Assembly: GCA_009691705.1 (NCBI GenBank)
Contig: SIAR01000007.1
Coordinates: 1 to 64,000 of the forward strand
Direction: 5' to 3'
Source of the DNA: Phycisphaerales bacterium
GTDB taxonomy: Bacteria; Planctomycetota; Phycisphaerae; Phycisphaerales; SM1A02
Length of the DNA: 64,000 bases
Shown: positions 1 to 64,000 of the stretch, in pieces
Position numbering within the stretch: position 1 is the stretch's first letter
Layout: every line of letters starts with the position of its first letter
Made by a program: the position numbers and the translations under genes
The notes under the pieces: model-generated
The model's database searches: none
What the model was told of the DNA's origin: nothing
What the model saw: only the letters and a program-made list of their open reading frames with translations

Positions 1-344
1 ATGATTCGTTCGCTTGTGGCAAACGTCGCTGCATCGCACTGCGCGAACCTCTTGCCTGCGGGCGAGAGCAAGATGCGACGTGCAGGACGGGGGTCCTGTG
101 CATCGACTGCTTCGACTGCGGCGCTGAGTGGTTCGCACATGAAGACCATTCCTGGTCCTCCGCCAAAGGGACGGTCGTCGACGCGGTTGTAACCGCCAGC
201 GTCACGGCCCACAGACCACGCGCGAATGTCATGAACATGCACTTCGAGCAAACCTTGTGCGAGTGCCCGTCCGACGATGCTCGTGCCAAGAACTGACCCG
301 AACATGTCAGGGAACAACGTGAGGATGTCGATTCGAAGAGTCAT
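1..344 (-). CDS. trmD: tRNA (guanine37-N1)-methyltransferase TrmD, 3' end beyond window
   Basis: Methylates G37 next to the anticodon in tRNAs using S-adenosylmethionine. The gene reads leftward from an ATG at 342-344 and runs off the window edge, so only 114 N-terminal residues are visible. They begin MTLRIDILTLFPDMF, the family's typical opening, and include GYNRVDDRPFGGGPGMV, the conserved SPOUT-methyltransferase segment. It lies 30 nt downstream of rpsP on the same strand, a standard pairing. However, rimM, which often sits between rpsP and trmD, is absent here. The assignment is secure from sequence. The C-terminal knot that binds the cofactor cannot be inspected. Confidence 0.95.
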   Translation of the reverse strand, partial: MTLRIDILTLFPDMFGSVLGTSIVGRALAQGLLEVHVHDIRAWSVGRDAGGYNRVDDRPFGGGPGMVFMCEPLSAAVEAVDAQDPRPARRILLSPAGKRFAQCDAATFATSERI

Positions 345-374
345 GACAGCGAGTTGTGGCAGGTGATGCCGTGA

Positions 375-719
375 TTACTTCTTTTCAGCAGCGACTGCAG
401 CGACCTTCTTCGGGGCGTTGCGACGAGCCTTTTGACGAACAGCTGAAAGCGATGCTTTGCCTTTCGTGCCGACGGTGTTGGCGATGCCAGCGCGTCGAAG
501 GAGTGAGATGACAGTTTCGGATGGCTGCGCGCCGACTGAGAGCCAATAGAGAGCGCGCTCGCTCTTGAGCTTCCACTGTTGACCTTCTGGAGCGGTTGGG
601 CTGAACCATCCCAACTCTTCAATCACCCGTCCGTCGTTTGGTGAACGCTTGTCAGCGGCGGAGAGACGATAGAAAGGCGAATGGATGCGACCGAAACGTT
701 TGAGGCGAAGAACGACCAT
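375..719 (-). CDS. rpsP: 30S ribosomal protein S16
   Basis: Small-subunit ribosomal protein S16, recognised from its opening MVVLRLKRFGRIHSPFYRL and the internal RVIEELGWFSP block. The reading frame is open further upstream, but the ATG at 717-719 is chosen. It starts exactly at the conserved N-terminus and is preceded by a Shine-Dalgarno-like AAGGGAG about 10 nt away. At 114 residues it is longer than the usual 80-90. The excess is a Lys/Ala-rich C-terminal tail (about residues 88-114). It probably forms a transcription unit with trmD downstream. Confidence 0.95.
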   Translation of the reverse strand: MVVLRLKRFGRIHSPFYRLSAADKRSPNDGRVIEELGWFSPTAPEGQQWKLKSERALYWLSVGAQPSETVISLLRRAGIANTVGTKGKASLSAVRQKARRNAPKKVAAVAAEKK

Positions 720-890
720 TGGGGGACTCCCTTGAACATGCCCTCCGCGGTGAGTCGATCGTCCAACGGACGGGACCTCTCCGGATTCGCCGTTGGGCAT
801 CCCGTCGTAGTGGGAGCCGTGCGACAAACCTTTGGGGGGCTGATTGCGAGCCACGAAGCATAGCAAAGATCTCGCTACCCTCCAACATAT
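720..890. other. Divergent intergenic region, rpsP / M50 protease
   Basis: This 171-nt spacer lies between two divergently transcribed genes. It holds the rpsP Shine-Dalgarno near 730 and, for the rightward gene, a TACCCT hexamer at 876-881. Short reading frames across it have no recognisable content, and no other element was seen. Confidence 0.5.
876..881 (+). promoter_or_regulatory. Candidate -10 hexamer TACCCT of the M50 protease gene
   Basis: The spacer to the ATG at 891 is 9 nt, so the predicted mRNA has at most a 2-3 nt leader. No Shine-Dalgarno is visible between it and the start. Confidence 0.5.
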
Positions 891-1565
891 ATGACAGGAT
901 GGTGGATCGCAGATCTTTGGCAGGCGGGCGCGAGCGTGCTACTGATGAGTTGGCTCGTCTGGGTCGTAGTTTCGGTCGTCTTGCACGAACTCGGTCACGG
1001 ATATGCGGCGCTGTATGAGGGCGATTCGACTCCGCGCGACACAGGTCACATCACCCTGAACCCCATTGTGCATATGGGATGGTTCAGCATCATCGCCCTA
1101 TTGATCATGGGAATCGCCTGGGGATTGATGCCGGTGAATCCATCGCGGTTTCGAAATGGCCGCAAGGGATGGGCATTCGTTGCGGCGGCGGGGCCAGCTG
1201 TGAACCTCGCGCTGAGTGCACTGTGCATCGTGGCATGCGCGGTGGCGATGCGATATGGACCACAGAACGAGCCCCTCGCGACGAACCTGCGCCTGTTTCT
1301 TTTGACTGGCGCATGGTTGAATCTCTATCTGATGATCTTCAACCTGATGCCTGTTCCGCCGCTCGACGGATCGATGATTCTCGCGGGATTCTCTGACCGC
1401 GCGATGTACTTCTTCTCGAAACCAGGAGTGCAGCAGTTTGGATTGCTCGCGCTCTTCATCGCAGTCTTCTCGACGGATCTCTCAAGCGCGCTGGTTGATG
1501 CGATTCAGACGGCGAGCAATCACGCTGTGGCAATTGTTGTCACTTGGTTGCCCATAGCGTCATAA
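891..1565 (+). CDS. M50-family membrane zinc metalloprotease (site-2 protease type)
   Basis: Predicted integral-membrane zinc protease of 224 residues. HELGH at about residues 32-36 is the zinc-binding/catalytic HExxH motif inside the first membrane segment. NPIVHMG follows. PPLDGS near residue 155 is the NPxPPLDG-type motif that supplies the third zinc ligand. There are about four to five membrane segments and no PDZ domain, which fits the compact M50B-like group of unknown substrate. The last 46 nt overlap the tail of the convergent amidohydrolase. The substrate cannot be inferred from the neighbours. Confidence 0.85.
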   Translation: MTGWWIADLWQAGASVLLMSWLVWVVVSVVLHELGHGYAALYEGDSTPRDTGHITLNPIVHMGWFSIIALLIMGIAWGLMPVNPSRFRNGRKGWAFVAAAGPAVNLALSALCIVACAVAMRYGPQNEPLATNLRLFLLTGAWLNLYLMIFNLMPVPPLDGSMILAGFSDRAMYFFSKPGVQQFGLLALFIAVFSTDLSSALVDAIQTASNHAVAIVVTWLPIAS

Positions 1566-3133
1566 CGCACGATCCCACCGACTGCGGTGAGCAGAACTTG
1601 CGGCGCGTCATCCATCCAATTGCATGCCAGTGGATTGCGGTCGATGGCCACAAAGTCGGCATGCGCGCCTGGTGTGAGTCGACCGAGTTGCTCCGAATCG
1701 CCTAGGCACTCTGCCGCGCTGGTGGTGTATGCGGTGATCGCCTCATGCGCGGTGAGATTCTGGTTTTCACCATACGCCTTGCCGTCAAGCGCTTGCCCGG
1801 TGATCGCCACGCGCATCCCTTCGAGTGGATCGGCGCACGCAATTGGCCAGTCAGAACCAAACGCGACGCGCGCGCCAGCTCGCAGAAACGAGCGAAACTG
1901 AAAGATGCGGTTCTCGCGGTGGCTGCCGAGTCGGGTGCGGGCGAGCGGCGCATCGGTCGCCTTGTGAAAAGGCTGCATGCTGAGTAGTCGACCGCGAAAC
2001 TGCGGCAAAGCATCTGGATGGACAGTCTGCGCGTGCTCGAAGCGGGTGCGAAACTGTGGATCAGTTGCCTGCGCCGCACGCAACACCTCGGCGAGCGCTC
2101 GGTCGCCGATCGCGTGCACAGAAGGGGAGTAGCCAGCGCCGAGTACTTCACACATCCAGAGGAAAAGTGTGCCTTCAAGTGCGTGTTCCATGAGTGAGCC
2201 AGCGCGCTGGGTGTGGTTGGTCGAATCGCAATAATCGTCGAGCATCGCCGCGGTTGATGATCCGAGTGTGCCATCCGCGAATGACTTGAATCCGATGATG
2301 CGCAGAAAGTCGTCGCCGCGTACGGCCCTTGCGCGATCCAATGGCAGCGGTCGCTCGCGATCGAGCGCCGTTGCGCGCACGCGAATGGTGAGTGAACCAT
2401 CGTCGCGCGCGGGTGCAAGAACCTGTTCGATGTCGTCGAGATATTCCATAGCGCCGACCGTGGTGATGCCGAGCGAAAGCAGGTGGGCACACCCATCGCG
2501 GCACGCTTGACTGCGCATCGCAAGTGTTGGGGGGGGGATGCGCGGTACAAGCACCCGCCATGCAGCTTGTTCGAGCAGTAGTCCAGTGGGATCGCCGTGA
2601 GAATCGCGCACGATTGTGCCACCCGCAATGTCAGAGCGCAGATCGAGCAGGTCGAGAACAGGCTGATTAACCACTGCAACGTGCTGGTCGCAGCGCCACG
2701 CGAGTGCTGGACGATCGCCAGCCGCGCGTAGCCACGAGATATCTGGGCGGGTGCCATCCCAGCGCTGTTCGTCCCAGCCAAATGCTTCGAGCCACTGATC
2801 GCCCGAGAGATGCGCGAGATGCGCGGTGATGAGTCGATCGAAATCTTCGCGGCTCTTTGCGGTGGTGAGGTTGAGGCGACGCGCGAAGAGTCCGCCCATG
2901 AGCAGATGCGCATGCGAGTCGATGAGGCCGGGGAGGATCCATGCACCAGGGATGTGAAGGGTGTCGGCAGTTCGAGCAGTGTCGAGCGCGCTGCGAGTGG
3001 CAGTGTTGATGGATGGCGCGGCCGAGTCGTCGAGCGACGCGACTCGACCATCGGAGAGAGTCATGTGTGTTGCCCACGGGCGCAGTGGGTCGCCTGTCCA
3101 GATGTGGGCGGCAGTGACGTGGCGAAGTGGCAT
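1520..3133 (-). CDS. YtcJ-like metal-dependent amidohydrolase
   Basis: A 537-residue member of the amidohydrolase_3/YtcJ family. After a small N-terminal beta-sandwich comes GLIDSHAHL (about residues 70-78), the metal-binding HxH. Further ligands are SVHAIGDRAL near 340 and GSDWPI near 430. These enzymes hydrolyse amide or cyclic amide bonds, but the substrates of most YtcJ proteins are unknown. No signal peptide was seen. The ATG at 3131-3133 follows a TACCTT hexamer by 7 nt. The gene is divergent from the lipoprotein gene at 3248. Confidence 0.85.
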   Translation of the reverse strand: MPLRHVTAAHIWTGDPLRPWATHMTLSDGRVASLDDSAAPSINTATRSALDTARTADTLHIPGAWILPGLIDSHAHLLMGGLFARRLNLTTAKSREDFDRLITAHLAHLSGDQWLEAFGWDEQRWDGTRPDISWLRAAGDRPALAWRCDQHVAVVNQPVLDLLDLRSDIAGGTIVRDSHGDPTGLLLEQAAWRVLVPRIPPPTLAMRSQACRDGCAHLLSLGITTVGAMEYLDDIEQVLAPARDDGSLTIRVRATALDRERPLPLDRARAVRGDDFLRIIGFKSFADGTLGSSTAAMLDDYCDSTNHTQRAGSLMEHALEGTLFLWMCEVLGAGYSPSVHAIGDRALAEVLRAAQATDPQFRTRFEHAQTVHPDALPQFRGRLLSMQPFHKATDAPLARTRLGSHRENRIFQFRSFLRAGARVAFGSDWPIACADPLEGMRVAITGQALDGKAYGENQNLTAHEAITAYTTSAAECLGDSEQLGRLTPGAHADFVAIDRNPLACNWMDDAPQVLLTAVGGIVRYDAMGNQVTTIATA

Positions 3134-3140
3134 GTGATGG

Positions 3141-3146
3141 AAGGTA
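3141..3146 (-). promoter_or_regulatory. Candidate -10 TACCTT for the amidohydrolase gene
   Basis: Read on the minus strand, the hexamer ends 7 nt before the ATG, which leaves no room for a ribosome binding site in the transcript. Confidence 0.5.
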
Positions 3147-3235
3147 CTTGCGCACGCTGCCCACTCGGCTGCTTGAGAAAGAGCTCGCGCGAGCGCACGT
3201 TTTTCCAGTGGACGGGGTGTTTGTGCGGCGCCCCC

Positions 3236-3241
3236 TATCCT
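3236..3241 (+). promoter_or_regulatory. Candidate -10 TATCCT for the lipoprotein gene
   Basis: Spacer of exactly 6 nt to the ATG at 3248, so transcription is predicted to begin on the A of the start codon. The same TATCCTTC string recurs before the gene at 10903. Confidence 0.6.
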
Positions 3242-3247
3242 TCCAAG

Positions 3248-3991
3248 ATGAAACCGATTTACCTGTTGCCGTCGTTGTTCGTTGCTGCTGCGCTTGTTGG
3301 ATGTGGAGATTCAACCGCTGTCCCCAAGCCGCCGACGCCAGTTGCAACCAACAACGCGGCGGCGCCCGATGCGCGCGCGCCGCAGCGACCCGCAGCCGTT
3401 CTCGCTGACGCTAGTAAGCGCGCTGCGCCAGCGAATCCGACGGGCATTGCATCGACTGCGCAGATTCCACAACCGACTCCGAGTGTCGATGCGGCCGCGC
3501 AGAAAGTTTCGTCCGCAGACTCTGATGCGAAGATCGTTGAGATTGCAGGATTCGTTATGCCAAAGCCCGCAATATGGCAGTGGCAGAGTCCATCGATGCA
3601 GTTTCGCGCGCTGCAGTATGCGGTGCCCGGAATTGGCGAGTCGGGGGCCGCAGAAGTTGTCTTCAGCGTCTTCGCAGCAGGGGATGGCGGTCCAATCGAT
3701 ATGAACATCAAACGCTGGGCGAGCCAGTTTCGAAACGAAGATGGTTCAGAGGCGATTGCGAAACTCCAAGAGCGAACGGTCGCTGGAATGCCAGTGAAGT
3801 GGATCGAACTCGCCGGTCGCTATCAAGGAATGGGACAGGCCGCACCACGCCCAAACATGATGCAACTTGGGGCGATCCTGCAAGCGCCAGATCGAACGGT
3901 CTTCATGAGACTCGTCGGACCGGCAGCAACCGTCGAAGCCGCGCGCAGTGATTTCGAAGCGATGGTCGGTGGCGTGCAAGAAGCGAAATAG
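3248..3991 (+). CDS. Predicted lipoprotein of unknown function
   Basis: Secreted, lipid-anchored protein of 247 residues. It starts MKPIYLLPSLFV and carries a lipobox LVGC at about residues 16-19. A Pro/Ala-rich linker to about residue 90 is followed by a folded domain (residues 95-245). The frame is open further upstream, but the lipoprotein signal fixes the start at 3248. The C-terminal part (FVMPKPAIWQWQSPS onward) resembles domains seen in planctomycete hypothetical proteins; no enzyme motif was recognised. Function is unknown. Confidence 0.8.
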   Translation: MKPIYLLPSLFVAAALVGCGDSTAVPKPPTPVATNNAAAPDARAPQRPAAVLADASKRAAPANPTGIASTAQIPQPTPSVDAAAQKVSSADSDAKIVEIAGFVMPKPAIWQWQSPSMQFRALQYAVPGIGESGAAEVVFSVFAAGDGGPIDMNIKRWASQFRNEDGSEAIAKLQERTVAGMPVKWIELAGRYQGMGQAAPRPNMMQLGAILQAPDRTVFMRLVGPAATVEAARSDFEAMVGGVQEAK

Positions 3992-4028
3992 TCGGCGCGC
4001 CTTCTTGGTTGCGTTGACTTGGCCGTGG

Positions 4029-4661
4029 CTACTTCGCAGTGCTCGCAAACCGGCGATTGACTTCATTCCAGTTCACGACTTCCCACCACGCCCCCAGATA
4101 ATCGGCGCGGCGGTTCTGGTAGTTCAAGTAGTAGGCGTGTTCCCACACATCCACGCCGAGCAGTGGCGTGCCAGCGCTGTCAACGAATCCCTTCATCAGC
4201 GGATTGTCTTGATTCGGTGTCGAGGTGATCGCCACAGATCCGTCACTCTTGACGATGAGCCACGCCCAGCCAGAGCCAAAACGTTTCATTCCCGCTTCGG
4301 CAAATGACTTCTTGAAAGCGTCCAGCGAGCCGAATGCCCCGTCGATTGCAGCAGCGAGTTGCGTGCTCGGTGCGCCGCCCTGACCCTTGGGCGCCATGAT
4401 CTGCCAGAACATCGAGTGATTCCAGTGACCGCCGCCATTGTTGCGCACCACCGCGCGAATCGTCTCTGGAATCGAACCGATCTGCGCGCATAACTCGTCG
4501 ATCGTCCAGTTGGCGTATGCCGCATGCCCATCGAGCGCCTTGTTGAGATTGTCAACGTATGCCTGATGATGCTTGGTGCGGTGGATCACCATCGTCTTTG
4601 AGTCGATGGTTGGTTCGAGTGCATTGTCGGCGTATGGAAGTTCTGGAAGTGTGAATGGCAT
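4029..4661 (-). CDS. Superoxide dismutase (Fe/Mn family)
   Basis: Converts superoxide to oxygen and hydrogen peroxide. The 210-residue protein has the complete family layout: His27 in the [10 protein letters not shown] helix, His82 in [11 protein letters not shown], and the DVWEHAYY motif supplying the Asp and last His near 171-175. GQGG in the middle fits Fe/Mn SODs, but metal choice cannot be read reliably by eye. No signal peptide is present, so it is cytoplasmic. Unlike many genes here, it has a clear Shine-Dalgarno (AAAGGAG, 6 nt before ATG). A TATCCT hexamer at 4685-4690 would give a leader of roughly 16 nt. Confidence 0.95.
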
Positions 4662-4684
4662 GGGTGGCTCCTTTGGTGAAGCGG

Positions 4685-4690
4685 AGGATA
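4685..4690 (-). promoter_or_regulatory. Candidate -10 TATCCT of the superoxide dismutase gene
   Basis: It lies 23 nt before the ATG on the minus strand. Together with the AAAGGAG ribosome site it makes this a conventional, leadered promoter, a useful contrast with the leaderless candidates. Confidence 0.45.
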
Positions 4691-4729
4691 GCCACCGCCG
4701 TGAGAACGATGCGCTGCCGCAGTGCGCAC

Positions 4730-4735
4730 TACTCT
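4730..4735 (+). promoter_or_regulatory. Candidate -10 TACTCT of the thiD2-thiE gene
   Basis: Six nt separate it from the ATG at 4742. The 80-nt divergent gap to the SOD gene is too short for a TPP riboswitch, and none is visible. Confidence 0.55.
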
Positions 4736-4741
4736 TGAGAG

Positions 4742-5776
4742 ATGCGCAGTGCGATTCGACTCATTGATGCCGCAGCAAACCGCGCCATCGAAGCGGCGCG
4801 AGTTCTGGAAGATCTCGCGCGGTTCTGCGCTGACGACTCCACTCTCACAGCAAAGTACAAGGCACTTCGCCACGAACTAGTCGGCGCTCTCGCGGGGATC
4901 GCACCCGGATTGCGCGAGGCGCACCGTGATCTCGCGGGTGATGTGGGCACACACCTCGAGGGAGCGAATGAAGGATCACGCGCCAGCATCGCCGCGCTCG
5001 CCGCCGCAAACGCGTCGCGCCTCGTCGAGGCCCTGCGAACCCTCGAGGAGGGATCGAAACTCTTGGCGCCATCCACTGTGCAGTGGTCAGAGATAGAAGC
5101 GCTTCGCTACCGCGCCTACACGATCAACGCAGCGTTGGTGCTGGGCGTGCAGTCGAGCGCGGTGAAGCAGTGGCGCGTTTGCGTCTTGCTCACGCAGTCG
5201 CTGTGCAAGCAGCCATGGCGCGAGGTTCTGCGCGCAGCGCTCTCATGCGGGGCCGACTGCATTCAGATTCGCGAGAAAGAGCTGTCGAGTGCGGCCTTCG
5301 TCGCGCACGCGCGCACTGTTGTCGAACACGCCCACCGCAGTGGCGCGTGCGTGATCGTGAACGACCGCGTCGATGTCGCGCTTGCTGCAGGCGCCGACGG
5401 AGTGCACTTGGGACTCTGCGACCTCGCAATTCACGATGCACGCCGCATCGCTGGGCGGGCGTTACTCATTGGCGCGACCGCTCACACTGCGCTCGAAGCG
5501 CGCGCGGCGATCGAAGCGGGGGCAGACTCGTGTGGAGTGGGAGCCATGTTTGCATCGAGCGTGAAACCACAACAACCGCCCGTTGGCGGGCAGTGGATGG
5601 CCGAGTTCGTGGCACTCTGGCCAAATGTGCCGCACCTCGCAATCGGTGGAATCACTCCAGAAAACGCCGCATCGCTGCGTGCGGTCGGCTGCCGAGGGGT
5701 TGCGGTCTCTTCGTGCGTTTGCGAGGCGGATGATCCTGGTGCGCAAGTCGCAGCACTGCGCGAGATCTTCGCGTGA
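4742..5776 (+). CDS. thiE: Thiamine-phosphate synthase with N-terminal ThiD2 domain
   Basis: Couples the thiazole and pyrimidine phosphates to make thiamine phosphate. The 344-residue protein is two-part. Residues 1-130 match the ThiD2-type helical domain ([20 protein letters not shown]) known from cyanobacterial ThiE proteins. Residues 140-340 are the ThiE TIM barrel, with [23 protein letters not shown] and a GAMFASS phosphate loop. The usual Q after HLG is Leu (HLGLCD), and the family's GP.F.T.TK loop is altered to [10 protein letters not shown]. The downstream MBL-fold gene overlaps it by 4 nt, so the two are probably co-translated. Confidence 0.9.
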
Positions 5777-6648
5777 GCGAGCGCGCCGCGAATCGGGCCG
5801 CGAGGCAACCCATCACGCGCGCACAACTCGAATTGCTCGGGACTGGTACGAGTTCTGGGGTGCCCGTGATCGGTTGCGATTGCGCCACGTGCACTTCGAA
5901 CGATCCCCGCGATCAGAGACTTCGCACGAGTGCTGTACTGCGGTTTTGCGATCCAACTGGCGTCGATAGGGTTTGGCTAATCGATGTCTCTCCCGACCAC
6001 CGCACGCAGGCGCTCAGGAGCGGCATTATGCGCTGCGATGCAATTTTCATCACGCACACGCACGTCGATCACGTCTGGGGACTCGACGAAGTGCGCCGAT
6101 ACAACGCGATCATGCTGTCGCCGATTGACCTCTTCGCTGAGTGTGAAGCGATCGCATCTCTCGAGCGCGTCTACCCGCACATCTTTCAGCGCCATCGCAA
6201 CGTGAACAAGTCGTTTGTCGCAGACATCAACGTCCATCACGTCACGCCGGGAGTATCGATCGAGCGCCACGGGCTTCGCATCACGCCGCTGCGACTCTTG
6301 CATGGGCGACTTCCAATCTTGGGATGGCGCATCGACACCAGTGACGGCGGCGATGGTGGAGGGGTTTTTCCGCTCGCCTATTGCACCGATGTTTCGGGGA
6401 TCCCTCCAGAGACGTACGCGGCGCTGATCGGACTGCAAACTCTCGTGCTCGACATGCTTCGAATTCGTGCCCATCCGACCCATTTCACGCTCGATCAGGC
6501 TGTCGCGCACGCGAGCGAGATTGCCGCACGAGACACGGTGTTTGTGCACATGACGCATGACATACGGCATCACAAAGTCGATCCCACTCTGCCCGCAGGA
6601 ATGAGGCTTGGCTTTGATGGTCTGCGACTGCCTTCGACACCTTGCTAA
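5773..6648 (+). CDS. PhnP-like MBL-fold metal-dependent hydrolase
   Basis: Metallo-beta-lactamase-fold phosphodiesterase family, 291 residues. The N-terminal GTGTSSGVP and CDCATC (about residues 32-37, a Cys-rich zinc site of PhnP-like members) precede THTHVDHVWGLDE, the HxHxDH catalytic motif near 93. Further histidines occur in RLLHGRLPILG and HMTHD. The start is a GTG overlapping the thiE stop (GTGA). Relatives act on cyclic phosphodiesters or unknown substrates, and no phosphonate genes are nearby, so the PhnP role itself is unlikely. Confidence 0.8.
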   Translation: MSERAANRAARQPITRAQLELLGTGTSSGVPVIGCDCATCTSNDPRDQRLRTSAVLRFCDPTGVDRVWLIDVSPDHRTQALRSGIMRCDAIFITHTHVDHVWGLDEVRRYNAIMLSPIDLFAECEAIASLERVYPHIFQRHRNVNKSFVADINVHHVTPGVSIERHGLRITPLRLLHGRLPILGWRIDTSDGGDGGGVFPLAYCTDVSGIPPETYAALIGLQTLVLDMLRIRAHPTHFTLDQAVAHASEIAARDTVFVHMTHDIRHHKVDPTLPAGMRLGFDGLRLPSTPC

Positions 6649-6663
6649 TATCCCGAACTCCTT

Positions 6664-7533
6664 ATGGCTCAAATCCGCGAAATCAAGAAACGAATGATCG
6701 CAGTGCGCACGATTCAGCGCATCACCAAGACGATGCAAATGATCGCCACCGCCAAGTTCACGGCGGCATTGCAACGATCGAAAGCGACTCGTCCATACAC
6801 CGAACGCATTCGCGCACTCGTCGCTGAAGTTGCCGCCGCCGCGGGTGATGTTGCCAATCCACTGCTCGGTGGGCGTGGCAAGGCCGTGGGCAAGGAGATT
6901 CTCTTGGTGGTGAGTTCAGATCGTGGACTCTGCGGCGCATACAACGGAAGCATCCTTCGCACTGCGATGGCTGAGATTCGCAAGCGTCGCGGTGAGAAGC
7001 GTGAGATGATCGTCGAGACCGCGGGAAAGAAAGCAGTCGCGTTCTTTCGCTTTCAGAAGATCGAAGTTGCCGAACGTCACGCGTTGGGCGACAAGCCTGC
7101 ATTCGCCGATGTCGCGGCGCTGGCCGATCGCTACATGGCTGATTACGTCGCTGGCAAGGTCGACGCCGTGTACGTGGCGTACATGCGATTCGCCTCGACA
7201 TCGCGCCAAGTGCCTGAAATCATGCAGTTGTTGCCACTTACGCTCGAAGGCGCCCTCGCGATTCGCGGAGCAACAACGGTCTATGAGTATCGCCCAAGTG
7301 CTGAAGTGCTCCTGAACGAACTTCTTCCGAAGTCGGTCAAGGTCTCGCTCTTTCAAGCCATGAACGATGCGATTGTCAGCGAGAATGTGATGCGCATGGT
7401 TGCGATGAAAGCCGCCACTGACAACGCCAGCGGACTCGGTCGCACCCTCAAACGCAACTACAACCGCGCGCGTCAGGCAAAGATCACCACCGAACTCACT
7501 GAAATTGTTTCGGGCGCTGCGGCACTCGAGTGA
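6664..7533 (+). CDS. atpG: ATP synthase F1 gamma subunit
   Basis: Central rotor stalk of F1F0 ATP synthase. It has the full family length (289 residues) and the conserved N-terminal coiled coil with ITKTMQMIATAK, the SDRGLCGAYN motif near residue 85, and the C-terminal MKAATDNA helix. No other atp gene is next to it: upstream is a hydrolase gene and downstream a convergent rhodanese-like gene. A TAATAT hexamer at 6646-6651 lies 12 nt before the ATG. Whether this is the cell's only gamma subunit or a second copy cannot be told from the window. Confidence 0.95.
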   Translation: MAQIREIKKRMIAVRTIQRITKTMQMIATAKFTAALQRSKATRPYTERIRALVAEVAAAAGDVANPLLGGRGKAVGKEILLVVSSDRGLCGAYNGSILRTAMAEIRKRRGEKREMIVETAGKKAVAFFRFQKIEVAERHALGDKPAFADVAALADRYMADYVAGKVDAVYVAYMRFASTSRQVPEIMQLLPLTLEGALAIRGATTVYEYRPSAEVLLNELLPKSVKVSLFQAMNDAIVSENVMRMVAMKAATDNASGLGRTLKRNYNRARQAKITTELTEIVSGAAALE

Positions 7534-7563
7534 GTCGGTTCGCTGCTCTTAGCGACAGAGATC

Positions 7564-8052
7564 TCAGACCACTGGCTTGTTTGGCAACTGCGGCGCATCG
7601 GCGGGGACGCCAGTCTGCACTTCGTTGCCCGTTTTTTCCCACGCCTTGAGTCCACCCTCGAGCGTGTAGACACTCTTGAATCGCAACTCAAGAAGTCGCT
7701 TACTCGCCGCCTTGGCGAGTATGTCGTCGTAATCGGTGTCGTAGACGATCAGCACGTCGTATTTCTCGAGCAGACCTAGCGCTTCAAGCGTCATGTCTTC
7801 GAATGGAAGATTGATCGCTCCTGCGATGTGTTTGGCGGCATAGACCGACCGACTGCGCGGATCGATAAACGCCGAGGTGCGGGCCGACTGAAACACCCCG
7901 GGAGGTGCATTCATCGTTTCGAGTGCGTGGTAGGAGTCGACATAAACGAGGTCACGATCACTCGTGCTCGTTTCGCAGGCGATGAGCAGACCTGCCCCCG
8001 TGACTACAACCGCGAAGCCAACAGCAAATCGTAAAAGTTGAGTTCGTGACAT
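7564..8052 (-). CDS. Rhodanese-domain lipoprotein lacking the catalytic cysteine
   Basis: A 162-residue lipoprotein with signal sequence and lipobox LIAC at about residue 27, followed by a single rhodanese fold. The CDC25-like DPRS...AAKHIAGAINLP motif and the C-terminal VYTLEGGLKAW are intact. The active-site loop reads IVYDTDYDD where active sulfurtransferases have YCxxGxR, so Asp replaces Cys. It is therefore probably non-catalytic and possibly a binding module. An alternative in-frame ATG at 8064 would add four residues. Downstream of the divergent gap lie a DsbD N-domain and a redoxin gene. Confidence 0.8.
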   Translation of the reverse strand: MSRTQLLRFAVGFAVVVTGAGLLIACETSTSDRDLVYVDSYHALETMNAPPGVFQSARTSAFIDPRSRSVYAAKHIAGAINLPFEDMTLEALGLLEKYDVLIVYDTDYDDILAKAASKRLLELRFKSVYTLEGGLKAWEKTGNEVQTGVPADAPQLPNKPVV

Positions 8053-8089
8053 GATGCGGGCCATCCATCAGATCTCATGCAGTGGCAAG

Positions 8090-8095
8090 TACTCT
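8090..8095 (+). promoter_or_regulatory. Candidate -10 TACTCT of the DsbD N-domain gene
   Basis: The hexamer ends 10 nt before the ATG at 8106 and includes part of the alternative upstream frame, which argues for 8106 over the GTG at 8082. Confidence 0.45.
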
Positions 8096-8105
8096 GACAC
8101 GCACG

Positions 8106-8945
8106 ATGATCTCGTTCAAGCTGATCTCGAGCGCAGTCTATGGATTCTGTGCAGCGCTCGCCCTCGCCGCGACTCATGAACCACCTCCCCTGGTGACGGT
8201 CACCATCATTCCACATCTGGTGCGTTCGGCCGAGGGCAGCGCCGCTCTCATCGTGCGTTTTGCTATCGAACCGAAGTGGCATCTCTACTGGACCAATCCC
8301 GGAGATAGCGGCACGACTGAGACCGTGAAGCTCACCATGCCGGCGGGATGGTGCGCGCAACCCGCGGTCTTTCCTCGTCCCCAAGTGTTTGGAACGAGTG
8401 GGGATCGCACCTACGGATATGAATCGTCGCTCGATCTCATCGTGCCCGTGCAAGCGCCGCCGGGCGAGATGCCAGCGGCGATTTCTGTGCGCGCCTCGAT
8501 CACCTGGATGGCGTGCAAAGGCCTGTGCGTGACGGGCAAGAACGAACTCACGCTCGATATAGCAACTGCTGTGCGAGTTCCAGCGCCGCCGCAGGTCGTT
8601 CGCGCATATCCAACGAAACTGCCCGGCGCATGCTCGGCTCGCATCGAGTCAACCGCGCCGCTCGCGCTCTTGATTACTGCTCCTGCCACCATGCTGGGTG
8701 GGCGCGCGGGGCGATTTATCCCAGACTCGATTGCTGGAATTGAGTTTCTGGCTGGGACTGGCCCGTTTCTCTTCACGCCAGCTGGCGAACTGCTGACGAT
8801 GCGGGTGCCACTCGAAGTGCATCCCAAAGATGTGGTGGATGGTCCTACCCGCATTCGTGGGCTACTCTTGATGGGTGAATGCGAGTCAGATCCCGCGTAC
8901 CAAATTGATCTCGCACCGCCGGATGTTCCGGTGAAGGCAAAGTGA
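8106..8945 (+). CDS. DsbD N-terminal-domain-like periplasmic protein
   Basis: Secreted protein of 279 residues with a clear signal peptide (MISFKLISSAVYGFCAALALA). The body matches the DsbD N-terminal (DsbD_N/DsbC) immunoglobulin-like domain: KWHLYWTNPGDSG, YGYESSLDLIVPV, and the redox pair in WMACKGLCVTG. In full DsbD this domain passes electrons to periplasmic oxidoreductases. Here neither the membrane part nor the thioredoxin part is fused. The next gene encodes an exported redoxin, so a shared thiol-redox or metal-cofactor task is plausible. Confidence 0.8.
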   Translation: MISFKLISSAVYGFCAALALAATHEPPPLVTVTIIPHLVRSAEGSAALIVRFAIEPKWHLYWTNPGDSGTTETVKLTMPAGWCAQPAVFPRPQVFGTSGDRTYGYESSLDLIVPVQAPPGEMPAAISVRASITWMACKGLCVTGKNELTLDIATAVRVPAPPQVVRAYPTKLPGACSARIESTAPLALLITAPATMLGGRAGRFIPDSIAGIEFLAGTGPFLFTPAGELLTMRVPLEVHPKDVVDGPTRIRGLLLMGECESDPAYQIDLAPPDVPVKAK

Positions 8946-8985
8946 AACAGAGCGGACTGTCCCGCACGGAACCATAGAGACAACC

Positions 8986-9696
8986 ATGAGCATGAATTAC
9001 ACGACACTCGCCGCCTCGATCATCGCTTCGACCGCAGTTCTCCTCGCCGCTGCACCGCAAGATGCCAGCAAGCAGCCACCCACCAGTGCACCCAGCGCTG
9101 CTCCCAAGGGCGACCCGCACGCGGGACACGATCACAAGGCAGCAGGTGCATCAATCCATCATGCTGCGCCTGAGTTCACACTCACTGGCGTCGATGGCAA
9201 GACTTACAGTCTCGCTGACTTCAAGGGAAAGACTGTGGTTCTCGAATGGTTCTGCTCGACCTGTCCGGTGAGTGCCAGCGGATCAGATTCGTTCTGGGGA
9301 AGTGGGAGCGCGAGCGCAACGATTGACGGAGTGAAAGCAGTTGACCCAACTGCGGTCTATCTCTCGATCAATTCAACGAAAGATGGTCATCAGGGAAAGA
9401 GCAACGCGACCGATGGCGCAGACAGCGCCGCGATCGTTTCGAAAGCTGGTCAATCGACTCCGATCCTCATGGACTCCGACGGCAAAGTTGGTCGCGCATA
9501 TGGCGCCAAGACAACGCCGCACATCTTCATCATCGATGGAACTGGAAGTGTTGTCTACATCGGCGCGCCAACGAGCGACGATGGCAAGACCAACTACATC
9601 GTGAGTGCGGTGACGGCGCTGAAGGCCGGCAAACCTGTTGAACCTGCGACCACCAAGAACAAGGGTTGTGGCATCAAGTATGCCAGCAAGAAATGA
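8986..9696 (+). CDS. Exported redoxin / AhpC-TSA-type thioredoxin-fold protein
   Basis: A 236-residue exported protein. It has a signal peptide to about residue 24, a His-rich linker (DPHAGHDH), then a thioredoxin-like domain starting APEFTLTGVDGKTYSLADFKGK. The redox-active motif is FCSTCPVS near residue 90. The C-terminus has KNKGCGIKYA, a Cys-containing tail typical of thioredoxin-family proteins annotated as redoxin domain in planctomycetes. It sits 40 nt after the DsbD-like gene, probably one operon. Peroxidase versus thiol-disulfide exchange activity is undecided. Confidence 0.85.
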   Translation: MSMNYTTLAASIIASTAVLLAAAPQDASKQPPTSAPSAAPKGDPHAGHDHKAAGASIHHAAPEFTLTGVDGKTYSLADFKGKTVVLEWFCSTCPVSASGSDSFWGSGSASATIDGVKAVDPTAVYLSINSTKDGHQGKSNATDGADSAAIVSKAGQSTPILMDSDGKVGRAYGAKTTPHIFIIDGTGSVVYIGAPTSDDGKTNYIVSAVTALKAGKPVEPATTKNKGCGIKYASKK

Positions 9697-9717
9697 CTCT
9701 TTCGCCCAACCTTTCGC

Positions 9718-10851
9718 TTAGCTCGGCAGACTGACCGGCATGATCACGTAGGTGAAATCATTTCCGATCTTCACGACGCCAGGGCGGTTTCCCGCCTTGA
9801 GTTCGATCGCGATCTCGGTGGTGTCGGCGATGCGTAGAACATCCGTCACGTAACTCGGATTGAAGCCGATCTCGATCTCTGCCCCTTCCCATGAGAGGGC
9901 GGGTAGGTGAATCTCTGCATCGCCCATTTCTGCCGCGCGGGCAGAGATTGTCACTCCAGCAGAATTGAAGGAGAGTTTGACTCCTTTGCTCTCTTCGTTG
10001 GTGAGAAGAGCCGCGCGTTTGACCGCAGCGGCGAGTTCTGCGGTGTCGAATGTTCCTCTGCGGTCGTGCTCTTTGGGCAAGACATCGTCGAACGGAGGAA
10101 AGTTGCCTTCAATCAGACTCGAGACGAGCACAGCACTCTCTCCAATCATAAAGTGAATGCGATTGCGGTCGCGCGCGATGCGAACGCTTGTCTCGGGGTC
10201 ATCGAGCAGGCGATTGAGCACATTGAGAGCCTTGGTTGGAATGATGCACGAGGCATCGCCCTCGGCGGTCCCTGAGCAGTCGCCGCGAACCATCGCGAGG
10301 CGGCGGCCATCGGTCGCAACCATGCGCAGTTTTCGTGCCTTGCGTTCGAGAAGCACACCGTTGAATGCGTAGCGGGTGTTGTCGGCGGCGGTCGCGAAGA
10401 CTGTGCGGCTAATCATGCGGCGCAGCACTCCTGCACTCACCTCAAACTCAGTTGGAATCTGGCTCTTTTCGCGCTCGACAGGAAACTCGCGCGGGTCGTA
10501 GCCATAGACGCGAAACTTTGCGTCTTCGCCGCGCACCGATGCCATCGTCTTATCCATCTCGATTGTGAGAGTCGTGTCATCGCACGAGCGCACGATCTGC
10601 GCGAGTTTGTCGGCTGGAATGAGCGCCTCGCCGTCGCTCTGCACCTCGACGCTGGCGAGTGAAAGAGAGAGGCGAATGTCTTGATCGGTCGCTTGCAGGT
10701 GCAGCGTTCCATCGCGCGCCGAGAGTTTGACGCAAAGCAGAACTGGGATGGTCGTGCGTGCCATCACGACACTACTTGCCATCGTCAAGGCATCGACAAG
10801 GGCGGTGCGGTCGCAGACAATTTTCATCGATCCAGTTGCGGTCGTTGCCAT
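9718..10851 (-). CDS. dnaN: DNA polymerase III beta sliding clamp
   Basis: Ring-shaped processivity clamp. The 377-residue protein shows the three repeated clamp domains. FKIVCDR-like N-terminus reads MKIVCDRTAL from residue 9, and the C-terminus is YVIMPVSLPS, close to the usual VIMPMR-type end. An in-frame upstream ATG at 10911 is rejected because the ATG at 10851 has a good Shine-Dalgarno (GAGGA, 4 nt) and a TATAGT hexamer at 10868-10873. dnaA, recF and gyrB, frequent neighbours near an origin, are absent. Confidence 0.95.
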   Translation of the reverse strand: MATTATGSMKIVCDRTALVDALTMASSVVMARTTIPVLLCVKLSARDGTLHLQATDQDIRLSLSLASVEVQSDGEALIPADKLAQIVRSCDDTTLTIEMDKTMASVRGEDAKFRVYGYDPREFPVEREKSQIPTEFEVSAGVLRRMISRTVFATAADNTRYAFNGVLLERKARKLRMVATDGRRLAMVRGDCSGTAEGDASCIIPTKALNVLNRLLDDPETSVRIARDRNRIHFMIGESAVLVSSLIEGNFPPFDDVLPKEHDRRGTFDTAELAAAVKRAALLTNEESKGVKLSFNSAGVTISARAAEMGDAEIHLPALSWEGAEIEIGFNPSYVTDVLRIADTTEIAIELKAGNRPGVVKIGNDFTYVIMPVSLPS

Positions 10852-10867
10852 AGGTTCCTCATCTTTG

Positions 10868-10873
10868 ACTATA
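10868..10873 (-). promoter_or_regulatory. Candidate -10 TATAGT of dnaN
   Basis: It is 16 nt before the ATG on the minus strand with GAGGA in between, so dnaN should have a short leader with a ribosome site. Confidence 0.5.
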
Positions 10874-10890
10874 CCCGCATGCCGCGCGCC

Positions 10891-10896
10891 TATCCT
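10891..10896 (+). promoter_or_regulatory. Candidate -10 TATCCT of the zinc-ribbon membrane protein gene
   Basis: Spacer of 6 nt to the ATG at 10903. The choice of 10903 over the ATG at 10879 rests on this spacing. Confidence 0.5.
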
Positions 10897-10902
10897 TCGA
10901 GC

Positions 10903-11265
10903 ATGTTGCACACGATTGCTCGGACCTTGCGTCGGTACTACTTGGGCGGTGCCTTCGCCTGCTACCTGCTCTCATTTGTGCTCGCGTTCGTGATGGTATT
11001 CGCGCTACCGATTGGGGCGCTGGGGATGGTTTTTCTGGCGTTGATGGCACTGATTCCGGTGGTGATCTGTTGGACGATTCTGTGCGCCGTTGAACATCGA
11101 TTGGCTCTGAGCAAACTTCGGCGCGGAAAGTGCCCGACATGTAACTGCAACGCGGTCACCACCTGGGAGGGCGTAGCGGGAGTTACATTTCGATGCGCCG
11201 GATGCCGCGACTGTTTTTCAGAGAGCGGCCAAGATGTAGCGGTCGAAGAATCTGCCGCTGGGTGA
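10903..11265 (+). CDS. Small membrane protein with C-terminal zinc ribbon
   Basis: A 120-residue protein of unknown function. Two hydrophobic segments (about residues 12-35 and 40-62) are followed by a cytoplasmic-type zinc ribbon with paired cysteines (CPTCNC near 80 and CAGCRDC near 103). The frame stays open far upstream inside dnaN, so the real start is uncertain. It is divergent from dnaN with only 51 nt between start codons. Confidence 0.65.
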   Translation: MLHTIARTLRRYYLGGAFACYLLSFVLAFVMVFALPIGALGMVFLALMALIPVVICWTILCAVEHRLALSKLRRGKCPTCNCNAVTTWEGVAGVTFRCAGCRDCFSESGQDVAVEESAAG

Positions 11266-11271
11266 ACGCAT

Positions 11272-11868
11272 CTAGCGCTGATTCGCGAGCGCGTGGGCGT
11301 GCGCGACGAAATCGGCAACGACACGCTGTAGGTCGGTGCGTCCTGTGTATACCACGACCTCTCCCACGGGGAGCACTTCAATGAGTAACGCGCTTCCGGT
11401 CGTTACGAGCGCGATCCCATGCACTGTTTCACTGCCGGCCGTGAGCACGCAGTAGACGAGTTGGCGCAGGATCTGAAAGTCTGCGGGCGCAAAGGTGAGC
11501 GCGTCGCGGGTGTTGAGTTCGACGATCGCAGCACTATCAATCGCGCGCCACTTCTCGATCGATCCCATACCTTGTGCAACCGCCTCGAAAAGTTGCCGCC
11601 AGTGTCCAATCGGAATCACACTGACCTCTGTGAGATGCAATTTGTGGACGATCCCTTCGACAAGTTCAGCGAGACGCTTGCGGTCAAACTGAATGAGATC
11701 TGCAGGAAGGGCGGGAGCAGTTGGATGGTCGATCGCAGCGAGTTCGATCGATGAACTTTGTGATGACTCAGCTAGCGAGAGCCGAAGTTCTTGGTCAGAA
11801 CGCTTGACCTCTTCGACCCCCGAAGTTCGAAGTGACGGCCAGATTTCTGCAAAGGAGACAAATTCCAC
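11272..11868 (-). CDS. Hypothetical protein
   Basis: A 198-residue cytoplasmic-looking protein without membrane segments or motifs I recognise. It starts at a GTG (MEFVSFAEIW); the nearest upstream ATG is in another frame. The C-terminal half has a sequence pattern of alternating strands (GIALVTTGSALLIEVLPVGEVVVYTG) that suggests a small alpha/beta domain. A TAGATT hexamer lies 19 nt upstream. The reading frame dominates its strand over 600 nt, and a longer antisense frame to its right (11772-12314) is rejected. Confidence 0.6.
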   Translation of the reverse strand: MEFVSFAEIWPSLRTSGVEEVKRSDQELRLSLAESSQSSSIELAAIDHPTAPALPADLIQFDRKRLAELVEGIVHKLHLTEVSVIPIGHWRQLFEAVAQGMGSIEKWRAIDSAAIVELNTRDALTFAPADFQILRQLVYCVLTAGSETVHGIALVTTGSALLIEVLPVGEVVVYTGRTDLQRVVADFVAHAHALANQR

Positions 11869-11917
11869 GGGATGCTCTCGCTCATTGAATCTACCTTAAA
11901 GCACGCGCGTCGGTCGG

Positions 11918-11923
11918 TAGTAT
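11918..11923 (+). promoter_or_regulatory. Candidate -10 TAGTAT of the phosphatase-rpiB pair
   Basis: Eight nt before the ATG at 11932. It supports that start over the in-frame ATG at 11872. Confidence 0.5.
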
Positions 11924-11931
11924 TCGCCCGC

Positions 11932-12390
11932 ATGAGAACGGTGCTTTTTGTCTGTACAGGCAACACGTGCCGTTCGCCTATGGCTGAGGCGATCGCGCGA
12001 CACCAGATTGACGGTGGAAGAGTCGATGGGATAACAGACTCGATCTTCGTGGCCTCAGCCGGAACCTCGGCCTGCGACGGCTCTGAAATCTCGCGTGAAG
12101 CGATCGATTCCCTGACCCGGATGGGCATTTCGCACGATGGAAGCAGTAAACGAATCACCGCCGCGATGATTCGCCGAGCCGATTTGGTGCTCGGGATGAC
12201 TGCGAGCCACGTGAATGGCGCGCGCGGATTGGTGGCGGGAGAAAAGGAACATCTCGCCAAGATCTTGCCGCTCGATCCAGATGGAGAGGTGGAAGATCCC
12301 ATCGGGATGGGCACCGCCGCCTATGACCGACTCGGTGCGCAACTCTTGGAGTTGATTCCGCGACGCCTTTCGGGGATGCTAAAGGCATGA
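11932..12390 (+). CDS. Low-molecular-weight phosphatase, YwlE-like (protein-arginine phosphatase type)
   Basis: Small cysteine phosphatase, 152 residues, starting MRTVLFVCTGNTCRSPMAEA. The P-loop is C-T-G-N-T-C-R-S. Ordinary LMW tyrosine phosphatases usually have Ile where this has the second Thr, and Thr there is the feature that tunes Bacillus YwlE to phospho-arginine. The general-acid DP occurs in EVEDPIGMG near residue 125. The gene overlaps rpiB by 4 nt, the same neighbour pairing as ywlE-ywlF (rpiB) in Bacillus. With mcsA-mcsB at 60 kb, arginine-phosphatase activity is a reasoned inference, not proven. Confidence 0.85.
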   Translation: MRTVLFVCTGNTCRSPMAEAIARHQIDGGRVDGITDSIFVASAGTSACDGSEISREAIDSLTRMGISHDGSSKRITAAMIRRADLVLGMTASHVNGARGLVAGEKEHLAKILPLDPDGEVEDPIGMGTAAYDRLGAQLLELIPRRLSGMLKA

Positions 12391-12845
12391 TGCACGTCGC
12401 CATCGGTAGCGATCACCGCGGTATCGCAGTTGCGCAGGCCATTGACCAGCAATTACGCGCCGACGGTCACACGCCGATCTTGCTCGGTGACACATCGGGC
12501 GCTCCGTCGGATTACCCGGACGTTGCGTGGCGCGTCGCACAATTGATCGTCTCGAAGAAAGCCGAGCGCGGCGTGTTGATTTGCGGCACAGGCATTGGGA
12601 TGGCAATCGCGGCAAACAAAGTCGCGGGCATCAGGGCCGCGCTCGCGCTCGATGAGCTGAGCGCGCAACTTTCGCGCAGTCACAACGATGCCAATGTGTT
12701 GTGCCTCTCAGCAGATTTACTGGGGCAGACGCTCGTCAAGCGCATCGTCGACGCCTGGATGCGTACGGGCTATGACGGCGGGCGACATTCGCGCCGCCTC
12801 GCCAAGATCACGCGCATCGAGCTGGGTCAAGATCCGAAGGGTTGA
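12387..12845 (+). CDS. rpiB: Ribose-5-phosphate isomerase B
   Basis: Interconverts ribose-5-phosphate and ribulose-5-phosphate in the pentose phosphate pathway. The 152-residue protein has the RpiB/LacA/LacB signature: IGSDHRG at the N-terminus, LICGTGIGMAIAANK around residue 72, and RAALALDELSAQLSRSHNDANVL following. The active-site Cys is in ICGTG. The ATG overlaps the stop of the preceding phosphatase gene (ATGA). An immediately following ATG at 12390 is also possible. Confidence 0.93.
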   Translation: MMHVAIGSDHRGIAVAQAIDQQLRADGHTPILLGDTSGAPSDYPDVAWRVAQLIVSKKAERGVLICGTGIGMAIAANKVAGIRAALALDELSAQLSRSHNDANVLCLSADLLGQTLVKRIVDAWMRTGYDGGRHSRRLAKITRIELGQDPKG

Positions 12846-12855
12846 GTCAGACGCA

Positions 12856-12879
12856 GTGTGCCGCGCGGGCGGGGCACGC
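12856..12879. terminator. Stem-loop between convergent rpiB and leucyl aminopeptidase genes
   Basis: GTGTGCC (12856-12862) pairs with GGCACGC (12873-12879) around a 10-nt loop: seven pairs, one of them G-U. Neither strand has a T-run after it, so any terminator function is weak or relies on another mechanism. Confidence 0.3.
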
Positions 12880-12890
12880 TCGTGTGAAAA

Positions 12891-14393
12891 TCACGTCATC
12901 TTTTCAAGAAGGTCGACGCACAGGCGAACTCCCCATCCAGTTGGACCAACTCCGGTGACTTCATGGGCCGCATCGGAGACAGCAACGGCAGCGATGTCGA
13001 TGTGCGCCCACGGCACGGTCTCAGGCACAAAGAACGAGAGAAACGCTGCTCCTTGAATCGGGTGCGCTGACCGCAAGGGATTGCTGTTAATGAGATCGGC
13101 GTGCTGACTGCGCATGAAGTCACGGTGATCGGTCCAGAGTGGCAGCTGCCAGACTCGTTCGCCTGAAGCGGTGGCAGCCGCCTCGACTTGCCCTCGCAAC
13201 TGTGGGTTTTCGCAGAAATATCCGGCGCAGAAGTGCCCGAGTCCGACGCCGACGCCACCCGTGAGTGTCGCGAGATCGAGGATGCGGGTCGGGGCGAGCG
13301 TGTCGCAGGCCCAACTGAGCGCATCGGCCAAGACGAGGCGTCCTTCGGCATCGGTATTGGTGACTTCAACGGTGACACCATTGTGCATCGTGATGATGTC
13401 GTCGGGTCGATACGAGTCGTGCGAGACCATGTTCTCGGCGACTGCGAGCACTGCGGTAACGCGCATCGGAAGGCGCAGGGCAGCGATCGACTGCATGATT
13501 CCCATGACGGCAGCGCCGCCGCACTTGTCGTACTTCATTCCCTTCATGCCGTTGTTCACCTTGAGCGAATAGCCGCCAGTGTCATAAGTGATGGTCTTTC
13601 CAACGATCACGACGTGCTCGCCGCGCGCGCGCGCTGCAACTTTCTTTGGGGTCCATGAGAGCGCAACGATGCATGGTTTGATCGCTGAACCTTGGCCGAC
13701 AGCAACGAGTCCGCCCATTCCCAGCGCCTTGGCGCGGGCGTAATCGATCACTTTGACCTGCATCTTTCCCGCGCGACCGATGCGCTTGCTCTCGCTTGCG
13801 ATCCATGACGGATGCGCGACATTTGGCGGCGTCGCGGCAATTCGGCGGGCGGTGTTTGTCCCATCGGCGACGATGAGTCCATGAACGATGCCAGCGCGCA
13901 TAGCCGCATCATCTGCAAAGATCGCGAGTGATGCGAGCCTTGGAAGTCGTCGCGTCGCTTTGCCGTCGAACAAGTCCATCCTCCACGCTCCCAGCGCAAA
14001 CCCCTGCGCGAACGCGCTTCCTGCCGCTTGGGCGGTGCACTTCACATCGCTCGGGGCTGCCGTCCAGGCACTGCTTGCAGTCAGCGAGACTGACTTTGTT
14101 CCAATGCGAACTAGGGCGCGGGCAACCTTCGCGGCCGCTGCGCGCAGGCGGTTGAGTGAATAGTCCTTCGCACTTCCGAGTCCGACGAACATGTGCGACT
14201 CTCCGACGAGAAGTGTTTCACCATTTTCAGCGCGAAAGGCGCTCGAACGAAGCGCTTCGACCAGTCGCGCGGTGTTCGCCACCCCAGTGATGTTCACGTG
14301 AGAGAGAGTTAGCGGTGCGCCAGACTCGGTCGACAGAAATGGAATGAGTTGGACCGCGTTGGCCGACTTCGAGAGTCTGATGTGCTTGTACAT
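12891..14393 (-). CDS. pepA: Leucyl aminopeptidase (M17 family)
   Basis: Cytoplasmic two-metal exopeptidase, 500 residues. The C-terminal catalytic domain carries GKTITYDTGGYSLK (Lys/Asp ligands), MKYDKCGGAAV, and the family signature NTDAEGRLVLADAL near residue 350. The N-terminal macro-like domain is divergent. The ATG at 14391-14393 faces the mnmG start with only 26 nt between them, and a TAGACT hexamer lies 10 nt upstream. Confidence 0.93.
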   Translation of the reverse strand: MYKHIRLSKSANAVQLIPFLSTESGAPLTLSHVNITGVANTARLVEALRSSAFRAENGETLLVGESHMFVGLGSAKDYSLNRLRAAAAKVARALVRIGTKSVSLTASSAWTAAPSDVKCTAQAAGSAFAQGFALGAWRMDLFDGKATRRLPRLASLAIFADDAAMRAGIVHGLIVADGTNTARRIAATPPNVAHPSWIASESKRIGRAGKMQVKVIDYARAKALGMGGLVAVGQGSAIKPCIVALSWTPKKVAARARGEHVVIVGKTITYDTGGYSLKVNNGMKGMKYDKCGGAAVMGIMQSIAALRLPMRVTAVLAVAENMVSHDSYRPDDIITMHNGVTVEVTNTDAEGRLVLADALSWACDTLAPTRILDLATLTGGVGVGLGHFCAGYFCENPQLRGQVEAAATASGERVWQLPLWTDHRDFMRSQHADLINSNPLRSAHPIQGAAFLSFFVPETVPWAHIDIAAVAVSDAAHEVTGVGPTGWGVRLCVDLLEKMT

Positions 14394-14403
14394 AGGACTA
14401 GCG

Positions 14404-14413
14404 AGTCTATAGT
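14404..14413. promoter_or_regulatory. Overlapping divergent -10 elements, pepA and mnmG
   Basis: TATAGT (14408-14413, plus) ends 6 nt before the mnmG ATG. TAGACT (14404-14409, minus) ends 10 nt before the pepA ATG. The two start codons are 26 nt apart, so both genes must start transcription at or almost at their start codons if these promoters are used. Confidence 0.6.
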
Positions 14414-14419
14414 TGCAAA

Positions 14420-16504
14420 ATGCACGCGTGGTCGGTCATCGTCATCGGAGGAGGTCACGCCGGTGCTGAAGCTGCGTGGGCTGCCTCGAGTGCGCTCGCC
14501 GCAGCGGGGGCGATGGATGCCTGCGTGATCATGATCACGATGGATCCCGCGACCGTTGGCGCGATGAGTTGCAATCCTGCTATCGGCGGACTCGCCAAGG
14601 GCCAGATGGTGCGCGAAATCGACGCGCTTGGCGGCATCATGGGGCGCGCGACCGATGCCACCGGCATTCAGTTTCGTGTACTCAACGCCACCAAAGGAGC
14701 AGCAGTGCGCGGTCCCCGGGCGCAATGCGATCGTCACCACTATCAGGCTGAAGTGCAGCGCTTACTCGCAACGCGACACCGTGCGACGGTGCCCATCGTG
14801 ATGGTGCAGGGGCTCGTTGAATCGTTCGATGTTCGCAGTGGACGCGTGCATGGAGTGCGGTTGCAGGCTGGCGCGCGCATCGTCTCGCCTGATGAAAGCG
14901 CCGACGCGCACAACAGCAATGCGATCGAGCGCATGCATGCGGGAGAGCGCGGTGGCGCAATTGCGCCACGCATGCCGTATGGAAGCGCAGCCCCTCGTGT
15001 CGCCATCGAAAGTGCCGGCGGCCGACTAGGCATCACGAGCGAGGCGGATGGGCGCGTCACACTCGCAGCGCGGTCTGCGATTCTGACGACTGGCACATTC
15101 ATGCGCGCGTTGATGCACACCGGTCTCGCGCAGACGCAAGGCGGGCGAGTCGGCGAAGGCACAGCGGTGGGAATCTCATCTGCGCTTGCCGAGCTTGGAC
15201 TCGAACTCGGTCGGCTCAAGACTGGGACGCCGCCACGACTTGCACGAAGCACAATTGACTGGGAGAGTCTCGCGCCGCAGTGGGGAGATCAGCCCCCGAT
15301 TCCGTTCAGCACACTTTCGCCGCAGATTCTGCCCGGCGCAAGATTCGCGGCTCTTCCGCAAGTGGAGTGCCGCGAGACGCACACGACCGCAGCGATTCAT
15401 GCGCTTGTTACGAGCAACTTGCACCTCGCGCCGATGTACAGCGGCGCAATGGAAGCAAGTAGCGGTCCTAGGTATTGCCCGAGCCTTGAAGACAAGGTCG
15501 TCCGATTCGCCCAGCGCGATTCGCATCATGTCTTTCTAGAACCCGAGTCGCTTGCGACCGACGACATTTACTGCAACGGCATCTCGACATCCTTGCCCAA
15601 AGAGATTCAAGCGCAAATCGTCGCGGGTATTCCTGGATGCGAGCGGGCCGTTGTGAAGCGGTGGGGATACGCGGTCGAGTACGACGTGGTGTGGCCGCAC
15701 CAAATCGACGCAACGGCTCAGACGAAAGCAATTGCCGGGCTCTTCCTCGCGGGACAGATCAACGCAACGAGTGGATATGAAGAGGCGGCATCCCAAGGTC
15801 TCGTCGCGGGACTCAATGCTGCCCGCAACGCACTGCAACTCGAACTCGTGCGCATCGGTCGCGATCAGGCGTACATCGGCGTTCTGATGGACGACCTTGT
15901 GACACGCCAGCCCCGTGAGCCCTACCGAATGTTCACGAGTCGCGCTGAGTATCGGTTGACGCTGCGGGCGGACAACGCCGAGAATCGTCTTACGCAACTC
16001 GGAGTCGACCTCGGGCTAGTTGGCTCTGATCGAGTCGCGATCGTGCGGCAGCGTGAAGAGACTCTGGTCGCACTTCGCAAGCGACTCACCGCGGTGCGCG
16101 CGCCAGAGTCGTTCGGCAACGGAAAGAATCTGATCGATGTCGCGCGCCGATCTGAAACGACGCCAGCGGCGATGAATGAATTGTTGATTGGTGCCGATGC
16201 GCAAGGTGGGATGGTTGAGCCAGCGGTGATCGAGCGACTGCTGACCGATCTTCGCTATGAGGGGTACTTGGGACGGCAACGCGCCGAACTAAAGCGCGCC
16301 GCGCAGTGTGAGCACACGCTGATTCCGGATGAGATACTGCCGAACTCAATCGTCGGACTCGGCAACGAGGCAATTGAGGCGCTCACGAGATATCGCCCCG
16401 CGACACTAGGCCAAGCCTCTCGCCTCGCTGGACTTACTCCGAGCGATGTCTCAATTCTAGATTTGGCCATTCGCCGTTGGCGCCAGCGTGACATGGCAGG
16501 ATGA
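14420..16504 (+). CDS. mnmG: tRNA uridine-34 carboxymethylaminomethyl-modification enzyme MnmG
   Basis: FAD/NADH-dependent partner of MnmE that modifies the wobble uridine of certain tRNAs. It opens with the FAD loop VIVIGGGHAGAEAA, followed by SCNPAIGGLAKG-type (MSCNPAIGGLAKGQ), RTGTPPRL-type (KTGTPPRL) and YGGRYCPS-type (SSGPRYCPSLEDK) motifs. The C-terminus has the helical tRNA-binding region. At 694 residues it is longer than the usual ~620-630. Part of the excess is an insert at about residues 150-195. MnmE is not in the window. Confidence 0.95.
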   Translation: MHAWSVIVIGGGHAGAEAAWAASSALAAAGAMDACVIMITMDPATVGAMSCNPAIGGLAKGQMVREIDALGGIMGRATDATGIQFRVLNATKGAAVRGPRAQCDRHHYQAEVQRLLATRHRATVPIVMVQGLVESFDVRSGRVHGVRLQAGARIVSPDESADAHNSNAIERMHAGERGGAIAPRMPYGSAAPRVAIESAGGRLGITSEADGRVTLAARSAILTTGTFMRALMHTGLAQTQGGRVGEGTAVGISSALAELGLELGRLKTGTPPRLARSTIDWESLAPQWGDQPPIPFSTLSPQILPGARFAALPQVECRETHTTAAIHALVTSNLHLAPMYSGAMEASSGPRYCPSLEDKVVRFAQRDSHHVFLEPESLATDDIYCNGISTSLPKEIQAQIVAGIPGCERAVVKRWGYAVEYDVVWPHQIDATAQTKAIAGLFLAGQINATSGYEEAASQGLVAGLNAARNALQLELVRIGRDQAYIGVLMDDLVTRQPREPYRMFTSRAEYRLTLRADNAENRLTQLGVDLGLVGSDRVAIVRQREETLVALRKRLTAVRAPESFGNGKNLIDVARRSETTPAAMNELLIGADAQGGMVEPAVIERLLTDLRYEGYLGRQRAELKRAAQCEHTLIPDEILPNSIVGLGNEAIEALTRYRPATLGQASRLAGLTPSDVSILDLAIRRWRQRDMAG

Positions 16505-16545
16505 GTTGCTAGACTCCAAAAGCAGGGAATCGTTTTCTGCACCTC

Positions 16546-16617
16546 GCCGCTGTAGCTCAATGGTAGAGCACATGATTTGTAATCTTGAGGTTGTCGGTTC
16601 AAGTCCGATCGGCGGCT
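16546..16617 (+). tRNA. tRNA-Thr (anticodon TGT)
   Basis: A 72-nt cloverleaf: acceptor GCCGCTG/CGGCGGC with one G-U pair, D-arm GCTC/GAGC, anticodon loop TTTGTAA giving TGT, and T-loop TTCAAGT. The anticodon stem CATGA/TCTTG has a U-U mismatch at its middle pair (positions 29-41). CCA is not encoded. The HD-GYP gene starts 18 nt after its 3' end. Confidence 0.95.
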
Positions 16618-16635
16618 TTGTTTTCTCTACTCAAA

Positions 16636-18720
16636 ATGAAACTGCGAACTAAATTGAAGTGCGCAACGGTGGTCACCGCGGTGAGCGCCACCATCGTCCT
16701 GTGCGTCGCGAGTTACTGGTTTGCGCGCGCCAGATTCAAAGATCTCATGGAGGCGCAGGTTCGTGCCGTTGCCGTCACAGTCGCGGCTGGGGTTCGACCA
16801 ACAGCGCTGGCATCGGTTACGGGTTTGCAAAGCATTGGCACTCCTGACTACGAAGAACTTCAGCACTTTCTGCAGCAAGTGCAAGCCGACAACAGCACTA
16901 GCGAGTTTCCGTTTCAGTTTGTGTATCTGATGGTTCCAACGACCCACGGCGCGACAACAGGCTTTGATTTCGCGGTTGATTCAACCCAGCGACTTCTCGA
17001 GACGGGAGAGAAAAATCCAGAATGGGATGGTCCGGGCGAACCCTTCAACGCCCATTCAGCGGATGGCGGGAGCGCGCTTATCGAATCGCGGTTTGTCAGC
17101 GCGCGATATCTGCACGACCGACTTGGCGAGTGGCTTTCGGGGTATGCATCAATTCGAGCCCTAGACGGCAGCCTCGTTGGACTCGCTGGCGTCGACATCG
17201 ATCACAACAAGATTCTTAGGCAGTTGAATTTGCTCTTGATGCTCGCGGTGGTGGTCTCGCTGGTCTGCGCGACGGTTGTCTACTTCACGGTAGATGAGCT
17301 CGTTGATCGATTTCTTCTACCGCTCACGCGCATGGGGGCCTTTGTGCGCGAGGTTGGAGAAGGACGTTTCGATGCGCGGCTCGATGTTGAGACTGCCAGT
17401 GAGTTTGGTGCAGTGAGCAGTGATCTCAACGCAATGGCGCAGAGCCTTGGATGTCGCGAGCAGCTCGCGCGGCAGAACACTGCCTTGGCGATCGATGTCG
17501 AGCGCAAGCGCGAGACTCTCCACGCAATTTTAGGAGTTGATGCGAGTTTGAACGAGGTACAAGACATGGACATCCTGATGGAGCGCATCCTCGGTGATGC
17601 AAGGCGGCTTTTGGGTTGCGACGCGGGTAGCGTGATGCTTCGCGAAGGCGACGAACTCGTGCTGAACTACGTGCAGAACGACACCATCGATGCCGCGCAT
17701 CAACGCCAGCAGCGTCGAGAGATTCAGAACGTGCGCATTCCAGTCAATGGCGGCAGCATCGCGGGCTACGCAGCGTTCACTGGACAGGCGATCGTGATCG
17801 ACGATGCCTATCGAATTCCAAATGATCGCCCGTATCACTTCAATCGTTCGGTAGATGACGCAAGCGGATACCGCACCCACGCGATCCTGGCCTTGCCACT
17901 GCGGACATCGACCGGCAAGAATGTGGGAGTGTTGCAGTTGTTGAATCCACTCGATAGGTCGGGAGTGGCGCGGACGGGCTTCACAACCGAAGAGGTCGAG
18001 ACACTCAGTCACTTCGGATCTGCCGCGGCAGTCGCCCTCGAACGGACCGCGCTCACCCGCTCGATTGTCTTGCGCATGATTAGCATGGCCGAGTTGCGCG
18101 ATCCCAACGAGACGGCGGCGCACGTCAAGCGCGTTGCCGACTATTCAGTGATTCTGTACGAGGCGTGGGCGCGTCGGTACGAAGTCGGGTTAGCAGAGAT
18201 TCAACGACAGCGCGACATTCTGAAGTTCGCCGCGATGCTGCACGATGTTGGAAAGGTCGGGATTGCAGATTCGGTGCTCAAGAAACCTGGACGACTGACC
18301 GCCGAGGAGTACACGATCATGCAGCAACACTGCCGCATCGGTGCCGACCTCTTCAAAGGTCGCGAGTCGGTGCTCGACAACGCCTGTCTCGAGGTTGCGC
18401 TGCACCACCACCAACGCTGGGATGGTGCGGGGTATCCGGGGATCGTTGATGTCGGCGAAAAGCCTGCGAGTAGCGCTGCGGTGGGAGGCGAGCCCGCAGC
18501 GATGAAGGGGGATGCGATTCCTCTCTTCGCTCGAATTGTCGCCGTCGCCGATGTCTTTGACGCGTTGAGTTCGAAGCGACAGTACAAAGAGTCGTGGCCG
18601 GAAGAGCGGGTGATCACAGAAATGCGCGTGAATGCGGGTAGGCAGTTCGATCCTGAATTGATCGAGATCTTGCTCGAGAACATGGTCCAGTTTCGCGCCG
18701 TGGCCGCCCGCTATGCCTAA
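16636..18720 (+). CDS. Membrane HD-GYP phosphodiesterase with sensor, HAMP and GAF domains
   Basis: Predicted cyclic-di-GMP phosphodiesterase, 694 residues. Layout: membrane segment (10-33), extracytoplasmic sensor region (about 35-195), second membrane segment (197-218), HAMP (219-280), GAF (295-475), HD-GYP (480-690). The catalytic part is complete: LHDVGKVG, QQHCRIGADL, LHHHQRWDGAGYPG and ARIVAVADVFDALSSKRQYK. The frame is open into the tRNA, so the ATG at 16636 is chosen because it is the first after the tRNA and leads straight into the signal anchor. No ribosome site or good -10 precedes it, so it may be made from the tRNA-Thr transcript after 3' processing. Confidence 0.9.
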   Translation: MKLRTKLKCATVVTAVSATIVLCVASYWFARARFKDLMEAQVRAVAVTVAAGVRPTALASVTGLQSIGTPDYEELQHFLQQVQADNSTSEFPFQFVYLMVPTTHGATTGFDFAVDSTQRLLETGEKNPEWDGPGEPFNAHSADGGSALIESRFVSARYLHDRLGEWLSGYASIRALDGSLVGLAGVDIDHNKILRQLNLLLMLAVVVSLVCATVVYFTVDELVDRFLLPLTRMGAFVREVGEGRFDARLDVETASEFGAVSSDLNAMAQSLGCREQLARQNTALAIDVERKRETLHAILGVDASLNEVQDMDILMERILGDARRLLGCDAGSVMLREGDELVLNYVQNDTIDAAHQRQQRREIQNVRIPVNGGSIAGYAAFTGQAIVIDDAYRIPNDRPYHFNRSVDDASGYRTHAILALPLRTSTGKNVGVLQLLNPLDRSGVARTGFTTEEVETLSHFGSAAAVALERTALTRSIVLRMISMAELRDPNETAAHVKRVADYSVILYEAWARRYEVGLAEIQRQRDILKFAAMLHDVGKVGIADSVLKKPGRLTAEEYTIMQQHCRIGADLFKGRESVLDNACLEVALHHHQRWDGAGYPGIVDVGEKPASSAAVGGEPAAMKGDAIPLFARIVAVADVFDALSSKRQYKESWPEERVITEMRVNAGRQFDPELIEILLENMVQFRAVAARYA

Positions 18721-18743
18721 GCGCCCCGTTCGATCGAGACTTC

Positions 18744-18749
18744 TACGAT
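18744..18749 (+). promoter_or_regulatory. Candidate -10 TACGAT of the metal ABC importer operon
   Basis: It overlaps an ATG at 18748 and ends 7 nt before the next in-frame ATG at 18757. It therefore supports 18757 as the true start and excludes 18748. Confidence 0.45.
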
Positions 18750-18756
18750 GGCACCC

Positions 18757-19734
18757 ATGATCGCTCTCTCAACTGCTTGGATCGCTGCCGCCATCGCGGG
18801 ACAAGCGGTGCCAGTACAGCCCCAAGTTCCAAGCGCTCCGCTCAAAGTCGTCGCTGCCAATCCAGTAGTCACCGACATCTTGCGCAGTGTTGGTGGTGGC
18901 GATATCGAACTGGTCGTGGTGGGAGCGGGGGGCGATCCCCACCACTACGAACCCACGCCAGCCGATGCAAAGCAGATTGCCAGTGCAGACTTGGTGGTGC
19001 AATTCGGGCTCGGTCTCGATCTTGCTCTGGCGAGATTGCACGCGTCAACCGAGTCGAAGGGGAGGCTTCTGGTCGTCGCGGATGGGCTGGGAACACAAAC
19101 GAGTGGACACACGCATGACCACGAGCATGATCATGCGGGTGAGATCCACGGTGGGCACGACGCGCCCGCCGCCAACAAGTCCGAGTCGAGCGGGGTCGAT
19201 CCACACATCTGGCATGATCCGACGAAGGTGCAGATTCTCAACGTCCGGTTGTGCGCGGCACTCGTTGCACTGCGTCCGCAACTCGCTGAAACGTTTGGTG
19301 CCAGAAGCCGCGCCCTCGACGCGCAACTCGCGCAACTCAACCAGTGGATCAAGGCGCAAGTGCAAGCGCTTGCCGCGGCGAAGCGCGTGATCGCCACGAC
19401 CCACGATGGCCTTCGTTACTTCGCAGATCGCTACGGACTTCAAGTGATTGGCATCGAGATGATGAGCGGAAAAATTTCGCAGACCGATCCATCACCAAAG
19501 GAATTGCTAAAGATGGTGCAGGCGCTGCAGGCGGCCAAGTGCGCCGTGGTCTTTGGCGACTCGGCGCATCCATCACGGGTCGCGGCCACGGTCGCACGCG
19601 AAGCAAATGTTCGGCTGGTTGAAAGTCTGCGCCTCGACGGGCTCGCGCAACCTCCGGCAGTCGAAGCGGGTAAGGCGTATCTTGAAACGATGCGCGCGAA
19701 CGTCAAGACCATCGTCGAGGCACTCAACGAGTGA
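18757..19734 (+). CDS. znuA: Zinc/manganese ABC importer, substrate-binding protein
   Basis: Periplasmic metal-capture protein of the TroA/ZnuA cluster A-I family, 325 residues with an N-terminal signal peptide. The metal ligands expected of the family are visible: GGDPHHYEPTP near residue 68, a His/Asp-rich loop HTHDHEHDH (about 117-125) typical of zinc-specific members, HIWHDPTK, and DSAHPSR near the C-terminus. It is first in a three-gene operon with ATPase and permease. The His-rich loop favours zinc, but manganese cannot be excluded. Confidence 0.88.
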   Translation: MIALSTAWIAAAIAGQAVPVQPQVPSAPLKVVAANPVVTDILRSVGGGDIELVVVGAGGDPHHYEPTPADAKQIASADLVVQFGLGLDLALARLHASTESKGRLLVVADGLGTQTSGHTHDHEHDHAGEIHGGHDAPAANKSESSGVDPHIWHDPTKVQILNVRLCAALVALRPQLAETFGARSRALDAQLAQLNQWIKAQVQALAAAKRVIATTHDGLRYFADRYGLQVIGIEMMSGKISQTDPSPKELLKMVQALQAAKCAVVFGDSAHPSRVAATVAREANVRLVESLRLDGLAQPPAVEAGKAYLETMRANVKTIVEALNE

Positions 19735-20465
19735 AGTTGGAGTGGCTCGCATACGGCGGTCGCCACTTGCACGCGCCCGATCCAGCCGCGCCCGCGCTGC
19801 AGGTGCGCGATCTTGCGGTGGGGTATCCCGGAAGCGAAAAACCCGTGCTTTCTGGGGTAAATTTCACCCTACCCATTGGATCGCGCCTCGCCCTGGTGGG
19901 TGCCAATGGTTCGGGAAAGAGCACGCTATTGAAGACAATCGCAGGACTGCTTCCTTGCCGGTCGGGTGCGATTGCAGTCTTTGGGTTGAAGGTGCGGGCG
20001 TGCCATCACCGAACTTCGTACTTGCCGCAGCGCGAAGAGATAAGTTGGAACTTTCCAGTCACTGTCGAGCGATTTGTGCTCGGCGGTCGGTATGTGCACT
20101 GCGGATGGCTGACGAGTCCTGATGCCACTGACCACGCCGTCGTTGCCGAGACGCTCGACCAACTCGACATCACTTCTATTGCGAAGAACCCAATCGACCA
20201 ACTCTCTGGTGGACAGCAACAGCGGGTAATGCTCGCGCGTGCCCTCGCCCAGGGTTCAGACTTGCTGCTGCTAGACGAACCACTCAACGCAGTCGATGGG
20301 GCGACGCGGTCGCTCGTGGGTGATGTGCTCGCGCGGCTGCAGCGCGAAGGGAAGTCAATGATCGTCTCGACGCACGATGTTGGAACACATGATCAGCCAT
20401 TTGATCGAGTGCTGACGCTCGAGCATGGTCGGGTGCGGGAGGTCAACAATGAGAGTGCTCGCTGA
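19731..20465 (+). CDS. znuC: Zinc/manganese ABC importer, ATPase
   Basis: ATP-hydrolysing subunit, 244 residues. Walker A is GANGSGKST (about residue 63), the ABC signature is LSGGQQQRV, and Walker B is LLLLDEPLN followed by the H-loop STHD. It starts with a GTG that overlaps the stop of the binding-protein gene (GTGA). An N-terminal stretch of about 20 residues precedes the usual start of the nucleotide-binding domain. Confidence 0.92.
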   Translation: MKLEWLAYGGRHLHAPDPAAPALQVRDLAVGYPGSEKPVLSGVNFTLPIGSRLALVGANGSGKSTLLKTIAGLLPCRSGAIAVFGLKVRACHHRTSYLPQREEISWNFPVTVERFVLGGRYVHCGWLTSPDATDHAVVAETLDQLDITSIAKNPIDQLSGGQQQRVMLARALAQGSDLLLLDEPLNAVDGATRSLVGDVLARLQREGKSMIVSTHDVGTHDQPFDRVLTLEHGRVREVNNESAR

Positions 20466-21306
20466 ATCGACGGGCGCGCTCTGCGCCAACTTCATCATGG
20501 AACCCTGGGCGATGGGATTTATGCGCATGGGCCTCGGCGCAGCGCTCGTTGCGGGACTTTCGTGCGCGCTGCTCGGCGTGTACGTGGTCTATCGCCGGCT
20601 CGCATTCGCGGGTGAGGCGATGTCGCACACAACGCTGCCCGGGCTAGTCGTCGCCCAAATGCACGGATTCAGTCTGGCGGCTGGCGCGCTTGCAAGCAAT
20701 GTCATCGCAGCAATCGGCATCAACATTCTCTCGTCGGGAATGGCGCGCCGCCGCGGAGTGCGCGAAGATGCCGCGATCGGCGTGGTCTTCACTGGAATGT
20801 TCGCGCTCGGCGTGATTTTGATGAGTTTCGCGGGCAATCGGAGTGATTTTCTTCACCTGCTCTTTGGAAACATCCTTTCTGTCACGCGCGGAGATCTATG
20901 GTTCATGATCGGGGCGGGGTTCACAATCGTTGCAACGCTCTTGTTGCTGCATAAAGAACTCGAACTCAGTTCATACGACGCGCACTACGCAGACCTGATT
21001 GGGATCGGCTCTGGCCGGTTGCGACTCGTTATTCTCACACTCGTCGCTCTGGCAGTCGTTTCAGGAGTGCAAGTTGTCGGGGTGATTCTCACAAGCGCGT
21101 TACTGATTACTCCTGCGGCCACAGCCGCGCTGTTCGCCCGACGTCTGGTACCGATGCTGTTTCTCTCGGTCGCAATCTCGTGGAGTGCGATCATCACGGG
21201 GCTCTATCTCTCGTACTACTGCTCGCTGCCACCCGGGGCAGCGATCGTCGCCCTCGCAAGTCTCATCTTTGTCGCCGCGTGGGTGTGGCGGCGCGTCTTC
21301 GGCTAA
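20449..21306 (+). CDS. znuB: Zinc/manganese ABC importer, permease
   Basis: Polytopic membrane subunit of the ABC-3 family, 285 residues with about eight to nine hydrophobic segments. VYRRLAFAGEAMSHTTLPG near residue 55 is the characteristic conserved cytoplasmic loop. The ATG at 20449 is preferred because GGGAGG sits 6 nt before it; the ATG at 20497 (MEPWAMGFM) aligns better with the usual N-terminus but has no ribosome site. With 20449 the gene overlaps the ATPase gene by 17 nt. Confidence 0.9.
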   Translation: MRVLAESTGALCANFIMEPWAMGFMRMGLGAALVAGLSCALLGVYVVYRRLAFAGEAMSHTTLPGLVVAQMHGFSLAAGALASNVIAAIGINILSSGMARRRGVREDAAIGVVFTGMFALGVILMSFAGNRSDFLHLLFGNILSVTRGDLWFMIGAGFTIVATLLLLHKELELSSYDAHYADLIGIGSGRLRLVILTLVALAVVSGVQVVGVILTSALLITPAATAALFARRLVPMLFLSVAISWSAIITGLYLSYYCSLPPGAAIVALASLIFVAAWVWRRVFG

Positions 21307-21326
21307 ACCAATCTACAAAAAAACAA

Positions 21327-21357
21327 CCGCCGTCCTCGGGGAGACCAGGGACGGCGG
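21327..21357 (-). terminator. Rho-independent terminator
   Basis: CCGCCGTCC (21327-21335) and GGACGGCGG (21349-21357) make a perfect 9-bp stem. Read on the minus strand, it is followed directly by TTGTTTTTTT. It lies about 50 nt after the stop of the sorting-tail gene at 21408 and should end the leftward transcript. Confidence 0.75.
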
Positions 21358-21407
21358 CCGATGCCAGGAAGAGCACAAGGCACTTCCCAACGCTTGTGAA
21401 AAGGGAA

Positions 21408-22094
21408 TTAGGCGCGGCGACGGCGAGCGGTGAGCCCTGCGAATCCGAGCAGCGCAAGCGCGCCAGGGGCTGGTACTCCAATCGTGTACTGCACGTTGCC
21501 CGAGAAGAGCGGGCTTGTCGTACCGAACGCTGCGTAGCCGACGTTGAGCTGACCCTTGTATATCGTCTCACCCGCAGCGAGACGAGCAATCTGCATGACC
21601 TTGATCTTCAGGGTCGTGCCCGCGAGGTTTTGTGAAGATGGGGTGCTGTCATACCAACCTGAGAGATTGACAATGCCGGTGTTGACCATGCTGCCGCCCA
21701 CGTTGTGGCCGTATGGCTCGGTGAATCCGGGGTCGAGCGCAACTGGACCTGGGGCGCCGATCGCAACGAATGAGTCGGATGGGATGCCTGCGGCATTGTT
21801 CCATGTCTGTGACCAGGCGCCGGTTGCGCCGAAGACATCGGCGTAGCCGTCGCCGTCAGTGTCGATATTGCCAAAGGCGTTGTCGGTGTGAAGCGCGTTC
21901 ATCGTTCCAGAGATGTTCATCGTGTCGAAGACATTCAAGAGGCGATCGTTTGAGACGGTGAAGTTTGCGAAGATCGAATAGACATTGCGTCCAGTCGCGG
22001 CGTGGAAGGCAGTCTCAATAGTCAAGCTAGTAAAGGTTGCCGAAGCGGTCGAAGTGATGAGCGCGGTGGCTCCCAGTAGTGTGAAAGTTTTCAT
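21408..22094 (-). CDS. Secreted protein with PEP-CTERM-like sorting tail, paralogue 1
   Basis: A 228-residue exported protein. Signal peptide MKTFTLLGATALITSTASA, a single unassigned extracellular domain, then VPAPGALALLGFAGLTARRRRA at the C-terminus (PAPGA motif, hydrophobic segment, Arg cluster). This tripartite tail is typical of PEP-CTERM-type sorted proteins in Phycisphaerae. DTDGDGYADVFG near residue 85 resembles a calcium-binding loop. It is the last gene of a four-paralogue cluster and ends at the terminator at 21327. The frame is open upstream, but the signal peptide fixes the start. TAGGAG lies 10 nt before it. Function is unknown. Confidence 0.85.
   Translation of the reverse strand: MKTFTLLGATALITSTASATFTSLTIETAFHAATGRNVYSIFANFTVSNDRLLNVFDTMNISGTMNALHTDNAFGNIDTDGDGYADVFGATGAWSQTWNNAAGIPSDSFVAIGAPGPVALDPGFTEPYGHNVGGSMVNTGIVNLSGWYDSTPSSQNLAGTTLKIKVMQIARLAAGETIYKGQLNVGYAAFGTTSPLFSGNVQYTIGVPAPGALALLGFAGLTARRRRA
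21597..21652. repeat. 56-bp direct repeat, copy 1
   Basis: Identical to 23047-23102 within paralogue 3. It begins gaccttgatcttcagggtcg. Flanking sequence is also nearly the same, marking recent duplication or gene conversion between the two genes. Paralogue 2 carries a diverged version near 22337-22392. Confidence 0.85.
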
Positions 22095-22158
22095 TGAAAT
22101 GAATCTCCTAAGAATTGTGAAATTGTGAGTTGTGAGGTTGACAGAGTTGATGAGAGAA

Positions 22159-22803
22159 TTACTTACGACGGCGAGACGAGAGTCCAGCGAGTGAGAGCAG
22201 TGCAAGCGCGCCTGGAGCTGGAATCGTGAACGACCCACTTCCAAATTGCGCAGTTGTTGTGCCGAATGCGGCGTAGCCGACAGTGACGTTCGCGGTGTAA
22301 GCCGTCTCACCTGCAGCGAGACGAGCAATCTGCATGATCTTGATCTTCAGGGTCGCGCCCGCGAGGTTTTGTGATCCTGGGGTGCTGTCGTACCAACCCG
22401 ATCCGTTGGCGATGCTGGCGCTGACGTATGGGCCGGTGAATCCAGGGTCGAGAGCCACTGGACCTGGTGTGCCGATCATGACGAATGAGTCAGATGGGAT
22501 GCCAGCGGCAGTGTTCCACGTCTGTGACCAGGCGCCGGTTGCGCCGAAGACATCGGGGTAGCCGTCGCCATCAGTATCGACATCGCCGAAGGCGTTGTCG
22601 GTGTGCAGCGCGCTCATCGTGCCCGAGACGTTTGTGAAGTCGAAGGCGTTGACGATGCGATCGTTTGAGGCGGTGAAGTTCGCGAAGATCGAATAGACGC
22701 TGCGGTTGCCGTTGGTGGCGCGTTCCCAGCTGACGTTGGTAAACGTCGCAGAGGCCGTCGAAGTGATGAGCGCGGTGGCTCCCAGTAGTAGATACGTTTT
22801 CAT
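22159..22803 (-). CDS. Secreted protein with PEP-CTERM-like sorting tail, paralogue 2
   Basis: A 214-residue paralogue of its neighbours. It begins MKTYLLLGATALITSTASA and ends IPAPGALALLSLAGLSSRRRK. The central domain shares RSVYSIFANF, SGTMSALHTDNAFGDVDTDGDGY, SQTWNTAAGIPSDSF and KIMQIARLAAGETAY with paralogues 1 and 3, at high identity. AAGGAAGAG precedes the ATG by 5 nt. It is separated by 63-64 nt from the paralogues on both sides. No catalytic motif is visible; a structural or surface role is a guess. Confidence 0.85.
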   Translation of the reverse strand: MKTYLLLGATALITSTASATFTNVSWERATNGNRSVYSIFANFTASNDRIVNAFDFTNVSGTMSALHTDNAFGDVDTDGDGYPDVFGATGAWSQTWNTAAGIPSDSFVMIGTPGPVALDPGFTGPYVSASIANGSGWYDSTPGSQNLAGATLKIKIMQIARLAAGETAYTANVTVGYAAFGTTTAQFGSGSFTIPAPGALALLSLAGLSSRRRK

Positions 22804-22866
22804 TGATGCTCTTCCTTTTCAGATAGTGATGTGATGAAATGATGCGATGCGTGAGTCATAGGTTTG

Positions 22867-23565
22867 TTAGTTGCGGCGGCGGCGCGCGATGAGTCCTGCG
22901 AAGCCAAGCAGTGCGATGGCGCCGGGAGCGGGAATCGTGAACTGACCGACCCCGAAGAGCGGGGTTGTCGTACCGAACGCTGCGTAGCCGACGTTGAACC
23001 GACCCGTGTAAGCCGTCTCACCCGCAGCGAGACGAGCAATCTGCAAGACCTTGATCTTCAGGGTCGTGCCCGCGAGGTTTTGTGAAGATGGGGTGCTGTC
23101 ATGCCAACCTGAGCCGTTGGCGATGCCGGCGCTGAAGTATGGGTAGGTTAATCCGGGGTCGAGCGCAGCTGGACCAGGTGTGCCGATCACAACGAATGAG
23201 TCAGTTGTGGTGCCTGCGGCATTGCTCAACGTCGGTGACCAGGAGCCCGTCATGCCAAAGATGTCGGCGTAGCCGTCGCCGTCAGTGTCGATATCACCAA
23301 AGGCGTTGTCGTTGTGAAGCGCGTTCATCGTGCCCGAGACGTTCCAGTAGTCGAAGACACTCAAGATTCGATCGTTTGAGACGGTGAAGTTTGCGTAGAT
23401 CGAATAGACGTTGCGAGGACCTGTCGTAGGTCCGTTCGGTGGGCAATCCAAAGTCGAAGGGGCGTAGACGACGTTTTGTACAACCGTAACACTCAAGTTG
23501 GTAAAGGCTGCCGAAGCGGTCGAAGTGATGAGCGCGGTGGCTCCCAGTAGCGCGAAGGTTTTCAT
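22867..23565 (-). CDS. Secreted protein with PEP-CTERM-like sorting tail, paralogue 3
   Basis: A 232-residue paralogue. It has the signal peptide MKTFALLGATALITSTASA, an extra loop with two Cys positions around residues 30-48 (PSTLDCPPNG) missing from paralogues 1 and 2, and a tail IPAPGAIALLGFAGLIARRRRN. The ATG overlaps the stop of paralogue 4 by 4 nt, so translation is probably coupled. The signal peptide shows the start; a much longer frame extends upstream and is rejected. Confidence 0.85.
   Translation of the reverse strand: MKTFALLGATALITSTASAAFTNLSVTVVQNVVYAPSTLDCPPNGPTTGPRNVYSIYANFTVSNDRILSVFDYWNVSGTMNALHNDNAFGDIDTDGDGYADIFGMTGSWSPTLSNAAGTTTDSFVVIGTPGPAALDPGLTYPYFSAGIANGSGWHDSTPSSQNLAGTTLKIKVLQIARLAAGETAYTGRFNVGYAAFGTTTPLFGVGQFTIPAPGAIALLGFAGLIARRRRN
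23047..23102. repeat. 56-bp direct repeat, copy 2
   Basis: Exact match to 21597-21652. It encodes the conserved DSTPSSQNLAGTTLKIKV segment on the minus strand. Confidence 0.85.
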
Positions 23566-24254
23566 AGCCGCGAGCCTCGGGAAGATTGTGAGCGGCGGCG
23601 GCGCGCGATGAGTCCTGCGAAGCCAAGCAGTGCGATGGCGCCGGGAGCGGGAACGGTGAACTGTTGATTCCAGGTGAACATCGGACTCGATGCGCCTGAC
23701 AATTTCCAGCCGATGCTGGCCGTCGCGGTGTAACCACCCGCTGTGCCTGGATTCAGACTCTCGCCCGCAATCTGCATGATCATGATGCGCCACTGGCCGT
23801 TCACAAAGTGACCGCTGTCGGCACGAATATCAACCCCTGGATTGTTCGTAAACCAGCCAGCATCGTGGGGAATTGCACCAACGGTGCCAGCACCGATCCC
23901 CCAGTTCGGATCGAGCGAAGTGCCCATCGCCATCGTGTCAAGGCGACCGGTGATCGTCACAAACGAATCGTTGAAGTAATCGGGGTCAGAGATGGCAATG
24001 GGTTGCCACGTTCCACCGCCAGTGTCGTGGTGTTGGACGCCAGCCATCGATCCTCCCGTGATGCGGTGATCGAAGATGTTGAGCAAGACATCGCTGGCAT
24101 TGTTGCTCGTCGCATAGACGCGCCAAATGTGTCGGCCGCCCATCGTGCCGTAGTACGAACTTGTTATTCCAGTGAATGAGGCGCTGGCCGTTGCGGCAGT
24201 GAAACCCGCTGCAGTCGCAGCGATTCCAAGAAGTCGGTTGGATGTGAAGTTCAT
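23562..24254 (-). CDS. Secreted protein with PEP-CTERM-like tail, divergent paralogue 4 with C-terminal extension
   Basis: A 230-residue exported protein with an Ala/Thr-rich signal peptide (residues 1-26). The domain differs from paralogues 1-3 except at the C-terminus, where VPAPGAIALLGFAGLIARRRR is nearly identical to paralogue 3. Unusually it does not stop after the Arg cluster but continues SQSSRGSRL into the overlap with the next gene. AGGGA lies 6 nt before the ATG. It is probably the first gene of the cluster. Confidence 0.8.
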   Translation of the reverse strand: MNFTSNRLLGIAATAAGFTAATASASFTGITSSYYGTMGGRHIWRVYATSNNASDVLLNIFDHRITGGSMAGVQHHDTGGGTWQPIAISDPDYFNDSFVTITGRLDTMAMGTSLDPNWGIGAGTVGAIPHDAGWFTNNPGVDIRADSGHFVNGQWRIMIMQIAGESLNPGTAGGYTATASIGWKLSGASSPMFTWNQQFTVPAPGAIALLGFAGLIARRRRSQSSRGSRL

Positions 24255-24635
24255 CTTGTCCCTTTCTCTTTCGAAAAGGACTTGAGCAGTTCTGGCCGAG
24301 AGATAACTCAGAGGCGCAAGTCTTTCACTCGCCCTTCGAAGCTCTCGGACAGAATTCTCGTACCCTTTTCTTTCAGCCCTAACTCAACTCGATTCGGAAC
24401 CACTCCGATCGTGTTGCGCTTTCAGATTGCATCCAAAACCGATCAATGCAAATCGGTTGCACAAAAATTAAAAAAGTTCGTCAGCAGCGACTGCTGGCTA
24501 GCGGTTGCGAATGCCGCAAAAACACGCTGAAATCGATGATTTGTGTGCACTCAGGAACTGGCCGAGGCGCGAAAAACTTTTTTTTAGAGGAACCGCTAGG
24601 TGCCGTGCTTCGAAGCCGCACGGCGCAGTTTCGAC
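24255..24635. other. 381-nt intergenic region upstream of the sorting-tail cluster
   Basis: No gene was supported here. The stretch is AT-richer than its surroundings, with AAAAATTAAAAAAG near 24466 and AAAAACTTTTTTTT near 24573. GCCGTGC (24602-24608) pairs with GCACGGC (24618-24624), a 7-bp stem 11 nt past the end of the leftward sulfotransferase-like gene. It lacks a following T-run. The promoter of the four-paralogue cluster should lie here, but no convincing -10/-35 pair was identified. Confidence 0.5.
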
Positions 24636-26090
24636 TCAGGGACCGATCCACAAACCATCGACTAAGCGATAGCGGGGAACCCGCGCAACTTGTCCCGCAA
24701 CATCTATCTCCCAGATCGTTGTGCCCGAAGTCGTGACTTCGAAGACCCGCCCGGTGTTGGTGAGCGTGATGAGCGTGGTGTTGTCGAGCGTTCGAAAGGA
24801 TCCACACTGTGTCGCCCCGCCATAGAACGCTCCTGCGGCACCATGCGTCCAAGCAGGGGCTGATGGACCGAACGACTGACCCGCTGTGATCACATAGTTG
24901 CCACTTGCATCACGCGGCGGGAGGAGTTCAACGACGGTCGAGTAATCGTTGGCAACTCCTGTTCTGTCGCCGTTGTTGAAAGCCATGATGTTGCCCGCAC
25001 CTGGCATTCCAACATTGATCCACGTCGCGCTGTGCACGGTGAAGAAGTACTGGTTCGCGCTACTACCGCGACCGTATGCCACAGGATTGCCCCACCGATA
25101 GAGAAGGTCGCCACCCCGCCCGGCGTTGCCTCCGGTGTGGGAGGCGGCTTGGGCAGTTGTGGTCGAGTGATCGATCACCCAAATCTCGTTGAAGTTTCGC
25201 GAACTCATCACGATCTGATCGCGCGTCGCGTCATAGTCGATCGAATTCGCGTGAATCCAATCGCCCGATGTGCCCACCGTGCCGTAGTTGATGTTCACAA
25301 GTTCCGGGTGGTCTGCGACAACGCCATAGTTCGAAAGTGACGGATTTACCCCTTGAATCAAGTGATTCCAGAGGCTCCAGCGCCAGACAATGTTGAAGGT
25401 GCTGTATCCAGTTGGTTGGATTTCAAGAATCGTCTCAGGCCAGATTGGACCGGTGAGCGTCGTTCTGCCGGCGGCGAGACCTTGCGCCTGCGTGTGCGCT
25501 TCCCAGGCGATGCAAAGGATGTTTCCGTTTGGCATCACATTGATGTCGTGATGTTGCTGATACTCACTCGTCGAAACGAGAAGATCGTTTATCAGAGCTC
25601 CAGCGGGATTGAAAATCTGAATTCGTCCGCCGCGTGCGGCCGAGACGAAGGCGCCGGCGGCGTGAACGCATGGACGCACCAGCGATCCATCAGGTCGCAG
25701 ATATGCGACGCTCGCACCAACAGCTGCGCCCGTCCAAGATTGCACGGTCGTCGCTGAGTCATCGAGAGCCGTCGTCGTCGTGCTAGTCAGCAAAGTCACC
25801 ATGTTGCGCTCTTGCGCGGGAAGCTGGCACGCGCCCCAACCGCCGAGCAGCATCGTCAGATCAGCGCCGTCGACGCTCCCGTTGCCGTCAATGTCTGCAG
25901 CGCCGCCGGCTGTTCCCCATCCACCTAGCAATGTCGCGAGATCTGATCCATCGACTGTTCCGCTCGAGTCGATGTCGCCCGGACAGTCCGCCGGCGCGGC
26001 AGAGCAGAGCCATACAGTCGTTGCAACGAGTGCGAGAACTGGCAGAGGCCGAGGCAAAAACGATGGCTCAGAGAAGGTAGGGAACTTCAT
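24636..26090 (-). CDS. Secreted arylsulfotransferase-like protein with N-terminal dockerin-like repeats
   Basis: A 484-residue exported protein. After the signal peptide come two dockerin-like calcium-binding repeats (DIDSSGTVDGSDLATLLGGWG and DIDGNGSVDGADLTMLLGGWG, about residues 38-87). The remaining 390 residues look like the arylsulfotransferase beta-propeller family: HHDINVMPNGNIL, DWIHANSIDYD, SSRNFNEIWVIDHS and RWGNP recur in that family. If active it would transfer sulfate between phenolic compounds outside the cell, but catalysis is not established. The dockerin-like repeats are at the N-terminus rather than the usual C-terminus. Confidence 0.75.
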   Translation of the reverse strand: MKFPTFSEPSFLPRPLPVLALVATTVWLCSAAPADCPGDIDSSGTVDGSDLATLLGGWGTAGGAADIDGNGSVDGADLTMLLGGWGACQLPAQERNMVTLLTSTTTTALDDSATTVQSWTGAAVGASVAYLRPDGSLVRPCVHAAGAFVSAARGGRIQIFNPAGALINDLLVSTSEYQQHHDINVMPNGNILCIAWEAHTQAQGLAAGRTTLTGPIWPETILEIQPTGYSTFNIVWRWSLWNHLIQGVNPSLSNYGVVADHPELVNINYGTVGTSGDWIHANSIDYDATRDQIVMSSRNFNEIWVIDHSTTTAQAASHTGGNAGRGGDLLYRWGNPVAYGRGSSANQYFFTVHSATWINVGMPGAGNIMAFNNGDRTGVANDYSTVVELLPPRDASGNYVITAGQSFGPSAPAWTHGAAGAFYGGATQCGSFRTLDNTTLITLTNTGRVFEVTTSGTTIWEIDVAGQVARVPRYRLVDGLWIGP

Positions 26091-26236
26091 CGCAGTTCAT
26101 TGTGCTACGGATTCGTGCAGGGACGTATCAATCCTTCGTTTTTCACGATATGTCTCGAGTGTTGAAATTCTCAATATTTTGGACAAGTTCTCTTGAATTG
26201 CCGAGCGGCGGCGTTAGGTTGTCGCAGAGGCCCAAC

Positions 26237-26755
26237 ATGAATGCCGCCCGAATGATCCTGTCGCTTTCTTTCGCCGCCACACTGCTCGCTGGGAATCCTC
26301 TGCGAACCGATGCGGCGGTGGTTGTAATCGCGCAGTCTGGCACGAACTTCGTACCGTCGGTTGTTTCAGTTTCGGTTGGAGATTCAATCCGATGGAATTG
26401 GGGCGGGGGCGGCCACACGGTCACCAGCGGAGACGACTGCGAGCCCGATGGACTGTTTGATGCCGACCTTTCTTCGAGCACGCCATCGTTCACTTGGGTC
26501 GTTCCAGCCTCTGCGGCAGGAACTACCGTCGGATACTTCTGCATGCCGCACTGTTTATCCTTAATGACGGGCAGGATCGACGTTGCCCCCGCGCCACCAG
26601 TTGGAGATGTGAATGGCGATGGCATCGTCAATGGTCAAGATCTCACGATGCTTCTAAGCGCATGGGGTTCGTCGGGCGGTCCAGCAGATATCAACGCCGA
26701 TGGCATCGTCAGTGGCCTTGATCTGGCGATCGTGCTGTCGAGTTGGACTGCCTAA
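26237..26755 (+). CDS. Exported blue-copper (plastocyanin-like) protein with dockerin-like repeats
   Basis: A 172-residue protein: signal peptide to about residue 26, a cupredoxin domain (27-120), then two dockerin-like repeats (DVNGDGIVNGQDLTMLLSAWG, DINADGIVSGLDLAIVLSSW). Type-1 copper ligands are recognisable as His in GGGHTV and C-x2-H-x4-M in FCMPHCLSLMTG. It is a likely extracellular electron carrier or copper protein. The start ATG at 26237 begins the signal peptide. AGAGG lies 6 nt upstream and TAGGTT at 26215-26220 gives a leader of about 10 nt. Confidence 0.82.
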   Translation: MNAARMILSLSFAATLLAGNPLRTDAAVVVIAQSGTNFVPSVVSVSVGDSIRWNWGGGGHTVTSGDDCEPDGLFDADLSSSTPSFTWVVPASAAGTTVGYFCMPHCLSLMTGRIDVAPAPPVGDVNGDGIVNGQDLTMLLSAWGSSGGPADINADGIVSGLDLAIVLSSWTA

Positions 26756-26811
26756 GTGCATTGAAAGACTCGAGAATTCGTGTGTTCGCGGCGGGGGTTG
26801 CGGTGCCAAGC

Positions 26812-26817
26812 TAGACT
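26812..26817 (+). promoter_or_regulatory. Candidate -10 TAGACT of ettA
   Basis: Spacer of 9 nt to the ATG at 26827. No ribosome site lies in the 9 nt. Confidence 0.45.
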
Positions 26818-26826
26818 CGATCGACT

Positions 26827-28533
26827 ATGGCGCAACCTGCAAACAAGGCTCCGGTTGAATCGGTCCGCGTGATCTGCTCGATGCTTGGCATCACTAAGAC
26901 GATCAATCGCCGCGAGATATTGAAGGACATTTCGCTTTCGTACTACTACGGCGCCAAGATCGGCGTGCTCGGACTGAACGGCAGCGGAAAGTCGACACTG
27001 CTTCGCATCATGGCGGGCATCGACAAGGAATTCGACGGGAAGATCGAACGAACTCCTGGTTTTACAGTGGGACTGCTTGATCAAGAACCGCTCGCCAACG
27101 ACGCCCGCAGCGTGCTCGAAGTTGTGCGCGAAGGAGCGCAACCGATCTACGATCTACTCGCCGAGTTCGACGAAATCAATACGAAGTTCGGCGAAGATCT
27201 CTCGTCGTCGGAGATGGACAAGTTGATCGCTCGGCAAGGAGTTGTGCAAGAAAAACTTGACGCGGTCGAGGCATGGACCATCGATAGCCAAATCGAAATG
27301 GCGATGGATGCGCTGCGCTGTCCACCCTCTGATCAGACGCTCGATAAGGTGTCGGGGGGCGAGCGGCGTCGGGTTGCACTCACGCGGCTCTTGATGCGCA
27401 AGCCTGACATCTTGCTGCTCGATGAACCAACGAACCATCTCGATGCTGAGAGCGTCGCGTGGCTCGAACACCACCTCGCGGAGTATCCGGGCACGGTCAT
27501 TGCGGTCACCCACGATCGGTATTTTCTCGACAACGTCGCAGGGTGGATTCTCGAACTAGACCGCGGAGTTGGAATTCCCTACCGCGGCAATTACACGCAG
27601 TGGCTCGAACAGAAGTCAACTCGGCTCGCAACCGAAGAGAAGCAGGCGAGCATGCGCCAGAAGTCTCTCACGCGCGAACTCGAGTGGATTCGGCAAAATC
27701 CCAAGGGACGACAATCGAAGAGCAAGGCGCGCGTCGCGAATTACGAGCGCATGCTCACTGACGACGAATCGCGCCAAAAGGCTGCAGAAATAGAGATTTT
27801 CATACCGCCTGGTCCACGCCTCGGCAACGTCGTCATTCACGCGCGCAATGTCACCAAAGCATTCGGCGATCGACTCTTGCTAGACGGTTCGACGTTTGAG
27901 ATTCCAGCGGGGGCAGTCGTGGGAATCATCGGTCCCAACGGGGCGGGCAAGACCACGCTCTTCAAGATGATCCTCGGCAGCGAGAAGGTGGATAGCGGCG
28001 AGTTCGTCGTCGGTGACACGGTCAAGTTGGGGTATGTCGAACAGATGCGCGATTCGATCAATCCAAACGACAGCATTTGGCGAGCGATTTCAGATGGTGA
28101 TGAAGAATTGTTTCTTGGACCGGTCAAAGTAAACAGTCGGGCCTATGTTGCGCGATTTGGATTCACCGGAACGGAGCAGCAGAAGTTGTGCGGCAACCTC
28201 TCGGGCGGCGAGCGCAATCGCGTGCAGTTGGCGCGCATGTTGCGGCAGGGCAACAACGTGATTCTGTTTGACGAACCGACCAACGATCTCGACGTGAACA
28301 CGATGCGTGCGCTCGAAGAAGCGATCGAGAATTTCGGCGGCACTGCCGTGATCGTGAGCCACGACCGCTGGTTCTTGGACCGCGTCGCAACGCACATCCT
28401 CGCGTTCGAAGGAGACAGCCAGACCTTCTTCTTTAACGGCAATTTCAGTGCCTACGAAGAGGATCGCACCCGCCGACTTGGCGCAGATTCAACTCCTCAC
28501 CGCGTGAAGTATCGAAAGATGACGCGGGCTTAA
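26827..28533 (+). CDS. ettA: Energy-dependent translational throttle protein EttA (ABC-F ATPase)
   Basis: Ribosome-associated ABC-F protein, 568 residues, with two ATPase domains. Walker A sites are GLNGSGKST and GPNGAGKTT, signatures LSGGERRRV-type (VSGGERRRV) and LSGGERNRV, and Walker B LLLDEPTNHLD and ILFDEPTNDLD. The arm and linker region between them, rich in Arg/Lys (ELEWIRQNPKGRQSKSKAR), matches EttA rather than Uup. EttA gates the first peptide bond according to ATP/ADP ratio in E. coli. Confidence 0.93.
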   Translation: MAQPANKAPVESVRVICSMLGITKTINRREILKDISLSYYYGAKIGVLGLNGSGKSTLLRIMAGIDKEFDGKIERTPGFTVGLLDQEPLANDARSVLEVVREGAQPIYDLLAEFDEINTKFGEDLSSSEMDKLIARQGVVQEKLDAVEAWTIDSQIEMAMDALRCPPSDQTLDKVSGGERRRVALTRLLMRKPDILLLDEPTNHLDAESVAWLEHHLAEYPGTVIAVTHDRYFLDNVAGWILELDRGVGIPYRGNYTQWLEQKSTRLATEEKQASMRQKSLTRELEWIRQNPKGRQSKSKARVANYERMLTDDESRQKAAEIEIFIPPGPRLGNVVIHARNVTKAFGDRLLLDGSTFEIPAGAVVGIIGPNGAGKTTLFKMILGSEKVDSGEFVVGDTVKLGYVEQMRDSINPNDSIWRAISDGDEELFLGPVKVNSRAYVARFGFTGTEQQKLCGNLSGGERNRVQLARMLRQGNNVILFDEPTNDLDVNTMRALEEAIENFGGTAVIVSHDRWFLDRVATHILAFEGDSQTFFFNGNFSAYEEDRTRRLGADSTPHRVKYRKMTRA

Positions 28534-28554
28534 GGCGCGGGCGTCAGACGCGCC
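28534..28554. terminator. Short stem-loop between convergent ettA and M24 peptidase genes
   Basis: GGCGCG (28534-28539) and CGCGCC (28549-28554) form a 6-bp GC stem spanning the two gene ends. No T-run follows on either side, so this is a weak candidate. Confidence 0.2.
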
Positions 28555-29740
28555 AGTCCAAACCTTCTGGTAACTCGCCAAGGTTGTCACATCCGTTTGC
28601 GGTGACAACGACCATGTCTTCGACGCGCACGCCGCCGAGTCCTGGTTGATAGAGACCTGGTTCGATTGTCACCACATCTCCCTCGAGGAGTGCGGGGCCG
28701 TTTAGTGCAAGCAGGGGAGGCTCATGCACTTCGAGTCCCACACCGTGTCCAGTGCCATGGGTCATGCGAGCCCGCGCCCATGTTTCATCGCTCGATGGCA
28801 TCCCCATCGCGAAGCCAGCCTCGCGAATCACGCGGGAAGTTTCGGCGTGGATCGCCTCGCCAGTCACCCCAGGACGCACTAGCGCGATCGCAGCGGCCTT
28901 CGCAGCAACGACTGCCGCGTGCATGCGAATCAACTCTTTCGGCGGAGCGCCGTGCACAACGGTTCTCGTGCAGTCGCCGTTGTAAAGCGTCTTGCGATTG
29001 CGTGGAAAAATGTCGACGATGACTGCCTCACACGTGTGCAACTCGGCATGGCCGTGTTCGTGGCAATCGCTCGCATCGATCCCGCCCGCAATGATGGCCT
29101 CGGGATTCTGATAGCCGCGGCGCAGCAGAAAGACATCAACCGCTTCGCGCACCCGACCCGAAGTCAAGGGTTTGCCATCGCGGATGAGCACCCCGTCATC
29201 GCGCACCGTCGCAGCAGCGATCGTCTGACACGCCATGCGCACAGCCGCCTCAGTATCGCGCTGACACTGGCGGAGCCATCCAATCTCTTGGGCGTCTTTC
29301 ACGCGTCGCGCTGCAACCCCATCGAGTGGATCACACGTGACATTCAACCCCGCCGCGGCAAGCTCATGCCAATAGATCGCGGGGGTTGATCGGTCGACAG
29401 AGACTGCGCTAGCGCCACTCCGGATGACGCATTGCGCCACCGCTTGTGCTGTTGCGGTCTCACGGTCGCCCGAGAGTCCACCGGGAGGGGTGTAATCAGC
29501 CGGGCACGCCACTACATCGGTCCGCGCACTCTTGCGGGCGCGGTCCATTTCTATGTCGCGCAGAATCAAGATGCGCCTGATGCCAGTGTTGGCAGCCGAA
29601 CTGTTGCCATGCGACTTGCCAGCATGAACCGTGACAAGTGCCGCTGGATCGCCAACAGGAAATCGGATGCGGTGATGTAACCACGCATTGATTGCTGGAA
29701 TCCCCGCGCACACCGTGACGTGCGGTCGATCAACCGACAT
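28544..29740 (-). CDS. M24-family metallopeptidase (Xaa-Pro aminopeptidase type)
   Basis: Pita-bread-fold peptidase, 398 residues with a creatinase-like N-domain (1-150) and a catalytic domain. The five metal ligands are seen: Asp in VIVDIFPR, Asp in YNGDCTRT, His in THGTGHGVGLEVHE, Glu in TIEPGLY and Glu in GVRVEDM. It probably cleaves N-terminal X-Pro, but prolidase activity is not excluded. The ATG is 3 nt after the stop of the preceding hypothetical gene, at the end of the lpxA transcription unit. Confidence 0.88.
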   Translation of the reverse strand: MSVDRPHVTVCAGIPAINAWLHHRIRFPVGDPAALVTVHAGKSHGNSSAANTGIRRILILRDIEMDRARKSARTDVVACPADYTPPGGLSGDRETATAQAVAQCVIRSGASAVSVDRSTPAIYWHELAAAGLNVTCDPLDGVAARRVKDAQEIGWLRQCQRDTEAAVRMACQTIAAATVRDDGVLIRDGKPLTSGRVREAVDVFLLRRGYQNPEAIIAGGIDASDCHEHGHAELHTCEAVIVDIFPRNRKTLYNGDCTRTVVHGAPPKELIRMHAAVVAAKAAAIALVRPGVTGEAIHAETSRVIREAGFAMGMPSSDETWARARMTHGTGHGVGLEVHEPPLLALNGPALLEGDVVTIEPGLYQPGLGGVRVEDMVVVTANGCDNLGELPEGLDWRV

Positions 29741-29743
29741 TTT

Positions 29744-30454
29744 CTATCCCCGCGCCTTTTCCCGAAGCGCCGCTGCGGATTGCTTACTGGCCTCACTCGT
29801 GGCGATGTCGCGCATCTCTTCTTCAGCGCGCAAGCAGAGTCGGCGCAGTGCTGTGTGCAGCGCCTCGTGTTCTGGAACGGCATCAATCAGCGCGAGTGCG
29901 TAGTCGACCTGGCGGACTGCATCCATTCCACTGTCGAGCATGCCGATCGCAGCGTCACCGAGTTCTTCGAGCGCCCAGAGAAACCACTTCTTGGTTGGCT
30001 TGCCAGGTTTCTCAGGAGCTTCGACGCGCGCGCGAACCGTCACGAGTCCGATGGCGACGATGGGAACCAAGCCGAGTTGCGTGGTTGGTTCGCGGCAGAG
30101 CACGAGTGCGGGAGTCTCGCGCCGTATTGCGGCGAGGCGAATGCGACGTGCGTCGGCACCGACCAGCGGGGGTTGCAGCATGTGCATTCCGGCACTAACT
30201 CGGTGGTCTTCGCTAATCTCGCCCTCGATCCATTTGACAGAAGTGCAATCAGCGGCGAGTTGCATTCGTTGGCGGCGCGCCTCTTGCAGTGGCAGCAAGA
30301 TGCGAGCCATGCGTCCAAAATCGCCCGCTTGATGGGCAAGTTCGAGCGCCCGTTGCGCGAGTCGCTCAGACTCGAACCAACGAGCCGCCTTCAACGCCTC
30401 CTCAGCCTTCTGCATAAGTTCGTCGATCCGGGCGGCTTTGGCGGGACTCGTCAT
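29744..30454 (-). CDS. Hypothetical helical protein in the lipid A operon
   Basis: A 236-residue protein without signal peptide. The N-terminal 60 residues (AEEALKAARWFESERLAQRALELAHQAGD) look like a tetratricopeptide-type helix pair. The remainder is helical with many charged residues and no enzyme motif. It is tightly packed between lpxA (11 nt) and the M24 peptidase gene (3 nt), so it is almost certainly co-transcribed. Its role in the envelope operon is unknown. Confidence 0.7.
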   Translation of the reverse strand: MTSPAKAARIDELMQKAEEALKAARWFESERLAQRALELAHQAGDFGRMARILLPLQEARRQRMQLAADCTSVKWIEGEISEDHRVSAGMHMLQPPLVGADARRIRLAAIRRETPALVLCREPTTQLGLVPIVAIGLVTVRARVEAPEKPGKPTKKWFLWALEELGDAAIGMLDSGMDAVRQVDYALALIDAVPEHEALHTALRRLCLRAEEEMRDIATSEASKQSAAALREKARG

Positions 30455-30465
30455 TGGTTTTTAGG

Positions 30466-31302
30466 CTACCCGCGAGTGACGCGCGATGCGCGCTTGTCAT
30501 CGGTGCGCTTTGTCTCGAGTGATCGACCATTAAGGCCGTCGGTCACAGCGCGCAGGCTCTCGGCGATGCGGCGCACAACCTTTGAATTGGGATGGTCTTT
30601 GAGCAGCGACGCAATCTTTGCGACCCCTTCGCCACCGCGGATACGAAAGATGCGCTTGTAAACCTCTTTGGCGGCTTCGATCTCCGACTCGCCGAGTCCT
30701 AGGCGACTCATGCCGACATTGTTGTAACCACGAATTGCCGCGGGACTTCCCTCAACCAACATGAACGGAGGGACATCCTTCGAAACGCGTGCCATGCCAC
30801 CAACGAATCCGCAGAAGCCCACGCGCACGAAGTGGTGCAATCCTGCGGCTCCGCCGATGTTTGCATAGTCATCAATCTGCGTGTGACCCGCGAGCATCGC
30901 ATTGTTCGCAAAGATGCAGTGGTTTCCGATGATCGCATCGTGCGCGATGTGCACGTTGCCCATGATCAGGTTGTGCGATCCAATGCGCGTGATGCCGCCG
31001 CCATTGCCGGTGCCGCGGTGAATCGTGGCGTGTTCGCGAATGGTGTTGAAATCACCGATCTCGAGCCACGTTGGTTCGCCATGAAACTTCAAATCTTGGG
31101 GATCGCCACCAATCACGGTGAAGGGATGGATTTCATTTCCACGTCCCATGCGGGTGAGTGCGGTGATGTGGCACTGCGAGCGCAGGATGCAATCTTCACC
31201 GACGATGACGCGGGGGCCGATAGTGCAATACGCCCCGATCGTCGCCGACGGTGCGATCTCAGCGGTGGAGTCGATGATGGCTGTGGGGTGAATCTTGCTC
31301 AT
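30466..31302 (-). CDS. lpxA: UDP-N-acetylglucosamine O-acyltransferase
   Basis: First step of lipid A synthesis: adds a 3-hydroxyacyl chain to UDP-GlcNAc. The 278-residue protein is built of hexapeptide repeats (left-handed beta-helix). IAHDAIIGNHC contains the catalytic His, GGDPQDLKF and RVGFCGFVGGM follow family consensus, and a helical C-terminus (SEIEAAKEVYKRIFR) ends it. It begins 6 nt after the lpxC/fabZ gene. Confidence 0.95.
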   Translation of the reverse strand: MSKIHPTAIIDSTAEIAPSATIGAYCTIGPRVIVGEDCILRSQCHITALTRMGRGNEIHPFTVIGGDPQDLKFHGEPTWLEIGDFNTIREHATIHRGTGNGGGITRIGSHNLIMGNVHIAHDAIIGNHCIFANNAMLAGHTQIDDYANIGGAAGLHHFVRVGFCGFVGGMARVSKDVPPFMLVEGSPAAIRGYNNVGMSRLGLGESEIEAAKEVYKRIFRIRGGEGVAKIASLLKDHPNSKVVRRIAESLRAVTDGLNGRSLETKRTDDKRASRVTRG

Positions 31303-31308
31303 GAATTG

Positions 31309-32712
31309 TCACTCAAACTCTGCGTCAACCATCATGAAACGAATCTGCGCCTCGGCAGCTAGTTTTCCTTGCACCCACGCGCGGCACTGCACCGCAGCGC
31401 TTCTGGCACTCGCCCGCAGTGTTTCGACCTCGATGACCAACTGATCTCCGGGAGTCACTGCCTTGCGCAACTTGACTTTGTCAAGCGAGAGTAACACGGC
31501 GACCTTTCCCGTGTGTTCGAGCGTTTGCGAGAGCAAAAGTCCGCCTAGTTGCGCCATCGATTCGACAATGAGCACCCCCGGCATAATCGGAGTGCCGGGA
31601 TAGTGTCCGGGAAAGAACGGCTCGTTGATCGTGACGTTCTTGATGCCAACGGCGCGGCGCGATCCTTCAATCTCGATGACTCGGTCGATGAGAAGCATTG
31701 GATAGCGGTGCGGCATGATGCGCGCAATCGCGCGGGCATCTAGCACCCGACCTGTGCCCACAACGGAAGCGCGCGCCTTCGTCGCAACCTGCTCAAAGAG
31801 TCGGCGCGCCATCCGCCGATTGAGTTCGTGTCCCGACCGCTGGGCAACGATCTTTCCTTGCAGGGCAACTCCTGCCAGCGCGAGATCACCGATCACGTCG
31901 AGCACCTTGTGGCGCACGCACTCATCGGTGAATCGGAATGCATTTTCGATTGGCCCTTCGTCGCCGATCACGAGCGCGTCTCTGGGAGTGAGATGACGAC
32001 ACATGCCAGCGGCCCAGAGCGCCTCGGCTTCAGCACGCAAGCTGAAAGTTCGCGCCGGGGCAATATCTGCTGCGAAGTCGTCGCGCGCAAAGTCGAAGTG
32101 GCGATTCTGCCGGCCAATGCACGCGGAAACGCTCGAGTAATCGAGTTCGTACGTCACGCGAAACCCGGGCTCGTCCGAAGGAAGAGCAGCGATCAACGCT
32201 CCATCTTCTTCGATCACGATCGCTTCGCTGATGCGGTGGATGAGCCGTGGCGCATCTTGTGCAACGACTCCAGCGGCACGGAGTGGTTCGAGGAATGGGA
32301 GAGCCGATCCATCACCCGCGGGCACTTCAGGACCGCGCAGTCGAACGCGCACATTGTCGATACCGAGTCCAACAAGCGCGCTCAGCAAATGCTCGACCGT
32401 GTCGATAGTCGCATCACCAACGCGCAGAGTCGTGCGCCGGGGGCGCGAGACGGCATTTGTGATCAGAGCAGGAATCGCGACAGGTTCGCCGAGGTCGATG
32501 CGTTCAAAAATGATGCCGGTGCCGACGGGGGCGGGCAAGAACTCTGCTTCGGCGTCGACGCCGCTCAGCAATCCCTTACCTCGGACAATCGTTGGCGAGG
32601 CGATCGTGTGCTGTTTCTTCTCTTGCGGCAACCCGATGGCGGTTGCTGTTGGATGTGAGAGGGGGCGCAAGTTTCCCAAAGCATCTGTGGATTGCAACGG
32701 CGAAGTGCTCAT
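31309..32712 (-). CDS. lpxC/fabZ: LpxC-FabZ fusion: UDP-3-O-acyl-GlcNAc deacetylase / 3-hydroxyacyl-ACP dehydratase
   Basis: Bifunctional protein of 467 residues. Residues about 33-315 are LpxC, the committed zinc deacetylase of lipid A synthesis; zinc ligands are in DTVEHLLSAL and RHKVLDVIGDL. Residues about 325-467 are FabZ, with the hot-dog fold dehydratase site NEPFFPGHYPGTPIMPGVLIVE holding His and Glu. Such fusions are known in Bacteroidota and other lineages. It overlaps lpxD by 4 nt (ATGA). Coupling lipid A and fatty-acid flow is the usual explanation. Confidence 0.95.
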   Translation of the reverse strand: MSTSPLQSTDALGNLRPLSHPTATAIGLPQEKKQHTIASPTIVRGKGLLSGVDAEAEFLPAPVGTGIIFERIDLGEPVAIPALITNAVSRPRRTTLRVGDATIDTVEHLLSALVGLGIDNVRVRLRGPEVPAGDGSALPFLEPLRAAGVVAQDAPRLIHRISEAIVIEEDGALIAALPSDEPGFRVTYELDYSSVSACIGRQNRHFDFARDDFAADIAPARTFSLRAEAEALWAAGMCRHLTPRDALVIGDEGPIENAFRFTDECVRHKVLDVIGDLALAGVALQGKIVAQRSGHELNRRMARRLFEQVATKARASVVGTGRVLDARAIARIMPHRYPMLLIDRVIEIEGSRRAVGIKNVTINEPFFPGHYPGTPIMPGVLIVESMAQLGGLLLSQTLEHTGKVAVLLSLDKVKLRKAVTPGDQLVIEVETLRASARSAAVQCRAWVQGKLAAEAQIRFMMVDAEFE

Positions 32713-33815
32713 GACTCAATCGCCCTCTCGGCCGGAAGGTCGGCCGAACTGTCGGCCTTGGCAGTGGTTGCTTGCGCCTTCGCGCTCTTGTTCGCTGCGA
32801 CGATGCGCATGAGGTCGCGCGCGATGGGCGACAACTTCTGCAGGGCGAGCACGTGCCGCAATTCGGTCTTGATTTCGCGGGCGGGCATGCCACCCCATGT
32901 CTCGCCGGCGGGTACGTCGTTGATGAGGGCAGTGCGCGCTGCAAGTTGCGCACCCGATCCAACATTTCGGTGGTCGGCGATTCCCGTGGCTGCGCCGATG
33001 CGCACCCAGTCACCGATCGTGCACGAACCAGCCACCCCAGAAAGCCCCGCCATCACAGTGTTTCGACCGAATTGCACGTTGTGCCCGACCTGACAGTGAT
33101 TGTCAATCTTGGTACCCGCTCCGATGCGGGTCGATCCAAATGTGCCGCGGTCGATGCAGGTGCAACTTCCGATCTCCACTCCATCTTCGAGCACAACATT
33201 GCCCAAATGTGGAATGCGCAGCAGGTTCTTGCCATCCGCGGCGGGGCGGTATCCAAATCCTTCGGTGCCGATGACGGCACCAGCGTGCAGGATGACACGA
33301 CTTCCAATCACGCAATTCTCGCGAATCACCGCGTTGGCGTGGATGGTCGTGTCGTCGCCGATCGAGACTCCACCATAGATGCGGGCGCCAGCGTGAATCA
33401 CGACATTGCGACCGATGCGACAATTCGCACCGATCCAGACGAATGGACCCACGAAGATCTCTTCTGGCGCGGCAAGTTGTGATTCGACGACTGCGCTTGC
33501 ATGCACTCCAGGCGAAGGGCGTTGCGCCTCTGGGGCGAAGATCTCAAGCAACTTGATCATCGCAATGTCTGCTTTGTCAACGCGAATGAGGGCGCGGGTC
33601 GTCGCATCGTGTCCAGGAACTTGGATGCCATGCGAAACGAGTGCAACGGATGCGCGCGAATCTTTCCAGAGTTGTGCGTATCTGGTGTCTGAAATGAATG
33701 TCGCATCGGATGCGCTCGCGCCGCGCAGATCGTTCACCCCGCAGATCGCGATGGTGCCGGGTCCTTCGAGTGTTCCGCCTGTCCTGACGGCGATCTCTTG
33801 AGCCGTGAGTTGCAT
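32709..33815 (-). CDS. lpxD: UDP-3-O-acylglucosamine N-acyltransferase
   Basis: Third lipid A enzyme; it adds the N-linked hydroxyacyl chain. From the ATG at 33815 the protein has 368 residues starting MQLTAQEIAVRTGG, the family's usual opening; an upstream in-frame ATG at 33893 lies inside ompH. The N-domain is followed by hexapeptide repeats and GHNVQFGRNTVMAGLSGVAG holding the catalytic His. The start is 4 nt after the ompH stop. Confidence 0.94.
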   Translation of the reverse strand: MQLTAQEIAVRTGGTLEGPGTIAICGVNDLRGASASDATFISDTRYAQLWKDSRASVALVSHGIQVPGHDATTRALIRVDKADIAMIKLLEIFAPEAQRPSPGVHASAVVESQLAAPEEIFVGPFVWIGANCRIGRNVVIHAGARIYGGVSIGDDTTIHANAVIRENCVIGSRVILHAGAVIGTEGFGYRPAADGKNLLRIPHLGNVVLEDGVEIGSCTCIDRGTFGSTRIGAGTKIDNHCQVGHNVQFGRNTVMAGLSGVAGSCTIGDWVRIGAATGIADHRNVGSGAQLAARTALINDVPAGETWGGMPAREIKTELRHVLALQKLSPIARDLMRIVAANKSAKAQATTAKADSSADLPAERAIES

Positions 33816-33819
33816 CACT

Positions 33820-34455
33820 TCAACTCTTGCCGGGCAATGCGGGGGTGAGTGTCTGGGGCGATCCAGTCGAGGGATTGGCCGCGCGGAAATCACTATTCAT
33901 CCGCTCGATGAGGAGATCGGTGATGTCGAGGGCTGGGTTCGCATAGAGCATGCGCCGTCCAGTGATTTGCTGCACCGTGCCTTCGAGATTTGTTGGATTG
34001 ATCGTCGGAACTGTGTCATCAATGAAAACGAAGTCAACTTTCTGTTCAGTCGCGATCTTGGCGCACGATGCGCGGATCGCCATGTACGCCTCTCGCACCG
34101 TATTTGCCTGCTCTGATTCGACCTTAACTTGCGTGAATTTATGCAAGGCGGTCAGGTCGCTTGCCCGAAGAATCACCTTTTTCAGAGCCTCATTGTGGGC
34201 AGTCGACCCAGTCTGAAAGCTCTCAAGGTCATCTTTCATCGCGCGAACTTCGTCTTCCAACTTAGTGATGCGTTTTTTTAATTCACCGCGCAGCACAACG
34301 ACCTTGCCATTCGAAGCCTTCTGTTGATCGAGCGAACTATAGACCTTCTCGAGATCGACCGACGCAACGACTGCGGGAGTCGTCGGACCCCCAGCGGCCC
34401 ACATGAGAACTGCAACCACGAGCGACACCGGGATGATGAGGTATTTATTTTGCAT
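33820..34455 (-). CDS. OmpH/Skp-family periplasmic chaperone, copy 1
   Basis: A 211-residue exported protein: signal anchor (residues 5-22), then VASVDLEKVYSSLDQQKASN, the start of the Skp/OmpH strand-helix core, a long charged coiled coil (40-120), and a return strand VDFVFIDDTVPT. Skp-like proteins escort unfolded outer-membrane proteins toward BamA, encoded two genes upstream. Family identity is clear from pattern though sequence identity is low. It sits 15 nt after copy 2. Confidence 0.85.
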   Translation of the reverse strand: MQNKYLIIPVSLVVAVLMWAAGGPTTPAVVASVDLEKVYSSLDQQKASNGKVVVLRGELKKRITKLEDEVRAMKDDLESFQTGSTAHNEALKKVILRASDLTALHKFTQVKVESEQANTVREAYMAIRASCAKIATEQKVDFVFIDDTVPTINPTNLEGTVQQITGRRMLYANPALDITDLLIERMNSDFRAANPSTGSPQTLTPALPGKS

Positions 34456-34470
34456 AGGACTCTCGAGAAT

Positions 34471-35136
34471 TTACGGAGTTGCTGGCGACGCAGAAGCGGC
34501 GGCTGTTGGGGCGTTGGGAGTTGCGCGCGCGTTGTTAATGCGCAATATGAGTTTCTCAGTTAGGTCATCTGCCTTCGCGGCGTAGAGAACACGCCGCTGC
34601 GAAAACTGCTCGAAGACCTGCTGGGTGAGTGACATCTGACTTTGACGTTCGAGCTGAAACTTGGCGATCCCGTCGTAGACGAATACGTATTGATATCCCT
34701 CGTGCAGCGCGAGTTTTTCTGCTTCGGATGCGATAGACCGATAGAGACCCTCCAAGCGCAATGCCTGTTCGCGGTCGGCCTCTTGCTGTTTCATGTTCGT
34801 CCATTCACTCAGTTGATACTTCTCGAGAGCAAGTCCATCGCGCAGGGTTTGGCGCTCTGTTAGATCGGTCATTGCATCAGACTCGCGGGCCCGCCCTTCG
34901 AGTTGCTCGTTGCGGCTCTTGAGTTCTTGTGCGAAGCGGTTTGCCATCCCCGTGAGTTCGACATCCATATCAGCGCGCTGCTGAATCTTGTCGAGGATGC
35001 GTAGAATGTCAACATTCGCAACGGCGGATGGCTGGGCGGTGAGCCGACCAACGGTGTAGGCCGCACTCCCTGCGACACAAGTTGCGGCGATCAGAATGGC
35101 AACGAAAAGTGAGGTCTTGTGTATACGCTTCTCCAT
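34471..35136 (-). CDS. OmpH/Skp-family periplasmic chaperone, copy 2
   Basis: A 221-residue paralogue: signal anchor MEKRIHKTSLFVAILIAATC, ANVDILRILDKIQQRADMDVE, coiled coil rich in Glu/Arg (60-140), then GYQYVFVYDGIAKF. Having two different ompH genes adjacent is common in planctomycetes. The frame is open upstream to 35241; the ATG at 35136 is chosen for its signal anchor and a TACACT hexamer 9 nt away. The C-terminus is Ala/Pro-rich. Confidence 0.82.
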   Translation of the reverse strand: MEKRIHKTSLFVAILIAATCVAGSAAYTVGRLTAQPSAVANVDILRILDKIQQRADMDVELTGMANRFAQELKSRNEQLEGRARESDAMTDLTERQTLRDGLALEKYQLSEWTNMKQQEADREQALRLEGLYRSIASEAEKLALHEGYQYVFVYDGIAKFQLERQSQMSLTQQVFEQFSQRRVLYAAKADDLTEKLILRINNARATPNAPTAAASASPATP

Positions 35137-35145
35137 GGGAAATGG

Positions 35146-35151
35146 AGTGTA
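35146..35151 (-). promoter_or_regulatory. Candidate internal -10 TACACT before ompH copy 2
   Basis: It ends 9 nt before the ATG at 35136, between bamA and ompH, so the ompH-lpx genes may have a promoter besides the one of bamA. Confidence 0.4.
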
Positions 35152-35188
35152 ACCACAGACGGCTGTGATCCCCCCATCGAAGTGTGCG

Positions 35189-37672
35189 CTAGAAGGGTAA
35201 CTCCGCAGTGAAACTGAAGACTTCAGTCTGATCGGTCTCATACTTCACAACGGGCACGGCAAAGTCAAACGCGAGCGGCGCAGGCCCGAGTTGTGGGATG
35301 TACAGGCGCAATCCGCAACCGATGGAGACGCGGTAGGGGGAGAGCGTCAGCGTATCTGTGACCGTTCCAGAATCTGTGAAGATCACGCCCGCGATGAACT
35401 TGTCGAAGATTGGCACTTCATACTGCGCACCAGCGAAGAAGCGAAAGTTGCCACCGATGGGATCGCCATTGGGGAGTCCATTCGATGTCTGCGTGGGAAC
35501 GCCTTCGGTGGTGAGGGGTGGATCGACGCCAATCTCCGCCGGGCTCAGTGGACTCACCGACCGGAATTGGAAGCCACGGAGCGATCGGCCACCGAGGTAG
35601 AACTTTTCTGAGACTGGAGCGGTGTCCTGAAAAATATATCCCGCGCTCGTGCTCAGTTTCAGAATGCTCTTGCGACCAAAAAAGTCTTCGGCGAGCGGCA
35701 GAAATGTTGTGTAGCTAGCTGCAGCAAGTGGAAACTGATACTCCCCGCCCAAACCACCAAAGTATGAGAGGTCTGCTTCGAACCGCGAGCCCTGGCTGGG
35801 GCGCATCTGATTATCAAAGTTCGTTCTAGAAAACGAAACTCCAACCGAGTTTATGAAGGCTGGTCCGCGATCTTCGTAGACCTCCATCGGCGTGTTGGAT
35901 ACAAAGTCGGTGAGTGTGACCGACTGCAAACTCATCCGCGCCGATCCACTCCACATATCGCCGAAGGTTCGCGAAATAGCGAAGGTCGTCGCGATGCGTT
36001 CTTCGACAAAGCTGTCGTAGACGCGGTTGCGGTAGAACATGCTCGAACCAAACCCGTAGTCGCTATCGAGAATGCTCGGTTCACTGAAACTGATCGCATA
36101 GTTACTGACGTCGACTCCAGGTGAGATCGCAATCGAAAAACTCTGCCCAGCGCCACGAAACGCCCGACCGCTCGAGAACTCGTCGAACGTTTGGGGCGGG
36201 TCGCCGATGTCAAAGTTCCGCTGGGCAAGCGAGATTTGCCCGAAGAATCCCGAGTCGCTTCCCATTCCAACGCCGAAGTTCAAACTGCCAGTATTGCGCT
36301 CCTTGACCTCGACTAGCACATCGCGCACGGTTGGATTCTCTTCGTCGGCCACTTGAGGAGTGACCATTGCGGCATTGAAGAGTTGGGATCCCTCGAGTCT
36401 CTCCTTGGAAATCTCGAGCTCATGACCATCGAGGGGACGGCCTGGCTGAATGCGAATGCGCCGTCTCACGACGTTGTCTTTGGTGATGTAATTGCCCTGA
36501 ATGCGCACGAGTCCAGCGATTACCGGGGTCGCCTCCCGCACCATGACGATCAAGTCGACTTCAGGATCTTCACCGATTCGAATCCAGGTCGGATCGGCGC
36601 GGGCGTCGATGTACCCCATCGTCTGATAGGCCTCCACGACCGCCTTGGTGGATGCATCCACTTTGTCTTGCGTGTAGTAATCCCCAGGGCGAATCACCAT
36701 CAAGCCGAGCACCTGCTCAGAACGCAAAACGCGCGGTTTGTCGCGGACCATGCCATCGGCCGACTCAATGGTCACTGATCGCATTCGGTACTGGCGCCCC
36801 TCGCTGACCGCGAAGACCACCTTGGCTTCTTTGCCGTTCTCTGAGACTTCGACCCGCTTGTCGACGCGCACGTCGATGAATCCGCGCTCTTTATAAAACT
36901 TGTCGAGCGCAGCGGCATCGTCGATGATAATCTCTTCGTCGAGATTTCCTGTCGAGAAAAGGAAGACCCAAGGCTTGGTCTTGATTTGAGCGCCGAGCTG
37001 ATTTGTGTCGAATCGATCGTTTCCAGAAAAAACAATCTCACGGATGCGCACGCGCGGTCCTTCTACGATTCGAAAAATCAGGATGCCGGTATCGAGCAGC
37101 CGGGTCTCGTCGACCTCAACTTCGACCATGTAGTTGCCCTTTGATCGGTAGAGGTTCTTGATCTTCTCGATGGCGCGTTCGAGCAAGAAGTCATCGCGAG
37201 GTCCGCCGGGATACAAGCCAATAATCGCCCGCAGTTCCTGATCAGACGCGACCTTGTTGCCAACAACTTGAATGTCGCGAACGATGGGCTGCTCGATCAA
37301 GATGTAGCGAATGCGCACCGTGCCGTCGGGCAGCAACTCTGCATCCGCGGTGACGGCGTCGAAATGTCCAAGGCGGTACAGGGTTGCGACGTCATCCCGC
37401 ACCGCTTGTGCTTCGAAAGGCTGCCCCGTGGCAATGCGCAAGTTGTTGCGCACTTCTTGCGCGGTGATTCGGCTGAGCCCTTCGATCAAGACCTCAGAGA
37501 TCGGCCGATCGGTCAAGCTCTCGTCGTCGAGATTCGTGGTAAACCGCGCAGTTTCAACCGCAATCCCAGGCGCCGTGCAAATGGCGCACACAACTGCGCA
37601 GGCAAGCCACTGCGCGATCGCTAACAGCCGAGGCGAGGACTGCAAGGTTGATCGACTCTCAGACGGCGACAT
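35189..37672 (-). CDS. bamA: Outer membrane protein assembly factor BamA
   Basis: Beta-barrel insertase of the outer membrane. From the ATG at 37672 it has 827 residues: signal peptide (about 10-35), repeated POTRA domains to roughly residue 440 (EVLIEGLSRITAQEVRNNLRI is the first), then the 16-strand Omp85 barrel. LRGFQFRSVSPL with the conserved RGF is lid-loop sequence, and the C-terminus is FSFTAELPF, ending in Phe as the barrel signal requires. The frame extends 104 codons further upstream but overlaps gcvT, so that start is rejected. It heads the ompH-lpx cluster. Confidence 0.94.
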   Translation of the reverse strand: MSPSESRSTLQSSPRLLAIAQWLACAVVCAICTAPGIAVETARFTTNLDDESLTDRPISEVLIEGLSRITAQEVRNNLRIATGQPFEAQAVRDDVATLYRLGHFDAVTADAELLPDGTVRIRYILIEQPIVRDIQVVGNKVASDQELRAIIGLYPGGPRDDFLLERAIEKIKNLYRSKGNYMVEVEVDETRLLDTGILIFRIVEGPRVRIREIVFSGNDRFDTNQLGAQIKTKPWVFLFSTGNLDEEIIIDDAAALDKFYKERGFIDVRVDKRVEVSENGKEAKVVFAVSEGRQYRMRSVTIESADGMVRDKPRVLRSEQVLGLMVIRPGDYYTQDKVDASTKAVVEAYQTMGYIDARADPTWIRIGEDPEVDLIVMVREATPVIAGLVRIQGNYITKDNVVRRRIRIQPGRPLDGHELEISKERLEGSQLFNAAMVTPQVADEENPTVRDVLVEVKERNTGSLNFGVGMGSDSGFFGQISLAQRNFDIGDPPQTFDEFSSGRAFRGAGQSFSIAISPGVDVSNYAISFSEPSILDSDYGFGSSMFYRNRVYDSFVEERIATTFAISRTFGDMWSGSARMSLQSVTLTDFVSNTPMEVYEDRGPAFINSVGVSFSRTNFDNQMRPSQGSRFEADLSYFGGLGGEYQFPLAAASYTTFLPLAEDFFGRKSILKLSTSAGYIFQDTAPVSEKFYLGGRSLRGFQFRSVSPLSPAEIGVDPPLTTEGVPTQTSNGLPNGDPIGGNFRFFAGAQYEVPIFDKFIAGVIFTDSGTVTDTLTLSPYRVSIGCGLRLYIPQLGPAPLAFDFAVPVVKYETDQTEVFSFTAELPF

Positions 37673-37681
37673 GAGGTGCGA

Positions 37682-37687
37682 AGGGTA
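37682..37687 (-). promoter_or_regulatory. Candidate -10 TACCCT of bamA
   Basis: It ends 9 nt before the bamA ATG, which fits the shortened start at 37672. Confidence 0.45.
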
Positions 37688-37732
37688 TCCAACAGCGTTC
37701 TGCTTCGCAGTGGCGCGGACACACGCATCCGA

Positions 37733-37738
37733 TACGCT
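37733..37738 (+). promoter_or_regulatory. Candidate -10 TACGCT of gcvT
   Basis: Six nt before the ATG at 37745, predicting a transcript that begins with AUG. No glycine riboswitch is present in the 72-nt divergent gap. Confidence 0.55.
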
Positions 37739-37744
37739 TGGTTC

Positions 37745-38893
37745 ATGGCAAATTTGATGCACACTCCTTTCTATGACGTTCACGTCGAGCACGGCGGCAA
37801 GATGGTTGACTTCGCGGGATGGGAGATGCCATTGCTCTACTCGTCGATCATCGACGAACATCGCCACTGCCGAACTTCGGCAGGTTTCTTCGATGTTTCG
37901 CACATGGGACGGCTGCGGTTTTCTGGGCGCCATGCCCGCAAGTTTCTTGACATGGTCTGCACTCGACAAATCTTTGGAATGCAAGTTGGTCAGTGTCGCT
38001 ACGGCATCATCTGCAACGAGCGCGGGGGATGCCTCGACGATGTCATCGTGTATTGCTTTGACGAATCAGAGTATTTGATGGTCTGCAACGCATCCAATCG
38101 CGCCAAGCTTCTTGCGCACTTCGCAGCGGTCAAGGGTGATCTAGTTTTCAAGCTGGATGATCAGACTGAGTCGACTGCGATGGTGGCGTTGCAGGGTCCA
38201 AAGGCGATGGAGATTGTTGGAGCACTCTCGAAAGAGATTCCGCAACTCAAGCGTTACCGCTTTGCGCAGAAGAATTTGCTGGTCGTGAAGTTGATTGTCA
38301 GCCGCACGGGATACACCGGAGAAGATGGCGTTGAGGTCATCTTGGGGGCATCGATGGCACGCGCCGCGATGGGAATGTTTCTCAAAGACGTGAAGAGCGG
38401 TACGAGCGCGATCAAGCCCGTTGGACTCGGCGCGCGCGATACGCTTCGAATGGAAGCTGGAATGCCGCTCTACGGGCATGAACTCGATGAAGAGACCGAT
38501 CCAATCACTGCCGGACTCGCATTCGCAGTCAAAGTCGACAAGGGCGCTGACGATGAACGAATCGGTCGATTCATCGGACAGTCGGCTCTAGAGGCGATCG
38601 CCAAGAATGGACCGGCAAGAAAACTAGTTGGACTCGGCCTCGAAGGACGCCGCAGCGCCCGACAGGGGATGGAGATTCGATCTGGCTCGAGAGTCGTAGG
38701 ACGCGTCACAAGCGGATGCCTCTCGCCAACTCTTGACCGTCCTATCGCGATGGGAATACTCGACGCGGCATTCGCCGCAGTGGGAACGGAAGTCGAAATC
38801 GACCTGCGCGGCACTGCTGTCAAGTCGATTGTTGAACCACTGCCGTTTTACAGCATGACCTCACAAAAAGTTGTGGCAGCGGCAGCGAGCTAG
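37745..38893 (+). CDS. gcvT: Glycine cleavage system T protein (aminomethyltransferase)
   Basis: Transfers the methylene group from aminomethyl-lipoate to tetrahydrofolate. The 382-residue protein has FYDVHVEHGGKMVDFAGWEMP, GFFDVSHMGR, the catalytic-Asp region GGCLDDVIVY, RTGYTGEDGVEV and GLGARDTLRMEAGMPLYGHEL, all conserved. The ATG at 37745 matches the usual N-terminus, whereas an open frame from 37676 does not. gcvH and gcvP are not adjacent. Confidence 0.94.
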   Translation: MANLMHTPFYDVHVEHGGKMVDFAGWEMPLLYSSIIDEHRHCRTSAGFFDVSHMGRLRFSGRHARKFLDMVCTRQIFGMQVGQCRYGIICNERGGCLDDVIVYCFDESEYLMVCNASNRAKLLAHFAAVKGDLVFKLDDQTESTAMVALQGPKAMEIVGALSKEIPQLKRYRFAQKNLLVVKLIVSRTGYTGEDGVEVILGASMARAAMGMFLKDVKSGTSAIKPVGLGARDTLRMEAGMPLYGHELDEETDPITAGLAFAVKVDKGADDERIGRFIGQSALEAIAKNGPARKLVGLGLEGRRSARQGMEIRSGSRVVGRVTSGCLSPTLDRPIAMGILDAAFAAVGTEVEIDLRGTAVKSIVEPLPFYSMTSQKVVAAAAS

Positions 38894-38900
38894 TTGCGAT

Positions 38901-39929
38901 TCAGTTCTGACTGAGCGGGGGCACGCTGGGCGGGTTGCGCTTGTGGTCTTTGGCGTTCTTGGCAACCTTAGAAATCTTGGCGTCTTTGTCTTTGGGTGGG
39001 TGCGCGAGCAATTCGCTCAACGATGGCTTAACCGTTTGTGAGCGATGTGGGGTGCTGCTGCCGTCGTCGTCTCCTTGGCGAAAAAGCAGCGAGAGCGACT
39101 GATTGCTTCCGAGTTGTCGACTGAGTCGGTCGAGAGTGTCGACTTCGATCTGTCGCACGCGTTCGCGCGTCAGTCCAACCTTGACGCCGACTTCATTCAG
39201 AGTCAATGGTTCAGTGCCGTCGAGACCAAATCGCAGTCGCAGCACCTCAGCCTCGCGTGCATCAATGGTGTCGAGCAATCTCATGATGACGCGCAGCAAC
39301 TCGTTTTCTTCGATGACAACCGTCGGATTCTTCGACCGCGTGTCTTCAAAGACATCTGCAAAGTCAGCAACATCACCGTCGGAGTTCTGTGTAGTGACCT
39401 GGTTTGGGGCGTTGTACGCCCGCAGCGCGCGGCGGATCACTTGCAGTTTTCCAAGCGGAACCTGCATCTCCCGCGCGAGCTCGATCATCGACGGCGGATG
39501 GCCAGTCTTCTCTTCAAGCATCTTCGAGGCGGTCTTGCACCGGCTGATCAATTCGATCATGTACGCGGGGATGTGGATCGGTTGGGTTGCGTTGAGAAGG
39601 GTGCGCTTGATGGACTGCTTGATCCACCACGATGCATAGGTTGAGAAGCGAGCGCCCTGGGCAGGATCAAATCCTTCGACGGCGCGGATCAGTCCAACAT
39701 TTCCCTCTTCGATGAGATCGGGAAGCGAAATGCCCCGGTTCATGTAGCCCTTCGAGATCGCGATGACGAGCCGCAGATTGGCGGTGATCATTCGATCCTT
39801 CGCCGATGGGCAGTTGTCGTTGATGATGGACCAACCGAGCGTCTTCTCCTCAGCAGGAGTCAACAGCGCGTGTTGGCTGATCTCTCGTACGTACAGTTGG
39901 ATTTCAGATTGGACTACAGACTTCGCCAC
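38901..39929 (-). CDS. RNA polymerase sigma-70 family factor (RpoD/RpoS-like)
   Basis: Promoter-recognition subunit, 342 residues. It lacks region 1.1 but has region 1.2 (VQSEIQLYVREISQHALLTPAEE), region 2 (DLIEEGNVGLIRAVEGFDPAQGARFSTYASWWIKQSIKR contains 2.3-2.4), region 3 and region 4.2 (GVKVGLTRERVRQIEVDTLDRL). A 55-residue Lys/Pro-rich tail (about 287-342) follows region 4. The size suggests a group 2 sigma. It starts with GTG after GAGAGG (5 nt). It ends 8 nt from the convergent gcvT. Confidence 0.92.
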   Translation of the reverse strand: MAKSVVQSEIQLYVREISQHALLTPAEEKTLGWSIINDNCPSAKDRMITANLRLVIAISKGYMNRGISLPDLIEEGNVGLIRAVEGFDPAQGARFSTYASWWIKQSIKRTLLNATQPIHIPAYMIELISRCKTASKMLEEKTGHPPSMIELAREMQVPLGKLQVIRRALRAYNAPNQVTTQNSDGDVADFADVFEDTRSKNPTVVIEENELLRVIMRLLDTIDAREAEVLRLRFGLDGTEPLTLNEVGVKVGLTRERVRQIEVDTLDRLSRQLGSNQSLSLLFRQGDDDGSSTPHRSQTVKPSLSELLAHPPKDKDAKISKVAKNAKDHKRNPPSVPPLSQN

Positions 39930-40002
39930 GTCAACCTCTCAGGGGTAGATCGCAACGATACCCAATGCGCGACTCGCAACCAACACCCCCGGGTTTCTTT
40001 TC

Positions 40003-40008
40003 TATGAT
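40003..40008 (+). promoter_or_regulatory. Candidate -10 TATGAT of the UvrB/UvrC-motif gene
   Basis: Six nt before the ATG at 40015. It is the best match to the sigma-70 consensus TATAAT among these candidates. Confidence 0.55.
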
Positions 40009-40014
40009 TTTGCC

Positions 40015-40758
40015 ATGAGCGAGAGCACTCCCGATTGGCAGGACGACCTCACCCCGATCCTGGGTCGGTGGGAGTTTTCCAAAAGCGCTCCGCAACTGCG
40101 ATTTCTCGTCGGGATCGGCGATGTTGTGCGAATTCAGATTCGACTCGAAGCGGGTCTCTTGCAATTCGAGGTGGACGGACGACCCGACGGATCGCGCCCG
40201 CAGGGGTGCGAGTCATGGTTTGACTATTGGTCGTGTCGCCCCGAATGTATTTCTTGGGAGGGTGTCGGCGCACTCTTGGCTGAGGTCGCGCTCTACCACC
40301 AACGCGCCGTCGCGTTCATGCTGCTCGATGATTTCGCCTCATGTACTCGTGACTGTGAACGCAATATCGCAGCGATTGCATTCGTTCACCAACGCGCCGC
40401 CCCTGGGGCCGACACCGCAGCCTGTCAGACGCAACAAGTCGCAGCGGTGCTCCTGCGAACGCGCGCCGCGGCATCTGTCTGCGTTCGACTACGGGATACG
40501 CATGGGGCGCTCGCTGCAATCGACCGCGGACTCGCCGCCCTGCACCGACCGGTGGGGCAACCTGGGCAATTGGTTGGGAGCCCGGAATCAGATTCTCCAG
40601 AGTCTGCACTCTTGCGATCGATGCGCGATGCGCTCGTCCCAAAGCTTCCTTCGAGTCAACGCGTCGACCTCGAGACGCGACTCAGGAGTGCACTGCGACT
40701 CGAGAACTATGAACTCGCCGTCATATTGCGAAACGAATTGCGGCAGATTGGCGACTAG
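40015..40758 (+). CDS. Hypothetical protein with C-terminal UvrB/UvrC-type motif
   Basis: A 247-residue cytoplasmic protein. Residues 1-90 form a beta-rich region with CESWFDYWSCRPEC (four nearby Cys/His-like positions). Residues 90-180 are helical and TPR-like. Residues 213-245 (DLETRLRSALRLENYELAVILRNELRQI) match the UvrB/UvrC interaction motif, a helical hairpin also found in McsA and Clp ATPases. The function is unknown; a partner-binding role is inferred. It ends 6 nt from the convergent operon. Confidence 0.7.
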   Translation: MSESTPDWQDDLTPILGRWEFSKSAPQLRFLVGIGDVVRIQIRLEAGLLQFEVDGRPDGSRPQGCESWFDYWSCRPECISWEGVGALLAEVALYHQRAVAFMLLDDFASCTRDCERNIAAIAFVHQRAAPGADTAACQTQQVAAVLLRTRAAASVCVRLRDTHGALAAIDRGLAALHRPVGQPGQLVGSPESDSPESALLRSMRDALVPKLPSSQRVDLETRLRSALRLENYELAVILRNELRQIGD

Positions 40759-40764
40759 GAGAGC

Positions 40765-43341
40765 CTAGATAGGCTTCGTTGCTTCGTGTGCGGCGGGCCG
40801 CGGTGCCGCAGGAGCAAACTTCTCGAGTGCACTCTTGGATGGCTCACCGCCAAGATCAGGATCCAGTGCCCGCAGCCGCGCAAGGCGTGCTTGCAATGGT
40901 TCGCCACCCCGTCCCGATGCATCAGCCATCTGTATCTGAATGACTTGCGCCGTCCACCACGGCGCACTTCCTCGAGCAACCTTGGTCGCCAAGAGTCTTG
41001 CTGCGTTCATCGCCTCATTGCGAAGAGCGTCGCGCCGGGCGGTATCGGCGGTGCCGTCCAGTGCCCCTGCTGCCTGTGAAAGTGCTTGCGCCAAGCGAAG
41101 CAAGTCGCCTCGGTCTGCCGTTGGATGTGCTGCGAGGGCGTGCGCCCGTGCAGTGGCGGCATCCCAGGCATGGGCTATGAGCGCTGCGTCAGCGGCGACG
41201 ACGCAAATGGCGCGTGCGTCGGCATCGGTGGGTGACAGATCAGCAGGTGGATGGAGCTGCTCCCAGACCTCGGCAGCTTCGAGTGCCCGCAGCGCCACTG
41301 CGCGAGCACTCTCGCTTGCGCCGCCCTGCAGCGCCTGCGCATTGGCCACCAGTCGTTGCAAGAACTGCACGAGTGTTGGGCAGGCCAGCATCGTCTCGGA
41401 GGTCAGCAGACTCGGTGGGATCGCTTCGAGCTCGCGTTGAAATGCCGCGCGCGCGCCATCTTCTTGGAGTGCGGCGCGATCGAGGCGCAGTTGCAAGATG
41501 CGCTGCGCGTCTGTAGTTGTCCATCCATTCCACTGCGCGAGCGAAGGAGGACCCGCAGCGCGCGGCGGATCGTTCGGTGCGAGCAGATCGGCGGCAATGG
41601 TCGCGAGTGCGATCGCACCATCGATGCGCGGGCCGGCGTCGAAGCCCGCTGCTTGGGCGCTCTCATCGAGGTCGCGCAATCGCACAGCGTTCGCCCACAT
41701 TTCATCAGCAGCATCACGCGATGCCGCGCCGCTGGCGCCGGTGAGTCGGTCGGTGCTGCGCATGATCTCCAGGGCGAGCAACTGCGCCGCCGAGCGTGAG
41801 CGGGTGGGGAGTTCAGCGAAGTTGGTGAGGGCGAGGCGAAGCGTTGCCTCGAATGACGCAGTACGCGCATCGGGTCGCGCGCGGTCGAGAGCCACTTCGA
41901 TGTCGAGAGCTGTTTCGATCGCAGTCGCGGCGCTGGGCTCTTGCGCCGCGCACTGCGCAAAGAGTCTGTACATATCGGCGGCGCGTCCCCATTCTCCATG
42001 CGCGCTGTACGCATCAGCGAGCACCACAAGGGCAGCGGCTTGCACTTGCGAATCAGCAGATTGAGCAGCAAACACGCGCAGTGCCTCCTCTGCCGCCGCC
42101 GCCGACGCATCCGCCCCGAGGGCATCACCACTGCGCGCGATCACTGCGAGCGGCGGGAGGGTGCCAACCACCGCGACTCCCCGAAGTGCTCCAGCGATAC
42201 GGCCGAGCACTGCCCGCCGCACTGCGGCCCGTTCCGATGGCATCGCGTTGCGCAGTGTGACGATCCACGCTTCAAGGGTGGTCGGGTCGGCAGGGGACTT
42301 TCCCATGGTGACGCAGGTGCGCACGAAAGCGTCAGCCGCGAGCAACCTCAGTCCGGTGGGCATGTTCGCACTCATGTTGAGTGCGATGAGTTGTTGAACT
42401 GCCTCGTTGCCATGCCGTTCGTTGACGAGTGCGTCGGCAACAAGAATGCGCGAGAGCGTCGCAAGAACTGGATCGTTGCTCAGCAAGATTCGGGCTGCGC
42501 CAAAACGCGCATCGTCGAGTCGCAGGGCAACCGCCGCCGCCGCAACCTCTGCAAGGTCAGCCTCAGGCCGAAGTCGCGCTGGAATGCGCGGCCGAACTTC
42601 AACGATCGCCGCGTGCACAGGAGCCGCCGCCGCGGGACGCCCCCGCTCAACAACCATATCGCGCCGACTGCGATCAATCGCCATCGCGAACGCCTCGACT
42701 GCAGCCGCCAAGAATGGACGGCGCCCCCGCCCGTCGTGCGCAAGTCGCTGGGCGAGGGCAGAGTCTGGCGCAAGATCAACCGCTGCGCCTGTTGCCTGTG
42801 CGCCGGTGACGCGGGTGAGAAGTGCTTTCACTCGCGCCAAAGAAGCCTGCCCACGCGCCGGCACATCGACGAGTGGCGATCCTGCAATTGCTTCGGCGCC
42901 GCCGTCAAGCCCAAGAAACCCAAGCACGAGTTCATCTTCGGCACCATCTACCAGCCAAAGCGCAACGCGGGCATCGCGGGGATGGGCTGCGATGAGTGCT
43001 TCGCGCGCGTTGCGAAGTTGTTCGAGTGCCGCGAGTCGTGCGCTGTACGTGGTGGATGGCAAACGCAGTGTCATCCTCCACCGCGCGACAGCACGCAGTT
43101 GCGCGGTCGCTGCATCAGTCGCCGCAGGGGCGGGTTCAGATCGGTCGAGGTCGTCGAGCGCGCGTTCGAGTCCGAAGTCGCTGATGCCGCGCAGAAAGTC
43201 TTCTTCACGCATCATCGCCAGCGTCGGGTCGCTCGCAGATTGCGCGGTCGACACGGCGTGAACGCTCGCACCGGTGATTGCCATGGTGAGCGCGCTTGCG
43301 GCGGCAAGCGCCAAAGCCCAGATGGTTCGCACTGCGATCAC
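40765..43341 (-). CDS. 858-residue exported helical protein, end of the ExbB/ExbD/VWA operon
   Basis: It starts at a GTG (MIAVRTIWALALAAASA) that overlaps the upstream ExbD stop by 4 nt (GTGA), giving 858 residues. A signal peptide or anchor covers residues 4-28. The rest is almost all helix, rich in Ala, Arg and Asp, in repeated helix pairs (QAAALVVLADAYSAHGEWGRAADMYRLFAQ is TPR-like near residue 460), without enzyme motifs. It is probably a periplasmic scaffold that works with the ExbB/ExbD motor. A 477-residue frame on the opposite strand is a shadow. Confidence 0.75.
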   Translation of the reverse strand: MIAVRTIWALALAAASALTMAITGASVHAVSTAQSASDPTLAMMREEDFLRGISDFGLERALDDLDRSEPAPAATDAATAQLRAVARWRMTLRLPSTTYSARLAALEQLRNAREALIAAHPRDARVALWLVDGAEDELVLGFLGLDGGAEAIAGSPLVDVPARGQASLARVKALLTRVTGAQATGAAVDLAPDSALAQRLAHDGRGRRPFLAAAVEAFAMAIDRSRRDMVVERGRPAAAAPVHAAIVEVRPRIPARLRPEADLAEVAAAAVALRLDDARFGAARILLSNDPVLATLSRILVADALVNERHGNEAVQQLIALNMSANMPTGLRLLAADAFVRTCVTMGKSPADPTTLEAWIVTLRNAMPSERAAVRRAVLGRIAGALRGVAVVGTLPPLAVIARSGDALGADASAAAAEEALRVFAAQSADSQVQAAALVVLADAYSAHGEWGRAADMYRLFAQCAAQEPSAATAIETALDIEVALDRARPDARTASFEATLRLALTNFAELPTRSRSAAQLLALEIMRSTDRLTGASGAASRDAADEMWANAVRLRDLDESAQAAGFDAGPRIDGAIALATIAADLLAPNDPPRAAGPPSLAQWNGWTTTDAQRILQLRLDRAALQEDGARAAFQRELEAIPPSLLTSETMLACPTLVQFLQRLVANAQALQGGASESARAVALRALEAAEVWEQLHPPADLSPTDADARAICVVAADAALIAHAWDAATARAHALAAHPTADRGDLLRLAQALSQAAGALDGTADTARRDALRNEAMNAARLLATKVARGSAPWWTAQVIQIQMADASGRGGEPLQARLARLRALDPDLGGEPSKSALEKFAPAAPRPAAHEATKPI

Positions 43342-43808
43342 GCGCCAGTCTCCGCGAATCCGATGTTTGCGTAGCCGGCGCGAACCGCCGCGTTGAAGGC
43401 ATCGACGGCATCCTGCCACTGGCAGTCGGGGGCGGGCACGACCAACACGGGGTGCGAGCGTTCGAAGAGTCCCTCGCCATCGTGGCGCTGCAGTTGTTCA
43501 AGAAGTTTCGCGAGCTCATCGAACGAAGCTGCGGTGCGCACGATTCCATCGGCACTCAGTTCAAGCGCACAATGATCGCCCGCGCGAACCCCGACTCGCA
43601 GTTGCAGTGGAGATTCTTGTAGAGCCAGTGGATCGGCCGTCACTGCCCGCGCGGGCAGGTCGAGTTGGTAGACCTCTTCGCGCCGTTCGAATCGCACGGT
43701 GCAGACGAAGAAGACGAGAAGCAAGAAGACGACGTCAATCATCGGCGTCATCGCGAGCGACACCCTTGAGCCCTGAGCCGCGCGGCGGTTGTTCGCAGGC
43801 GTTCTCAT
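43338..43808 (-). CDS. ExbD/TolR-family transport protein, copy 2
   Basis: Single-pass stator-type subunit, 156 residues. The N-terminal part has LAMTPMIDVVFLLLVFFV with the essential Asp (about residue 25) in the membrane segment. The periplasmic domain (60-156) ends with NAAVRAGYANIGFAE, as in ExbD/TolR. With ExbB it uses the proton-motive force to move a partner. The ATG overlaps the stop of copy 1 by 4 nt. Confidence 0.88.
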   Translation of the reverse strand: MRTPANNRRAAQGSRVSLAMTPMIDVVFLLLVFFVCTVRFERREEVYQLDLPARAVTADPLALQESPLQLRVGVRAGDHCALELSADGIVRTAASFDELAKLLEQLQRHDGEGLFERSHPVLVVPAPDCQWQDAVDAFNAAVRAGYANIGFAETGA

Positions 43809-44272
43809 GGTCGCGATGGGGCGCTCTCGAGCGCGCAGACGCGCACAGTGACTGGTGAGGCGCCGGCACTCGCCGCGGCCCGCGCGATCGCCCGCAAGAC
43901 TGGCTGTACTTCTTCGTAGCGCAATGTCCGATCGGCTCGAACGTCGACTGGCAGAGTCCAGTCGCGGGCGATGCGCTGCGCGAGTGCTCCGGCAAGGGCG
44001 CTCTCGCCAGCGGCGTCGGCCGCAAAGCGCTGCCCACCCAACGAGAGCAGTGTGCGCCCACCATCGCTGATGACGTTCACCGCGATGCGCTGACCAAGTT
44101 TGATTGGACTCAGCGCGGCATGGTGTGGCTCTGGCAACGCGACTGGTGGAAGTTGTTCGCCGCTCATGCGGGCGATGAGCACAAAGAAGACGATCAACAA
44201 GAATGCAAGATCGATTAGCGGCGTGAGATTGGCATCGATCCGAGCGTGCCCGCGCGCGTGCAAGAGGCTCAC
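43805..44272 (-). CDS. ExbD/TolR-family transport protein, copy 1
   Basis: Single-pass protein of 155 residues: NLTPLIDLAFLLIVFFVLIAR holds the membrane Asp (about residue 20), followed by a periplasmic domain with LPVDVRADRTLRYEEVQPVLRA as in ExbD. The start is a GTG overlapping the ExbB stop (GTGA); a longer frame to 44353 lies inside exbB. Two unlike ExbD proteins probably form the plug dimers with one ExbB pentamer. Confidence 0.88.
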   Translation of the reverse strand: MSLLHARGHARIDANLTPLIDLAFLLIVFFVLIARMSGEQLPPVALPEPHHAALSPIKLGQRIAVNVISDGGRTLLSLGGQRFAADAAGESALAGALAQRIARDWTLPVDVRADRTLRYEEVQPVLRAIARAAASAGASPVTVRVCALESAPSRP

Positions 44273-44982
44273 TGTTGTGCGCCTAGTGCTGCCGACGCCG
44301 CGGTTGCGCGAAGGGTGATTTCTAGTGCTTCGGCGATGAGTGCGTCGATCCAATTGCGAACCGTTGCATAGGTCAGTAGCGCTGGAATTGCGACCACGAG
44401 TCCCCAGAAAGTCGTGACGAGCGCCGTTCCGATGCCACCCGCGAGCAGGGCGGGGTCGGCCTGCCCGCCGGTCGCAGCAACAGTTTGGAATGCGACAATC
44501 ATGCCGTACACCGTTCCGAAGAGTCCGATCATTGGACTGATTTGCGCCAACACGTTGAGAATCTCAATCGTGCGAAAGCGCCGCGCCGCGCACTCTTGCG
44601 CAGCCTGTTCGGCGGCATCGACTGCGCCAGTGCGTCCCAGTGGCAGGGTGTCGAGCGCTGCGACCGCCATGCGCGAGAAGTCGCTGTTGTCGGCGGCGGC
44701 AATTGCCCGGGCTTCGCGGGGCGATCCACTGGTGCAGGCGCGTAGGAATGCCTCTGCAACGGCGTGCGGAATAATGACATGCTTGCGATGCGACAAGAGT
44801 GCGTTGGCGATGAGTCCAACACTCAGAATGCTCATTGCGATCAACAACCAAATCATGATGCTGCCGAGCCACTCGATTTGCTGCGTGCCATCAGGCATCG
44901 TGCTGTAGGAGAGAAAGAAAATCTTTGCGGCTTCAAACGTCGACGGAAGTGTGGTGGCTTGTGTCATGGTGGCTTGTGTCAT
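44269..44982 (-). CDS. MotA/TolQ/ExbB-family proton channel protein
   Basis: Inner-membrane channel subunit, 237 residues. Membrane segments lie at about 36-58, 145-168 and 185-210. The conserved ISPMIGLFGTVYGMIVAFQ and GIGTALVTTFWGLVVAIPALL blocks are the family's hallmark. Start choice: the ATGs at 44982 and 44967 are separated by a perfect 15-bp tandem duplication (repeat of MTQAT), so either could serve. It starts 4 nt after the VWA gene. Confidence 0.9.
   Translation of the reverse strand: MTQATMTQATTLPSTFEAAKIFFLSYSTMPDGTQQIEWLGSIMIWLLIAMSILSVGLIANALLSHRKHVIIPHAVAEAFLRACTSGSPREARAIAAADNSDFSRMAVAALDTLPLGRTGAVDAAEQAAQECAARRFRTIEILNVLAQISPMIGLFGTVYGMIVAFQTVAATGGQADPALLAGGIGTALVTTFWGLVVAIPALLTYATVRNWIDALIAEALEITLRATAASAALGAQQ
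44953..44982. repeat. 15-bp tandem duplication at the ExbB start
   Basis: On the minus strand ATGACACAAGCCACC occurs twice in a row and provides two possible start codons and an MTQATMTQAT N-terminus. Confidence 0.8.
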
Positions 44983-44986
44983 GGTG

Positions 44987-46252
44987 TCATGGAACCTCGG
45001 AAGGAGAAGTGCGGGAATCATTCGCCGCGCGCAGCACCGACTCGGCGCGCGCTTCAGTTGCGCGCAGACCAAAGGCGCGGGCCCCCTGCATAGCGGCGTG
45101 GGCGAGCCGTGCGGCAGTCTGTGAATCGTGATCGTTGAGCAGAGCGATCTCGGCAGCGCCCACGAGTGCCGACGGGGCTGCGCTGTGGAGCGGTTCGCCA
45201 AGTCCAATGCGCAGAAACTGCGTGCGCGCTTGCGCGGTGTTGCCCGACTTCAAGAGCGCCGCAGCCGCAGTGAGGCGAAGCATCGTGTCATCAGCGGCAG
45301 CATCGGCCGCATCGTGCGATCCACGAATATCAGCCATTCGGCCTATAAACCGATAGGAATTAGCGCCTCCGTGAATGCGCGCGATCTCTGCGAGCGCGCC
45401 CATAGGTTCTTGTTGCAGCAGGTGAATGCAGGCGATTTGTACTGAACGGCGCTTCGTCAATCCATCCACGGGATTGAGCGACTCGAATTCGGCGAGCAGT
45501 GCGTCGCGATCTGTTGGTTGATCGGCCGCGCCCAACAGTCCAGTGCTCACAATCACAATCGTGTCTGGCGTGAGCGCCAATGCGACCCGCATCGCCTTGA
45601 GCAGTGTGCTGTCGCCGCCAGGAACGATCTCGTCGAGCATCCAATTCTTGACCTCGAGAAGTCCATGTTGCCCGAGGGTTGGACCAGCGCGCCGCAGTGC
45701 TTGAGGTGGGGCAATGAATGCTTCGCCGCGCTGAAAGACGACGACTGCAAACTGTTGCTCTTCATTGAGCCGTGCGATCGCATCCACGATCTCTTGCGCT
45801 GCAGTGCGGTAAGCGCCGATCATCGATCCCGATGCATCGAGCAAGAACACGATGCGGTGGGCGACATCTCTGCGAACTCCGGCGATGGTCAAGACGCTGC
45901 GTGGCAGATCAGCGGTACGGATTGGTCGGTCGAGCCGTCCCGTCAATTCTGCGCAGTCGCTCTGTGACTTCGCCCGCATTCTGGTCGACGTGGCGCGCGC
46001 GTGAGTGATCGCCAGGGCAGTCGTTGCGCGCGGTTCAGCGGCACTGCTCGAAGCAGGCGCAGCAGGTGCAGCGGCGAGCACGGGTTCCTTTGGCGGGGAT
46101 TCAAATACGAACGTGGCGCCATCGAGCAGCGGCGAATCGTCTTGCGATTGCCATGGCTGAAGCGCGACGATGCCAACGGTGAGTAATAGAACTGCCAGAC
46201 AGCCATGGATCGCCGCAGAAACCAGCCACGGGATTATCCTCCCCATGCGCAT
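44987..46252 (-). CDS. Membrane-anchored von Willebrand factor A domain protein
   Basis: A 421-residue protein. An N-terminal anchor (residues 8-30) is followed by a Pro/Ala linker to about 85, and a VWA domain with the metal-ion adhesion site DASGS near residue 139 and further MIDAS positions in GGDST and TGLLGA. The C-terminal third is helical and TPR-like (LLKSGNTAQARTQFLRIG). It is probably exposed to the periplasm. VWA domains mediate protein-protein contacts; the partner is likely the ExbB/ExbD complex encoded next. An in-frame ATG six nt later (46246) is also possible. Confidence 0.85.
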   Translation of the reverse strand: MRMGRIIPWLVSAAIHGCLAVLLLTVGIVALQPWQSQDDSPLLDGATFVFESPPKEPVLAAAPAAPASSSAAEPRATTALAITHARATSTRMRAKSQSDCAELTGRLDRPIRTADLPRSVLTIAGVRRDVAHRIVFLLDASGSMIGAYRTAAQEIVDAIARLNEEQQFAVVVFQRGEAFIAPPQALRRAGPTLGQHGLLEVKNWMLDEIVPGGDSTLLKAMRVALALTPDTIVIVSTGLLGAADQPTDRDALLAEFESLNPVDGLTKRRSVQIACIHLLQQEPMGALAEIARIHGGANSYRFIGRMADIRGSHDAADAAADDTMLRLTAAAALLKSGNTAQARTQFLRIGLGEPLHSAAPSALVGAAEIALLNDHDSQTAARLAHAAMQGARAFGLRATEARAESVLRAANDSRTSPSEVP

Positions 46253-46255
46253 GTC

Positions 46256-46915
46256 TTACATCGGCTCCCTGTTTTTCGAATTACCCTTTGAACTCGCCTT
46301 GTCCCCCGCCCCACGCGATTGCTTGGATTGTGGTCCCAATCCGCCATCGACGCTGAGAGTTCCCCCTCCGACGAGCACCACATTCACCGCGAGCGCAAAG
46401 AGACCAATCTGCGTGAAAACGCGCTGATAGTCGCTCGGCGGCATCGTCCACCATCCAGTCACTTTGAGCTCGGGCAAGCTTGTCATCACGAAAGCGCCCA
46501 CCATCACCGCCGCCAGCGAGAGTGCGCTCAGTCGGGCGAATGCGCCAACGAGTAGCAGAAGCGATCCGCCAAGTTGGGAGAGAGCAACCAGCCATGCCGC
46601 AAGCGCTGGATAGGGAAATCTGGCATCGTTTGAGGCGAGCGCGATGGTGTATAGCGTGCGCGCGTGCAAGGGAACTGATGGTGGCGGCGGTGCGACTGTC
46701 TCGGTCGATGTGGCTGAAAAACCAGTCGATTGGATCGTCGCCCAATCCATCCCAGCAGCAGTGACGCCGATGGCGGCGAGCTGTTTTGTCTGCGCCAGAG
46801 AAAAGTCGGTCTCTGAAAATGTCTGTGCCCACCCGATGGGAAGGAAGGCTGCACACAGAATGACCCGTGCCATGAGCGGCACAAACTTCATCGCGCAGGT
46901 TTGGCTCAGCGTCAT
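46256..46915 (-). CDS. DoxX-like membrane protein, first gene of the ExbB/ExbD operon
   Basis: A 219-residue membrane protein. It has a hydrophobic N-terminus (10-30), a soluble loop (35-90), three further hydrophobic segments (about 105-190) and a Lys/Ser-rich cytoplasmic tail. The arrangement (ALSQLGGSLLLLVGAFARLSALSLAAVMVGAFV) resembles DoxX/DoxD proteins. Its function in the operon is unknown. The ATG is 3 nt... of leader space short of a TAGGAT hexamer (8-nt spacer), and the next gene begins 3 nt after its stop. Confidence 0.72.
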   Translation of the reverse strand: MTLSQTCAMKFVPLMARVILCAAFLPIGWAQTFSETDFSLAQTKQLAAIGVTAAGMDWATIQSTGFSATSTETVAPPPPSVPLHARTLYTIALASNDARFPYPALAAWLVALSQLGGSLLLLVGAFARLSALSLAAVMVGAFVMTSLPELKVTGWWTMPPSDYQRVFTQIGLFALAVNVVLVGGGTLSVDGGLGPQSKQSRGAGDKASSKGNSKNREPM

Positions 46916-46923
46916 TGGCTAAC

Positions 46924-46929
46924 ATCCTA
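46924..46929 (-). promoter_or_regulatory. Candidate -10 TAGGAT of the DoxX-VWA-ExbB/ExbD operon
   Basis: It ends 8 nt before the ATG at 46915 and lies 14 nt from the divergent tRNA-Leu gene. Confidence 0.5.
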
Positions 46930-46943
46930 CGAAGTGTTCACGT

Positions 46944-47024
46944 GCGGGCGTGGCGAAATGGCAGACGCGCTGGATTTAGGTTCCAGTGGGGAAACCCGTG
47001 CAGGTTCAAGTCCTGTCGCCCGTA
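46944..47024 (+). tRNA. tRNA-Leu (anticodon TAG)
   Basis: An 81-nt class II tRNA. Acceptor GCGGGCG pairs with CGCCCGT (one G-U), the anticodon loop is TTTAGGT on stem CTGGA/TCCAG, the long variable arm is TGGGGAAACCCGTG, and the T-loop is TTCAAGT. CCA is not encoded. Confidence 0.95.
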
Positions 47025-47035
47025 TTGATCGCGGC

Positions 47036-47041
47036 TAGTCT
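47036..47041 (+). promoter_or_regulatory. Candidate -10 TAGTCT of the DAHP synthase gene
   Basis: Seven nt before the ATG at 47049, 12 nt beyond the tRNA-Leu 3' end. Confidence 0.45.
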
Positions 47042-47048
47042 GCGAGCG

Positions 47049-48401
47049 ATGCAACCTTGGACGGCTGATTCTTGGCGGTCACGACCCGCGCGCCAACAAC
47101 CGGCGTGGCCCGACGATAGACAACTCAACGCGGTGCTTGGCGAAATCGGCGCGTTGCCTCCGCTGGTGACGAGCGGCGAGATCACTGAACTAAAGAGTCA
47201 ACTTGCTGCGGCAGCTTCTGGGGAGCGTTTTCTGCTGCACGGTGGAGATTGCGCCGAGAGCTTTGCGGGATGCAGGTCATCTCCAATCACGAATCAACTC
47301 AAGATTTTGCTGCAAATGAGCCTCGTCTTAACCCACGCCTCGCGTAAGCGAGTCATCCGCATCGGACGATTTGCTGGGCAGTACGCCAAGCCGCGCTCGG
47401 TTGAACTTGAGACGCAGGGGCGAGTTTCGCTTCCGGTCTACCGTGGCGACAACATCAATCGGCCAGAGTTCTCGCTCGCGGCGCGCACGCCAAATCCGCA
47501 ACTCTTGTTGCGCGGATACGAGCGATCGGCGTTGACGCTGAACTTCATTCGTGCGCTCGTCGATGGAGGCTTCGCCGACTTGCACCATCCAGAACAGTGG
47601 AATCTCGATTGGGTCGTGCATTCGCCACTCGCCGCTGAGTACAAGCGCATAGTTGATGCGATCGGGCAGGGGCTTCAATTCATGGAGACGCTGGCGGGTG
47701 TGCGCGTGCACCAAATGCAGCGCGTTGATTTCTTCACCAGCCATGAGTGCCTCGTGCTCGATCTCGAACAGGCCCAGACTCGGCAAGTTCCTCGGCGCAG
47801 TGGCTGGTGGAATCTTTCGACGCACTTTCCATGGCTCGGCGCGCGCACGGGTGCGCTCGAGGATGCGCACGTCGAATATCTGCGCGGCATTGAGAATCCC
47901 ATCGGCATCAAAGTCAACGCAGATCGCACTGCCGCCGAACTCATTGCGCTGTGCGCGCGGCTCAATCCTTCGCGCGAAGCAGGGCGAATCGTGCTGATTC
48001 ACAGGATGGGTGCGCACCAGATCGCCGCGGCACTTCCCCCGCTGGTCGAGGCGATTGCGCATGCGAAGATTCCAGTGCTATGGGTGTGCGATCCAATGCA
48101 TGGAAACACCGAATTGGTGCTGGTGAAGACGGCAACATTGGCAGCGGTCGCCGTCAAGACGCGCAAGTTTGCCCACATTCTTGCCGAACTTGAACAAGCG
48201 TTTGAGATTCACGCCGCGGCGGGCACAGTTCTGGGTGGAGTGCATTTCGAGTTGACTGGTGAAAATGTCACAGAGTGCATGGGAGGGGCGCGTGGATTGG
48301 TTGAGTCTGATCTGGCGCGCGCCTATCACTCGTCGCTTGATCCGCGATTGAATTACGAACAGGCCCTCGAAATGGCACTGCTCGTGGCGCGACGGGTGTA
48401 G
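47049..48401 (+). CDS. 3-deoxy-7-phosphoheptulonate synthase, class II
   Basis: Opens the shikimate pathway by joining PEP and erythrose-4-phosphate. The 450-residue protein is the class II (plant/Mycobacterium-type) form: WTADSWRSRPARQQPAWPD, LLHGGDCAESFAG with the metal Cys, GQYAKPRS, the GWWNLSTHFPWLGART-type catalytic stretch, RMGAHQIAAALPPLVEAI and CDPMHGNTE. An open frame beginning inside the tRNA is rejected; the N-terminal WTADSWRS fixes the start. Confidence 0.93.
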   Translation: MQPWTADSWRSRPARQQPAWPDDRQLNAVLGEIGALPPLVTSGEITELKSQLAAAASGERFLLHGGDCAESFAGCRSSPITNQLKILLQMSLVLTHASRKRVIRIGRFAGQYAKPRSVELETQGRVSLPVYRGDNINRPEFSLAARTPNPQLLLRGYERSALTLNFIRALVDGGFADLHHPEQWNLDWVVHSPLAAEYKRIVDAIGQGLQFMETLAGVRVHQMQRVDFFTSHECLVLDLEQAQTRQVPRRSGWWNLSTHFPWLGARTGALEDAHVEYLRGIENPIGIKVNADRTAAELIALCARLNPSREAGRIVLIHRMGAHQIAAALPPLVEAIAHAKIPVLWVCDPMHGNTELVLVKTATLAAVAVKTRKFAHILAELEQAFEIHAAAGTVLGGVHFELTGENVTECMGGARGLVESDLARAYHSSLDPRLNYEQALEMALLVARRV

Positions 48402-48463
48402 CGCGTTTGCGCGCGCATCTTTTCTATATCCTCACCTCTTCGCTCCCCACGCCGATCATTCCC

Positions 48464-49813
48464 ATGTCGATATCGCCCAACACACGCCGCCGCACTGTTC
48501 TGACCGGAGTTGGACCAGTGACTGGATTTGGTCTGGGTATGGATCCACTCTGGCAGGGACTCTGTGCAGGAAAGTCGGCGATCCGTCCAATCACAGCATT
48601 CGACCCATCGGGATTCATCACGACGGTCGCAGCGACGATCTCGCCTGAGCAACTCGACATTCGCACCATCGTGCCAAAGAACTATCGAAAGGCGACCAAA
48701 GTGATGGCGCGCGACATCGAGATCGCAGTCGCGGCCGCGGCTGCCGCCGTGAACGCAGCTGGATTGACCACACGCGGAACGGCCGATGGGGTCGCTCCCA
48801 CCATCGTTCCAGAGCGCGTTGGATGTCACATTGGCGCGGGTCTGATCCCAGCCGATTCTGACGAACTTGCCAGCGCAATGTTGACCTGTCGAACTGCCGA
48901 TGGCGGATTCGATCCTGGCGAGTGGGGACGCACGGGCATGAACAACCTCACGCCACTCTGGCTGTTGAAGTATCTGCCCAACATGCTCGCCTGTCACGTG
49001 ACAATCATCCACGATTGTCAGGGACCATCGAACACAATCACTTGCGCCGAAGTCTCGGGGGCGCTCTCAATTGGCGAGTCGATGCGCGTGATTCGTCGCG
49101 GTGACGCTGAGGCATGCCTCTCAGGCGGCGCCGAGAGCAAAGTCAATTACATGGGCTTGCTGCGCCAGACTTTCGCAAATCGGCTCGCCGCTGTTGCCAC
49201 TGGCGGCGATGGAATTGCGGCAGTGCGTCCCTTCGACCCCAGCGCAACTGGAACCGTGCTCGGTGAAGGTGGGGGGATCCTTATCACAGAAGCATTCGAA
49301 AGCGCGCAGGGTCGTGGTGCGCAAGCGCTCGCAGAACTCACTGGATTCGCCGCCCGGCAGTGCTCCTGCATCGACACGGTGGGTGTCGACCTCTGTGATG
49401 CAGCGCAAGACATCGCCTCGGCGATCGAAGGTGCACTGCACGATGCGAAGACTCCCGCGAGTGAGATTGACGCAATTGTGCCGCTGGGTAGTGGGATTCC
49501 CAACGTCGACCGAGCTGAGGCCGAGGCACTGCGCAGCATTTTCGGCGCGCGATTGCTGCAGATTCCCCTCATTACTCTGGCGCCGCAAGTTGGAATCTGC
49601 GGCGCAGGGGCGAGTGCCATCGCCGCGTGCGTCGCCGCCCAATCTGTCGCACTGCAGATGCTTCCAGCGCGACTCTCGACTGCGGGATCGGCCGCGCTCG
49701 GAGTTAACGCCGATGCCCGCGTGGCGGGCGCTGCCACACTTCGAAATGTGCTCGTGACATCGACTGGCATGGGCGGTCAGAGCGCCGCGCTTGTTCTGCG
49801 GAGACTCGCATGA
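48464..49813 (+). CDS. Catalytically dead beta-ketoacyl synthase (chain-length-factor-like)
   Basis: A 449-residue ketosynthase-fold protein. A gap-free alignment by eye with the next gene product (GPSNTITCAEVSGALSIGE against GPAYNCLTACAASTQALGE) puts Glu196 where the catalytic Cys should be. The HGTGT His is Leu (PLGSGI), and the second His is Ile (QVGICGAG). It therefore cannot condense acyl chains itself. The layout, overlapping an active ketosynthase by 4 nt, resembles KS-beta/chain-length factors of type II polyketide or aryl-polyene systems. A TATCCT hexamer lies 31 nt upstream; no ribosome site is obvious. Confidence 0.85.
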   Translation: MSISPNTRRRTVLTGVGPVTGFGLGMDPLWQGLCAGKSAIRPITAFDPSGFITTVAATISPEQLDIRTIVPKNYRKATKVMARDIEIAVAAAAAAVNAAGLTTRGTADGVAPTIVPERVGCHIGAGLIPADSDELASAMLTCRTADGGFDPGEWGRTGMNNLTPLWLLKYLPNMLACHVTIIHDCQGPSNTITCAEVSGALSIGESMRVIRRGDAEACLSGGAESKVNYMGLLRQTFANRLAAVATGGDGIAAVRPFDPSATGTVLGEGGGILITEAFESAQGRGAQALAELTGFAARQCSCIDTVGVDLCDAAQDIASAIEGALHDAKTPASEIDAIVPLGSGIPNVDRAEAEALRSIFGARLLQIPLITLAPQVGICGAGASAIAACVAAQSVALQMLPARLSTAGSAALGVNADARVAGAATLRNVLVTSTGMGGQSAALVLRRLA

Positions 49814-51150
49814 GCGCCCGAAACGATCGATCGCCGAGTGAACGCGTTGTTGTCAGCGGCATGGGATGGGTCACCCCGCTCGGGCACGATCTCGAAACGG
49901 TGTGGAGCGCGCTGATGCGCGGCGCTTCTGGGATGGCTCCAATCACCCGCTTCGATGCGCGCACCTTTCCAACCAACTTTGCGTCAGAGGTAAAGAACTT
50001 CGATGTGAATCCGCTCTTGAAAGATCCTGCGGTTCATGCCACTGCCGGAATCAACTCGCGTTTCGCTCTGGGCGCAGCAGCACAAGCGTGGAAGCAAGCG
50101 GGTCTCGATGTGAAGCCCGCCCGCAATATGCGGCGGGTCGGCATTTACCTCGGCGCGGGCGAAGGAGTCATCGATACTCCCAACTATCTCGCCGCAAATC
50201 TCAAAGCATGGGATGCCGCAACTGGCAAGACCGACGGAGCAAAGTGGGCAGAGCTCGGTCATCGGCTGATGCAGGCATCTCGTGAAATCGAGCAAGAACC
50301 CAACATGCCGCTCGCCCACATCGCGCGCGAGTTTGGCGCGCGCGGTCCCGCATACAACTGTTTGACTGCCTGCGCGGCAAGCACGCAAGCACTCGGAGAG
50401 GCGACGAGCATCCTGCGCGGAGGCGAAGCCGATGTCATGATCGCTGGCGGTGCCCACACAATGATTCACGTGCTCGGAGTCACTGGATTCAACCGTCTCA
50501 CAGCGCTGAGCACCAGCAAGGGCGATCCGACCAAAGCGAGTTGTCCGTTCGATCTTGGACGCGGCGGATTTGTCATGGGAGAAGGAGCGGGGATGGTCAT
50601 CCTCGAAACTCTCGAGCACGCCCTTGCCCGCGGCGCAAAGCCTCTGGCAGAGCTGATTGGGTTTGGATCGAGCGCCGACTCCTATCGCATCACCGACATC
50701 GAACCCACTGGGCGGGGGGCTGCCGCCGCGATGTTGCAAGCGCTGGCGCAGGCTGGCATCGACGCGCGCGGACGCCGCGGCGATGGTCGGCCGCTCGTCG
50801 ATTACATCTCGGCGCACGGAACTGGTACGAAAGAAAACGACTCGATCGAGACGCTGGCGGTGAAGCGCGTCTTTGGAGAACTCGCCAAAGAGATTCCAAT
50901 GAGTTCAGTCAAGAGCATGCTTGGACATCTCATTGCTGCAGCAGGCGCGGTCGAGTTCATCACCTGCGTCATGGCCATTCACCGTGGGATGCTTCCCCCC
51001 ACGATCAACTACACGACGCCCGATCCAGAGTGTGATCTGGACTACGTGGCGAACACCCCGCGGGCCGCTAAGGTGCAGACTTGCCTTTCGAATTCCTTCG
51101 GATTTGGCGGGCAAAACGACACAGTGTGCGTGACGGCATTCGAGTCGTGA
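49810..51150 (+). CDS. Beta-ketoacyl-ACP synthase II-like enzyme
   Basis: Condensing enzyme of the FabF/KS-alpha group, 446 residues. The catalytic triad is intact: Cys188 in LTACAAS, His in SAHGTGTKENDSIE, and His in KSMLGHLIAAAG. GFGGQN near the C-terminus is the family glycine loop. An insertion of about 40 residues (LAANLKAWDAATGKTDGAKW) lies around 115-160. The ATG overlaps the upstream dead ketosynthase gene, which implies a heterodimer. A general FabF role is also possible if no other copy exists. Confidence 0.92.
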   Translation: MSARNDRSPSERVVVSGMGWVTPLGHDLETVWSALMRGASGMAPITRFDARTFPTNFASEVKNFDVNPLLKDPAVHATAGINSRFALGAAAQAWKQAGLDVKPARNMRRVGIYLGAGEGVIDTPNYLAANLKAWDAATGKTDGAKWAELGHRLMQASREIEQEPNMPLAHIAREFGARGPAYNCLTACAASTQALGEATSILRGGEADVMIAGGAHTMIHVLGVTGFNRLTALSTSKGDPTKASCPFDLGRGGFVMGEGAGMVILETLEHALARGAKPLAELIGFGSSADSYRITDIEPTGRGAAAAMLQALAQAGIDARGRRGDGRPLVDYISAHGTGTKENDSIETLAVKRVFGELAKEIPMSSVKSMLGHLIAAAGAVEFITCVMAIHRGMLPPTINYTTPDPECDLDYVANTPRAAKVQTCLSNSFGFGGQNDTVCVTAFES

Positions 51151-51785
51151 GCGCACGCCCATCGCGCATCGCGGCGGTGTTGAAAATTTGTGCTTACTCA
51201 CTGGCATTGTGCGTCGCGCTCGCCGCCGTCGCATTCGTCGCCTCGAACCGCGCGCCGTCGTGGTGGGTAGATCCAGTTGTGCTCGCGGACTGCGCGCAGA
51301 GCGAATCGACGGGGCGCGAACTCGAACAGCAACTCGCTGCGACGATTAGCAAGATTCGACCGGCTGGAGAATCGTGGGCGATACGCATTCGCGATGAGGA
51401 CATCAACGCGTGGATCGCGGCGCGACTTCCGCAGTGGAAGGAGCACGATCCACTGCTTGCGTGGCCAGTCGCGGGGGCGGCGACACAGATTCGCTTCAAC
51501 GAGCAATCGGCAACGATCGCCATTGCAATGGAAGGCCGAGTGTGGAGCGGCTCGTGTGCGATCACTGTTGTTCCAGGAGCGATCGCAATCGTGCCAGAGG
51601 CTGGGGCAATCGGTCTGCTGCCCATCCCAGGAGGTGCTGCGCTCGCACTGCGATGGCTCGAGGGGGAGGGCGCAAAGACCTTGCGATTGCCGCGAACTTT
51701 CAATCTCGGTGATGGACGGCAGGTCGAAGTACTGCACATCGATTTGCATCAGGGCACGATCGAAATTGAGTGCGCGACGCACTGA
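51147..51785 (+). CDS. Hypothetical membrane-anchored protein
   Basis: Starts at a GTG that overlaps the ketosynthase stop (GTGA) and gives 212 residues. One hydrophobic segment at about 12-35 (ICAYSLALCVALAAVAFVAS) anchors an otherwise soluble, probably periplasmic domain with many beta-strand-like runs (ATIAIAMEGRVWSGSCAITVV). No motif was recognised. Its position right after the ketosynthase pair suggests it works with the product lipid, but that is speculation. Confidence 0.7.
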   Translation: MSARPSRIAAVLKICAYSLALCVALAAVAFVASNRAPSWWVDPVVLADCAQSESTGRELEQQLAATISKIRPAGESWAIRIRDEDINAWIAARLPQWKEHDPLLAWPVAGAATQIRFNEQSATIAIAMEGRVWSGSCAITVVPGAIAIVPEAGAIGLLPIPGGAALALRWLEGEGAKTLRLPRTFNLGDGRQVEVLHIDLHQGTIEIECATH

Positions 51786-51804
51786 TTGCGGCGATGGCTC
51801 TCGC

Positions 51805-51810
51805 TAGGAT
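51805..51810 (+). promoter_or_regulatory. Candidate -10 TAGGAT of the nuoG-like gene
   Basis: Nine nt before the ATG at 51820. Confidence 0.4.
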
Positions 51811-51819
51811 GTCCCGCCA

Positions 51820-53502
51820 ATGCCAAAGATGACGATCAACGGAGTCGCGCTCGAGTTCGAGAATGGCCAGTCGATCATCGACGTCGCGCTCAAGAGTGAT
51901 ATCGAGATTCCGCACTACTGCTACCACCCCGGACTTTCTGTTCCAGCGAACTGCCGCATCTGCCTTGCAGAGATCTGGCAACCCAATGCTCGCACTGGGC
52001 AACTTGAGTTGATTCCAAAGTTGATGCCGACCTGTCACACCGCTGCCGTCGATGGCATGGTCGTGCACACCGATACCGCCAAAGCCGTTGCCAATCAGCG
52101 GGCGGTGATGGAGTTCCTGCTCATCAACCATCCCGTCGATTGCGCCGTCTGCGATCAAGCGGGCGAATGCGGGCTTCAGGATTACTCCTACGAATACGGG
52201 CGCTCGCAGTCGCGCTTTCAAGAAGACAAGATCAAGAATCCAAAGAAAGATGTTGGTCCGCACGTCTTGCTCTACAGCGACCGTTGCATCATGTGCACGC
52301 GCTGTGTGCGGTTTACGAAAGAGGTAACCGAGACTTCCGAGTTGCTGGTTGATGGTCGGGGCGGCACTGAGATGATCGATGTCTTTCCTGGCATCGCGCT
52401 CGACAACGAACTCTCTGGAAACGTCGTCGACCTCTGCCCGGTGGGGGCACTGCTTGACAAAGACTTTCTCTTTCAACAGCGCGTCTGGTATCTCAAGAAG
52501 ACGCCATCAATCGATGGCATCACGGCGAGTGGCGACAACATTTCGATCGAACACAACGAAGGCGTTGTCTATCGCCTCAAGCCGCGCGAAAACCTCGCGG
52601 TCAACCAGTGGTGGATCACCGACGAAGTTCGCTATGGATGGAAGTTCGTGCACAGTGAGTCGCGCCTGCGTCTTCCCACGCTGCGCTCAGTCGCACCAGC
52701 GGCGAGCGCCGATGCCGCCGCCGCGTGGCAAACGGCAATGGACCGAGCCGTCGACATCTTGCAAGGGGGAGCCCGCAACGGGCGCATCGCTCTACTCGTG
52801 AGTCCGATGCTTTCGTGCGAAGACGCGTTTCTTCTCGCCCGTGCCGTTCTTGCGATCGATCCATCTGCAGTTCTCGGGGTCGGTCCAATTCCGCGATCTG
52901 GTGCCGATAGAACTCTCGCGGGTGGATTCACCATTCACGCCGAGAAAGCCCCCAACGCGCGCGGGGTGCGCCGGGTGCTCGAAGCACTGGCGGCGGCAGC
53001 GCCGGCGCGCCGGGCGACCGCAGGTGCAAACGCCGTCTGCGACAGCGACTCTTTCATCACGGCGCTCACAACTGCTGGCGCAGGCGTTGCATTGATCACC
53101 GGAAACTATCCAAGCGCCTGGACGACTGATGCACTGGATCGCGCCCTAGCGACGCGCCGGGTCGTGCTGATCGACACCCTCACGAATCGACTCAGCGAGA
53201 GTGCCGAAGTGTGCCTGCCTGCAGCGACGTGGATCGAAAAGGCTGGGTCGTTCGAAAATGCCAAGGGGCGCGTGCAGTCGTTCGATCGCGCGATCTCTCC
53301 GATCGACTTCGTCAAGAGCGAGGGACAGATCGCCCTCGACCTCGCAACGCGACTCTCTGGCGCTCCTGCGACGATCTACGACGCGGCCCAAACTCGCCGC
53401 GAGATGGCGGCGCTTGCGGGGTTGCAACTCTTCGCTAATCAAGTGCATCATCCGCCACTCGCCTCGACGCGTTCAAGCGACATGTCGCTCGTGCAACTCT
53501 AG
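51820..53502 (+). CDS. nuoG: NADH-quinone oxidoreductase subunit G-like iron-sulfur protein
   Basis: Electron-entry subunit of complex I, 560 residues. The N-terminal [2Fe-2S] ferredoxin has C-x11-C-x2-C (HYCYHPGLSVPANCRIC) and the fourth Cys in PTCHT. Next come the His-Cys3 cluster (HPVDCAVCDQAGEC) and the 4Fe-4S site CIMCTRC...CPVGAL. The C-terminal molybdopterin-like part is shorter than in E. coli NuoG (~900) and is comparable to short NuoG forms. No other nuo gene is adjacent, so a role in a different NAD(P)H- or formate-linked enzyme is possible. Confidence 0.88.
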   Translation: MPKMTINGVALEFENGQSIIDVALKSDIEIPHYCYHPGLSVPANCRICLAEIWQPNARTGQLELIPKLMPTCHTAAVDGMVVHTDTAKAVANQRAVMEFLLINHPVDCAVCDQAGECGLQDYSYEYGRSQSRFQEDKIKNPKKDVGPHVLLYSDRCIMCTRCVRFTKEVTETSELLVDGRGGTEMIDVFPGIALDNELSGNVVDLCPVGALLDKDFLFQQRVWYLKKTPSIDGITASGDNISIEHNEGVVYRLKPRENLAVNQWWITDEVRYGWKFVHSESRLRLPTLRSVAPAASADAAAAWQTAMDRAVDILQGGARNGRIALLVSPMLSCEDAFLLARAVLAIDPSAVLGVGPIPRSGADRTLAGGFTIHAEKAPNARGVRRVLEALAAAAPARRATAGANAVCDSDSFITALTTAGAGVALITGNYPSAWTTDALDRALATRRVVLIDTLTNRLSESAEVCLPAATWIEKAGSFENAKGRVQSFDRAISPIDFVKSEGQIALDLATRLSGAPATIYDAAQTRREMAALAGLQLFANQVHHPPLASTRSSDMSLVQL

Positions 53503-53505
53503 AAT
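53500..53505 (+). promoter_or_regulatory. Candidate -10 TAGAAT of the MATE gene, overlapping the nuoG stop
   Basis: TAG of the nuoG stop codon (53500-53502) is also the start of the hexamer. Spacer to the ATG at 53515 is 9 nt. Confidence 0.4.
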
Positions 53506-53514
53506 TCCCCGCGC

Positions 53515-54954
53515 ATGCCGATCAAAAGCGTGACAACCGCGGTTCGTTCCGCGGCAGAGGTGTGGTCTCTGGCGTGGCCGACCGTCATCACGATGATGAG
53601 TTACACGGCGATGCAATTCATCGACAGCGTGATGGTTGCGCAACTCGGTCCCGTTGAACTTGCCGCGCAGGGCAACGCCGGTGTCTGGACGTGGACCGCA
53701 ATCGCGTTTCTCGTCGGTGCGATCACACTCGTCAATACATTTGTCGCGCAGAGTGTGGGCGCAGGAGAGACCGCAGCTGTCGCGCGATACGCATGGGCTG
53801 GAATCTGGCTCGCAGTCGGTTCATGGCTTGTGATCTTGCTTCCCATCGGATTCCTCGCGCTTCCGCGGGCTTTTGCGTTGATGGATCACCCCCCAGCGAT
53901 GCAGAAGATGGAGGTGGAGTATGCGCAAATCTTGATGGCGGGTGGATGTGTCACCCTCATCGGAAAGGCCGTCAGCAACTTCTTCTTTGGGATCGGCCGT
54001 CCCAAAATTGTCACCCTCTCGGCGATTGTTGGCAACATCGTCAATCTCGTGCTGAACTATGTGTTCATCTTTGGCGATCAGGGACTGCCGCTGCATGGAC
54101 TCCCAGGAATCCCAGGCGTTTCGCCAATGGGAGTGCCGGGATCGGCGCTGGCGACAGTCATCGGCACTGCAGTTGAATGTCTCATCCCGTTCTCGGTTTT
54201 TCTCGGTCCCAAGATGGCGCGCGCGTACGGCACGCGACTCATGTGGCGCCCCTCGCGCGCGGCGATCAAAGATCTCATCCGCGTCGGTTGGCCAGCGAGT
54301 CTGCAGTTCGGCAACGAGATGTTCTGTTGGTCGGTCTTCATGACCGTGATCGTCGGCACGTTTGGCACTGCCCACCTTGCAGCGGGATGGATTGTCTTGC
54401 GCTACATGCATCTTTCTTTCATGCCCGCCATCGGATTCAGCATCGCAACGGCCACACTCGTGGGGCGATCAATTGGAGCGAAGCAGCCTGAACTCGCGGC
54501 GCGCTACGCCCGCACGGCGGTGTGGATGTCCGTTCTCTACATGGCGGGATGGGGCGTGCTCATGGTGATCTTTCGTGAACCCATGGTGCGTCTCTTCACC
54601 AACACCACAGAGTTAGGCGCAGCTTCTGCCGAGAATGTTGCCGAGATCGCGAGTCGCATCATGATCTGCGCTGCGGTCTTTCAAGCCTTTGACGCGGTGG
54701 GGATCATCTATACCGGCGCACTTCGCGGAGCGGGGGACACCTTGTGGCCGGGGGTGATTGTTGTCACGCTGAGTTGGGTCATCATCGTTGGCGGCGGAGC
54801 GTGGGTGGTGCACGCCTACCCAGAACTCGGTTCGCTCGGTCCATGGATCGGATCGACCCTGTACATCATCGCCATCGGCATCGCAATGGCATGGCGATTT
54901 GAACGAGGGCCGTGGCGCACCCACCAATTGGTGCGGCACGCCTCGGCGGCGTAG
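53515..54954 (+). CDS. MATE-family efflux transporter
   Basis: Twelve-helix multidrug/ion antiporter, 479 residues. AWPTVITMMSYTAMQFIDSVMVAQLG in the first helix, FVAQSVGAGE, VSNFFFGIGRPKIVTLSAIVGNIVNLVLNYVFIFG in the loop between helices 5 and 6, and TLVGRSIGAKQPELAARYA in the second half are typical of the NorM/DinF superfamily. The substrate is unknown. It starts 13 nt after the nuoG-like gene. Confidence 0.92.
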   Translation: MPIKSVTTAVRSAAEVWSLAWPTVITMMSYTAMQFIDSVMVAQLGPVELAAQGNAGVWTWTAIAFLVGAITLVNTFVAQSVGAGETAAVARYAWAGIWLAVGSWLVILLPIGFLALPRAFALMDHPPAMQKMEVEYAQILMAGGCVTLIGKAVSNFFFGIGRPKIVTLSAIVGNIVNLVLNYVFIFGDQGLPLHGLPGIPGVSPMGVPGSALATVIGTAVECLIPFSVFLGPKMARAYGTRLMWRPSRAAIKDLIRVGWPASLQFGNEMFCWSVFMTVIVGTFGTAHLAAGWIVLRYMHLSFMPAIGFSIATATLVGRSIGAKQPELAARYARTAVWMSVLYMAGWGVLMVIFREPMVRLFTNTTELGAASAENVAEIASRIMICAAVFQAFDAVGIIYTGALRGAGDTLWPGVIVVTLSWVIIVGGGAWVVHAYPELGSLGPWIGSTLYIIAIGIAMAWRFERGPWRTHQLVRHASAA

Positions 54955-55000
54955 GCAAGTCGCGTGTGGAGGGCGATTTGGGACTGCACGGCGTTGTCTG

Positions 55001-55006
55001 TATGCT
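55001..55006 (+). promoter_or_regulatory. Candidate -10 TATGCT of the TPR-alphaCTD gene
   Basis: Nine nt before the ATG at 55016. It supports this start over the long upstream frame overlapping the MATE gene. Confidence 0.45.
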
Positions 55007-55015
55007 CCCCAACCC

Positions 55016-55924
55016 ATGAGTACTGCCACGACGAATCCATCCAATCCCGCTGCTGCAAAGCCCCACTTTGTTCTCGCCTCGCGACATATCGCTGATGGGC
55101 GTCGCGACGAAGCAGTCGCCGAACTCAATCTTGCACTCGAGTCCGATCGCAGCGTCGAGACTCTCTTCGCCCTCGCCAAGTTGTTCGACCGGATGGGTCA
55201 CGATGACGACTCGATCGATCTCTACGAAGAGATTTGCTATTCGCCGACCCCTCCCGTGAACGCGCTGATCAATCTCGCGGTGCTCTATGAAGACATTGGA
55301 GAACTCGACCGCGCAGAGCGTTGCCTGCGCCGCGTGCTCGATCTCTATCCGACCCATGCGCATGCCCGCATGTATGTGAAGGATGTCTGCGCGGTGCAGA
55401 CGATGTCGTACGACGCAAACGCTGAACAACAAGCCGCTCGTCGCAATGCCGTGCTCGACACTCCGATCACCGACTTCGAACTTTCGGCGCGGGCTCGCAA
55501 CTGCCTCAAGAAGGTTGAGATTCGCACGCTGGGAGATCTCTTGCGGGTGACCGAAGCAGAACTGATGGCGTTCAAGAACTTTGGCGAGACCAGCATCAAC
55601 GAGATCAAGTCGATGTTGAATTCACGCGGATTACGCCTGGGTCAGGGACTAGAAGGCGGATTCGAAGAGTCGTACCGTCTGGAATACCTCACCATGCTTC
55701 GTACCACTGCAGATTCAGAGGTGATCGACAAGCCAATCACCGCAATCGAATTGACGATTCGGGCGCGTAAGGCGATCCAATTGCTAGAAGTTCGCACGCT
55801 CGGTGAACTCGCCTGCCGTACTGAGGCTGAGTTGATGGGCATCAAGAACTTCGGGATGACGAGTCTTGACGAAATCAAGGCGCAGCTCGTGCTTCACGGC
55901 TTGGCGCTTCGCGTTCTCGAGTGA
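55016..55924 (+). CDS. TPR protein with two RNA polymerase alpha C-terminal-type domains
   Basis: A 302-residue protein. Residues 15-120 are tetratricopeptide repeats (RRDEAVAELNLALESDRSVETLFALAKLFDRMG). Residues 150-208 and 240-297 each match the alpha C-terminal domain of RNA polymerase: FELSARARNCLKKVEIRTLGDLL...NFGETSINEIKSML and IELTIRARKAIQLLEVRTLGELA...NFGMTSLDEIKAQL. Arg159 and Arg249 fall where E. coli alpha has the DNA-contacting Arg265, and Asn162 matches Asn268. It lacks the polymerase assembly domain, so it may bind promoter UP elements or activators separately. The function is untested. Confidence 0.85.
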   Translation: MSTATTNPSNPAAAKPHFVLASRHIADGRRDEAVAELNLALESDRSVETLFALAKLFDRMGHDDDSIDLYEEICYSPTPPVNALINLAVLYEDIGELDRAERCLRRVLDLYPTHAHARMYVKDVCAVQTMSYDANAEQQAARRNAVLDTPITDFELSARARNCLKKVEIRTLGDLLRVTEAELMAFKNFGETSINEIKSMLNSRGLRLGQGLEGGFEESYRLEYLTMLRTTADSEVIDKPITAIELTIRARKAIQLLEVRTLGELACRTEAELMGIKNFGMTSLDEIKAQLVLHGLALRVLE

Positions 55925-55960
55925 TTCGCTCAAACTTTTTTCGATTCGGTTCGGACGGTC

Positions 55961-57376
55961 ATGGAAGACCCCGCTTACAACCGCCTTCGCAGACTCCTGT
56001 GCGTGGTCATCGCGTCAATCGCCGTGAGCAGCGGGTGCGTCTCTGACTCGATTGAGCGGCCCGTTGCCCCCGTGGCGCCGATCCCAGTCGCGCCGACGAA
56101 AGAGGTTGCGCCTCTGGCCGCAATCGTTGAGAACACGCAGGTCTCAACCGCCGAGATCGCGCAACCATCGAAGCCGCTGCCGATTCCTCCAAAGCCCTTG
56201 CCACTGCCGCCAACAGGCGAGCCAACGGTTGCGATTCGTATCGAAGAACTTGCGCCAAGCGCACGAATCACCATTGACTCTGCCGATGGTCGACTGCAAC
56301 TCTCGCTCGTGGGAGCACCCCCTTCAGAATCACCGTGGATCGCAACTGCTCCCATCGAAGTTCGAGTGCAGAGCGTTGGATGGCACGTCAGCGCGCGTGG
56401 TTCTGCAACGCGCGTGTTCGCTGCCGGCGAACTTGAGATTCGCCCCGTCAAAGGTTCGACCACTGCCCTCTCGTGTGGCAAAAAGAAGTGGCCCGGAGAG
56501 TTGCGCGTGGTGCGCACTCCATCAGGAATCGACCTAGTGATTGATGTGCCAATGGAGTCTTACCTTCCTGGAGTCATCGCGAAAGAACTCTATGGATCGT
56601 GGAGCGAAGCGACATTTCGCGCGCAAGCTGTCGCCGCGCGCAGTTACGCCGTGGTAGAGGCAGCCCGTTGGGAGGGACGGCGCCACTACGACATGGTGGC
56701 CGGTCAACAGAGTCAAGCATGGGTCGGCGCGACAGACAATCCAAAGGCAGTGGCTGCAGTGCGCGATACGCGGGGACAGGTCTTGGTGCATGATGGCGTG
56801 GTCGTGCCTGCCTACTACTCGAGTGCATGCGGTGGGCGCCCAGCGAGCGCGCTTGGGGTGGTCACGGACAATCCATATCACGACATCGCGCCTCTTTCGG
56901 CCGGGGGTGGGGCAAGCCGTTCATCGTGCTGCCAATCGACCGCGGTTGCCTCGTGGAAGGCAACGATTCCGCTGGCGACGATTCAGTCGCGCCTGCAAAG
57001 TTGGGGACGTGGTATCGGTCGCGATGACCTCGCCGCTCTGCAACTTCCAACAACGATCATGGTCGCTGAGAAAAACGCAGCGGGGCGCGCAACAGCGATT
57101 CGAATGCGCGGTCGCACCGGTGCAGCAGTAGAGATCGATGCAGAAGATTTTCGACGGGCGATCAACGCCGCAGGCGAACCCAAGACGAGCCTGCGCTCGG
57201 GCGACTTCTCGGTGCGCATCTCAGCGAAGAATGCAGAGTTCACTGGCCGCGGGTTCGGTCACGGCGTGGGACTCTGCCAGCATGGTGCGCAAGAGATGGG
57301 TCGCGCGGGTAGTTCGTACAAGCAGATTCTGGCGCGTTACTATCCAGATTCAATGATCGTGAAAGCGTGGAAATAG
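55961..57376 (+). CDS. SpoIID/LytB-domain lipoprotein
   Basis: A 471-residue secreted lipoprotein with lipobox SSGC at about residues 23-26. A Pro-rich linker (30-95) is followed by a SpoIID domain: MESYLPGVIAKELYGSWSEATFRAQAVAARSYA, YYSSACGGRPASA and GFGHGVGLCQHGAQEMG with conserved Glu and His. SpoIID enzymes are lytic transglycosylases acting on peptidoglycan. In a non-sporulating lineage it is more likely involved in wall remodelling. It is followed 3 nt later by ribE. Confidence 0.85.
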   Translation: MEDPAYNRLRRLLCVVIASIAVSSGCVSDSIERPVAPVAPIPVAPTKEVAPLAAIVENTQVSTAEIAQPSKPLPIPPKPLPLPPTGEPTVAIRIEELAPSARITIDSADGRLQLSLVGAPPSESPWIATAPIEVRVQSVGWHVSARGSATRVFAAGELEIRPVKGSTTALSCGKKKWPGELRVVRTPSGIDLVIDVPMESYLPGVIAKELYGSWSEATFRAQAVAARSYAVVEAARWEGRRHYDMVAGQQSQAWVGATDNPKAVAAVRDTRGQVLVHDGVVVPAYYSSACGGRPASALGVVTDNPYHDIAPLSAGGGASRSSCCQSTAVASWKATIPLATIQSRLQSWGRGIGRDDLAALQLPTTIMVAEKNAAGRATAIRMRGRTGAAVEIDAEDFRRAINAAGEPKTSLRSGDFSVRISAKNAEFTGRGFGHGVGLCQHGAQEMGRAGSSYKQILARYYPDSMIVKAWK

Positions 57377-57379
57377 CCA

Positions 57380-57991
57380 GTGTTTACGGGACTTGTGCAG
57401 GGTGTTGGCACCGTCGTGGCGCGCAGTGTGATGGCGGGTGGACAGCGTCTCACAATCGATGGTGCTCGCCAGTTCGCCGCATTGCGCCTTGGCGATTCGA
57501 TCAGCGTGAACGGGGTCTGTTTGACGGTGGCCGACCGTGCCGCGGATCAGTTTTGCGCCGATGTCATTCCGCAGACTCTCTCAATGACCACACTGGGATC
57601 TCTCGCAGTTGGTGAGTCAGTGAATCTCGAACTTGCGCTTCGCATGGGCGATCCGATGGGAGGACACATCGTGCAGGGGCACGTCGATTCGATCGGTGAA
57701 GTGGCTTGCGTTGATCGAACGGACGGTGGAGTGCTGGTGCGGGTGCAGTTGAACGCCCAAGCAATGGATCTCGTCGTCGCGCAGGGTTCGATCACGTTGC
57801 AGGGGGTTTCGCTGACCATCGCAAACCGGGCAAGCAATTGGTTTGAAGTTGCGCTCATTCCAGAGACGCTTGCTCGCACCACACTCGCCAGCGTCGCGGT
57901 TGGTCAGAGACTTAATGTCGAAGTCGATGCGCTGGCACGGATGATTGATCAAGCGGTACGTCGTCACTCCATCCCGCGCACAACAGGGTGA
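57380..57991 (+). CDS. ribE: Riboflavin synthase alpha chain
   Basis: Last step of riboflavin synthesis: dismutation of 6,7-dimethyl-8-ribityllumazine. The 203-residue protein is a tandem of two lumazine-binding domains, each with the MFTG/GHIVQGHVD and LVAQGSITLQGVSLT-type patterns. It begins with GTG (MFTGLVQGVG), the family's fixed opening, and lies 3 nt after the SpoIID gene. No FMN riboswitch is visible. The last 80 nt overlap the convergent SpoIIE-phosphatase gene. Confidence 0.93.
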   Translation: MFTGLVQGVGTVVARSVMAGGQRLTIDGARQFAALRLGDSISVNGVCLTVADRAADQFCADVIPQTLSMTTLGSLAVGESVNLELALRMGDPMGGHIVQGHVDSIGEVACVDRTDGGVLVRVQLNAQAMDLVVAQGSITLQGVSLTIANRASNWFEVALIPETLARTTLASVAVGQRLNVEVDALARMIDQAVRRHSIPRTTG

Positions 57992-59192
57992 GATCGTCGA
58001 TTTGCGGAAAGTCTTGGCTCTCTTCATCGAGACGATCATTTATGCCAGCGATGAAGTCTTGAGGGGATGCCGCGGCCGAGAATTCGTTGAAAACATCGAG
58101 GTATCTGCGATTCGGAAGCCGCGGGGCGCTCGGATCCTGTCCAAGTTCGGGGAAGGCTTGTTCAAATCCGTCTGAGTAGAAGAGCAATTTGTCGCCGAGT
58201 TCGAGGTCGAACGTTTGCTCAGTGAACTGCTCATCTTCGAATACGCCAAGCAATCCGCCATGGGTTTTGACGGGTTCGTAGTTGCCCCCGAGGCGCAATC
58301 GCAGGAGTGCGGGATGGCCAGCGCTCGCAACTGTCACGCGGTGGTTGCGCGTATCGATGACCGCATAGATCGCGGTTGCGAAGCGCGTCGTGCGCCCGGC
58401 GCGCGAGAGCATGTCGCTGTTGATTCGTGAGAGCGTTTCACTCGGAGCCAAGATGCGATACGAGGTCGACGTGATATCTTTGGTTTGGATGCCACGCGAG
58501 ACAATCAGCGTGAGCAGCGCGGCTGGTACGCCATGCCCCACCGCATCGATGACCAGGAACCCCAGATGATGTTCGTCGAGCCGAATGACGTTGTAGATGT
58601 CGCCCGAGACGTACGACGCGGGGCGCCAGAGCGCGGCCGAGGCGATTCCACCAATGCTCGGCAAGATGCGCGGCAGAAACTCCCGCTGCACGCTCGCGGC
58701 GAGTTGCAACTCTTCTTGGATGTTGTCCATCTCACTGGAGAGTCCACCAGAAAAACGCATCGCTGAAACGGCTTCGAATTGAAGTCGCAGCACTTCCTGC
58801 TGTCGGGCGATGAGCGCTGAAATAGCGGTCGCGAGGTGTTCTGGTCCCTGCGCGGGGTCGATGGCGAATGAGATGCCGGCAGGAAGTTCCTGTCCCGCGA
58901 CAACGTCGCTGTAGAGCGCAATGATTGGAATCATCCCAGAGACCGCCTCTTCGATTTCAGGTCGCCGCAGATTCTCTTTCGTTGGCGCGCCCACGAGCAC
59001 AAGCGCTTGGGTTTCGCGAATGGCCATCCCAACTTGCACTGGATCGGAGTGTGAAACCACGCGCGCATCGAAGTTGAATCGCTCCGAGAGCACGCGCGCG
59101 ACGGTCTCGTGTGTGTCTCCCGCTTGAAGCGATAGCACCGCGACTCTGGGGGCGAGGTGGCGAAGCGATTGGTGTTCGAGAGGGATCGGCAC
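57912..59192 (-). CDS. SpoIIE/RsbU-type PP2C serine phosphatase
   Basis: A 426-residue response-type phosphatase. Residues 15-130 look like a diverged receiver/CheY-like domain (RVAVLSLQAGDTHETVARVLSE), then a coiled coil (130-175), then a PP2C-SpoIIE domain. QLAASVQREFLP, YVSGDIYNVIRLDEHHLGFLVIDAVGHGVPAALL and DKLLFYSDGFEQAF carry the manganese-binding Asp residues. It probably dephosphorylates an anti-sigma-factor antagonist, but no such partner is in the window. The start is a GTG 9 nt after TACACT. The final 26 residues lie in the ribE overlap. Confidence 0.87.
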   Translation of the reverse strand: MPIPLEHQSLRHLAPRVAVLSLQAGDTHETVARVLSERFNFDARVVSHSDPVQVGMAIRETQALVLVGAPTKENLRRPEIEEAVSGMIPIIALYSDVVAGQELPAGISFAIDPAQGPEHLATAISALIARQQEVLRLQFEAVSAMRFSGGLSSEMDNIQEELQLAASVQREFLPRILPSIGGIASAALWRPASYVSGDIYNVIRLDEHHLGFLVIDAVGHGVPAALLTLIVSRGIQTKDITSTSYRILAPSETLSRINSDMLSRAGRTTRFATAIYAVIDTRNHRVTVASAGHPALLRLRLGGNYEPVKTHGGLLGVFEDEQFTEQTFDLELGDKLLFYSDGFEQAFPELGQDPSAPRLPNRRYLDVFNEFSAAASPQDFIAGINDRLDEESQDFPQIDDLTLLCAGWSDDVPLDQSSVPAHRLRH

Positions 59193-59201
59193 GGGCGGCG
59201 A

Positions 59202-59223
59202 AGTGTAAGGGTTCGCTTATAGT
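59202..59223. promoter_or_regulatory. Divergent -10 pair, SpoIIE-type phosphatase and phhB
   Basis: TACACT (59202-59207, minus) ends 9 nt before the GTG at 59192. TATAGT (59218-59223, plus) ends 7 nt before the ATG at 59231. The start codons are 38 nt apart. Confidence 0.5.
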
Positions 59224-59230
59224 TTGCTGT

Positions 59231-59527
59231 ATGGCTGCAAAACTCTCCCCCTCCGAAATCGCGACACGCCTCGCGCTCATCCCACACTGGTCGCGCACTG
59301 GAGAGTTGATCGAGCGCACGTTCGCCTTCGCGCACTTTGTTGCCGCGATGCAATTCGTCAACCTGGTCGCCCAAGACGCCGAACGAACCCAGCACCATCC
59401 TGACATTCTCATCAAGTACAACCGAGTGACCCTGGCATTCTCAACGCACGATGCTGGTGGGTTGACGCAAAAGGACTTCGACGCGGCGAGAATCGCCGAC
59501 GAGTTAGCCGGCGCTCACTCAGCCTGA
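59231..59527 (+). CDS. phhB: 4a-hydroxytetrahydrobiopterin dehydratase (PCD/DCoH)
   Basis: Recycles 4a-hydroxytetrahydropterin to the quinonoid dihydropterin. At 98 residues it is full length; the family motif is visible as HHPDILIKYNRVTLAFSTHDAGGLTQKDFDAA, with the catalytic His pair near 60. No aromatic amino-acid hydroxylase is nearby, so the dehydratase may serve a molybdopterin-related or other role. It overlaps the mcsB tail by 13 nt. Confidence 0.92.
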   Translation: MAAKLSPSEIATRLALIPHWSRTGELIERTFAFAHFVAAMQFVNLVAQDAERTQHHPDILIKYNRVTLAFSTHDAGGLTQKDFDAARIADELAGAHSA

Positions 59528-60597
59528 GCGGGGGGAGTCAATGGATGGGCGAGTGCCCCGCGCACGTGCGAGGCGCGTACTTCGCGCTCAATCTCATCCC
59601 CTTCAGTCGCGCGCGGATCAACCACAGAAAGATGCGCTGGTTGCACTTGCAGCAACAACCGTTGAATCGTGGTGAGTTCTATCTTCACGATGCCGAGCAC
59701 TGATCCGAGCCTAATGCGACTCAGATGTTTGGTTGCTTCATCGGCGGTCAGCAATCGTGCGGCATTCAACAGCGCATTGGATCGAAGTACGAAGTCTTCG
59801 AGGCGCGCGCGATGGCGATCGAGTGCAGCCGATCGTGCCTCACGCTCATAGCCAACAATCTGTGGCAGGATCACCTGATGAAAGTTTTCGAGCAGCGACT
59901 CTTCAGCGGCCCCGAGCGTTGTCTGATTCGAGAACTGATAGAAGTCTCCGATCGCTTCTGAGCCCTCTCCGTAGTACCCACGCACGGCGAGGTGCAAATC
60001 TGCAGCGGCGCGTTTGATTCGTTCGGCTTCTTTCATGATCACGACTCCTGGCAGATGCAACATCGAACTCAATCGGATGCCACACCCGACATTTGTCGGG
60101 CACGCCGTGAGATATCCCCAGCGCGGATGAAACGAAAAACTTGTTGACTCGGCGAGTGCTCCCTCGAGTTCGAAGGCCGCGTTGAATGCGTCGCGCAGTC
60201 CAGAGCCGGCGCACAGGCATTGGATTCGCAAATGATCTTCTTCATTCACCATCACGCTCGCATGCTCATCGTGGGAGAGGGCGAGGGCGCGCGGTCCATC
60301 GCTGTGCGCGAAGTGGCGTGAGACGAGGTGCCGTTCAGCAAGAAGAATGCGATCACGCGATGGTGCGTTCTGCAGTTCGATCCACTGAAGCCCCTCGCGC
60401 TTTTCGGGAGAGACCTGTGCAACGGAATGATCGACTGCTCGGCGAACAATGCGCATCACCTCGAGACGCACTGCATTGCTAGCGCGACTAATGAAGGGCA
60501 ATCCAGCGATGTTGCGGGCGAGACGCACCCGGCTAGTCACTACGACATCGGAGTCGGGTCCGATCTGCGAGAGTGCCGCTGAGAAGGGTGCTGCCAT
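59515..60597 (-). CDS. mcsB: Protein-arginine kinase McsB
   Basis: ATP:guanido-phosphotransferase-fold kinase that phosphorylates arginine in proteins, marking them for ClpCP in Bacillus. The 360-residue protein has VVVTSRVRLARNI (ATP-binding), the NEEDHLRIQ segment, and GYLTACPTNVGCGIR with the active Cys. The C-terminal phospho-arginine docking RDxxRA motif is not clean (EREVRA). mcsA precedes it by 4 nt. Start: the ATG at 60597 follows the kdsA-mcsA genes. Confidence 0.92.
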   Translation of the reverse strand: MAAPFSAALSQIGPDSDVVVTSRVRLARNIAGLPFISRASNAVRLEVMRIVRRAVDHSVAQVSPEKREGLQWIELQNAPSRDRILLAERHLVSRHFAHSDGPRALALSHDEHASVMVNEEDHLRIQCLCAGSGLRDAFNAAFELEGALAESTSFSFHPRWGYLTACPTNVGCGIRLSSMLHLPGVVIMKEAERIKRAAADLHLAVRGYYGEGSEAIGDFYQFSNQTTLGAAEESLLENFHQVILPQIVGYEREARSAALDRHRARLEDFVLRSNALLNAARLLTADEATKHLSRIRLGSVLGIVKIELTTIQRLLLQVQPAHLSVVDPRATEGDEIEREVRASHVRGALAHPLTPPAQAE

Positions 60598-60601
60598 CTC
60601 T

Positions 60602-61108
60602 CTAGCTCGTTGGAGAGTCGAACGTTTTCAACTCGTCGCGCAGTTTCGCCGCCCGTTCGTACTGTTCCGCGGCCACCGCACTCTCAAGGTCGCGCATGAG
60701 CTTTGCGCGCATCGCAAAGACGCGCTCAGCGCTTGCGCCACTATCGCCGCCCCGCGGTGATCGCCCCACGTGATGGGTCGCGCCCGCTTGCGCCCGTTCG
60801 ATCACTTGGTCGAGCAGCGGCGAAAATGCGTCGTAGCACGCTGGGCAGCCCAGGTGACCCGATTTTCGAAATGCGGGGTAGGTCAAGCCGCATGCCCCGC
60901 AGCGTGCGGTGCGCTCTTTGCCCTTGGCGCCTTCGACCTTCGCAACCGCAGCGATCTGCGGAAAAATGTCGGCGATCGGCTGCTCGATAGGAAGGGGATA
61001 CCCCGCCGCGATCGCATGTTCAGCGCAGAGATGCACCTCGGCCGAGACTCCGTTGCGAATGATGATCTCGTGCACGACCGCCGCCTTGTCGCAGAGGTCG
61101 CACTTCAT
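60602..61108 (-). CDS. mcsA: McsA, zinc-finger activator of McsB
   Basis: A 168-residue protein with an N-terminal zinc finger (CDLCDKAAVVH...CAEHA), a second one (CGACGLTYPAFRKSGHLGCPAC near residue 75) and a C-terminal UvrB/UvrC-type motif (FAMRAKLMRDLESAVAAEQYERAAKLRDELK). McsA activates McsB. It overlaps kdsA by 4 nt (ATGA), so its synthesis is tied to Kdo production, an odd combination. Confidence 0.92.
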   Translation of the reverse strand: MKCDLCDKAAVVHEIIIRNGVSAEVHLCAEHAIAAGYPLPIEQPIADIFPQIAAVAKVEGAKGKERTARCGACGLTYPAFRKSGHLGCPACYDAFSPLLDQVIERAQAGATHHVGRSPRGGDSGASAERVFAMRAKLMRDLESAVAAEQYERAAKLRDELKTFDSPTS

Positions 61109-61932
61109 TTCGTCGCCACCACCACCCGAATCGCCGCGAGTTGGCGCAGCAATGCGGGCATCTGAGCGAGGGGTTGAATTGTCGCCCTGTCACTCAATGA
61201 AGCCGCCGGGTTGGGATGGCACTCCATAAAAATCGCATCGACTCCCGCGGCTACTGCGGCCCGAGCGAGCAGTGGAGCGCGCAACGGTTGTCCGCCGCTT
61301 GTCGCGCCTTCGCCAGGTCGTTGCGTCGAATGGGTCGCATCGAAGCAGAGTGGGACTCCCATCTCAAGCATGTCACCCATCCCAGCAAAATCGTTGACGA
61401 GGCGGTGGTATCCGAAGAAGGTTCCGCGCTCTGTGAGCATGACTTCTTTCGCGCCAGACTCGCGCAACTTTCCGATGGCACCAGCCATTTCAGCGGGAGC
61501 CATGAACTGTCCCTTCTTGACATTGACTGCGCGGCCAGTCGCGGCGGCGGCAGCAAGCAGATCACTCTGCCGGGCAAGAAAGGCGGGAATCTGCAGGATG
61601 TCGACCGCTTGCGCAGCGCGTGCAGCATGGGCGGGTTCGTGAATGTCAGTCGTCACGGCTACCCCGAGTCGTGTTCGCAGATTGGCGAGCATCTCGCATC
61701 CGCGTTCAAGTCCAGGACCGCGCGGGCTCGTCACGCTCGATCGATTTGCCTTGTCAAAGCTCGCTTTGAAGACAAACGCAAGTCCGTGCGCGGCACACGC
61801 TTCGCGCAGCGTTTCACCGATCTGCAGGTTGATTGCATCACTCTCAAGCACACAAGGACCAGCGATGATCAGAAGCGGTCCCCGAGTGAAGGACGCCGCA
61901 GATTGCGAGAAAAAGCGTTGAAAGTCAAGCAT
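61105..61932 (-). CDS. kdsA: 3-deoxy-8-phosphooctulonate synthase (Kdo-8-P synthase)
   Basis: Makes the Kdo-8-phosphate precursor of the lipopolysaccharide core from arabinose-5-phosphate and PEP. The 275-residue protein shows LLIIAGPCVLES, FKASFDKANRSS, VTTDIHEP, NVKKGQFMAP, LTERGTFFGYHRLV and FDATHSTQ, all family blocks. The Cys in GPCVLES suggests a metal-dependent type. A TATTCT hexamer lies 20 nt upstream on the minus strand. Confidence 0.94.
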   Translation of the reverse strand: MLDFQRFFSQSAASFTRGPLLIIAGPCVLESDAINLQIGETLREACAAHGLAFVFKASFDKANRSSVTSPRGPGLERGCEMLANLRTRLGVAVTTDIHEPAHAARAAQAVDILQIPAFLARQSDLLAAAAATGRAVNVKKGQFMAPAEMAGAIGKLRESGAKEVMLTERGTFFGYHRLVNDFAGMGDMLEMGVPLCFDATHSTQRPGEGATSGGQPLRAPLLARAAVAAGVDAIFMECHPNPAASLSDRATIQPLAQMPALLRQLAAIRVVVATK

Positions 61933-62060
61933 TTATTCGGGTGAAAATCAAGAGAATAATCATCAAGTCGATTGGTGAGTGGGTTAGTTCTATCCGATAG
62001 TTAGCGTAGCGGCACGATGTTCTGTGTGTGCCGAGTCAAGTTCAAGTGGAGGGCGGGAAA
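61933..62060. other. Divergent intergenic region, kdsA / DUF1444 gene
   Basis: 128 nt, AT-richer than average, with the inverted sequence CTATCGGATAG at 61991-62001. A GTG at 62028 opens the same frame as the DUF1444 gene but is not chosen as start. Confidence 0.4.
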
Positions 62061-62870
62061 ATGGACGATTCAAACAATGATCGGTTGCCAACAGAATCAC
62101 CTGAGTTCACCAAAGCGGTTGAACGACTCTTGAAGGGTTGGTATTCGCACCGCCCCATTGAGATGGTCTCGGCACTCAAACTGACAGTGGATGGCAAGGC
62201 GATGGGGCTTGAAAATCTCTTTCGCATGGTGCAGCAGGATCCCCAGCGCGGGGAGGCGTTTGTGCGCGGCTACTTCGACCGAATATTTGAGGGAGACTCG
62301 GTCGGAGCCAGCCTGATCCCATTCGCCGTTGCGCGCCATCGCATCATGCCACGCATTCAACCTGAGTCGATCTTTGAGGGTGTCGATCGAGCATCGATCG
62401 CGCACTTGCCATACGTCAACGGCACGGTGATTGTTTTCGTGATGGACATGCCCGAGATGACCGTCAGCGTTTCGACTGAACAGATGATCCGCTGGGGAAT
62501 CGGTCCCGAGGAACTCGAAGATGTCGCCCGTCAGAACCTCAGTTCGTACGCCCCCGATTTGCAAGTGCAGGTAATCGCCAGCCACGATGGTGGGCGGGCG
62601 GCGCTTCTTTCACTCAAGGATGGCTACGACGCCGCACGGTTGCTCCTGTCGAAACTGCATGATCGGTTGGCCAAAGAATTGCGCGGAGACTTCTATGTCG
62701 CGACACCAGCGCGTGACGTCTTCATCGCGCTGTCGTACGGTCCTGAGCCCTTCCTCGAACGCTTACGTTCGCGCATTGCGCGTGATTACTCGCGGCTCCC
62801 ATATCCGATCACGAGAGATTTCTTCATCGTGACACGCGATGGTGTTGCCGGCACGGCGAATGCGGCGTGA
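62061..62870 (+). CDS. DUF1444 (YtpQ-like) protein
   Basis: A 269-residue protein similar to the DUF1444/YtpQ family: two repeated alpha/beta halves, SIAHLPYVNGTVIVFVMD, LEDVARQNLSSY, DGYDAARLLLSKL and DVFIALSYG. Function is unknown in this family. The ATG at 62061 is chosen over a GTG at 62028 because GGAGG lies 8 nt before it. It is followed 18 nt later by a 59-residue ORF. Confidence 0.78.
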   Translation: MDDSNNDRLPTESPEFTKAVERLLKGWYSHRPIEMVSALKLTVDGKAMGLENLFRMVQQDPQRGEAFVRGYFDRIFEGDSVGASLIPFAVARHRIMPRIQPESIFEGVDRASIAHLPYVNGTVIVFVMDMPEMTVSVSTEQMIRWGIGPEELEDVARQNLSSYAPDLQVQVIASHDGGRAALLSLKDGYDAARLLLSKLHDRLAKELRGDFYVATPARDVFIALSYGPEPFLERLRSRIARDYSRLPYPITRDFFIVTRDGVAGTANAA

Positions 62871-62874
62871 GCGA

Positions 62875-62880
62875 TACTCT
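62875..62880 (+). promoter_or_regulatory. Candidate -10 TACTCT of the 59-residue ORF
   Basis: Eight nt before the ATG at 62889. It supports a separate start of transcription for this small gene. Confidence 0.4.
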
Positions 62881-62888
62881 GCGCCACC

Positions 62889-63068
62889 ATGAAAGTCGAA
62901 CCGATTCTCGCCGAACTCAATCGCCAACGCGCTGACCTCAACAAGGATCCCACCGATATCGAATGGTTTGCGCTGCACCACGCCTTCTGCTTCATTTCGT
63001 ATCACCTGGCTGACTTTCAGAAGTATCTCGACGAAGTCGTGAAGCCGAGCGATCCAACTCCCCACTGA
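62889..63068 (+). CDS. Small hypothetical protein, 59 residues
   Basis: Encodes MKVEPILAELNRQRADLNKD..., a soluble, helical 59-residue protein with LHHAFCFISYHLADFQKYLDE in its second half. It follows the DUF1444 gene by 18 nt in the same direction and has a plausible -10 before it. No family was recognised. Its codon choice resembles that of the neighbours. Confidence 0.6.
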   Translation: MKVEPILAELNRQRADLNKDPTDIEWFALHHAFCFISYHLADFQKYLDEVVKPSDPTPH

Positions 63069-63335
63069 TGGGCGCGACTTGGATCGGGTAGCCCCAACGC
63101 ATCACCGGCGTGCCTTCGGAAAGCATATTTGGAAACATGTGTTGTTTCGGGAGTATCAGTCATGAGGTACTGGCAGTCGCGCACTCGCGCTATTTTGGCC
63201 ATCGTGTTTGCAGGCGTTGCATCGGAAGGGACGACTCCGATTGCGTCTGCGTCTTGGTGGGGTCGAGCTTGAATCGACCGACAAGTGAGTGAGGGACCAC
63301 TGGTCACGGTGCCGCCCTGAGTGGTAGCCCCGCAT

Positions 63336-63341
63336 TACACT
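63336..63341 (+). promoter_or_regulatory. Candidate -10 TACACT of ileS
   Basis: Ten nt before the ATG at 63352. No T-box leader is visible in the 280 nt upstream. Confidence 0.4.
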
Positions 63342-63351
63342 CGGCAATTCA

Positions 63352-64000
63352 ATGACCGAGACCCGCGATTACAAGCCAACCCTGAATCTCCCCAAGACTT
63401 CGTTCCCGATGAAGGCAAATCTTGCGCAGGCTGAGCCCGCGACACTCGCGCGCTGGCAGGCAACGGACGTTCACGGCGCGATCGCGGCGGCGCGTGTTTC
63501 GGCGCAACCATTCATCTTTCATGATGGTCCTCCCTATGCAAATGGATCGATCCACGTGGGTCACCTTCTCAATAAGGTGCTAAAAGACATCGTCGTGCGC
63601 AGCGTGCTCATGGAAGGTCGCGCCTGTCACTACATCCCTGGGTGGGACTGCCACGGCCTTCCTATCGAACATCGCGTGATGACCACGCTCGTCGAAAGCG
63701 GCAAGGCTGCCAAACTTGACACACTCAGCGACGACCATCGGCGGATGGCCATTCGCCGTGAATGCGCGGCATATGCGACGAAATTCATCAAGACTCAAGC
63801 GGTGCAAATGCAGCGACTGCTGACGCTTGCGGACTACGCGAATCCGTACTTCACGATGCAGCCCGAGTATGAAGCTGGCACGCTGGGAGTCTTCGCATCG
63901 CTGCTCGAGCAGGGCTTTGTCTTTCGCCAACTGAAACCTGTGCACTGGTCGATCGCGAATCAGACTGCGCTCGCCGAAGCAGAACTTGAATATGAAGATC
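63352..64000 (+). CDS. ileS: Isoleucyl-tRNA synthetase, 5' part
   Basis: Charges tRNA-Ile. Only 216 residues are inside the window. They include NLPKTSFPMKANLAQ, the class I HIGH-type signature FHDGPPYANGSIHVGH, LLNKVLKDIVVR and YIPGWDCHGLPIEHRV, all characteristic of IleRS. The editing domain begins near residue 195 and continues beyond the window. The upstream gap (63069-63351) holds no supported gene. Confidence 0.94.
   Translation, partial: MTETRDYKPTLNLPKTSFPMKANLAQAEPATLARWQATDVHGAIAAARVSAQPFIFHDGPPYANGSIHVGHLLNKVLKDIVVRSVLMEGRACHYIPGWDCHGLPIEHRVMTTLVESGKAAKLDTLSDDHRRMAIRRECAAYATKFIKTQAVQMQRLLTLADYANPYFTMQPEYEAGTLGVFASLLEQGFVFRQLKPVHWSIANQTALAEAELEYED

Follow-up and report, generated by a model that had tools for sequence, protein, structure and literature searches.

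The window analysed here, a 64,000-nucleotide stretch of a Phycisphaerales contig, carries within positions 40765-46915 six open reading frames, all on the minus strand, in the order doxX, vWA, exbB, exbD, exbD and a gene for an 858-residue helical protein. An earlier note on this DNA had described six genes with spacings of 3 and 4 nt followed by three overlaps of 4 nt, which was confirmed from the ORF coordinates (+3, +4, -4, -4 and -4 nt, in order); the overlaps read GTGA, ATGA and GTGA. The six genes are as follows.

46256..46915, minus strand: doxX, the first gene, for a DoxX-family membrane protein of 219 aa (Pfam DoxX, 3.5e-9)
44987..46252, minus strand: gene of the predicted vWA force transducer, 421 aa (AF2 model, alignments A1 and A3, Foldseek vWA folds)
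44269..44982, minus strand: exbB/tolQ-like motor subunit, 237 aa (Pfam MotA_ExbB, 1.2e-25)
43805..44272, minus strand: exbD1 (tolR-like), 155 aa, GTG start (Pfam ExbD, 7.3e-13)
43338..43808, minus strand: exbD2 (tolR-like), 156 aa (Pfam ExbD, 1.1e-15)
40765..43341, minus strand: helical TPR-type superhelix protein, 858 aa, GTG start (AF2, PDB folds, Pfam matches of orthologues)

The DoxX, MotA_ExbB and both ExbD matches exceed the Pfam cut-offs. The vWA gene product matches VWA_2 at 2.1e-5, which is under the cut-off (25.6 vs 27 bits), and the 858-aa protein of the window gave a non-significant Pfam TPR match (0.036); these two predicted assignments were later supported by structure prediction and by relatives. 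The operon has a class-II DAHP synthase gene as its divergent neighbour, while downstream of it lie genes for a 247-aa protein that weakly matches a UVR motif and for an RpoS/RpoD-like sigma factor. A BamA-Skp-Skp-LpxD-LpxC/FabZ-LpxA cluster, its genes named by reading their sequences, is found at 30-38 kb, about 3-10 kb from the operon.

The vWA protein was divided into an anchor, a linker, a head and an extension.

46145-46237, minus strand: TM helix (residues 6-36, AF2)
46184..46219, minus strand: predicted motor-binding motif S12-x3-H16-x6-L23 in the TM helix (A1, A3 and the TM-segment control)
45887..46144, minus strand: Ala/Pro/Ser-rich disordered linker (residues 37-122, mostly low pLDDT in AF2)
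45338..45862, minus strand: vWA domain (residues 131-305; Pfam VWA_2, AF2, Foldseek)
45824-45838, minus strand: MIDAS motif 1, D139-A-S-G-S143, with D139, S141, G142 and S143 invariant in A1 and A3
45008..45316, minus strand: C-terminal helical TPR-like extension (residues 313-415, AF2)

The vWA orthologues start with a helix of the form (R)xxPWxxSxxxHxxL. In alignment A1, which holds 27 vWA orthologues at a mean column identity of 35%, no sequence departs from W9 or H16, and S12 is conserved in at least 90%. Alignment A3 shares a few genomes with A1 and consists of 22 vWA sequences from the window and from named genomes (mainly MAGs of Planctomycetota and Phycisphaerales, including at least one from Lake Baikal); at a mean column identity of 28%, S12 and H16 are again invariant. 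When the TM segments of the other proteins were used as a control, S-x3-H was present in 62 of 67 vWA TM helices and absent from the TM segments of ExbB (77), ExbD (about 130), DoxX (42), the helical proteins (44), the secreted TPR proteins (16) and other ORFs (19). The S-x3-H-x6-L spacing is that of Ser, His and Leu in the TonB/TolA SHLS motif, as in E. coli TonB, the fourth position being Gly (G27) in the window protein. According to Williams-Jones et al. (2025, PMC12204202), it is through the SHLS motif that TonB and TolA bind ExbB and TolQ. As judged from sequence, the vWA protein has the Ser-His-Leu core of this predicted motor-binding motif in its N-terminal helix.

The earlier note had stressed that TonB, Pal and TolB are missing. 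None of the three is indeed encoded in the operon, but the reading that a TonB is lacking was rejected: since the vWA protein has a TonB/TolA-type anchor motif in its own TM helix, it would itself replace TonB. We also looked for TonB homology of the N-terminus in the PDB, where a single weak match (9ddo, E 0.086) was lost with another alignment, and this lead was dropped. The head is modelled as a Rossmann fold with pLDDT mostly >90, and Foldseek returned vWA domains (E 1.4e-7). The third-site MIDAS Asp was not evident by eye and its position looks altered, which makes metal-dependent binding by the head unsure. Taken with the models, these sequence features identify the vWA protein as the predicted moved part of the machine.

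The 858-aa protein is modelled as helical throughout (AF2 mean pLDDT 86.5) and begins with a hydrophobic helix at residues 2-24, which is likely a signal peptide, the protein then being secreted. Its nearest solved folds in the PDB are TPR superhelices, and several of its orthologues match Pfam TPR models; these fold relatives are generic superhelices only, many of them eukaryotic scaffolds, and gave no functional clue. The protein is present in 19/19 genomes of the genus. In many relatives, a further gene for a secreted TPR-type protein, of about 350-400 aa, sits between vWA and exbB, whereas the window's genus is without it and has the C-terminal helical module on its vWA protein instead; the vWA proteins of the other genera examined lack such a module and end shortly past the vWA fold. 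The module is similar to the C-terminal part of that TPR gene in relatives (hhalign E 5.8e-5), but a control TPR region from a different family scored equally high, and the controls were separated only in part. By position and weak, generic TPR similarity, a gene fusion or reduction may be the simplest reading of the module.

ExbB had matches in all 81 genomes searched across the genus, family and order. In a quick tree of the ExbD sequences (the careful search did not finish), exbD1 and exbD2 each formed their own clade, 66 vs 66 by position, with SH-aLRT 100 and no exchange, and the TM Asp of the proton site was kept in 66/66 sequences of each. The two clades and the retained Asp argue for two non-interchangeable subunits and hence suggest a heterodimeric ExbD1/ExbD2 axle; AglQ and AglS may likewise pair as a heterodimer (PMC3169522). 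A Zorya or other defence system was also considered and rejected, the only matches being weak ones to ZorA (0.005), in the motor core common to both; the other Zorya proteins were matched by none of the six operon genes.

The earlier note had made its proposal depend on a conserved neighbourhood, and this is what we found. The core, that is vWA, exbB, two exbD and the helical protein, keeps its collinear order in 57 of the 76 loci mapped across the order, some of the others being contig ends, and the operon is thus not a chance arrangement. By group, collinearity was seen in 42/47 loci of the window's own family (f1), 1/1 of f3, 7/8 of f5, 6/7 of f6, 1/7 of f2 and 0/6 of f4. In several f2 genomes the vWA orthologue lies at another site, and two genomes (G035 and G023) apparently have only the more diverged version. 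In all six f4 genomes, doxX-vWA-TPR, with the motif, lies at a second site and exbB-exbD-exbD stands alone elsewhere; the two halves therefore co-occur unlinked, and it is vWA rather than the motor that DoxX accompanies. DoxX lies upstream of exbB together with vWA in 37 of 47 family loci and was not seen beside the cluster in the f5 and f6 loci. Its association with vWA, kept when the motor is elsewhere, upholds the suggestion that DoxX is a real member of the system. Outside the class, four loci (L217, L218, L219 and L222) show the order vWA-(other gene)-exbB-exbD-exbD or vWA-exbB-exbD-exbD, in line with the published breadth of vWA transducers (PMC12204202).

That the genes might be a known Tol-Pal variant, the other outcome named as fatal to the proposal, was not borne out: TolB_N (PF04052) was found in 0/81 genomes, with E. 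coli, Caulobacter and Bacteroides positive as controls. OmpA-domain proteins occur in 81/81 genomes, and in one congener (G016) a Pal-like lipoprotein with an OmpA domain lies beside mla-type genes, outside the operon, so that the picture of envelope tethering is incomplete. TonB_C (PF03544) scored above the cut-off in 38 of the 81 genomes, including other members of the genus. The window's own genome (G000; 1.99 Mb, 93% complete, so that absences are not absolute) gave no match to TonB_C and none to Plug (PF07715), which is present in some congeners. It does have a second, diverged vWA-ExbBD operon on contig C43, composed of a vWA gene with SLPLHAILLAVLS, a TPR-like gene, exbB, two exbD and two large proteins. 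Of the Ton- or Tol-type classes, the vWA transducers alone were detected in this 93% complete genome. An FHA protein beside another ExbB carries a SpoIIE domain and no TonB_C.

The claim that no described pathway has this gene set did not hold. Williams-Jones et al. (PMC12204202) already describe a class of vWA force transducers accompanied by tolQ, two tolR and a TPR gene, Planctomycetes included, with its function given as unknown and no deletion phenotypes reported; in their AF3 models of this class, the motif His lies at the TolA/TonB site. The SHLS-type members share with our protein the TM helix bearing S12, H16 and L23 of the motif, a disordered linker (domain II, about 100 residues; here residues 37-122), a vWA fold where TolA and TonB have their C-terminal domain, and adjoining genes for a tolQ-like, two different tolR-like and a TPR protein. 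They differ in that their vWA gene lies downstream of the motor genes whereas here it precedes exbB, in that DoxX is not mentioned as a partner in the section consulted, and in the extra C-terminal helical module of the vWA protein in this genus. The TPH-vWA family, described in the same study, is another matter, since there the vWA protein is the axle, with an Asp in its TM helix and no tolR/exbD, while here two exbD have the TM Asp and the vWA helix has the His and no Asp. We therefore assign the operon to the SHLS-type vWA force transducers, with DoxX, the gene order and the helical extension as lineage traits. Apparently new are the core remaining intact in 57/76 loci, the persistence of both halves in f4 and the staying of DoxX with vWA, as well as the helical module in the genus, the absence of TolB_N from the 81 genomes, and an own genome without TonB_C or Plug matches and with a second vWA-ExbBD operon. 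Among the papers listed by a literature search of incomplete coverage, none linked DoxX with ExbD and von Willebrand in its title or abstract.

Among better-known systems, Ton (TonB-ExbB-ExbD) shares the ExbB/ExbD motor and an anchor helix and linker of the TonB kind, and is set apart by the two ExbD lineages and the vWA head found here, along with the lack of detected TonB_C or TBDT plug in the own genome. Tol-Pal has in common a TolQ/TolR-type motor, a membrane-anchored transducer and a secreted TPR protein (an analogue of CpoB by position only); the operon differs from it in the TolB count of 0/81, in having no Pal and in the vWA domain replacing the C-terminal domain of TolA. The AglRQS-Glt system of Myxococcus likewise has a single TolQ-like protein, a pair of TolR-like ones and TPR proteins that are secreted (PMC3169522), yet its output protein is GltG (FHA and TonB_C) where here it would be the vWA protein.

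The gene set, the predicted motif, the modelled domain order, the retained Asp, the two ExbD lineages and the conservation are what sequences and models show. As a class of mechanism, the passing of force from the inner membrane to a partner in the periplasm or the outer membrane is probable. A proton-driven 5:2 motor in the inner membrane, an ExbB pentamer around an ExbD1/ExbD2 axle, would energise the vWA protein, which would act like TonB or TolA. Its N-terminal helix may use the conserved Ser/His/Leu face to dock laterally on ExbB, and the disordered linker would span the periplasm. The head with its helical module may then grip a partner, most plausibly the secreted TPR superhelix encoded in the operon or a protein of the outer membrane that it holds, and pulling would thereby be passed to the outer membrane. 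The earlier proposal of a proton-driven ExbB/ExbD machine, whose working parts would be the VWA and TPR-like proteins, is supported.

As to purpose, Tol-like upkeep of the outer membrane in growth and division is our leading guess, and a tentative one, suggested by the near-universal presence of the operon in an order where TolB is absent; we favour it over transport and over surface movement or adhesion. Transport, in which the vWA head would open a non-TBDT receptor in a Ton-like manner or the system would place outer-membrane proteins or lipids, strikes us as unlikely: another energiser may be needed where TonB_C and Plug go undetected, and the BamA-Skp-LpxD-LpxC-LpxA cluster is close by in the window, but none of the operons mapped in relatives contained a recognisable outer-membrane receptor, and relatives with TonB and TBDT matches keep the operon, which is thus not a simple Ton replacement. 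Less likely again is that the same motor-vWA module serves surface movement or display, such as gliding or adhesion. This would fit the AglR/AglQ/AglS gene set and the TPR proteins GltC/D/E of Myxococcus (PMC3169522), the adhesive capacity of some vWA domains and a link to gliding suggested in PMC12204202; a near-universal and mostly collinear core nonetheless fits housekeeping better than motility, and the own genome, by the TonB_C search, shows no GltG-type FHA/TonB protein. vWA domains often serve in assembly, yet a regulatory or chaperone-like partner whose His motif is mere helix packing, not a force arm, is improbable given a motif at TonB/TolA spacing, confined to the vWA protein and conserved at mean column identities of about 30%.

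Returning to Tol-like upkeep, its fullest form is more doubtful than the guess itself: DoxX, vWA and ExbB/ExbD1/ExbD2 might together be the order's main energised machine for outer-membrane maintenance, in place of Tol-Pal, and DoxX would be a constant companion of the vWA arm that had so far gone unrecognised.

Textbooks give Ton and Tol as the routes by which inner-membrane energy reaches the outer membrane. A third, uncharacterised class of transducer is nearly universal in this lineage and is the sole such class detected in the window's own genome. The question of what vWA transducers do becomes directly testable, and the widespread DoxX family, the roles of which are unclear, gains a concrete partner.

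In another family of the same order (f4; loci L229 and L231-L235), the genes of the operon occupy two separate sites, one carrying doxX-vWA-TPR and the other exbB-exbD-exbD, with mutL close to the latter in those loci read. Beside the window operon itself, two genes are kept in many family members, and an outer-membrane biogenesis cluster lies close by, in which we read BamA, two Skp/OmpH-like proteins, LpxD, an LpxC-FabZ fusion and LpxA:

Window 40015-40758, + strand: 247-aa protein, weak UVR-motif match
Window 38901-39929, - strand: RpoS/RpoD-like sigma factor
Window 30466-37984, - strand: outer-membrane biogenesis cluster

The congener G016 encodes a Pal-like protein that has an OmpA domain and a lipobox-like signal. 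Its gene lies beside those for an ABC ATPase and a protein of the MCE type, and no TolB match was found in that genome.

L154:7401-8063, - strand, G016: Pal-like OmpA-domain protein

The genome that contains the window also has a second, diverged vWA-ExbBD operon, as well as further loci with ExbB-like genes:

L150:5005-14090 (contig C43, about 67004-76089): second vWA-ExbBD operon
L151:6697-9359 (contig C18): ExbB-like gene and FHA-GAF-SpoIIE neighbour
L152:3248-9896 and L216:7534-12285 (contig C34): MotA/ExbB-like cluster

The C43 operon comprises vWA, a TPR-like gene, exbB, exbD, exbD and genes for a 959-aa TPR protein and an 866-aa protein, and its vWA protein has a helix with SLPLHAILLAVLS. 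On C18, the FHA-GAF-SpoIIE phosphatase-type protein directly follows the ExbB-like gene, and no ExbD neighbour was seen in this locus (L151). On C34, a protein with a weak GYF_2-domain match and a 976-aa protein are encoded ahead of the MotA/ExbB-like gene, and after it come two proteins whose N-terminal TM segments are MotB-like. Also encoded nearby are a GAP1-N2 protein and, in addition, a vWA protein that lacks the His motif. We regard this gene set as an unusual, motor-like cluster.
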